Shown one piece after another: positions 1 to 38,754 of a DNA stretch of 38,754 nt. The translations under genes were made by a program, and so were the position numbers. Every line of letters starts with the position of its first letter. The first letter of the stretch is position 1. Source of the DNA: Spirochaetota bacterium. Lineage in GTDB: Bacteria; Spirochaetota; UBA12135; COTS27; JAFLEE01. The stretch spans positions 1 to 38,754 of the forward strand of contig JAFLEE010000051.1 in the NCBI GenBank assembly GCA_017302015.1, written 5' to 3'. The notes beneath the pieces are model-generated. The model was not told where the DNA came from. It searched no databases and saw only the letters and a program-made list of their open reading frames with translations.

Positions 1-129
1 ATGGCGGATGCAGCAGCCTGCGCAAAAGCCGGACAAACTACTCCGAACGGATATTATAACGTTGAGCGTATGATCAAATCTGTACTGCTAAACAAAGGTG
101 AAGTTAAGATATGCGGTTCATGTAGCCAA
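1..129 (+). CDS. DsrE/DsrF-family protein fragment, likely chimeric contig end
   Basis: Frame 1 from the first base reads MADAAACAKAGQ, then GYYNVERMIK, then [11 protein letters not shown]. This is the typical core of DsrE/DsrF-like small sulfur-relay proteins: the Gly-Tyr-Tyr-Asn-x-Glu-Arg-Met block followed by the Cys-Gly-x-Cys motif. The ATG at position 1 is probably internal, because family members have about 30 residues before this point. The similarity stops at about codon 43, where the rplL reading frame begins, so the gene is cut at both ends. GC of bases 1-120 is 54/120 (45%), far below the rest of the window. An rplL interrupted this way would not be viable, so I read this as a misassembled end from another organism. 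A real rearrangement is less likely. The DsrE identification rests on remembered family motifs. Confidence 0.6.
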
Positions 130-241
130 GGACATCGCGGACAAAGACGGCTCCGTCGTGAAGACGGGCATCGACAAGGCCGCCGCCGAAGAGATGAAGA
201 AGAAACTCACCGAAGCCGGCGCGACGGTCGAGATCAAGTAA
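125..241 (+). CDS. rplL: 50S ribosomal protein L7/L12, C-terminal fragment
   Basis: The second reading frame gives [31 protein letters not shown] and ATVEIK before a TAA stop. This is the recognisable C-terminal end of L7/L12, which recruits translation factors to the ribosome. Only 38 codons are present; a full protein has about 120-130 residues. The same frame upstream meets a stop at 89-91 and loses similarity, so the 5' part is absent and replaced by the DsrE-like sequence. The bases gccaag (125-130) fit both reading frames and may be the short homology at the misjoin. The position just before rpoB matches the standard rplJL-rpoBC order and supports the call. Confidence 0.8.
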
Positions 242-284
242 TTGGTTCCGGTCCTCAACCCGGATCCTTCCAGCGACCGGAGCC

Positions 285-304
285 TCCCCGCCGAAAGGCG
301 GGGG
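285..304 (+). promoter_or_regulatory. Hairpin with GAAA tetraloop between rplL and rpoB
   Basis: CCCCGCC (286-292) pairs perfectly with GGCGGGG (297-303) around a GAAA loop, and a T-G wobble extends it. No T-run follows, so it is not a classical terminator. In E. coli the rplL-rpoB gap holds an attenuator and an RNase III site; a similar role here is inferred from position only. Confidence 0.35.
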
Positions 305-347
305 CGCGCCCGGTCAAAATTCATTCTACTCCCGCGTGGAGGGGTGC

Positions 348-3929
<3,582 letters not shown>

Positions 3930-3958
3930 CGACAGACCCCATCCGCGGAGAACCTACC

Positions 3959-8203
<4,245 letters not shown>

Positions 8204-8218
8204 CCGGGGCGGGGCGCC

Positions 8219-9037
8219 TTGGCGTTCCTGAGGTCCCTCCTCCACCGCCTCGGCCTCGCCGAGGCGCTCTCCGACGACGAACGCCGCAGGCGCCTCGCCG
8301 CGATCGAAGCCGGTTGGCGGGAGATCACGGGAGGCGCTTCGGCTTATGCCCGTCTGATCGACCAGTTCCATAAGCGCTACGACGCGGCTTGCCGCACCGG
8401 GCGCGAACTCGCCTTCCTCGACGAGGAACATGCGGCCCTCGACGAGCAGTTCCGCGCCCTGCACGAGAAAGACCGTCTGGCCCGGGCGGCGGCCGCCCAG
8501 GCCGCAGCGCCCGCCGGGCCGGGGGTCATCCAGGGGATCTTCAAGGAATTCGAGGACCGCCTCAAGCGACACCCACGCCTCCCCATCGGGGAGGGCGCCG
8601 AGGCGGAGATCGAGCACCTCTACGGTTGCCTCGTGCAGTTCGAGAAGCGTTGGGTGGCGCTCCTAAGGGCGGCCGCGGTCGCCATGGGGGAACGCGCCCT
8701 GCAGCGTGATTTGGGAGAATTCGAAGGGGCCTTTCGGCCGCTGACGCAAGCCTCCTCCCGCTTGCCCTCCACCTTCGAGCGCTACCGCGCTCGCGTCGCG
8801 TCCATGCGGAGCCGGGATGACATCCAGAAGGAGGGGCAATCGCCCCTGCGGGAGGCCTATCTTCTGCTGCGCCGCGTGCGGCAAGCGGCCCAGGGCCTTC
8901 GGGACGATCCGCGCGCCCCAGGGGCCAAGTTGACCCTGCCCAACGGGAACGTGGTGAGCGCCGAGGCGGCTGCGATCGCGGCCCTCGACGAGATCAAGCA
9001 GATCTTCCACGATTTCCGCCTGAAAGGGCTGGAATAG
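8219..9037 (+). CDS. Hypothetical protein downstream of rpoC
   Basis: I do not recognise this 272-aa protein. The only sensible start is TTG at 8219, 15 bp after the rpoC stop and behind a G-rich stretch (CCGGGGCGGGG); no in-frame ATG occurs in the first half. It is rich in Ala, Arg, Glu and Leu and looks almost entirely helical. There is no signal peptide or membrane segment, so a cytoplasmic protein is likely. An Ala/Pro-rich linker near residues 90-105 (AAAAQAAAPAGPG) divides an N-terminal helical part from a C-terminal part that ends LTLPNGNVVSAEA and a final helix. Codon use resembles its neighbours. Its place suggests read-through expression with rpoBC, and the terminator at 9380-9411 would end that transcript. 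No function is proposed. Confidence 0.7.
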   Translation: MAFLRSLLHRLGLAEALSDDERRRRLAAIEAGWREITGGASAYARLIDQFHKRYDAACRTGRELAFLDEEHAALDEQFRALHEKDRLARAAAAQAAAPAGPGVIQGIFKEFEDRLKRHPRLPIGEGAEAEIEHLYGCLVQFEKRWVALLRAAAVAMGERALQRDLGEFEGAFRPLTQASSRLPSTFERYRARVASMRSRDDIQKEGQSPLREAYLLLRRVRQAAQGLRDDPRAPGAKLTLPNGNVVSAEAAAIAALDEIKQIFHDFRLKGLE

Positions 9038-9379
9038 GGTCCGCGCGGGTCCTGCCCGGACTTGCGAACGTCTCGAGTCGGGGTGAGCCGACTCCTTCGG
9101 GAGCATGTTCCCTAGGAGTATGGGGATCGGATTTGGGCGCGAGGGTCAGGAACGGGCCTCGCGCGTGTCGGACCCCCCGGGGCGTTCTTGGAAATCGTGG
9201 GCAGCTGCCAAAAGGGATATGGCACGGAAATCGAGCATCCGTCCCCATTTCGATTTCGGGTGCGAGCGGGTGCGGAGGATGCGTCGGGTTCGGTCATGCC
9301 CTTCCGCCTAAAATTTCGCGTTCGGATCGGGTCATCGGGTTCTCGCGAGGGGGATTCGGGGACCTCGGAAGTTCGTCAA
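9038..9379 (+). other. Gene-free stretch with several hairpins; possible 3' UTR or ncRNA
   Basis: About 340 bases with no convincing gene before the terminator. Visible structures: GAGTCGG (9075-9081) pairs with CCGACTC (9088-9094). An overlapping CTCC-TTCG-GGAG hairpin (9092-9103) shares bases with it, so the two exclude each other. GCGCGAGG (9137-9144) pairs with CCTCGCGC (9157-9164) over a 12-nt loop. Local base composition is less GC-biased than the genes. I looked for hallmarks of RNase P RNA, tmRNA and SRP RNA and saw none. It could be a long 3' UTR of the rpoBC unit, an unnamed small RNA, or gene remnants. Confidence 0.35.
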
Positions 9380-9411
9380 CCGTCCGAAACGGACGTTTCG
9401 ACGGAGTTTTT
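9380..9411 (+). terminator. Intrinsic terminator after the rpoBC unit
   Basis: CCGT (9380-9383) and CGAAAC (9385-9390) pair with GTTTCG (9395-9400) and ACGG (9401-9404) around a GGAC loop, giving ten base pairs with one bulged C. AG and five Ts follow at once. This is a standard Rho-independent layout on the plus strand, placed between the last rpoBC-linked gene and the trxA promoter. Confidence 0.65.
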
Positions 9412-9486
9412 CCAGGGGGCTTTCCGGAAGTATGGGAAATTCCCGGGAAATCGACGGTTTCGCCCATTCGATCCCCCCGGGAAGGG

Positions 9487-9515
9487 TTGACGAAATTCTT
9501 CTTCTCATCTATATT
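9487..9515 (+). promoter_or_regulatory. Sigma-70-type promoter for trxA
   Basis: TTGACG (9487-9492), a 17-nt spacer, and TATATT (9510-9515) give a near-consensus housekeeping promoter. Transcription would begin near 9522 and leave a leader of about 90 nt before trxA. A ten-base palindrome TTCCCGGGAA sits upstream at 9440-9449 and recurs inside the longer palindrome at 35013-35026. Confidence 0.75.
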
Positions 9516-9613
9516 CCTTCCACAGAAATAAACCACCGATGGGGCGGAAGGATGCGCCCTACAATACGCCGGCGCCAGGATGGAGCGAGAGCGCGTATTG
9601 CCGAGGAGCTTCC

Positions 9614-9937
9614 ATGGCCAGCGAAAAGGTCTTTACGTTCAACGATTCCAATTTCGGGACTTCCGTCTCCAAGGGCCTTTCCGTGGTGGATTTTTGGGCG
9701 GAATGGTGCGGGCCCTGCCGCATGCAAGGGCCGATCATCGATACCCTGGCCGGGAAGATCGGCGACAAGGTGAAGATCGGGAAGCTCAATGTCGATGAGA
9801 ACCCGGAAACCGCCCAAAAGTTCAACGTCATGAGCATCCCGACGATCCTCATCTTCAAGGACGGGCAGGCCGTGAAGCAATTCGTCGGCGTGCAGTCCGA
9901 AAAGGCCTTAAACGATGCCCTCGTGCAGCTGGCCTGA
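9614..9937 (+). CDS. trxA: Thioredoxin
   Basis: Cytoplasmic thioredoxin, 107 aa, the usual length. The redox centre WCGPC (C32, C35) and the cis-proline in SIPT (P76) are present, as is the DFWAEWCGPC strand-helix start. ATG 9614 is chosen because GAGGAG lies at 9603-9608 and the protein then starts in register with the family; in-frame sequence upstream to 9539 does not resemble thioredoxin. It reduces disulfides in proteins such as ribonucleotide reductase, using electrons from thioredoxin reductase (family knowledge). A strong promoter at 9487-9515 drives it. The next gene, an exported thioredoxin-fold protein, starts one base after its stop, so the two are probably co-transcribed. Confidence 0.96.
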   Translation: MASEKVFTFNDSNFGTSVSKGLSVVDFWAEWCGPCRMQGPIIDTLAGKIGDKVKIGKLNVDENPETAQKFNVMSIPTILIFKDGQAVKQFVGVQSEKALNDALVQLA

Positions 9938-9938
9938 G

Positions 9939-10427
9939 ATGGCCCCGCGCCTCGGCCTCGTCCTCGGGGTCTTGCTGCTCGGCGCCTGCGCGGCCTCCGC
10001 CGCCAAGGGCGAAAACGGTTGGTACTCGTTCAACGAGGGCTACGCCGCCGCGGTGAAGCAGGGTAAGCCGATGGTCATCGATGTCTACACCGACTGGTGC
10101 CACTGGTGCAAGGTGATGGACAAAGACACCTTCGCGGCGCCCGCGGTGAAGAAAGTGCTCGATGAAAAGTTCATCCCGATCAAGATCAACGCGGAATCCA
10201 AGAGCGAGCGCATCAAGTTCGAGGGGAAAGACCTCTCGGCGGCGGAATTCGCAGCGGGAGCCGGGGTCGACGGCTATCCGACCCTGCTCTTCATGGACAA
10301 GGCCGGCAAGTACGTCACCAAGGTACCCGGGTTCATCAAGGCGCCCGATTTCCTGGAGATGCTCGAGTTTATCCGCCTCGAGGCCTACAAGAAGCAGTCG
10401 TTCGACGACTTCTTGAAGTCGCGGTGA
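9939..10427 (+). CDS. Exported thioredoxin-fold protein with CHWC motif
   Basis: A 162-aa protein whose ATG lies one base after the trxA stop. The N-terminus has a hydrophobic export signal containing LLGAC (C17), which fits a lipobox; simple cleavage after ASAA is the alternative. The mature part is thioredoxin-like: TDWCHWCKVM gives C54 and C57, and YPT (P114) is the cis-proline. The CHWC type of centre, with the following Asp-x-x-x-Phe and Val-x-x-x-Leu pattern, resembles Thioredoxin_7/DUF255-like and DsbD C-terminal domains rather than TrxA itself. It likely works in the periplasm, membrane-anchored, on protein disulfides; substrate unknown. Its stop is three bases from the stop of the opposing gene, leaving no room for a terminator. 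Confidence 0.85.
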   Translation: MAPRLGLVLGVLLLGACAASAAKGENGWYSFNEGYAAAVKQGKPMVIDVYTDWCHWCKVMDKDTFAAPAVKKVLDEKFIPIKINAESKSERIKFEGKDLSAAEFAAGAGVDGYPTLLFMDKAGKYVTKVPGFIKAPDFLEMLEFIRLEAYKKQSFDDFLKSR

Positions 10428-10430
10428 TCG

Positions 10431-10838
10431 CTAGCGCAGGCGGATCTTCGAGGGCCCTTGGGCGGGGTTCGCGCCCGTGACCGACGGCATGGGGCCGGTG
10501 GGGACCACGATGCGAGAGGCCTGCTCGCGGCGGTACTCGCGTACCTCTTCGAGCATTTTTTCGTAGCCTTTTTCCATCTCGGCGGGGAACTTCTTGAAGG
10601 CTTCTTCCAGGTTCTTCGCCTCGATGACGAAGCTCAGGGGCAAGGCACCGCCTTCGGTCATGAGGCTCGCCTGGCCGGTGAACAGGGGGGGGCGCGCGGG
10701 GTCGTCCGTGCCGTCGCTCTTGACCGGGGTATGCCGGCGGATGGTGGCGACGGCGAGATCGGTGAAGGTTTCTTCGCGGTAGAGATTGGTCATGTCGACG
10801 GTGACCTGATCGAGGCCGCGGATCTTGGATTCAGCCAT
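10431..10838 (-). CDS. Conserved hypothetical cytoplasmic protein
   Basis: A 135-aa protein starting MAESKIRGLDQVTVD. The ATG at 10838 has GGAGG at 10845-10849; the frame stays open further upstream, but that part has unusual composition and is probably not translated. The N-terminal half looks like beta strands (VTVDMTNLYREETFTDL, then ATIRRHTPV), with a strand reading LPLSFVIEAKNLEEAF in the middle. A helical, charged stretch follows (KKFPAEMEKGYEKMLEEVRE) and a Pro-rich tail. No signal peptide or membrane segment is present. I have the impression of similar short cytoplasmic proteins of unknown function in other bacteria, but cannot name a family. It is transcribed towards the thioredoxin pair and away from the acyltransferase gene. 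Confidence 0.8.
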   Translation of the reverse strand: MAESKIRGLDQVTVDMTNLYREETFTDLAVATIRRHTPVKSDGTDDPARPPLFTGQASLMTEGGALPLSFVIEAKNLEEAFKKFPAEMEKGYEKMLEEVREYRREQASRIVVPTGPMPSVTGANPAQGPSKIRLR

Positions 10839-11026
10839 GGAATTCCTCCGGGGAAGCGGCGAATTGTCCCATCCCGACGGTATGGAATGCCACCGGATCG
10901 CGGGGAAGGTTTCGGGAAGGGCCGGTCGGTTCGGCGAAAAATTTGGTTGAAAAAGTCGGAAGGGGAAGTTACGCTTAGGGTTCAATGGCGAGGGGGCATG
11001 GCGCGATGCCGGCCCGGAGCTGCCCC

Positions 11027-11773
11027 ATGGAAAGCAATTTCTCGTTCACACCGTTCGCCGTGGCCCGCCGCCTGCTCAGCCTATTCTGGGCGGTGGTCAG
11101 CACCTCCATCTACGGGATCGCGGTCATCGTTTCCCGGTTCTTCTCCATCCAGATGCCGAGGCGGATCAGCCGAATTTGGGCCCGGCAGCTCCTCGCCGTC
11201 GGCGGGGTGCATAGCCGGGTCCGCGGCCTCGAGAAGATCGACGCCAGCGGGAAGTACATCTTCGTCTCCAACCACCAGAGCCTCCTCGATATCCCGTGCA
11301 TGCTGGCCAATATGCCCCTCCCGCTCACCTTCATCGCCAAAAAGGAACTCTTTTCGGTGCCGATCTTCGGGCGGGGGATCAAGAGCCTCGGCCACGTCTG
11401 CATCGACCGCTCCAGCCCGCGCAAGGCGCGGGAATCCTTCACCCTGGCGGTCGAGCGCCTCCAAAAAGAAGATATTTCCCTCGTCATCTTCCCCGAAGGC
11501 ACCCGCAGCGTCACCGGCGAACTGGGCGATTTCCACCGGGGCAGTTTCACCCTCGCCGTGGAATCGGGCCTGCCCGTGGTGCCGATCGCGGTGGTCGACA
11601 CGCGCAAGGCCCTCCCGAAGAACTCCATGATGATCCGCTCCGGGGAAGTCGCGCTCGTCATCGGCGACCCCATCGAAAACCCGAAGGCCCTGGATAAAAA
11701 CGCCCTGGTGGAGAAGACTCGGGTCGCCTTGGCAGGCTTGGTGGGCGAAAGCGGCCGCCCCCAGATGGCCTAG
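11027..11773 (+). CDS. plsC: 1-acyl-sn-glycerol-3-phosphate acyltransferase
   Basis: PlsC-type acyltransferase, 248 aa from ATG 11027. It transfers an acyl chain to lysophosphatidic acid to make phosphatidic acid at the inner membrane. Motif I NHQSLLD (N82, H83, D88) holds the catalytic His-Asp pair; motif III FPEGTRS begins at 155; the later VPIAV strand is the usual fourth block. A hydrophobic segment at about residues 15-40 should anchor it. ATG 11027 is preferred because GGAG stands seven bases upstream; in-frame ATGs at 11006 and 10985 are alternatives that would add 7 or 14 residues. Substrate is inferred from family; lysophospholipid or other acyltransferases share the motifs. rdgB converges on it with nine bases between stops. 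Confidence 0.88.
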   Translation: MESNFSFTPFAVARRLLSLFWAVVSTSIYGIAVIVSRFFSIQMPRRISRIWARQLLAVGGVHSRVRGLEKIDASGKYIFVSNHQSLLDIPCMLANMPLPLTFIAKKELFSVPIFGRGIKSLGHVCIDRSSPRKARESFTLAVERLQKEDISLVIFPEGTRSVTGELGDFHRGSFTLAVESGLPVVPIAVVDTRKALPKNSMMIRSGEVALVIGDPIENPKALDKNALVEKTRVALAGLVGESGRPQMA

Positions 11774-11782
11774 GGTCGCGGT

Positions 11783-12370
11783 TCAGCGGCCCATGAGCCG
11801 GAGCATCGCCGCCAGGGCGCGCGTGCGGTGGCTGAGGGCGTTCTTTTCGTCCAACGTCAACTCCGCGAACGTTTTCGAGTGGCCCGATGGGACGAAGAGC
11901 GGATCGTAGCCGAATCCCATGGCGCCCCGAGGGGCATCGATGATCTGGCCCTCCACGCGGCCTTCGGCCATCAGGTAATCCCCCGGGGCCCGGCGGAGGA
12001 CCAGGACGGTCACGAAATAGGCGCGGCGGTCGGCTTGGCCCCGCATCCGGGCGATCATTTTATCGATGAGCATCGATTGGGTGGCGCCGGGACCCGCCCA
12101 ACGGGCGCTTTGGACCCCCGGCTCGCCCCCGAGCGCCGCCACGACCAGCCCCGAATCATCGGCGATCGCCTCGAGGCCCGTGAAGCGGGCGGCGGCGTCG
12201 GCCTTGAGGCGGGCATTGGCTTCGAAGGTCTCCCCGTTCTCTTCGGGATCGATATAGCCGGGGAATTCGCCGATGGGACGAAAGACGTGGCCGGTGGGCG
12301 CGAGGAAGCGTGAGATCTCGGCGATCTTATGGGTATTGGTGGTGGCGAGGACGATCTCAAGACGGCTCAT
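11783..12370 (-). CDS. rdgB: XTP/dITP pyrophosphatase (RdgB/HAM1 family)
   Basis: House-cleaning nucleotide pyrophosphatase of 195 aa that hydrolyses ITP, dITP and XTP to monophosphates, keeping deaminated purines out of nucleic acids. Family marks are all present: TTNTHKIAE near the N-terminus, the ENGETFEANARLKA helix, ADDSGLVV, GFGYDPLF, and SHRTRAL at the end. Length is typical. Upstream on the minus strand a TAGAAT box (12378-12383) lies only seven bases before the ATG and no Shine-Dalgarno sequence is visible, so the message is probably leaderless. It is divergent from the TPR gene at 12394 with only 23 bp between start codons. Confidence 0.95.
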   Translation of the reverse strand: MSRLEIVLATTNTHKIAEISRFLAPTGHVFRPIGEFPGYIDPEENGETFEANARLKADAAARFTGLEAIADDSGLVVAALGGEPGVQSARWAGPGATQSMLIDKMIARMRGQADRRAYFVTVLVLRRAPGDYLMAEGRVEGQIIDAPRGAMGFGYDPLFVPSGHSKTFAELTLDEKNALSHRTRALAAMLRLMGR

Positions 12371-12377
12371 GAAACAG

Positions 12378-12387
12378 ATTCTATAAT
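12378..12387. promoter_or_regulatory. Overlapping divergent -10 boxes of rdgB and the TPR gene
   Basis: The plus strand has TATAAT at 12382-12387, six bases before the GTG at 12394. The minus strand has TAGAAT at 12378-12383, seven bases before the rdgB ATG at 12370. The two hexamers share two base pairs. Neither gene shows a Shine-Dalgarno sequence in the 23-bp gap. The -35 regions are weak (AAGACG at 12359-12364 for plus; TTTTGG at 12401-12406 for minus). RNA polymerase can hardly occupy both at once. Confidence 0.6.
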
Positions 12388-12393
12388 CGATCC

Positions 12394-15321
12394 GTGGGAT
12401 CCAAAACCTTTCGGGCGGCCTTCGTCGCGGCGCTTCTCCTCGGCGGGCTCATCCATGGCCAGGGGGCCGATACGGGCCTATGCGCGGTCGCGGTGCGCGC
12501 CTTCAACGACGGCTCCTGGCAATTCGCGCTCACCCGCTTCCGCAAGCTCGCGGAGGATTATCCCCAATCCCCCCTGCGCCCCTCGGCCCTCTATTATGGC
12601 GGCCTCTGTTCCCTCTACCTCGAAGACACGGCCCGCGCCCGGGCCGTCTTCGATGAACTCGCCCGAACCTACCCCAACGACCCCTTCACGGCCAAATCAC
12701 GCATCCATCTCTGCCGGATCCTTCTGGATGGCGGGAAGCCGGCGGCGGCGGTGGAAGAGGGTCGTTCGGCGCTCCAGCGCTTCAAACTCGGGGACCGCGA
12801 GGGGGAGCTGCGCCTCGTCATCGCCCAGGGCTATTTCCGCCTCGGCGCGGAAGAGGCGGCGCTGAAGGAACTCTCGGCGATCGCTGGACCGGCCCGCGAT
12901 GCGGCGCGCTTCGAGCTCGCCTCCTGGCATTTCCGAAAGGGTCGCTTCGCCGAATCCGAGGCGATCCTCGCCGAACTCGGCGCCCGTCTTCCGGCGGCCG
13001 GCACCAACCGCGAGGCCTCGCCCGAGCCCGAACTGCGGCAGAAGGCCCTGTTTTGGCTCGCCAAATCGGTCTTCCACCAGCGGCGCTTCGATGAGGCGGC
13101 CCAGAGGTTCGACGCCGTACTCGGCGAAGGGCTCGATGCGCTCTCGCCCATGGCCCAGGAGGCCCGCTTCCTCAAAGCTTACCTGCCCTACGAAAAAGGG
13201 GCGTACTCCAACGCAGTGCAATCGCTTTCCGCGTTCGTGGATGGGGAAGAAGGCTCCCCCTTCGCTCCCGACGCCCGATATTTCCTCGCCCGGGCCCGGG
13301 AAGAGACCGGCCAGGAGGTGCTCGCCCTGGCCGCCTACCAGGATTTTGCGGCGGGCGGACCGACCAACCGGTATTATGCCGATGCCCTCCAGCGCGCGGT
13401 GCGCCTCTACGCCCGCCGCGGGGACGAAACTCGTTTCAGCGCGGCGCTCTCCAACCTCGAAGCGGCGGGAAAAACGAGCAAGGATGAAGTGGCGCTGCGT
13501 GAATTAGCGACGTTCTTCCTCGACCGCGACCCGGCCCGCGCCGAGCATTGGTACCGGCGGCTTTTGGCCAACGGGGCCAAGAGCATCGAATCGCTCAAGG
13601 GCCTCAGTTACGCCCTCTTGAAGCAGGGACGAAGCGACGAGGCGAACCAGACCCTGCGCCAGGCCGCCGAGGCCTCCAAGGAACCCGCCGAGAAGGCGGA
13701 ACTCCTCATGCTGGTGGCCGAGAACCATTATGAAGAGCGCAAATGGGAAGAGGCGGCGCAGGCGTTCCGCAAGGTCGCGGACGCGTTCCCCGACCTCCCC
13801 CGGGCCGAGGATGCGCGCGACGGCCTGGCATGGAGCCTCTTCCAGAAAAAAGAGTACGATAAGGCCTGGTCGGCCTGGAGCGACGCCCGCCGCGCCCGAG
13901 ACCCGAAGCTGCGCCGGAGCGCCTGGTTCGGCATGGCCGAGAGCAGCCGCTTCGGGGGCAACGCGGAACGGGCCCTGGAAGAGTACGACGCCTTCGCCAA
14001 GAATTTCCCGGAGGACCGCCGCGCCGTCACGGCGCGCCAGCGCGCCGCCAAGATCCTCTACGACCGCCGCGAGTACGCTCGCGCCTTCACCCAATTCAGC
14101 CTGCTGCGGGAGCAGGCCGGCGCCCCCGCCGATCGGATCCATGCCGTCTATTGGATGGCGTGGTGCCGCCTCCAGGACAAGAACGAAGAGGAGGCGATCT
14201 CCTTCTTCCGCTCCCTTCCGTCCCTCGACCCCCGCTGGGAAGACGCCCGCACCGCCGATGGCGCCCTCGTGGCCGCCAAACTCCTCCTTTCCAAGAAGCA
14301 GGATGCGGAGGCCCGCGGGGTCTGGGAACGCCTGGTGGCCGTGCTGCCGACGGCGAGCAACACCAATATGGGCGCGCTCAAGGAGGCCTGGTACCAGTTG
14401 ATGGTCTTGGCAAACCTCCAAGACCGGGAGACCGACGCCGACTTCTGCTTCGGGAAACTCGCCGACCTGGGCAGCGGGCCTTCCGATGGCGCGCTCCTCT
14501 ACACCGCGGCCGGCGCCGTGGCCGATCGGGCCTACGAGAAGCAGCGCTGGGAGCGGGCCGCCGCGTGGTACGGAAAGTCCCTGGCCCATGCCACGGCTTC
14601 CCGGGACAAGCGCCTGGCGACCTTCTGGCTCGGGGTTTCGCAAAAACAGGGCGGGAAATTGGAGGAGGCTCGGGATACCCTCACCGGCCTCGTTGCCGCC
14701 GGAGCCGACGGGGGCAAGAACGAGTTCTATTGGCAGGGGCTCATCGAATTGGCCGAGACCGAAGCGCGCCTCGGGAATCTCCCCCGGGCGGAGCAGGCGT
14801 GGCGGCTCATCTCGAGTTCGGCGCCGGATGAGGGGTTGCGCCAACGCGCCCGGGAATCCCTCTCGGTGCGGTCTGTGAACTCGGAGCGCGGACAAGTCAG
14901 CGCCGAAACCAACGCCGCCAAGCTCGTCGAGATGGCCCAGCGCCTCTCCGATGCCGAGGCGAAAGCCATGGCGCTCCTCAAACTGGGCCAGGAGGCGGCC
15001 AAGCGCCCAAGCCAGGCGCAGAAAGCCTCCGAGTATTTGAAGGAGGCGGCCAACCTCTCCACCGGTGAGACGGGGGCGAAGGCCCAAAGGAGCCTGGTGA
15101 AACTGCTCTTCCAAGCCCAGCAATTCGAGGTCGCTTGGCAGGAAGGCATGGCCTACCTCTACCAGTACGACCGCTACCGCGAGGGGATGGACGAGCTTCT
15201 CTGGATGACGAGCGAGGCGGCCGGGAAAGCGGGCCAGAAAAAAGACGCCAAGCGCCTGGCCGATCGGCTTCGGAAGGACCATCCTTCTTCGCCCTTCATC
15301 GCCCGCCTCACCGGCTCTTGA
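12394..15321 (+). CDS. Large exported tetratricopeptide-repeat protein
   Basis: A 975-aa protein starting at GTG 12394, followed by a signal peptide (AAFVAALLLGGLIHG). The rest is an array of helical pairs of the TPR type from about residue 30 to the end. Repeated cues are Tyr/Phe-Pro caps such as LAEDYPQSP, LARTYPNDPF, VADAFPDLP and FAKNFPEDRRA, each followed by an Ala-rich helix. Such proteins (compare YbgF/CpoB and BamD-like families) act as periplasmic scaffolds, but no specific family fits this length. Codon use is like its neighbours. The outer-membrane barrel gene starts ten bases downstream and dihydroorotase follows that, so the three are likely one transcript. The -10 box immediately upstream suggests a leaderless message. 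Periplasmic location is inferred from the signal peptide. Confidence 0.88.
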   Translation: MGSKTFRAAFVAALLLGGLIHGQGADTGLCAVAVRAFNDGSWQFALTRFRKLAEDYPQSPLRPSALYYGGLCSLYLEDTARARAVFDELARTYPNDPFTAKSRIHLCRILLDGGKPAAAVEEGRSALQRFKLGDREGELRLVIAQGYFRLGAEEAALKELSAIAGPARDAARFELASWHFRKGRFAESEAILAELGARLPAAGTNREASPEPELRQKALFWLAKSVFHQRRFDEAAQRFDAVLGEGLDALSPMAQEARFLKAYLPYEKGAYSNAVQSLSAFVDGEEGSPFAPDARYFLARAREETGQEVLALAAYQDFAAGGPTNRYYADALQRAVRLYARRGDETRFSAALSNLEAAGKTSKDEVALRELATFFLDRDPARAEHWYRRLLANGAKSIESLKGLSYALLKQGRSDEANQTLRQAAEASKEPAEKAELLMLVAENHYEERKWEEAAQAFRKVADAFPDLPRAEDARDGLAWSLFQKKEYDKAWSAWSDARRARDPKLRRSAWFGMAESSRFGGNAERALEEYDAFAKNFPEDRRAVTARQRAAKILYDRREYARAFTQFSLLREQAGAPADRIHAVYWMAWCRLQDKNEEEAISFFRSLPSLDPRWEDARTADGALVAAKLLLSKKQDAEARGVWERLVAVLPTASNTNMGALKEAWYQLMVLANLQDRETDADFCFGKLADLGSGPSDGALLYTAAGAVADRAYEKQRWERAAAWYGKSLAHATASRDKRLATFWLGVSQKQGGKLEEARDTLTGLVAAGADGGKNEFYWQGLIELAETEARLGNLPRAEQAWRLISSSAPDEGLRQRARESLSVRSVNSERGQVSAETNAAKLVEMAQRLSDAEAKAMALLKLGQEAAKRPSQAQKASEYLKEAANLSTGETGAKAQRSLVKLLFQAQQFEVAWQEGMAYLYQYDRYREGMDELLWMTSEAAGKAGQKKDAKRLADRLRKDHPSSPFIARLTGS

Positions 15322-15331
15322 GGAGAACGCG

Positions 15332-17113
15332 ATGCCCGCGATGATCGCCCAGCAATACGGTGGTTCGATGATCCGCCGGTGGAAGCTTCTCGCGCTCTGG
15401 ACCTGCCTCTTGGCGCCCGTGTGCTCGCCCGCCGCCGAACCGCGGGAGGCCCCGGCCATCGCCTCGGGGGACACGAACGTGCGCGGCCCCCTCAGCGAGG
15501 ATCGCCCGATGGAGGAACGCAGGGGCGCGTATCGGGAGGTGACGAATACGGGCGACGCCCTCACACGCCGGCGGCGCGATGAGGTCGGCCTCGAGACCGT
15601 GGTGAACACGGTGGACCGGGTCCAGGGGAGCAACGAGAACCGCGGGCGCTCGGTGATGCTCAGCAACCTCGTCTCCCCGGTGGGCGGCGATGCGCTCAGT
15701 CGGCGGCCCGATGAGGCGGTCTCCCGGAGGAAGGCGGCCTCCGCCGAGACCGGCCGCAGCGATCGGGGATTGCGGATTTCCGCGGGGACCGGCGCCGACC
15801 TGGAAACCCTCGTCAATCTCGTGCGCGTGCAGGGCCCCCTCGAAGTGGGGTGGGACCTTCTGCTTCGAAACCGCGAAGCCGTCGTGACCAACGGCGCGAA
15901 CGTCCCCAATTCCGACCTCACCCATTTCGATCTCGGCCTCGAATTGGGGGTGATGCCGAAGGCCTGGGATCTCGGGTTCCGCGCCGCCTACGGCGTGCGC
16001 CGCGAAGGGATGCTCTCCCTCGGGGGCACCAACGGTGAAAAGACCAAGGCGAGCGATCTTCGCCTCGCCCCGAGGGTGCAGTGGCGTGGTCGAAGCACGG
16101 CCGTGGCGTTTAGGAACGACACCGAAATCGGTCGGTTCTCGGCGGCGGAGACGGCGGCGGTCCTGGATCTGGTGCGCACGGCTTCCCGGTTCGAGTGGCG
16201 CGCCTCGCCTTCCGAGGTCAATTTCGGCGGCGCGGAACTCCGCCACGAGTATACCCGGGCGTTGACCGCGGGGCCCCTCTCGGGCCAGGGCGCCGCCGCA
16301 TTCGAACGAAATCGCCTGCGCCTGGTGGGGGGATGGAACTTCGAGTGGGCCCGGCGATTCTTCTTCGAAACCGCCCTAGGGGCGGCCCTTCGCTGGGGGG
16401 ATGGAGCGGCGGTGGCCGCGAGCCCCCTTCCGTTCTTGAGGGCGAGTTGGAAGGGCCTCCCGGGATTCCGGCTTTCCCTCGGGGCCGAATCTTACGAGGA
16501 ACTTCCCGGCGACGGAGAGACGTTCTTGAAGGAGGCGCTTATCCATCCCGCCCTCCCGACGACCTTGGACCGCGGCTTCCGATTCTGGCTGGAAGGCCGC
16601 GCCCAGGCCGGAGAGGCGTTCTCGGCGGACTTCAAGGTCTTCGCCGATCGCGCCCTCGAATGGAACGCTTGGCAGAGCACCGCCTCGGGTTTGCGCGCGC
16701 TCCTACCCCAAGGCGCCACTTGGTTTTCGGGGGCCCGCGCCGCGGCCCAAGTGAAGGCGGGGGAAATCCTAAGCGCCCGCCTCACGGTAGAGGGCCTCTT
16801 TCCGGTGGCCACCAACGCCCTCAAGCCCGCTTTCGACATGGACCTCTCCCTCCAGGCCCGCATTCCCGATACGGGCACCGGGTTCCGTTTCGGCTACCGC
16901 CTGACCGCGTTGGAGGTCGCTCGCGCCGCGGACGGCTCGTACTTCCCGATCCCCGACCGCAGCGACCTGGAGTTCACTTTCGAGCAAGAATTGGGGAAGA
17001 CCGTCACCCTCGGCGCCGGCGTGAAGAACCTGCTCGACGCGGACCTGCGCGACTATCCGGGCACCGCCGCCTTCGGCCGCCGCTTTTTCGCCAGCATGCG
17101 GATGGAGTTCTGA
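15332..17113 (+). CDS. Outer-membrane beta-barrel protein, TonB-receptor-like C-terminus
   Basis: A 593-aa exported protein. ATG 15332 is chosen because GAGGAG lies six bases upstream; ATG 15368 (MIRRWKLL) is the alternative and would start directly at the signal peptide, which ends near SPAAE. Residues 40-170 are polar and contain a rough duplication: GDAL (74, 119) and LET-x-VN (87, 157) each followed by RVQG. From about residue 170 on, alternating strands ending in aromatic residues indicate a beta-barrel. The final segment (GAGVKNLLDADLRDYPG ... FFASMRMEF) resembles the last strands of TonB-dependent receptors and ends in Phe, the usual outer-membrane insertion signal. No plug domain or clear TonB box is seen, so it may be a plugless relative. 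Ligand unknown. Confidence 0.8.
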   Translation: MPAMIAQQYGGSMIRRWKLLALWTCLLAPVCSPAAEPREAPAIASGDTNVRGPLSEDRPMEERRGAYREVTNTGDALTRRRRDEVGLETVVNTVDRVQGSNENRGRSVMLSNLVSPVGGDALSRRPDEAVSRRKAASAETGRSDRGLRISAGTGADLETLVNLVRVQGPLEVGWDLLLRNREAVVTNGANVPNSDLTHFDLGLELGVMPKAWDLGFRAAYGVRREGMLSLGGTNGEKTKASDLRLAPRVQWRGRSTAVAFRNDTEIGRFSAAETAAVLDLVRTASRFEWRASPSEVNFGGAELRHEYTRALTAGPLSGQGAAAFERNRLRLVGGWNFEWARRFFFETALGAALRWGDGAAVAASPLPFLRASWKGLPGFRLSLGAESYEELPGDGETFLKEALIHPALPTTLDRGFRFWLEGRAQAGEAFSADFKVFADRALEWNAWQSTASGLRALLPQGATWFSGARAAAQVKAGEILSARLTVEGLFPVATNALKPAFDMDLSLQARIPDTGTGFRFGYRLTALEVARAADGSYFPIPDRSDLEFTFEQELGKTVTLGAGVKNLLDADLRDYPGTAAFGRRFFASMRMEF

Positions 17114-18469
17114 TTGGAAAAACTTTTTTTCGCCGAGGCGAACCTGGTCAACGAGGGGCGCGTAGAGACTGGGAACCTCCTGGTGGCGGACGGCCGCATC
17201 GAGCGCCTCGGGGGGAGTTTCCCCGCGCCGGCGGGGGCCCGGGTCATCGATTGCGCGGGCAAATGGCTCCTTCCAGGGGTGATCGACGATCAGGTGCACT
17301 TCCGGGAACCCGGGCTGACCCACAAGGCGACCCTCCAAAGCGAGAGCCGCGCGGCGGTGGCCGGGGGCGTGACGGGATATCTCGAGATGCCCAATACCAA
17401 ACCGCCGACGGATAGCGCCGAGCGCCTCGAGGAGAAATGCGCCCTGGCGGCCGCGGGCTCCGCCGCCAATTACGGATTCATGCTCGGCGCCTCCCAGGAG
17501 GGCCCCACGGGGAACCTGGAGGCGGTGAAGGCACTCGATCCGCGGCGCATCCCATCCCTCAAGATCTTCATGGGGAGTTCGACGGGGAACCTGCTCGTGG
17601 ACCGGTCGGACCTGCTCGAAGCGATGTTCCGGGCCTCCCCCGTGCCCATCTGCGTCCACGCCGAAGACGACCGCATCATCGCCGCGAACCTCGAGCGCGC
17701 CCGGCAACGCTGGGGCGAGGCGATCCCCCCCGAGGCCCACGCGGAGATCCGGAGCGCCGAGGCCTGCCTGGCCTCCACCCGAAAGGCGATCGCCCTCGCC
17801 GAGCGCACGGGGGCGCGGCTGCACGTCTACCACCTATCCACCGCCGACGAGGCGGCCCTCTTTTCCCCCGGCCCCGTGGCGGGGAAGAAGATCACTGCGG
17901 AGGTGTGCGTGCACCACCTCTGGTTCGAACGGGGCGATTACGCGCGCCTGGGGAATCGCATCAAATGCAATCCGTCCATCAAGGAGGCCTCCCACCGCGC
18001 GGGCCTTTGGAAGGCCCTGGGCGAGGGCCGTCTGGACGTGATCGCCACGGACCACGCGCCCCACACGGTGGGCGAGAAATCCCGCCCCTACCTGGAGGCG
18101 CCGTCCGGCTTGCCGCTGGTGCAGCATTCCCTGGCGATGATGCTCCGCTTCGTCCAGGAGAAGAAGCTCACGATCGAGTCGGTGGTGGAGCACCTCTGCC
18201 ACGCCCCGGCCACGCTCTTTCGAATCCGCGAGCGCGGGTTCCTGCGGGAGGGCTGGTGGGCCGACCTCGTGGTGGTCGACCCGACTTCAAGTTGGACGGT
18301 CGCCCGGGAGAACATCCTCTACCAATGCGGTTGGTCGCCCCTGGAGGGCGAACGCTTCTCGGGGGCGGTGACCCACACGGTGGTCTCCGGGCAGCTGGCC
18401 TTCGAAAACAGGCGGGTGAACCCCGCGGTCCGCGGGATGCGTATGGAGTACGGGCCTCAGGGCGCCTGA
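17114..18469 (+). CDS. pyrC: Dihydroorotase-like amidohydrolase, Gln variant
   Basis: A 451-aa amidohydrolase of the dihydroorotase family, third step of pyrimidine synthesis (carbamoyl-aspartate to dihydroorotate). The TTG start follows the stop of the barrel gene without a gap (TGA-TTG), implying translational coupling. Seen are the FREPG substrate motif with Arg64, the likely carboxylated Lys150 (SLKIFMG), metal ligands His182 (VHAEDD) and His239 (VYHLST), and the TDHAPH block with Asp312. The first metal motif is Asp-Gln60-Val-His62 rather than the usual His-x-His. I recall the same DDQVHFREPG form in Bacteroidota enzymes annotated as dihydroorotase, so it may be a genuine subgroup. Allantoinase or hydantoinase activity is less likely. 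It has no known link to the two upstream genes. Confidence 0.85.
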   Translation: MEKLFFAEANLVNEGRVETGNLLVADGRIERLGGSFPAPAGARVIDCAGKWLLPGVIDDQVHFREPGLTHKATLQSESRAAVAGGVTGYLEMPNTKPPTDSAERLEEKCALAAAGSAANYGFMLGASQEGPTGNLEAVKALDPRRIPSLKIFMGSSTGNLLVDRSDLLEAMFRASPVPICVHAEDDRIIAANLERARQRWGEAIPPEAHAEIRSAEACLASTRKAIALAERTGARLHVYHLSTADEAALFSPGPVAGKKITAEVCVHHLWFERGDYARLGNRIKCNPSIKEASHRAGLWKALGEGRLDVIATDHAPHTVGEKSRPYLEAPSGLPLVQHSLAMMLRFVQEKKLTIESVVEHLCHAPATLFRIRERGFLREGWWADLVVVDPTSSWTVARENILYQCGWSPLEGERFSGAVTHTVVSGQLAFENRRVNPAVRGMRMEYGPQGA

Positions 18470-18906
18470 TCCTTTTTCCGCCACGTGCGGAGCTTCTGGA
18501 CGACCCAATGGGCCGCCGCGAGCAGGAGGGTGACGAGGAAGGTGGAGAGGAGCAGCAGGAAGGCTTCGCCCATGGTGAACCAGAGCCCGGGCGGGATGAA
18601 CCGCTCGAAGAAGCCGCCCGGATAGGGCCTGAGACTGATCGAAAGCGCGTAGAAAAAGAAATTGAGAGCGGGGACGAGGAGCAAGGTATAGCGCACCCGC
18701 CGGGTGAGGAGGATGAGCAGCGGTCCACCCACGAAGAGCAAGAATGAGCCTGTAACGAGGATGAGCGCCGCCCCCATCATGAAGGCGTCGAGTTGGGGAT
18801 CGGGCGTGGCGGGGTCGGTGGCCCCGCGGTGGTGGAACGGCGCGCTCCAAAGCGGCGCGACGAGGAGCGCGAGAGAGAAGGTTCGGGCGAGGATGGATCG
18901 GTTCAT
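18457..18906 (-). CDS. Small integral membrane protein, unknown function
   Basis: A 149-aa protein, not recognised. ATG 18906 (MNRSILARTF) is the best start; AGGG lies a few bases upstream. The first segment (LALLVAPLWSA) could be a cleaved signal peptide. Three further hydrophobic segments follow: roughly MGAALILVTGSFLLFVGGPLLILL, then LLLVPALNFFFYALSI, then FTMGEAFLLLLSTFLVTLLLAAAHW. A short basic tail (KLRTWRKKDQ) suggests a cytoplasmic C-terminus. Its last 13 bp overlap the end of the dihydroorotase gene on the other strand. It lies 85 bp downstream of the PilZ gene on the same strand and may share its transcript. No catalytic motif is visible. Confidence 0.75.
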   Translation of the reverse strand: MNRSILARTFSLALLVAPLWSAPFHHRGATDPATPDPQLDAFMMGAALILVTGSFLLFVGGPLLILLTRRVRYTLLLVPALNFFFYALSISLRPYPGGFFERFIPPGLWFTMGEAFLLLLSTFLVTLLLAAAHWVVQKLRTWRKKDQAP

Positions 18907-18991
18907 CGGGGACCCTGGCGAGGTCGTCGCACCGCCGTCGCGGGGACCGAAACCTCCAAGCACCGGAATTCTAGCATTCCCCCGTTCGAGG

Positions 18992-19354
18992 CTACGGTTC
19001 GGCGAGATTGAGGATAAGGCGGCGGATGCGGGCGGCGGGTACCTGACCGGGCGGGGAAAATTCCCAACCTACGCGGTAGCGCCCCCGTTCCGGGACCTCG
19101 TCGCTCCAGCGGCAGCGGGCCGTCACCCGGAGTTCGCCGGTCTGGGCCGAGTCTTCGATGACCAGGTGGGCGTCGCTCCCCGAGGGGATGGGCGCCGAAA
19201 CGAAGAGCATGAGCCCGTCGGTGCTGATGTCGGCGAGGCGTCCGGCGACCGACCGGTCGCCTTCGATTCGCACCAGCACGCCTTCGGCGGCGGGGGACCG
19301 GACATGTCGGCGCTTGTCGGACGGGGGGCGCGGCGCGGTCGTGTGGGGGGCCAT
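18992..19354 (-). CDS. PilZ-domain protein (c-di-GMP effector)
   Basis: A 120-aa stand-alone PilZ domain. The two c-di-GMP contacts are present: an Arg-x-x-x-Arg in KRRHVRSP and Asp-x-Ser-x-x-Gly in DISTDGLML. Strands after these (AHLVIED, LRVTARCRWSDE, YRVGWEFSPPG) complete the barrel. Such proteins change partner activity on binding c-di-GMP, often in motility or surface polysaccharide control. A GGDEF-EAL enzyme at 30350 and a flagellar-switch-like gene at 20996 give it plausible partners within the window. No Shine-Dalgarno sequence is seen; a TAAACT box six bases before the ATG points to a leaderless message. The partner is unknown. Confidence 0.88.
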   Translation of the reverse strand: MAPHTTAPRPPSDKRRHVRSPAAEGVLVRIEGDRSVAGRLADISTDGLMLFVSAPIPSGSDAHLVIEDSAQTGELRVTARCRWSDEVPERGRYRVGWEFSPPGQVPAARIRRLILNLAEP

Positions 19355-19360
19355 AGCATC

Positions 19361-19388
19361 AGTTTAGCGCCTGGCCCCGCGCTTGCAA
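19361..19388 (-). promoter_or_regulatory. Leaderless-type promoter of the PilZ gene
   Basis: On the minus strand TTGCAA (19383-19388), a 16-nt spacer, and TAAACT (19361-19366) precede the ATG by only six bases. The expected start of transcription coincides with the start codon. Confidence 0.6.
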
Positions 19389-19429
19389 GGGCGGCGGTTC
19401 CCCTTGCTTTTCTGGAAACCGCGGCTGGG

Positions 19430-20803
19430 CTAGGCGGAGGCCGTTTTGGCCCCGGCCCGCGCCCGGCCTTCCTTGTATTCTTTCCCGTAGATCTCCACGT
19501 CGCGGATGGCGCAGCCCGTGCGGCCCCCGTCGCGCATGATCTGGGTGCAGCGGCTGCACGTGATGCAGACCTTGCGCTTGTCGAAGGCGCCCTGCGCGCG
19601 AAGGTCGCGAATGCCCTCGGGGTAGGCGAAGGAGTTTCGGCCCTGGCCGACGAGGGTGACCCACTTCTTCGCCACGAGGGCGGCCATCACGGGCGGGGCG
19701 AACTCGCGCAGCCAGCCGTAGCCGCCGCCGATGATGGGGAAGCCGGCATTGGCTTCCTGGAGCCGCCGGGTGATATCGAAATAATGGGCCGTGTTCTGGA
19801 GCGGGTGGCGGTCGCGGTCGACGGGGACGCCGACGCTGGGCTGGTCGTAGGGGCGGCCCCAATGGGGGTTATAGTACGGGTTGCCGATGGAGTGGTTGAG
19901 GAGGGGCGCGCCGATCTTACGGAGGGCCTCGATGACCTGGAGCGGTTCGGAAAGATCGGGGGAGAGGAACCCGTCGCGGCTGACCCCGAAGCCCCACGGA
20001 TAGGGGATCGCGTCGAACACGTTGAGGCGCGTGGTGACGAAGACCTCGGGCACCCGGTCGCGGATTTTCGCGGCGGTTTCGAGGAGGAAGCGGGCGCGAT
20101 TCTCCAGGCTTCCGCCATAGCGGCTATTTTCGCGGTGGTGGGAGGCGAGGAGTTCGGAAACCAGGTAGCGGTGGCACGCCTTGACGTCGACCCCGTCGAA
20201 GCCGGCGTCCCGGGCCAGGCGCGCGGAGGCGACGTAGGCGTCTTGCAGGCGGTCCAGGTATTCGTCGGTGACGAGGGGGGTGTCGAGGGTGAGCTTGTGG
20301 ATGGGGTCGAGCACCGCCGAGTGGTGGGCGATCATGGGAACGGGCGTTCCCTCGGGCTTGGAGTAGCGGCCCGAATGGGTCAATTGGAGCACGAGGAGCG
20401 GTCGGGGACCGTCGCCGAAAAAGGCCCGACCTGCCGCCCGGGTGGACTCCACGAGGCGCCGGTATTCGGGGAGATTGCCCGCGTGCATCCAGAATTGGGC
20501 GGGATTGGAACGGCCCTCCGGGACCACGGCGGTGGCCTCGAACCAGATGAGGGCCGCGCCGCCCTCGGCGTAGCGCCGGTAGCGCCGGAAGGCGAGTTCG
20601 GAAGGCGTGCCGCTCGGGTCGGCGTCGAAGCCCTCCATCGGGTGGACCACGAAGCGATTGGGCAGGGTCAGCCCTCCCGGGAGGGGCACGGACTCGAAGA
20701 GGACGGAAACATCCTCTTGGTGGGGGATGGAGACGGCGAGTTTGGACGCCAAATGGTCGAGGTCGGCCAGCGTTTTCAGGCCGAAGCGCAGTGCATTTTC
20801 CAT
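19430..20803 (-). CDS. NADH:flavin oxidoreductase, Old Yellow Enzyme family, with Cys cluster
   Basis: A 457-aa FMN-dependent TIM-barrel enzyme. Family marks are NRFVVHPMEGFD near residue 50, QLTHSGRYSKPEG (flavin/substrate His), VDVKACHRYLVSELL, and the YGGSLENRARFLLE phosphate-site block. The C-terminus has C413-x2-C416-x2-C419-x11-C431, comparable to the 4Fe-4S ligands of 2,4-dienoyl-CoA reductases. The FAD/NAD(P)H domains of those enzymes are absent, so electrons must come from another donor or directly from NAD(P)H. The usual His-x-x-His of the active site reads Lys-x-x-His here, a form I have seen in one subgroup. Substrate cannot be inferred. It starts 192 bp from the divergent switch-like gene and is followed by the PilZ gene on the same strand. 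Confidence 0.9.
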   Translation of the reverse strand: MENALRFGLKTLADLDHLASKLAVSIPHQEDVSVLFESVPLPGGLTLPNRFVVHPMEGFDADPSGTPSELAFRRYRRYAEGGAALIWFEATAVVPEGRSNPAQFWMHAGNLPEYRRLVESTRAAGRAFFGDGPRPLLVLQLTHSGRYSKPEGTPVPMIAHHSAVLDPIHKLTLDTPLVTDEYLDRLQDAYVASARLARDAGFDGVDVKACHRYLVSELLASHHRENSRYGGSLENRARFLLETAAKIRDRVPEVFVTTRLNVFDAIPYPWGFGVSRDGFLSPDLSEPLQVIEALRKIGAPLLNHSIGNPYYNPHWGRPYDQPSVGVPVDRDRHPLQNTAHYFDITRRLQEANAGFPIIGGGYGWLREFAPPVMAALVAKKWVTLVGQGRNSFAYPEGIRDLRAQGAFDKRKVCITCSRCTQIMRDGGRTGCAIRDVEIYGKEYKEGRARAGAKTASA

Positions 20804-20879
20804 GTAGGGTAGGGCAAGTGTAGACTGGGGCGCCGGATTTTTCTTTGCAAAATCGGCCGCGGGGTTGCGCCCGTGGTAC

Positions 20880-20899
20880 CTGTGTGCGCCCGCTCACAG
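20880..20899. promoter_or_regulatory. Inverted repeat CTGTG-N10-CACAG, possible operator
   Basis: A perfect five-base inverted repeat (20880-20884 and 20895-20899) lies in the 192-bp gap between the divergent oxidoreductase and switch-like genes. It resembles a Crp/FNR half-site pair (TGTG ... CACA), but the spacing is two bases longer than the E. coli CRP site. A Crp/FNR gene is the second gene downstream, so autoregulation is conceivable. In the same gap CCCGCC-GTGC-GGCGGG (20960-20975) forms a hairpin just before the switch-like gene's RBS. Confidence 0.3.
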
Positions 20900-20995
20900 A
20901 GGCGTTTCATGGTGCCGCCTCGTTTTCGGGCCGAAACTATGGTCAGATTCGAACCGGATCCCGCCGTGCGGCGGGCGGGTCGACGAGGAGGTCCC

Positions 20996-22186
20996 ATGGG
21001 ACTCATGAAGGAACCCGCCACCCTTTCCCTGGTGGCCGGAAAAAGTTGGCTCTCGCTCTGGGAGGCGACGCATTTGGCCGTCGGGGATGTGGTGCGCAGT
21101 TCCACCATTTGCGGGAGGCCCCATGCGCTCACGCTCAACGACCGCTACCTCTGCGCGGCCGAAACCGTGGTTCTAAACGAGCGTTTTGGGGTGCGCCTGT
21201 GCGGGTTCGGCGCCGAGGCGGTGGCGCCCGACCGGCCGGCGGTGGACGACGTTCTTGACCTCCTCCCCGTCGAATTGCGCCTTCCCCCCTGCCGTTCCTA
21301 TTGCCTGGCCGACCTCGATGGCTTGGTTCCCGGCTCGATCGTGGAGTTGTCGGCCCCCTACCGGGAGGATGAAGACGGGGAACTCGTGGTGGCCGGCATG
21401 GTGGTGGCCGCGGGGAAATTCGTGGTGGTCGGGGAGACCTTCGGCCTGCGGATCACCCGTCTCCACGCGGTCGAGGCGACGGAGGCCCCGGTGCGCGTGT
21501 CGTTCAACCGCCTCGAGGGCCCCGCGCTCCCGGCCATGAAGATCAAGGACTACAATTGGAAGCGCCCGGACAAGTTCTCCCGGGAGGCGGTCATGCGCCT
21601 GGGCCGCATCCACGAACTCTTCCTCGAGAACGCGCCCTTCTACCACCCCGCGTTCGCCGGTTGGAAGGTGGGAACCGTCGACCAATGCACGTTCTCCGAG
21701 GAGGCGGAGCGTTTGGCCGCGTGCGACCGCATCGGGGTGGTCAAGGTATCGGGGATGCATCGCGAACGGCGCGTTCGTCCGGAATCGGCGCGGCCGGCCA
21801 AATGGTTCCTCAAACCCGCGGACTCCCCGAATCCTCCGCTGCCCAAAGCGTTCGTCGACTATGTCGAGGGAAAATCGCCCTTCCCTGGGAACCTCGAGTC
21901 CGACGCTCTGCTCGTGGCGGCACGATCCACCCTGGCCGTGGCCTCGTCGATCAGCACGGAGGCGCCGGATCGCCTGCTGGCGCCCCTGCGCAACGGATGG
22001 AAGAACATCAGCGCGGCGGACTTCCGCCTCGATCGCGTCGAAACGGCGGCCTCGAAGGCGAAGATCGTGCCCGACAACGACATGATCATCTCGGTAACCC
22101 TGGAGGGGCCGGGCGGCGGAGACGAGCGGATGCTCCTGCTCTACCCCTACATTATGCTCGAGCCGTTCCTGCCGTACCTGGACTGA
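20996..22186 (+). CDS. Tandem SpoA domains fused ahead of a FliM-like domain (permuted switch protein)
   Basis: A 396-aa protein starting at ATG 20996 behind a strong GAGGAGG. Residues about 8-72 and 88-157 each fit a SpoA (FliN/FliM C-terminal) domain: a VGDVV or VPGSIVEL entry, a central strand pair, and a closing NERFGVRL or GETFGLRITRL. Residues 182-212 (IKDYNWKRPDKF, then RLGRIHELFLEN) match the start of the FliM middle domain. VGTVDQCTFSEE (225-236), the GWKNI ... VETAASKAKIVPDNDMII stretch and LLYPYIMLEPFLPYL at the end match later FliM-M blocks. The usual FliM order is middle domain then SpoA; here it is reversed and no SpoA follows. The CheY-binding N-terminal peptide and the Gly-rich FliM-M loop are missing. 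Likely a flagellar or export-type C-ring component or a regulator derived from one; the role is inferred. Confidence 0.8.
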   Translation: MGLMKEPATLSLVAGKSWLSLWEATHLAVGDVVRSSTICGRPHALTLNDRYLCAAETVVLNERFGVRLCGFGAEAVAPDRPAVDDVLDLLPVELRLPPCRSYCLADLDGLVPGSIVELSAPYREDEDGELVVAGMVVAAGKFVVVGETFGLRITRLHAVEATEAPVRVSFNRLEGPALPAMKIKDYNWKRPDKFSREAVMRLGRIHELFLENAPFYHPAFAGWKVGTVDQCTFSEEAERLAACDRIGVVKVSGMHRERRVRPESARPAKWFLKPADSPNPPLPKAFVDYVEGKSPFPGNLESDALLVAARSTLAVASSISTEAPDRLLAPLRNGWKNISAADFRLDRVETAASKAKIVPDNDMIISVTLEGPGGGDERMLLLYPYIMLEPFLPYLD

Positions 22187-22221
22187 GGGGCGTTACGACT
22201 CCGGAAGGCTTGGACACGAAA

Positions 22222-22890
22222 ATGGAAATGTTCCCATCCCATTTGGGCGGCCTGGAGGAGCGCACCCGAACCCTCTTGGAACGCTCGGGTACGGAGCTCT
22301 GCCATGCCCGCGAACGCACCGTGTGCTGGCAGGGCGATCCCGTGACGCACGTCTACCTCGTCAGGTCGGGCCGGGCGCGGCTGGTGAAGCACCGAAGCGA
22401 TGGTTCTTCGATGCTTCTGGGCTGGGTCGAAGCGGGGGGGTGGATCGCCCTCCCCGAAGCCATGGCCGGGGTATCCCATCTCTGCGATGTCGAAGCGGAA
22501 GCGGCGTGCCACCTGTTCTCCCTCGCGGTGCCCGCGCTCCAACGCATCGCCGCGAGGCCCGATTTTTCATCCTGGCTCCAGCGGGAATTGGCGCTTGCGG
22601 CGTGCCGCCTCCATGGGCATTTGGAAGCGAAGACCCCCCAGGAAAAAATCCGCCAATTCCTGGCCCTCCGCGGCGGGAGCGCGGCATCGGGGCCCGGGGG
22701 CCGTGACGCCCTCGTCTCGATCGAAATCACCCAGGACCAACTCGCCCAGGCTGTGGGGTTCACCCGCGAGACCGTCAACCGGACCCTCAAAGATCTGGAG
22801 GACGCCGCCGTGCTCCGGTGGGAACGGGGGCGCATCGAGGTGAACCTCGCCCGCCTCAAGGGCGACCCGATGCTTTTCCCCACCAAATGA
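22222..22890 (+). CDS. Crp/FNR-family transcriptional regulator
   Basis: A 222-aa regulator. The N-terminal part is a cyclic-nucleotide-binding-type barrel (VCWQGDPVTHVYLVRSGRARL, then a WIALPEAM segment), followed by a long dimer helix and a C-terminal winged helix with ITQDQLAQAVGFTRETVNRTL as the DNA-recognition pair, very like CRP. No four-Cys cluster for FNR-type iron-sulfur binding is seen; the cAMP phosphate-binding Arg-Ser pair is not obvious, so the ligand is unknown. ATG 22222 is my choice; the start is uncertain because the only purine-rich stretch (GGAAGG, 22203-22208) is 13 bases away and ATG 22228 is also possible. It lies 35 bp after the switch-like gene, probably co-transcribed. 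Confidence 0.9.
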   Translation: MEMFPSHLGGLEERTRTLLERSGTELCHARERTVCWQGDPVTHVYLVRSGRARLVKHRSDGSSMLLGWVEAGGWIALPEAMAGVSHLCDVEAEAACHLFSLAVPALQRIAARPDFSSWLQRELALAACRLHGHLEAKTPQEKIRQFLALRGGSAASGPGGRDALVSIEITQDQLAQAVGFTRETVNRTLKDLEDAAVLRWERGRIEVNLARLKGDPMLFPTK

Positions 22891-22903
22891 TCCCTTCCGA
22901 CCC

Positions 22904-22931
22904 TTGCACCCCCCGGAGGACCGGTTAAAAT
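22904..22931 (+). promoter_or_regulatory. Leaderless-type promoter of the heparinase-like gene
   Basis: TTGCAC (22904-22909), a 16-nt spacer, and TAAAAT (22926-22931) stand six bases before the ATG at 22938. The GGAGGG between the box and the ATG touches the start codon directly, too close to act as a normal Shine-Dalgarno sequence. Confidence 0.6.
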
Positions 22932-22937
22932 GGAGGG

Positions 22938-25900
22938 ATGGATAAACGGAAGCTCTCCCGGACCCTCTTGGCATTCGGTTTGATGGCGGCCCCGCTGGCG
23001 GCCCAGGCCACGGATTTCTACGCCCCGGCGAATTGGAAGACGGAGACCGGGAGCCTAGAAGCGGTGAGCGTGGCGGGGGGGAAGGGGATCCGAGTCTCCG
23101 GGAAGACGCCGAGCCAGGCGTCGAAGTTCGCCAAGTACCTGACCTTCTCCATCCGCCTGCCCTCCCCCCTGGACCTCCGGGGGAAACAACTTCGCTACCT
23201 GGCCGAGGTGAGCGAGCCCGAAAAGATCGTGGCCCATTACGTGCGGCTCTATAATCAGGGGGAAGATACGCCCTGTTGGAGCCACCTGAATTACGCCAGC
23301 CCGTTCAAGAAGGGGCCCCTTTCCGTCGCCGTACACCAGGACGGTGCCCAGAAACCCATGCAATGGGAAGGGAACCGGGTGAACGGCCGTGAACCGGGGA
23401 AGGTGGACCGCATCCAATTCTGGTTCGGCACGCCGGAGGCCGACCTGGCCTTCTCCGCCACCGTGAGCGCCCTCGATGCGGCCGCGGCCCCCGCCCACGG
23501 CGAAGCGGCCGAGACCCGCGGGATCGAGCTCGAGCCCGGCACGGGGGTTTCCAGCGCCTCCGCCACGAGCATCCGTTGGACGGCGGTGCCCGAGTACGCC
23601 GACCGCCCCGTCGTGGTGGCCCATCCCGCCGGTGCGATCAAGGCGGCGAGTTTGGATCGCGCCCGGCAAAACATGGCGCAGCGCGAATGGGCGAGGCGGC
23701 TCTTCGACCGGGTGCGGTCCAACGCCGATTTTTGGATGGGGCTCTCCGAAGAGGAGATCGCCCGCTGGATCCCGGCGGAAGACGCCTGGTTCAAATGCCT
23801 CTGCCCCGAATGCGGCACCCAACCCGAGTTCGCCTGGAACGGACCGGTGCTGCCCGACGGAAAATCCATCCAGTGCACCAAGTGCCAGACCGTCTTCCCC
23901 AACGATCGCTACCCCGAGGACCGGACCTACACCATCGAAACCCCCCGGGGGAAAGTGAAGACGATCCGCTACTACCACGGAAAGGACCAGCTCGCCCAGG
24001 GGGAAAATTACGGCCCCCGTTACCACATCACCGGCGCGGTGAATTTCGTCAAGCAGCGGAAATTGCCGGCGGTGTATTCCGCGGCCCTCGTGTACGCCCT
24101 GGCGGGCGAGAAATCCTACGCCGAAAAGGTGCGCCAGGTGCTCCTGCGCTTCGCGGACGTCTACCCCGACTGGTCCATCAAATTCCGCTCGACGGCCTAC
24201 AAGTCTCCCCGGGACAATTATATGGGAGGCAAACTCTGCGAATGGAAATTCCACGACGGGGGAATGCTGCCGCGCCTCATCAACGCCTACGACCTCACGG
24301 TGGGCAGCGGGATTTATTCCGATGCGGACCGCCTTAAGATCGAGAACGGGATCCTGCGGGAATACAAATGGATGATTACCGCGTTCTCCCCGTCCAAGGA
24401 TTCCTGCCTCAACGCCGTGCCGGCCCATATGTACACGGCGGCCCTCGTGGCGGCGGTCCTGGGCGACCATGAACTCATGGATTGGGTGCTCCTGGGGAAG
24501 GACGGCTTCACGGGCTTCGTCGAGCGGTATTTCACCCGCGACGGGTTCTGGTACGAGACGGCCCCCTCCTATGCCAACATGGCCATCGACCCCATCGTGC
24601 CCCTCGTGATGGCCCTCAGCGGCTATTCCGATCCGGGCTCGTACCAGGGGAAGGACCGCTACGACCGGTTCGATCCCTTCCAGCGGGTGCCGTCCCTCAA
24701 GGCCGTCTTCACCGGGATGGTCCCGGCCATCCTGCCCACCGGGTTCCTCCCGGCCATCAATGATTCCTCCTTCAGCGCCCGCGCGAGCCTGGGGCCTGCC
24801 GAATTGGTCGCAGCATCGATGGGGGGGGAAGAGAACGCCCGCGTGCTGGCGCGGGTGTACGCCAAGTCGGGGGCTTCCGGGGGCAACGAACTCTCCCTTT
24901 TCCTCCGCGACCCGAAGCTCGACCCCGAGGCGTCGGTCCCCGCGCCCGAACGCCTCACGCGCAGCACGGTGCTCCCGGGAGCGGGGTGGATGATCCTTAG
25001 GCGTCCCGAGACGGCCGACCGTAGCGCCCTCGTCCTCCATTACGGGGGCGATGTGGGGGGACACACCCATAACGCGACGCTCAACACCCTCTATTGCGAT
25101 TTCGGGAAGGAGGTCGTCAGCGATCTCGGCTATCTCACCTGGTGGCATGATCTGCATCAATGGCTGAATGCCAGCTTGGCCCACAATCTCGTGCTCGTCG
25201 ACGGGAAGCCGCAGCACAAGGCGCGCGTCGGCATTCCCAACCTCTTCGCGGGCCAGGGCCAGATTCTCGCCGCCCGGGTCGACGCCTCCAATTGCTACCC
25301 CGGCACGACGCGGGAATACGCGCGCACCGTCTATGCCATCCCCCTGCCGGAAAGCCGGCAATACCTCGTCGATTTTTTCGCCGTGAAGGGCGGCGAGACG
25401 CACCTATGGACCTTCCATGCCGACGGCAATGGTTTCACGGCGCCCCAGGATTTGCGCCAAGAGGAATTTGACACGCGCGGACTCGGCGGTTCGGGGACGG
25501 GAGCCGCCTGGCTATCGGAGGGGAAAATTTCGAGCATCGGCCCCGGCGCCCAAAAGTTCGAATGGCAATACGATCCCGACACGCGCACCACCCTGCATTT
25601 TCTATCCTCCCGGCGCCAAGAGCTCCTGATGGCGGAAGCTCCGGGCCTTCGCGACCCCAAGACGCCCTACCTGAAGGTTCCGCTGCACTTGCTCATGGCA
25701 CGGGCGGCGGGGCCGGAGAACGTCTTCACCGCGGTCCTCGAGGCTTCCCAGGGAAAAGAGGGGGTGCTCGGCGCCGCGCTCCTGACCCTATCCCCGGGGA
25801 GCCGCAAGGCGAGCGCCGTGAAAGTGGAGACCGCCGCCGGGGTCGACCTCATCGTCCTCGCGGAACCTGGCACCGCGCCCGTGAAGGTCAAGGAATATCC

Positions 25901-26279
25901 GGCGCTGGAATTCACGGGAAGATCGGCGGTGCTGCGCCTCGCGCCGTCCGGGAAACCGAGGCTCCTCTGGATCGAGGGAGCGGGGAACTTGCGCTACGGA
26001 GAAGCCTCCCTCCAAGGAACGGAGCCTCTGGCCGGGACGATTCTTTCGGTCGATGCCCAGAGGAGGGCCTTCACCACCGATCTCGCCGCCGCGCCGCCCG
26101 GTTTCTCCCTCGAGGGCAAGCACCTCCTGGTGGAGGGGGAGAACGACGGCGTTTACCGGCTCTCCGGCGCCAGCCAGGTCGGCGGACGGATGGTTTTCCA
26201 ATTGGATGGCGAAGAGGTGGTTCGGGCGAAGGCCGGCCATCGATTTTCGGTACCGACCTGGATGGAGAAAGCGCTCTAA
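22938..26279 (+). CDS. Secreted heparinase II/III-like protein
   Basis: A 1113-aa exported protein with a signal peptide ending near AAQATD. Residues about 25-190 look like a beta-sandwich carbohydrate-binding module (FYAPANWKTETG ... VDRIQFWFG). A helical alpha/alpha-toroid region follows, preceded by a zinc-ribbon-like insert with C289-x2-C292 and C313-x2-C316. The heparinase II/III signature lies near residue 705 (GGDVGGHTHN, His709 and His711), then SDLGYLTWWHD and SLAHNLVLVDGKPQ, and a beta-sandwich C-terminus. Family members cleave acidic polysaccharides (heparin, alginate, ulvan-like) by beta-elimination outside the cytoplasm; the substrate here is unknown. The AraC-type regulator 86 bp downstream may control it. 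At about 1110 aa it is longer than classic heparinases (about 650-770) because of the extra N- and C-terminal modules. Confidence 0.85.
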   Translation: MDKRKLSRTLLAFGLMAAPLAAQATDFYAPANWKTETGSLEAVSVAGGKGIRVSGKTPSQASKFAKYLTFSIRLPSPLDLRGKQLRYLAEVSEPEKIVAHYVRLYNQGEDTPCWSHLNYASPFKKGPLSVAVHQDGAQKPMQWEGNRVNGREPGKVDRIQFWFGTPEADLAFSATVSALDAAAAPAHGEAAETRGIELEPGTGVSSASATSIRWTAVPEYADRPVVVAHPAGAIKAASLDRARQNMAQREWARRLFDRVRSNADFWMGLSEEEIARWIPAEDAWFKCLCPECGTQPEFAWNGPVLPDGKSIQCTKCQTVFPNDRYPEDRTYTIETPRGKVKTIRYYHGKDQLAQGENYGPRYHITGAVNFVKQRKLPAVYSAALVYALAGEKSYAEKVRQVLLRFADVYPDWSIKFRSTAYKSPRDNYMGGKLCEWKFHDGGMLPRLINAYDLTVGSGIYSDADRLKIENGILREYKWMITAFSPSKDSCLNAVPAHMYTAALVAAVLGDHELMDWVLLGKDGFTGFVERYFTRDGFWYETAPSYANMAIDPIVPLVMALSGYSDPGSYQGKDRYDRFDPFQRVPSLKAVFTGMVPAILPTGFLPAINDSSFSARASLGPAELVAASMGGEENARVLARVYAKSGASGGNELSLFLRDPKLDPEASVPAPERLTRSTVLPGAGWMILRRPETADRSALVLHYGGDVGGHTHNATLNTLYCDFGKEVVSDLGYLTWWHDLHQWLNASLAHNLVLVDGKPQHKARVGIPNLFAGQGQILAARVDASNCYPGTTREYARTVYAIPLPESRQYLVDFFAVKGGETHLWTFHADGNGFTAPQDLRQEEFDTRGLGGSGTGAAWLSEGKISSIGPGAQKFEWQYDPDTRTTLHFLSSRRQELLMAEAPGLRDPKTPYLKVPLHLLMARAAGPENVFTAVLEASQGKEGVLGAALLTLSPGSRKASAVKVETAAGVDLIVLAEPGTAPVKVKEYPALEFTGRSAVLRLAPSGKPRLLWIEGAGNLRYGEASLQGTEPLAGTILSVDAQRRAFTTDLAAAPPGFSLEGKHLLVEGENDGVYRLSGASQVGGRMVFQLDGEEVVRAKAGHRFSVPTWMEKAL

Positions 26280-26320
26280 GCATCGGGGGCGCAATCGCCG
26301 CGGGCGAATCGTTCAGAAGA

Positions 26321-26326
26321 TAAAAT
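26321..26326 (+). promoter_or_regulatory. Possible -10 box for the AraC-type gene
   Basis: TAAAAT stands 39 bases before the ATG at 26366, in the 86-bp gap after the heparinase-like gene. No convincing -35 box was found, and the gene has its own Shine-Dalgarno sequence, so this would be an ordinary leadered message. Confidence 0.3.
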
Positions 26327-26365
26327 GGCTCCCGGATCCGTAGGGACGGAATCGGGAGGCTCTCC

Positions 26366-27220
26366 ATGGGCGTCGGCGACGGTCTTCGGGCACCGAGTTC
26401 CGGCGAAGAATCGCCGTGGAAACTCCTCCTCTCGGGATCGAAAGTCCGCGTGCTTTCGTGCCGGACCCACCAGGCGGACAAGCATTGGCACCCGGCCCCG
26501 CGTACCCTCGAGAACCATTTCCTGCTCTACACCCTCTCCGGCCGCTACGCCGCGCGGGTCGGCGGAAAAACCGTCGCCGGCGGGCCGGGGACCTTCCTGC
26601 TCATCTCCCCGGGCCAGACCCACCGCCTCGGCCCCGGCGCGCCGGGAGCCTTGCCGCGCAATGTGGCCGTGCATTTCCAGGTCAGCGATGCCTTGGGGAT
26701 CCCCGCGCGGCAGCTTTTTCCCAAACCCGTGTGGGTCGCCCCGGAACCCTCGGCTTGGGGCAGCCGACTGCGGGCCCTCGAGTCCTTGATGGACCAGCGC
26801 CACGCGATCGCGGACCAAATGGGCGAGCTCCTGCTGCGCTCCCTCTTCATCGATCTGCGCGCCGCGGGGCACCGACTCGCCTTCGGATCGAGCTGCGGCG
26901 ACCCCCGCATCGCCCGCAGCCTGGCCCATCTCCACGCCCAACCGGGGCGGACGCCCACGGTGGGCGAACTCGCCCGGGAAGCGCGTTTGGGCGAACTCCA
27001 ATTCCGCAGGCTGTTCGTGAAGGAACTCGGCGCCACGCCGAAGGAGTTCCTCGACCGTTTGCGCCTCGGCGCCGCCGCGGAACTCCTCCTCAAGACGGGG
27101 CTGCGCGTGAAGGAGATCGCCCACCGCGCCGGGTTCCCCGACGAGCACCATTTCCAGAAACGGTTCAAGCGCGTCTACGGGAGCACCCCGGGCGATTTCC
27201 GCCTACGGCCCTGGGATTAG
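26366..27220 (+). CDS. AraC-family transcriptional regulator with cupin sensor domain
   Basis: A 284-aa regulator from ATG 26366, with GGGAGG six bases upstream. The N-terminal part is an AraC-type cupin: HWHPAPRTLENHFLLYTLSG, a Gly-turn (AGGPGTFLLISPGQTHRL) and GALPRNVAVHFQV. Residues about 190-280 hold two helix-turn-helix motifs: TVGELAREARLGELQFRRLF and VKEIAHRAGFPDEHHFQKRF, ending in the family's GSTPGDFR signature. Such regulators bind a sugar or similar ligand in the cupin and activate nearby catabolic genes; the heparinase-like gene directly upstream is the natural target (inference from position). The stop codon (27218-27220) overlaps the stop of ilvA on the other strand by two bases. 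Confidence 0.92.
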   Translation: MGVGDGLRAPSSGEESPWKLLLSGSKVRVLSCRTHQADKHWHPAPRTLENHFLLYTLSGRYAARVGGKTVAGGPGTFLLISPGQTHRLGPGAPGALPRNVAVHFQVSDALGIPARQLFPKPVWVAPEPSAWGSRLRALESLMDQRHAIADQMGELLLRSLFIDLRAAGHRLAFGSSCGDPRIARSLAHLHAQPGRTPTVGELAREARLGELQFRRLFVKELGATPKEFLDRLRLGAAAELLLKTGLRVKEIAHRAGFPDEHHFQKRFKRVYGSTPGDFRLRPWD

Positions 27221-28722
27221 CCGAGGAAGAGGCGGCAGGCGGGGTTGCCGGTTTCCTCCGAGTAGGTGTAGCCGAGGCCGTCGAGGAAGGCCTGGAATCG
27301 GCCGAGTTCGCCCGGGGGCACCTGGATGCCCACGAGCACGCGGCCGTAATCGGCCCCGTGGTTTCGGTAATGGAAGAGGCTGATGTTCCATCCCGCCGCC
27401 ATGCCGCCGAGGAAGGCCAAGAGCGCCCCGGGGCGCTCGGGGAATTGGAACCGGTAGAGGCGCTCGTGCTCCAGGGAAGCCGCGTGGCCCCCGACCATGT
27501 AGCGCACATGGAGTTTGGCGGCCTCGTTCTCGGTCATGTCGAGGACTTCGTAGCCCTTCGCACGGAGCGCGTCCAACGCCTCCCGCTTTTCGGTTTCCCC
27601 GCGCTGGAGTTCGAGGCCGGCGAAGACGTGGGCCCGGGCGGGATCCCCGAAGCGGTAATTGAACTCGGTGATATTGCGCCGCCCGATGGCCTCGCAGAAG
27701 GCCTTGAAGCTCCCGGGCCGCTCGGGGATCGCCACCGCCAGGAGCGCCTCGCGCGATTCGCCGAACTCGGCGCGCTCCGCCACGTGGCGAAGACGGTCGA
27801 AGTTCATATTGGCGCCGCTATTGATGGCGAGGAGGGCGCCGCTTCCGCCCCGCGCCGCGAACCTCTTGAGCCCGGCGAGCGCCAGGGCCCCCGCCGGTTC
27901 GGCGACCCCCCGGGTATCGTCGAAGAGGTCTTTGATGGCCGCGGAGATCTCGTCGGTGGTGACGAGGACCACCTCGTCGATGAGTTCGCGGGCGAGGCGG
28001 AAGGGCTCCTCGCCGACCTGGCGCACCGCGACGCCGTCCGCGAAGAGGCCCACGCGCTCGAGGCGTACGCGCTCGCCGCTTCGCAGGGCGTCGTGCATGG
28101 AGGCCGCGTCCTCCGGTTCGACCCCGATGATGCGGATCTCGGGGCGCAAGTACTTCAAGTACGCCGCCACGCCCGTGATGAGGCCGCCGCCCCCCACGGG
28201 GACGAAGACGGCCTCGAGGGGCCCCGGGTGCTGGCGCAGGATTTCCATGCCGATGGTGCCCTGGCCGGCGATCACGTCGGGGTCGTCGTAGGGATGGATG
28301 AAGGCGAGCCCCTCAGAGGCCTCGAGGGCGCGGGCGTGGGCGAGGGCCTCGTCGAACGAGTCGCCGTGGAGCACGACCTCGCCGCCCAGGGCGCGCACCG
28401 CCTCGACCTTGATGGCGGGGGTGGTGAGGGGCATCACGATGACCGCCCGCGCGCCGAGTTTCCGCGCGGAGAAGGCCACGCCCTGGGCGTGGTTGCCCGC
28501 GGAAGCGCAGAGCACGCCCCGATCGAGGACCTCCCGGGAGAGGCCCGAGATCTTATTGTACGCGCCGCGGATCTTGAAGGAAAAGACCGGCTGCAGGTCT
28601 TCCCGTTTCACCAGGCAAGGACGCCCGAGCCGGCGGGAGAGGCGCGGCAAGTCGTCGAGGGGCGTTTCGACGGCGGCTTCATAGACGCGGGCGGTGAGGA
28701 TCTTCTTCAGGTAGGAAAGCAT
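27217..28722 (-). CDS. ilvA: Threonine ammonia-lyase (threonine dehydratase), biosynthetic
   Basis: PLP enzyme of 501 aa that converts threonine to 2-oxobutanoate, the first step to isoleucine. The PLP lysine is K50 in VFSFKIRGA; the Ser-Ala-Gly-Asn-His block (CASAGNHAQGVA) and the phosphate-binding GGGG loop (VPVGGGGLITG) are clear. Two ACT-like domains follow from about residue 330 (VAIPERPGSFKAFCEAIG and FQFPERPGALLAFLGGM), the arrangement of the biosynthetic, isoleucine-inhibited form, and total length is close to E. coli IlvA (514). ATG 28722 (MLSYLKKIL) is chosen because the family begins here; 17 more in-frame codons upstream run into the promoter. No strong RBS is visible. A promoter lies at 28745-28773. 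Confidence 0.95.
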   Translation of the reverse strand: MLSYLKKILTARVYEAAVETPLDDLPRLSRRLGRPCLVKREDLQPVFSFKIRGAYNKISGLSREVLDRGVLCASAGNHAQGVAFSARKLGARAVIVMPLTTPAIKVEAVRALGGEVVLHGDSFDEALAHARALEASEGLAFIHPYDDPDVIAGQGTIGMEILRQHPGPLEAVFVPVGGGGLITGVAAYLKYLRPEIRIIGVEPEDAASMHDALRSGERVRLERVGLFADGVAVRQVGEEPFRLARELIDEVVLVTTDEISAAIKDLFDDTRGVAEPAGALALAGLKRFAARGGSGALLAINSGANMNFDRLRHVAERAEFGESREALLAVAIPERPGSFKAFCEAIGRRNITEFNYRFGDPARAHVFAGLELQRGETEKREALDALRAKGYEVLDMTENEAAKLHVRYMVGGHAASLEHERLYRFQFPERPGALLAFLGGMAAGWNISLFHYRNHGADYGRVLVGIQVPPGELGRFQAFLDGLGYTYSEETGNPACRLFLG

Positions 28723-28744
28723 GGGAAATCGTGCGGCGAAGGGT

Positions 28745-28773
28745 ACTTTAGCGGCTCGGGCCGAAAAAAACAA
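28745..28773 (-). promoter_or_regulatory. Promoter of ilvA
   Basis: On the minus strand TTGTTT (28768-28773), a 17-nt spacer, and TAAAGT (28745-28750) lie in the 72-bp gap after the IclR-type gene. Transcription would begin about 15 bases before the ilvA ATG. Confidence 0.5.
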
Positions 28774-28794
28774 TGGACCCCGGGGGGCGGGAAC

Positions 28795-29523
28795 CTAGAC
28801 CGCGAGGCGGCTGTTTTGGGGGATGCGCAGGGCGAGGTCCTTGAGCCGGGCGGTCAGCCGCGCGATCTCCTTCGCGCCCCGGGCGCCGGAGAGCGCGACC
28901 CCCGCGAAGGGCGGCACGCCCACGGGCACCCCGATGCTCACCCCGCCGTCGGCATTCGCCATGACCGCGCATCCGTCGCGGCGCGCAGCATCGAGGGCGC
29001 GCTTCAGATCGGCCCACCCCTTGAACCCGGGGATGGGACCGCGCCCGAAGAGCGCCCGGACCTCGGAATCTTCATGGCTCGCCAAAAGCGCCAGCCCGAT
29101 GCTGCTGCGGGTGGCGGGGAAGAGTTCCATGCGGCCCACCGCCTCCTCCAGGGATTGCCCGGGGCTCCAGTGGTAGAAATAGGAGACGCGGTCGCGCCAG
29201 AGCACGCCTATGGCCGTCACCAATTTTTCCTCGCGCAGTTCTTGGAGCGCCGCGAGGCCGTCCCGGAAAAGCCCCAGGGTATTGAGCGTGGCGGCGCTGA
29301 GCACGAGCAGGCCCGCCCCGGGGCCGTACTTCCGCGAGCGGTCGCGGTGGGCGAATCCCTTATGGTGGAGCGTCTTCACCAAGCGGTTGACCCGGGTCAA
29401 TTCCATCCCCAATTCCTTGGCCAGATCCGTGCAGGCCACGGGCTGGGCGCGCGCGGCCAAGGCCTCCAGCAGGCGCAGGCCGTCCATCAGGCTCTGGTTC
29501 GGCTGGCTGGGGAGGGTTTTCAT
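28795..29523 (-). CDS. IclR-family transcriptional regulator
   Basis: A 242-aa regulator beginning MKTLPSQPNQSLMDGLRLLEAL. The winged helix-turn-helix is at about residues 12-75 (ACTDLAKELGMELTRVNRLVKTLHHKGF, then RDRSRKYGPG). The C-terminal effector domain covers about 80-240, with ALQELREEKLVTAIGVLWRDR, then ATRSSIGLALLAS, the segment that lines the ligand pocket in this family. IclR proteins usually sense small carboxylates or aromatic acids; no ligand can be inferred. ATG 29523 rather than an in-frame ATG at 29559 is chosen because the consensus promoter TTGACA-N18-TATTAT ends six bases before it. That makes the message leaderless. ilvA follows on the same strand but has its own promoter. 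Confidence 0.88.
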   Translation of the reverse strand: MKTLPSQPNQSLMDGLRLLEALAARAQPVACTDLAKELGMELTRVNRLVKTLHHKGFAHRDRSRKYGPGAGLLVLSAATLNTLGLFRDGLAALQELREEKLVTAIGVLWRDRVSYFYHWSPGQSLEEAVGRMELFPATRSSIGLALLASHEDSEVRALFGRGPIPGFKGWADLKRALDAARRDGCAVMANADGGVSIGVPVGVPPFAGVALSGARGAKEIARLTARLKDLALRIPQNSRLAV

Positions 29524-29529
29524 TTGGCT

Positions 29530-29559
29530 ATAATAGCAATCACCTGGATGGGGTGTCAA
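29530..29559 (-). promoter_or_regulatory. Leaderless-type consensus promoter of the IclR gene
   Basis: On the minus strand a perfect TTGACA (29554-29559), an 18-nt spacer, and TATTAT (29530-29535) precede the ATG at 29523 by six bases. It is the clearest leaderless arrangement in the window. Confidence 0.7.
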
Positions 29560-29638
29560 CCCGCGAAGCGATCCTCCAATGCATGGATTGGGAGGGGTTG
29601 GCGCCCCGTGCCGCGCTCTCGCACCTCGGTTCGAGCCG

Positions 29639-30163
29639 CTACCGAGCGGCCTCGCTCCGCGTGAGGTCGTGGACGAGATTCCGTTGGTCGGGGAATTGCC
29701 GCGCCAACGCCTCGCGCCGCGCGAGTTCGAAATCCTCGAAGCGAAAACCCGGGGCTACCGTGCATCCGACGAGGGACCATGCGCCGCCCGGGCGCACCCG
29801 GGCGCCGAACCAAGCGCCCGCCTCCACGCAGCCCTGGAAGGCTTGCCCCCGTTCGAGCTCGGGCCCCAGTTCGAGCAGCCGATGGCCGGTTCCCGGCGAG
29901 AGGAGGTGCACTTCGAGCGGGTCTCCCGAATAGAAATGCCATAATTCGTCGCTTCGGATGCGGTGGAAAGAAGAGAAGGCGTCTTTCGTCAGGAGGAAAT
30001 AGATGGCGGTGGAAAAGGGGGCGTCCCCCGAGAATCCCGGCGGGAGCTGCGCGCGCGGCAGGATCCCCCCGCTGCGGTAGGTTTCGCGGTAGAACCCGCC
30101 TTCCGGGTGGGGCATGAGGCCGAGGAGGCGGATGAGGGCCTCGGGTGATCTTGGGCTTGGCAT
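29639..30163 (-). CDS. Cupin DUF985 family protein
   Basis: A 174-aa cupin of the DUF985 (Cupin_5) family. Recognisable pieces are LIRLLGLMPHPEGGFYRETYRS at the start, FSTAIYFLLTKDAFSSFHRIRSDELWHFYSGDPLEVHLL as the first cupin block, and the closing GCTVAPGFRFEDFELA, where PGF-x-Phe-x-Asp-Phe is typical. Length matches the family (about 150-170). Some members are linked to sugar epimerase-like folds; no function is established. The ATG at 30163 has AGGAG five bases before it. It stands alone, 115 bp upstream of the IclR gene on the same strand. Confidence 0.9.
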   Translation of the reverse strand: MPSPRSPEALIRLLGLMPHPEGGFYRETYRSGGILPRAQLPPGFSGDAPFSTAIYFLLTKDAFSSFHRIRSDELWHFYSGDPLEVHLLSPGTGHRLLELGPELERGQAFQGCVEAGAWFGARVRPGGAWSLVGCTVAPGFRFEDFELARREALARQFPDQRNLVHDLTRSEAAR

Positions 30164-30349
30164 CGCGGCTCCTGAAGAGGCCCCCCGGGCCCCCGCAAGG
30201 GGAATTTTCTGATGAAAGGCGGGGAACCGCGGGGGAACCGGCGAGTCGCCTTCGCGGATGCCCGATCCACCGGTTGCGTCGACCCCCGGTGGGGAGGATA
30301 CCCGCCAGGGGCTTTTTGCGGTAGACTCTCAGCGTAGGATCCCACGGCC

Positions 30350-33016
30350 ATGATTCGAGCCACGCCGCCTCCCACGCCAGGACCCCAAACCCCTTGGTGG
30401 AGCCCGCCCCGATTCCCCGGGAACCATGAGATGGAATTGCGGGCGCGGATCCTCGCCGGCATCCTCCTGGCCTTCGTCGTCGGGCTCTTCCTCTACGGGC
30501 TGGCGACGTTCACCTTGACCCCCGCGGAGCGCCCGAGCCGGCTCCTTTACGTCAGCGCGTTCCTAGTCGCCTTCGGTTTTTGTTGGATCGCGATCAAGCG
30601 CAAACGCCTCGATCTTGCGGGCTTCCTCATCCTGGGGATCCTTTGGGTGCTCATCAGCCTGTCGATCCTCCAGGGTGGCGGTCTCATGAGCCCGGCCGTG
30701 CCCGGCTACCTCATCATCAACATGACCGCGGCGCTCCTGTTCGGCTACCGTGGGGCGATGATCTGCGCGGGCCTCCTCATCCTCTCCCTCGCTTCCCTCT
30801 ATTTTTTCCCGGGATGGACCATCCAGCCCGTCCAGCGGAACCTGGGGCACGTCGCCTATAACGGCCGCATCGAGGTGGCCGCGATGTCGACCTTCCTCGT
30901 GATCACTTCCGCCCTGGTCGGGAACGTGGTCATGACGATGAACCGCGCGCGGCGCCAGGCGACCAACGCCCTGGAGGACCGCCTCGCCTACCACCAGGCC
31001 CTCGTGCGCCACCGGTCCCATCTCGACCTGACCCTGCAGGCCACCCGCACGGGCAGTTGGGAGTGGAACCTGGAGACCGGGCGGGTCGTCTGGGCCCAGA
31101 ACACCGAGTCGCTCTTCGGCCTGGAGCGCGGAGCCTTCCGGGGCACCCTCGAGGCGTGGCTCGAATTGGCCTTGCCCGAGGACCGCCTCCCCATCGAGAA
31201 GGCCTTCGGCTCGGTCGTCGACAATAGCGCCCGGTCGTTCACCCTGGAGCACCGCGCCATGCTCCCCAATGGGGAAATCCGGTGGTTCGAACTCCGCGCC
31301 AACGCGGCGGTCGACCGCTCGGGGCGCAACGAGGTGCTGCGCGGGGTGGTGATGGACGTCAGCGAACGCAAGCGGAAGGTCGAGGAATTGCGCGAGAGCG
31401 AGGCCCGCTTCCGCGCCATGGCCGACGCGGCCTACGAGGGCGTGGTCATCCACGAGATGGGCACCGTGGTGGAGGTGAACCCCGCCCTCACCCGCATGTT
31501 CGGCTACGCGCGCGAGGAGATCCTCGGCCACAACGTCTTCGACGAGATTGTGGTTTCCGACGACCGCGACGTCCTGCGCCGCCATGCGGCCCAGGGGAGC
31601 GGCGAGACCCTCGAGGTCCGCGCGCGCCACAAAGACGGGCGGATCCTCACGGTCGAGACCCGGGGCTCCGCGATCCTCTTCCAGGGGCGCGCCGCCCGCG
31701 CCGCGGTGCTGCGCGACGTGACCGACCTGCGCGAGTCGGTGGCGCGCCTGGAACACCTGGCCTACCACGATTCCCTCACCGGCCTGCCCAACCGCAAGAT
31801 GCTCCAGGCCCGGGTGCAGGGGCTGGGGGCGCTGCTCGAGCGCGGGCGGCGCGCGGGTCTCCTCGTCATCGATCTCGACGGGTTCAAGGAGATCAACGAC
31901 ACCCTGGGCCACGCCGTGGGCGACCAGGTGCTGCGCGAACTCTCCCAGCGGTTGGCGAAGTGGCGGGACCCCGCGGGGGCCCTGGTGTGCCGCCTGGGCG
32001 GCGACGAGTTCGCCGTCTACCTCGAGGGGACCTTCGACGAGCGCCGGCTGCGCGAGATCGGCGAAGAACTCCTGGAGCGGCTGCGCGAGCCCATCTCACA
32101 CGGGGAAGCGCGCCTGGTGGTGGGGGCCGGCATCGGCATCGCCATGGCCCCGGAGCACGGGGCCGAGCTCTCCCCGCTCCTGCGCCACGCCGACGTGGCC
32201 ATGCACGCCTCCAAGCACCGCGGCGCGGTGACGCTCTACCATCCCGACCTCGACCACCATACCCCGCGGCGCCTCGCCCTGCTCTCCGATTTGGCCTCGG
32301 CGATCCGCGACCGCAGCCTCGTCCTCCATTACCAGCCGAAGGTTCGCCTCTCCGACGGCGACCTGGGCGCCTACGAGGCGTTGGCCCGGTGGAAGCATCC
32401 GGAGTACGGCTGGGTTTCCCCGGTCGAGTTCATCCCCCTGGCCGAGATCGGGAACCTCATGAAGGCCCTCACCCTCTCGGTCCTCGACCAGGCGCTGGCG
32501 CAGGTGTCCGCCTGGCTGCGCGGCGGGCGCCGCGTGAGCGTCTCGGTGAACATCTCCCCGCGGAACCTCCTCGACCCCTCCTTCCCGGAGCAGGTGGGAT
32601 CGCTCCTTGGAAAATGGGCCGTCCCCGTGGAACTCCTGGAATTGGAGCTCACCGAGGGGGCGTTCATGGTCGAGCCGGAGCAATGCCTCGCCTGCCTCGA
32701 ACGCCTGCGCCTAGCCGGCGTGCGCCTGACCATCGATGATTTCGGCGTCGGTTTTTCCTCGCTCAGTTACCTCACCCGCCTGCCGGTGTCCGCCCTGAAG
32801 ATCGACCTCTCGTTCGTCAGCCGCATGCTCACCGGCGAACGAGAGCACGCGGTGGTCGCCTCGACCATCCACCTCGCCCACGACCTCGGCCTGCACGTGA
32901 TCGCCGAGGGCGTCGAGAACGAAGAAACGGCGGCGGCCCTGCGCGCGCTCGGATGCGACGAAGCCCAGGGCTGGCTATTCGGGAGGCCGGCCCCGGTGGG
33001 GGACGCGGCGACGTGA
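30350..33016 (+). CDS. Membrane-bound GGDEF-EAL protein with two PAS domains
   Basis: An 888-aa c-di-GMP enzyme. Hydrophobic segments between about residues 30 and 195 (for example ILAGILLAFVVGLFLYGL, GFLILGILWVLISLSIL, LIINMTAALLFGY, STFLVITSALVGNVV) form a membrane sensor. Two PAS domains follow (about 225-335, ending in DVSERKRK, and 345-465, ending in LRDVTDLRE). The cyclase site GGDEF (550-554) is intact; the RxxD inhibitory site upstream is absent. The phosphodiesterase domain has EAL (676-678), NISPRNLLD, LELTEG, DDFGVGFSSLSYL, AEGVENEE and QGWLFG, so it should also be active. Net activity cannot be predicted. ATG 30350 is used, with a TAGGAT box nine bases upstream; ATG 30431 is an alternative. 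Converges with the chemoreceptor gene, three bases between stops. Confidence 0.93.
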   Translation: MIRATPPPTPGPQTPWWSPPRFPGNHEMELRARILAGILLAFVVGLFLYGLATFTLTPAERPSRLLYVSAFLVAFGFCWIAIKRKRLDLAGFLILGILWVLISLSILQGGGLMSPAVPGYLIINMTAALLFGYRGAMICAGLLILSLASLYFFPGWTIQPVQRNLGHVAYNGRIEVAAMSTFLVITSALVGNVVMTMNRARRQATNALEDRLAYHQALVRHRSHLDLTLQATRTGSWEWNLETGRVVWAQNTESLFGLERGAFRGTLEAWLELALPEDRLPIEKAFGSVVDNSARSFTLEHRAMLPNGEIRWFELRANAAVDRSGRNEVLRGVVMDVSERKRKVEELRESEARFRAMADAAYEGVVIHEMGTVVEVNPALTRMFGYAREEILGHNVFDEIVVSDDRDVLRRHAAQGSGETLEVRARHKDGRILTVETRGSAILFQGRAARAAVLRDVTDLRESVARLEHLAYHDSLTGLPNRKMLQARVQGLGALLERGRRAGLLVIDLDGFKEINDTLGHAVGDQVLRELSQRLAKWRDPAGALVCRLGGDEFAVYLEGTFDERRLREIGEELLERLREPISHGEARLVVGAGIGIAMAPEHGAELSPLLRHADVAMHASKHRGAVTLYHPDLDHHTPRRLALLSDLASAIRDRSLVLHYQPKVRLSDGDLGAYEALARWKHPEYGWVSPVEFIPLAEIGNLMKALTLSVLDQALAQVSAWLRGGRRVSVSVNISPRNLLDPSFPEQVGSLLGKWAVPVELLELELTEGAFMVEPEQCLACLERLRLAGVRLTIDDFGVGFSSLSYLTRLPVSALKIDLSFVSRMLTGEREHAVVASTIHLAHDLGLHVIAEGVENEETAAALRALGCDEAQGWLFGRPAPVGDAAT

Positions 33017-33019
33017 CGC

Positions 33020-34981
33020 CTAGTTCCCGAGGAGGGCCCGCACGTCTTCGCCTTCCTGGATGGGCGGCGGGGGCGCGGACTCCAGGCGGAAGCGTTCGAT
33101 CTGCTCGGTGAGTTCGAGCATGCTCTGTTCCTGGCTGCGGGTGAGGTCTTGGGCGCCGCGGGCGCCCTGGTAGATGAGGGAAAGGCCCGCTTCCACCTGG
33201 GCCATGGTGCGCTCGATGCGGTCGGAGAGGTCCTTGAGGGAGCCGAGGGCGGCCTGGAGGGATCCAGCATGGGCATGGAGCTCGTTGGAGCCCTCGCCGA
33301 GCTCCTTGCTCGCATGGCGGATGCGGTCGCCGGCGTTCTTGACCTCCTCCGTGGTTTCCTGCAATTCCCCGATGGATTTGACCATCTCGGTATTGGCGAG
33401 GGCCTGCTCCTCCATGGCGCCCTTCACCTGGCGGATGACCTCCCGCACTCCGCCGCTCTCCGCGCTCACCCGGTCGAAGGCGTCGACGCTGAGCGTGAGG
33501 TCGGCCTCGGCGCTGGAGGCCACCGTCTGCACCTCGCGAAGGAGCCCCTTCACCTTCGCGGCCTCCTTGTTCGATTGGTCGGCGAGCTTGCGGATCTCGT
33601 CGGCGACCACGGCGAAGCCCTTGCCGGCCTCGCCCGCGTGGGCGGCCTCGATGGCGGCGTTCATGGCCAGCAGGTTCGTCTGGCCCGCCACGCCGCTGAT
33701 GATCGTGGCGAACTCGGCCACCACGTCGGCGGTCTCGATCATCTGCTGCACGCTGCGGGTGGTGCGGGTGACGATCTCCTTCCCTTCGTTGGCGATGGCG
33801 ACGAGGCTCTGGCTCGACAGATCGGCCTTGCCTGCGACCCCGGCGATGGAGCGGATATTGGCCGCCTGCTCCTCGATGGTGGCGCCCATCTGGGTGACGG
33901 CGGAGGTTTGGCGCGCCTGCAATTGCCCCAGGGCGTCGAGGGAGGCCCCCACGCCCTGGAGTTCCGCGACCATGGCGTCGATGCGCTTCTTGAGTTCCCC
34001 GGAACTCGCCGCCGCGCCCTCGACCTGCTGGTGCTGTTTGCGGAGGTTCCCGGTCATCTCGCCCAGGTGGGTGTTCATCCGCTCGCTCGCGGCGGCGTTG
34101 TCGCCGATCTGCCCGTCGAGGCGTTCCACGAGGCCGCGATGGTCCTTGACCAGGTTTTGGACCTCGGAGAGCATGCCCCGGAGCTTGGCGAGGAAGGCGT
34201 TGAAGAGGCCGGCGAGTTCCCCCACCTCGTCGCGTCCGCCGGCGGCGAGGACGACGCTGAGATCGCCCTCGCCATGGGCGAGGTCGCGGGCCCGCGCCAC
34301 CATTTCATTGATCGGGGCGCTCAGGCGCCGCGCGATGAGGGCGGTGGCGAGGATCGAGAGCAGGGCGAGGCCGGTGAAAAGGCCCAGGATGAGCAGGGTG
34401 ATGGCATGCACCTCGGCCCGTAGGTCCTCGATGTAGACCCCGCTGCCGATGATCCACCCGTAATGGGAGAAGCGCTTGACGTAGGACACCTTCGGGACGA
34501 CCCGGCCGACCTGGTCCTTGTACTGCCAGCGGTAGTCGACGAAGGCTTCGCCGCTCTTTTCCGTCGCCGCGACCATCTCGCGGAAGAGGCGCTTGCCGTC
34601 GGGGTCCCGGTAATCCGCGAGGCTCTTGCCGTCGAGGGAAGGCACGAAAGGGTGCATGACCATGGAGGGGGCCAGGTCGTTGATCCAGAAATAGTCCTTC
34701 TTTTCCCCGCCGTAGCGCAGGCCGCGCACCAGGTCGACCAGGCGCTCCCGGATGGCGGCCTCGTTCGTCCCCCGAGCTTCCATCGCCGAACGTTCCCGCT
34801 CCATGAGGTCGACGGTCAGGGTGACGAGGTCCCGCACCTTCTGGCGCCGGGTCTCGAGGAACCGCTCATGCAAGGTGGGAAGAACCCCGAGGAAGAGCAC
34901 GGCGCAAAAAAGGATCGTCGTGGCGAGGGTGGGGAGCAGGATTTTCCGGTGTAGGGTCATTCGGATGGGATGGGGCGCCAT
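33020..34981 (-). CDS. Methyl-accepting chemotaxis protein with Cache sensor
   Basis: A 653-aa transmembrane chemoreceptor. Membrane segments lie at about residues 14-35 and 192-216. Between them is an extracytoplasmic single Cache-type domain ([51 protein letters not shown]), which usually binds small carboxylates. HAMP follows ([22 protein letters not shown]), then a long coiled coil whose hairpin tip reads [24 protein letters not shown], the CheA/CheW contact region. No C-terminal CheR-docking pentapeptide is present; the end is RALLGN. ATG 34981 is chosen for its GGAG six bases upstream; ATG 34960 is also possible. The frame stays open beyond the start on this strand but that part overlaps real genes on the plus strand. 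A TATAAT box stands at 35003-35008. Confidence 0.93.
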
Positions 34982-35002
34982 GGGGTCTCCGGGGGTGCTG
35001 CC

Positions 35003-35008
35003 ATTATA
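35003..35008 (-). promoter_or_regulatory. -10 box of the chemoreceptor gene
   Basis: The minus strand reads TATAAT here, 21 bases before the ATG at 34981. The -35 region is covered by the palindrome at 35013-35026 and no good hexamer is seen. Confidence 0.5.
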
Positions 35009-35012
35009 GTCA

Positions 35013-35026
35013 TTTTCCCGGGAAAA
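35013..35026. promoter_or_regulatory. Perfect 14-bp palindrome between divergent promoters
   Basis: TTTTCCCGGGAAAA is its own reverse complement. It lies directly upstream of the chemoreceptor -10 box and about 25 bp upstream of the TATAAT of the beta-helix gene, a good place for a dimeric regulator. Its core TTCCCGGGAA also occurs upstream of the trxA promoter (9440-9449). The protein that would bind is unknown. Confidence 0.45.
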
Positions 35027-35050
35027 CTCGTGGGCCGAACGGCCGGGTGG

Positions 35051-35056
35051 TATAAT
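35051..35056 (+). promoter_or_regulatory. -10 box of the beta-helix gene
   Basis: TATAAT lies nine bases before the ATG at 35066, so the leader would be at most about three bases. GGGAGA between box and ATG could act as a weak Shine-Dalgarno sequence only if transcription began earlier. No good -35 box is visible. Confidence 0.5.
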
Positions 35057-35065
35057 GGGAGACCC

Positions 35066-35728
35066 ATGATTCTGTCCTCCCGCGCGGGCGCCCTCCTTCT
35101 CCTCGCCCTTCTCGTCGTCGGCCTCCGGGCCCAGAACGCCGCCCCCCGCCCGAACGGGCCGTCGAACCAGGCCGCGGCCCGGATCCACGAGGGCAGCGTG
35201 CTTCATACCCTCCACCTCGACCCGAAAGACGCCCGGGCTTCCGACCGGTCGGTGCCCCATGACTTCTGGCGCACCTTCCCCGAGGCGCTCAAGTGGTGCA
35301 AAGACCTCTGGGACTCCGAAGAGACCACCCGCCTGATCGTCCATCCGGGGGTCTACCCGACGCCCATCGACCTCGACAACCACCGTTCCCCGGCCGCCCT
35401 CATCGTCGAGGCCGCGCCCGGCGAGCGCCCCGTCTTCGATCTGGCCGGCATGACGAACCGGGCCTTCCTTTTCGCGGTGCGCACCCACAATCTCATCCTG
35501 CGCGGGTTCCACTTCAGCAATGTGGGGCCCGACACGCGCGCGCTCCACTTCCGCCGCGGCCGCCAGATCCTCATCGACCAATGCACCGGCCTCACCCCCC
35601 GCGCCATCCGCCTCGAGCAGTGCGACCGCATCACCTTCCGCCGCTGCGGGCTCGGCGACGGCTCCCCATTCCTCGGGGCGGCGCTCTCCAACCAGAACAT
35701 CCTCGTCGAAGAAGCCCCCGCGCCCTGA
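35066..35728 (+). CDS. Exported short right-handed beta-helix-like protein
   Basis: A 220-aa protein with a signal peptide ([19 protein letters not shown]). The mature part resembles the start of right-handed beta-helix proteins: [14 protein letters not shown], a helix [16 protein letters not shown], then [19 protein letters not shown], and three rungs, [36 protein letters not shown] and [18 protein letters not shown]. Pectate-lyase-type enzymes use this fold but are two to three times longer, and no catalytic Arg or Asp set is recognisable, so binding or a structural role is as likely as catalysis. The stop is nine bases before the next secreted protein's ATG, so they are co-transcribed. I cannot name a family. 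Confidence 0.7.
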
Positions 35729-35737
35729 GGCCCCTCC

Positions 35738-37786
35738 ATGAAATGGTTCCGCGTGATCGTCCTCGCCGCCGTGTGCGCCCTGCCCCTGGGCGCCGCGGTC
35801 CGTCTCCCGGCCATCCTCTCCGACCGCATGCTCCTCCAGCGCGAGAAGCCCCTCTGCCTTTGGGGTTGGGCCGACCCGGGCGAGCGCGTCGAAGTCTTCT
35901 TCCTGCTCCAAACGCGCGCCACCAACGCGGGGCCCGACGGCCGCTGGCAGGTCACCTTCCCGAAGGGGTTCTCCCTCGTCGGGGGCCCCTTCACCCTGAC
36001 CGTCCAGGGAAAGAACCGCCTCGTGCTCCACGATATCCTCATCGGCGACCTCTGGCTGCTCGCCGGGCAATCCAATATGGAGCATCCGGTGCGGAAAGCC
36101 CTCCATGGCCCTTCGGAGGTCTCCAACGCCTGGTTCCCCCGGCTGCGCGTGTTCCAAGTCGGGCACCTCGCCACCAACGCGCCGGCGCAGAACGCCAGCG
36201 GGAAATGGGTCGAACTCCACCATACCAATCTCGGGGGGGTCTCCGCCCTCGGGTTCTATTTCGCCCGCGACCTCTGGCGGCGCACGGGGATGCCCCAGGG
36301 CTTCGTGGAGGCCGCCTGGGGCGAGGCGCCCCCCGAGGCCTGGATGAGCCCCTTGGCGATCCGCACCAACCAGCGCTTCGACCGCGTCTTTACGCGCACG
36401 CGCTATTACCTCACCAACGAGCCGAACCACCCCGATTTCGCCCGACAGGTCGCGGAGCTGCGCGAGCTCCAGAAACTCTGGGACATGCAGGTTCGCGCCC
36501 CGTTCGCCGCCCTCTCCAATCTCCCCGCCGCCCCCGCCTTCGCCTCCATCGGTTGGGACGACCACGCGTGGAAGACCCTGAGCGCGCCGGGCCTCTGGGA
36601 AGACCAGGGCGTGCGCATCGACGGGGTGCTCTGGTACCGGCGCCAGGTCGCCATCCCCCGGGATTGGTCGAACCGGGCGCTCACCCTGTCCCTCGGGCGG
36701 GTCTCGGGCAACGACCTGGTCTTCTGGGACGGCACCAATATCGGGGGCTTGTGGACGGACGTCCCCACGGCCGCCGCGTCCAAGGAACTTCGGAAGTACC
36801 GCATCCCCGCCGCTCTGGTGCGTCCCGGGATGCGCCAACTCATCGCCGTGCGCATCTACGACGGGGCCCCCTTCGCCCGGGGCGGTTTCACCTCGTCGGC
36901 CTCCGAGTTGGCCCTCTATCCCGAGGGGGCCGAGGCGAGCAACGGCCTCAGCCTGGCGGGCGCCTGGAAGACCCAGATCGAAATTTCCGCCGACCCCCTC
37001 AAGTATCCCCCGCGCCCCGAAGTGGGGCGGCCCGCGGCCATCTGCAGCGCCGCCTGGAACGGGATGCTCGCCCCGTTCTCCCGAACCTCCTTCCAGGGCG
37101 CGCTCTTCTGGCAGGGCGAGAACACCGCCTCCCGGGCCGCCCTCTACCAAGAGCTCTTCCCCGACTTGGTGCGCGATTGGCGCGCCTCCTTGGGCGACCG
37201 CGACCTTCCGTTCTTCTACGTACAGGCCCCCGCCCTAAGGCCGCGCCGAGCCCAACCCCAAGAGAGCGAACTCGCCGAATTGCGGGAGAGCCAGGCCGCG
37301 GCCCTCTCGCTGAAGCATACGGGCCTGGTGGCCGCCCTCGACTTGGGCTCCGCCAGCAACGCCCTGGTCCCCGATAAGCAAGCGGTCGCCAAACGAGCCG
37401 TGCTCCACGCGCTCGCCCACGTGTGGAAGATGAAACTCGAGACGTCGGGCCCGGTCTTGAAATCCGTGAAGTTCGAGGGCCCGAAAGCCCGGGTGCATTT
37501 CGACCGAATCGGGAGCGGGCTGGTGGTGAAGAACCCGCCCGGCCTCTCCACCAACGCCCTCTGCGGGTTCGCCCTCTGCGGCGCGGACCGCAAATGGGTC
37601 TGGGCCCAGGCCGTCCTGCGAGACAAAGATACGGTGGAATGTTCCCACCCCGAGATCGCCGTGGCCACGGCGGTTCGCTACGGGTGGGCCGACAACCCCG
37701 CGGTCAACCTGTATTCAAGGGAAGGTCTGCCGGCGCTGCCCTTCCGCACCGATCATTTCCCGAAAATCACCCAAGACGTGGAATAA
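35738..37786 (+). CDS. Sialate O-acetylesterase-like protein, catalytic His missing
   Basis: A 682-aa exported protein of the SGNH-type sialate O-acetylesterase family (signal peptide to about residue 20). Typical parts: [29 protein letters not shown] as the N-terminal sandwich, [12 protein letters not shown] with the nucleophile Ser112, [11 protein letters not shown] in the inserted jelly-roll domain, and FWQGENTA (458-465) where others have WYQGESNA. The block that normally carries the Asp-x-His-Pro of the triad reads ALVP (542-545) before DKQAVAKRA, so the His is Val and the Asp is Ala. Unless another His takes over, the enzyme may be inactive or changed in function. Family members remove acetyl groups from sialic acid or plant/algal glycans outside the cytoplasm. 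Start ATG 35738 has GAGG nearby. Confidence 0.88.
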
Positions 37787-37834
37787 GTCCGACGCCCCCG
37801 TCGGCACCCATGGGTCCCGCCCGGAGGGGGGGGC

Positions 37835-37972
37835 TCAGGCGAGCAGTTCGATTTCCCTGATATCTTGGCGCGCGAGGAAGGTCCGGAAATCTTCCAGGGG
37901 AGGCAGGCGGAAGACCTCCACATGCCCGTCGAGGAATACCACCAGCATCTTCGGTTGGAAATCTTGGTTCAT
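37835..37972 (-). CDS. Small protein of 45 aa downstream of dprA
   Basis: The frame reads MNQDFQPKMLVVFLDGHVEVFRL, then PPLEDFRTFLARQDIREIELLA. ATG 37972 has GGGAAGAA upstream; the frame remains open further 5', but that sequence overlaps dprA in another frame and has a Ser/Arg-rich artefact composition. The predicted pattern is two short strands (MLVVFLDG, HVEVFRL) and a helix (LEDFRTFLARQ) followed by another strand. No signal or membrane segment. It lies 76 bp after the dprA stop on the same strand and may be co-transcribed. No family recognised. Confidence 0.6.
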   Translation of the reverse strand: MNQDFQPKMLVVFLDGHVEVFRLPPLEDFRTFLARQDIREIELLA

Positions 37973-38048
37973 GGCTTCTTCCCGGGCGCGGTGCGACACC
38001 TCGCGTCTCTCATACTTTCGGCATTCCCCATGGAACTTGAGCCTTTTT

Positions 38049-38753
38049 TCACGCCAACCCGAAGCGGTCGCCCGGGAGCTCGTGGACGTAGCCGCCCAGG
38101 AGGAGCGCGCTGAGTTGGGCGGCCAGGGGCTCCACCGCGCAGCCGAGGAGTTCGGCGAGCTCGCCCGGGTGGCGCGGGCTGCGGTCGAGGGCCTCGAGCA
38201 CCCGCTTGCGCAGGGCGCGCCCGTCATCGCCCCCGAGCCAGAGTTGGGGATCGGGGCGGGAGGGCGGAGACGGGGCCTGGAACCAGGCCAGCAGTTCTTC
38301 TGGTTCGCGGATCGCCTGGGCCCCCTGCTCGATGAGGCGGCGATTCCCCGCGGTGGCCGGCCCCCGCTCGCCCCGATCGACGGTGAGTACGTCGCGGTTC
38401 TGGTCGAGGGCGGTCTTCACGGTGATGAGGGCCCCGCTGCGGTCGCCGGCCTGGACCATGAGCACCGCGTCGCAGAGGCCGCTGATGATGCGGTTGCGCT
38501 CGGGGAAGTGGAAGGCGAGGGGGCGGGTACCCGGCGGGTATTCGCTGAGGACGGCGCCCCCCTTTTCGAGGATGCGCCGGCGCAGGCCGCGATGCCCCGC
38601 GGGGTAGGCGACTTCGGGCCCCCCCGCCACGCAGGCCGTGGTGGGGCCGCCCCCGTCGAGGGCGCCGGCATGGGCGGCCCCGTCGATGCCCAGGGCGAGG
38701 CCCGAGATGACATGGAAACCGCAGGCGGCGAGGAGGGAGGCGCAGCGGCGGGC
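38049..38753 (-). CDS. dprA: DNA-processing protein DprA, 5' part beyond the window
   Basis: The visible 234 codons on the minus strand begin inside the Rossmann-like core: HVISGLALGIDGAAHAGAL, then GGPEVAYPAGH, VLSEYPPGTRPLAFHFPERNRIISGL, SGALITVKTALDQ and AGNRRLIEQGA, all standard DprA blocks. A winged-helix domain ends the protein (RKRVLEALDRSPRHPGELAELLG, then a strand pair ending RFGLA). DprA loads RecA onto incoming single-stranded DNA during transformation and is also found in bacteria not known to be competent. The start lies past the right edge, so about 100-130 residues are missing. Stop TGA at 38049-38051. Confidence 0.93.
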   Translation of the reverse strand, partial: ARRCASLLAACGFHVISGLALGIDGAAHAGALDGGGPTTACVAGGPEVAYPAGHRGLRRRILEKGGAVLSEYPPGTRPLAFHFPERNRIISGLCDAVLMVQAGDRSGALITVKTALDQNRDVLTVDRGERGPATAGNRRLIEQGAQAIREPEELLAWFQAPSPPSRPDPQLWLGGDDGRALRKRVLEALDRSPRHPGELAELLGCAVEPLAAQLSALLLGGYVHELPGDRFGLA

Positions 38754-38754
38754 G

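Follow-up and report, generated by a model that had tools for sequence, protein, structure and literature searches.

A reversed SpoA-SpoA-FliM architecture encoded next to a Crp/FNR regulator gene in Spirochaetota

Results

Domain architecture of the protein

The DNA analyzed here is a stretch of 38 754 nucleotides from a Spirochaetota genome (hereafter, the window) that includes an uninterrupted open frame preceded, as initially annotated, by a strong ribosome-binding site, and followed in the same operon by a gene for a Crp/FNR-family regulator. The features of this locus are the following:

20883..20912, + strand: CRP-like operator, TGTGCGCCCGCTCACA-N7-TTCATGG, starting 113 bp before the ATG (shuffle test, leave-one-out matrix and genome-wide scan)
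20985..20991, + strand: ribosome-binding site GAGGAGG ahead of the ATG (read from the sequence)
20996..22186, + strand: SpoA-SpoA-FliM middle protein (P0001), 396 amino acids in one open frame
21008..21223, + strand: first SpoA domain, residues ~5-76 (30.9 bits against an independent FliN profile; Pfam; fold)
21245..21484, + strand: second SpoA domain, residues ~84-163 (34.1 bits against the independent FliN profile; Pfam; fold)
21539..22183, + strand: FliM-type middle domain, residues ~182-396 (Pfam, AlphaFold2 model, fold match and core residues)
22222..22890, + strand: Crp/FNR-family regulator, 222 amino acids, same operon, 35 bp gap (Pfam)

The product of the gene at 20996-22186 begins with two SpoA domains of the FliN-like type and ends with a FliM middle domain, behind which there is no further SpoA domain. 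This reversed order, originally noticed in the sequence of the window, is confirmed by the combination of Pfam searches, two AlphaFold models and fold matches in the PDB. The FliMN_C/SpoA profile matches two stretches in the early part of the protein above the Pfam cut-off (E = 6.9e-15), and positions 121-190 of the Pfam FliM profile match residues 325-393 (E = 3.7e-11, 43.7 bits versus the cut-off of 27). In the single-chain AlphaFold2 model of the window protein (pLDDT 74.3, pTM 0.70, with low confidence for residues 255-307), residues 6-163 match the FliM(SpoA)::FliN fusion structures 4yxb and 4yxc with Z of 13-14, and residues 190-396 match the FliM middle domain (Z 19.3, 149 residues, 2.4 A). 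The model of a homologue with 32% identity, from genome G162 (pLDDT 79.0, pTM 0.73), yields the same two parts, with Z of 14.3 for the SpoA pair and 19.5 for the FliM middle domain. The middle domain of the window protein retains Y-x-x-x-RPDKFS, VDQ, NDM and YPY, which, along with a W, are among the residues that the family has in common with FliM, and is missing the GGxG motif.

The scores against profiles of named families fall below the respective cut-offs: 47.2 versus 219.6 bits for TIGR01397 (the FliM equivalog; the best homologue scores 69.5), 54.7 versus the equivalog cut-off of 84.05 for TIGR02480 (FliN; two stretches, E = 7.2e-15), and 31.8 versus 100.8 bits for the NCBIfam SctQ model. 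None of the NCBIfam equivalog cut-offs for FliM, FliN, FliY and SctQ is reached by the window protein or any of its homologues, and therefore, the architecture lies outside every named family. A search of the open-licence literature found no paper on the reversed order or on a FliM-FliG fusion, in agreement with the original suggestion that this architecture had not been described.

Distribution across Spirochaetota

A first search of 60 relatives yielded two full-length homologues, and extended searches of 393 Spirochaetota genomes identified proteins with the same domain order in eight genomes from six families: G000 (the genome of the window), G017, G052, G073, G162, G332, G366 and G379. 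With up to four candidates per genome scored and the phylum sampled, at least eight of the 393 genomes carry the gene. Because the same order recurs in eight genomes and six families, it is neither a one-off nor the product of an assembly error or a frameshift fusion. The pairwise identity among the eight proteins is mostly 25-37%; their open frames span ~380-495 amino acids, and the fold and core residues are kept across the six families. No plasmid copies of the gene were found. A wider scan of contigs, an insensitive one that missed all the other known members, detected three relatives, all from Spirochaetes.

As a further check on the SpoA domains, the eight homologues and 400 shuffled sequences were searched with a FliN profile that had been derived from other proteins. 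The best 15 matches are all real SpoA domains, two in each of seven homologues; the first SpoA domain of the G332 protein is the only one outscored by the best of the 400 shuffles. The homologue from G366 (L061:10132-11619; 495 amino acids) contains low-complexity Ala/Asp/Pro and Ser/Thr/Ala/Lys repeats inserted within SpoA1 and within the FliM middle domain.

Lost docking motifs and the ordinary flagellar genes

In ordinary FliM, the N-terminal EIDxL peptide binds CheY-P and the GGxG motif binds FliG (PMC6700473). The peptide is present in 29 of 31 ordinary Spirochaetota FliMs and in none of the eight family members, and the docking motif (FGGxG) in 30 of 31 and, again, in none. The loss of the CheY-binding peptide and the Gly-rich loop, originally noted for the window protein, thus extends to the whole family, whose members, lacking both elements, are not ordinary switch subunits.

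An ordinary FliM is also encoded in all eight genomes. That of the window carries a complete, separate FliM/FliY pair (contig C92), a separate FliG (C95) and a FliM::FliG fusion (C10), as well as FliF-, FliH- and FliI-like genes elsewhere, the latter identified by eye. Given the separate FliM/FliY and FliG and the second, fused FliM::FliG, the window protein is a supplement rather than the FliM-FliN of the cell; the possibility that it forms the sole C-ring is ruled out by the canonical FliM in all eight genomes and by the FliY and FliG encoded elsewhere in that of the window. No flagellar genes were recognized adjacent to any of the eight homologues.

Of the neighbours that had been taken as a signalling context, the PilZ protein (18992-19354) and the PAS-GGDEF-EAL protein (30350-33016) are indeed encoded in the window, but no chemoreceptor was found among the part of the window genes that were scanned. 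The homologous loci share no neighbours besides Crp. A conserved motility or c-di-GMP neighbourhood was rejected since the PilZ and GGDEF-EAL genes do not occur near the homologues, so that their proximity in the window carries little weight.

The Crp/FNR partner and the upstream operator

The pairing with the Crp gene is conserved across the six families. In the window, the partner contains PF00027 (cNMP-binding type, 47.2 bits) and PF13545 (Crp HTH, 45.7 bits), and in seven of the eight genomes, a Crp/FNR regulator gene follows immediately downstream in the same orientation, with a gap of at most 35 bp where measured. A profile of the seven partner Crps, searched against 296 genomes at E<=1e-35, matches only four (G000, G017, G052 and G162), each time in a protein encoded next to the SpoA-SpoA-FliM gene. 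The recognition helix, TRETVN[RK] across the partner Crps and TRETVNR in that of the window, resembles RETVGR of CRP; the arginine-serine pair of the cAMP pocket is not seen in an alignment to CRP inspected by eye. In the remaining genome, G073 (L052:9679-11977), the SpoA-SpoA-FliM gene is the third one after genes for an ECF sigma factor and a putative anti-sigma protein with a weak zf-HC2 match, and there is no adjacent Crp.

A scan for FNR and CRP motifs, chosen after the Crp gene had been seen, gave no signal for an FNR-type operator; in the window, the shuffle P for the core of the CRP-like operator is 0.005. Five of the seven Crp-paired genomes have a CRP-like operator 84-114 bp ahead of the start codon, and a sixth case is borderline. 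The extended operator, with the consensus TGTGA-N6-TCACA-N7-TTCAYAG, was first spotted by eye and then subjected to a leave-one-out analysis, in which each site was scored with a matrix derived from the other genomes and ranked against all positions of its 13-39 kb locus, both strands included. The operator ranks first in its own locus in five of the eight genomes, namely, the window (38.7 kb), G017, G162, G379 and G366, is borderline in G052, and is absent in G332, where Crp is present, and in G073, where the gene lacks a Crp neighbour. Upstream of the G332 gene (L053:8135-10196), there is a TGTGA-N7-TCACG sequence, the spacing of which differs from that of the conserved operator. With up to two mismatches allowed, the extended operator is the sole genome-wide match in G000, G366 and G379, which points to the own operon as the main target of the regulator. 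We infer that the partner Crp binds the predicted operator and regulates its own expression.

A second C-ring cassette

Another unusual C-ring module is present in nine of the 393 Spirochaetota genomes, including that of the window. Its three genes code for a short SpoA-like protein, for FliN, and for FliM fused to the FliG middle and C-terminal domains, and it is found at the following locations:

L009:9050-12344 (contig C10 of G000): SpoA-FliN-FliM::FliG cassette
L067:9385-12562: SpoA-FliN-FliM::FliG cassette
L068:8686-11781: SpoA-FliN-FliM::FliG cassette
L100-L105: SpoA-FliN-FliM::FliG cassettes

The fusion protein comprises ~600 amino acids, and no FliG N-terminal domain is clearly recognizable in it. 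When compared by eye with E. coli FliG, the majority of the fusions seem to be devoid of the charged residues of the FliG torque helix. An AraC-family regulator adjoins the cassette in seven of the nine genomes (by Pfam in two and by reading of the translations in five); the other two contigs end before the AraC position.

Both modules occur in three of the eight SpoA-SpoA-FliM genomes, including that of the window, and the remaining five have no FliM::FliG fusion. The genes of the cassette, SpoA, SpoA, FliM, follow one another as the domains do in the window protein, which makes the origin of the latter by fusion of such operon genes attractive, but both its SpoA domains simply resemble FliN, and the FliM trees, because of long branches, do not settle the relation of the two modules. 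In these trees, the FliM part of the G000 fusion groups with the ordinary FliM of the same genome (100/98), and that of the G073 fusion with the FliMs of its own family. This split grouping, despite the common gene order and AraC, might reflect gene conversion or repeated fusion.

Discussion

A rearranged, one-piece copy of the switch proteins with a regulator of its own suggests either a component of the motor that is produced only when needed or a signalling device. The three proposals originally put forward for the window protein do not fare equally: the domain order, the motif losses and the Crp pairing hold but the protein is not the cell's own FliM-FliN, given the separate FliM/FliY; a permuted C-ring subunit is one reading, and re-use in signalling or as a conditionally expressed modifier fits the private regulator better.

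The combination of a tandem SpoA module with a dedicated regulator whose best operator is at its own operon is most simply read as a conditional modifier of the motor or of the export platform. We favour the view that the protein is a soluble mimic of the C-ring, produced conditionally under its private regulator, which binds or caps FliN, FliH or C-ring parts, and we give this view somewhat short of an even chance of being correct. The Crp/FNR protein encoded downstream would bind the operator ahead of the operon and set its expression in response to a signal. In the product, SpoA1 and SpoA2 would pair within the chain as the equivalent of the FliH-recruiting FliM(SpoA)-FliN heterodimer, the FliM middle domain being joined to the wrong end of this pair, and the protein would most likely stay soluble or join the edge of the C-ring. 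It would then bind the SpoA domains of FliN and FliM, or FliH, and cap, sequester or modify the genuine C-ring or the sorting platform for export, the outcome being a brake or a remodeller of the flagellar motor. In Salmonella, the tandem SpoA module binds a peptide of FliH and links the ATPase complex to the C-ring (PMC4443714), and cytoplasmic FliM/FliN units are known to exchange with those of the C-ring (PMC6700473). A soluble chain that carries such a module but makes no FliG and CheY contacts should, then, either cap the ring or be a competitor for FliN, FliM or FliH. Counting against the mimic are the absence of the gene from ~98% of the sampled Spirochaetota genomes, the lack of recognized flagellar genes beside the homologues, and the operator that is missing in G332 and borderline in G052.

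Alternatively, the C-ring fold could have been reused as the input of a transcription switch, whereby the protein would bind its partner regulator (Crp/FNR or, in G073, the putative anti-sigma factor) and either release or block it, according to whether the protein is itself bound to flagellar parts, and the state of the motor or the export gate would thus be reported to transcription. The C-ring-like part is constant and the regulator varies, with Crp in seven genomes and an ECF sigma factor plus putative anti-sigma in G073, and AraC adjoins the separate SpoA-FliN-FliM::FliG cassettes; the strict co-occurrence with one Crp subfamily fits as well, and precedents exist in the rotor-dependent two-component systems of polar flagellates (PMC7064773) and in FlhG, which bridges FliM/N and FlrA (PMC12826062). 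The occurrence of the extended operator only at the own operon in three genomes, however, gives little sign of a wider regulon, and the partner Crp keeps its ligand domain, as Crp proteins usually carry their own. We consider this switch, the main rival of the mimic, rather unlikely.

The protein could also be a one-chain equivalent of FliM-FliN, serving as a structural component of another type of C-ring that the cell assembles under certain conditions. The protein retains the FliM middle fold together with the core residues YDFxRPDKFS, VDQ, NDM and PY, and the fusion operon with the matching gene order is present in three of the eight genomes; nevertheless, the loss of GGxG in all eight proteins, the strong divergence of the family, the five genomes without the FliM::FliG fusion and the failure to recognize a companion FliG or FliF beside the gene make such a subunit improbable. 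Finally, a decaying duplicate of a switch gene hitchhiking with the regulator gene, with no present role, would account for the patchy distribution and the fast divergence, but is hardly credible for a family in which the open frames, fold and core residues, the regulator pairing and the operator are all conserved.

More generally, and quite tentatively, the C-ring proteins of Spirochaetota might have repeatedly become input or effector parts of small self-regulating transcription cassettes, with Crp, ECF sigma or AraC. If so, these cassettes would be regulatory modules of a new type, with a fold taken from the rotor switch either reporting on the motor or acting on it. In spirochaetes, the motors are located in the periplasm, and both the shape and the movement of the entire cell are driven by them; a switchable modifier would, therefore, be of general interest. 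In the proteins described here, the two defining contacts of a switch subunit are gone and a dedicated transcription factor has been acquired, which allows a clear test, namely, whether a C-ring mimic brakes, remodels or reads the motor.

Comparison with known systems

To our knowledge, in all C-ring proteins known so far, the SpoA domain or domains are located at the C-terminal end. The present family breaks this rule, yet, according to the predicted models, still folds. Its middle domain resembles that of FliM in fold (Z 19) and core residues; in FliM, however, a single SpoA domain lies behind the middle domain, whereas the window protein has two in front, and neither the CheY peptide nor GGxG. 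The tandem SpoA pair folds like the engineered FliM(SpoA)::FliN fusion (4YXB, 4YXC), a FliH-binding heterodimer, of which the window protein is a natural counterpart with a FliM middle domain behind the pair. SctQ/SpaO/YscQ, of the injectisome sorting platform, similarly combine two SpoA domains in one chain but the SctQ pair is C-terminal, whereas that of the window protein is N-terminal and is followed by a true FliM middle domain. The CheC-like fold of FliY and CheC is shared by the C-terminal domain of the window protein (Z ~14 and 12), which is nevertheless closer to the FliM middle domain (Z 19), with the order reversed and no CheC phosphatase motif detected by eye. Lastly, the SpoA-FliN-FliM::FliG-AraC cassette is likewise an extra C-ring module, in the order SpoA, SpoA, FliM middle, beside its own transcription factor, and differs in consisting of three genes, with the FliG middle and C-terminal domains fused to FliM and with AraC in place of Crp.
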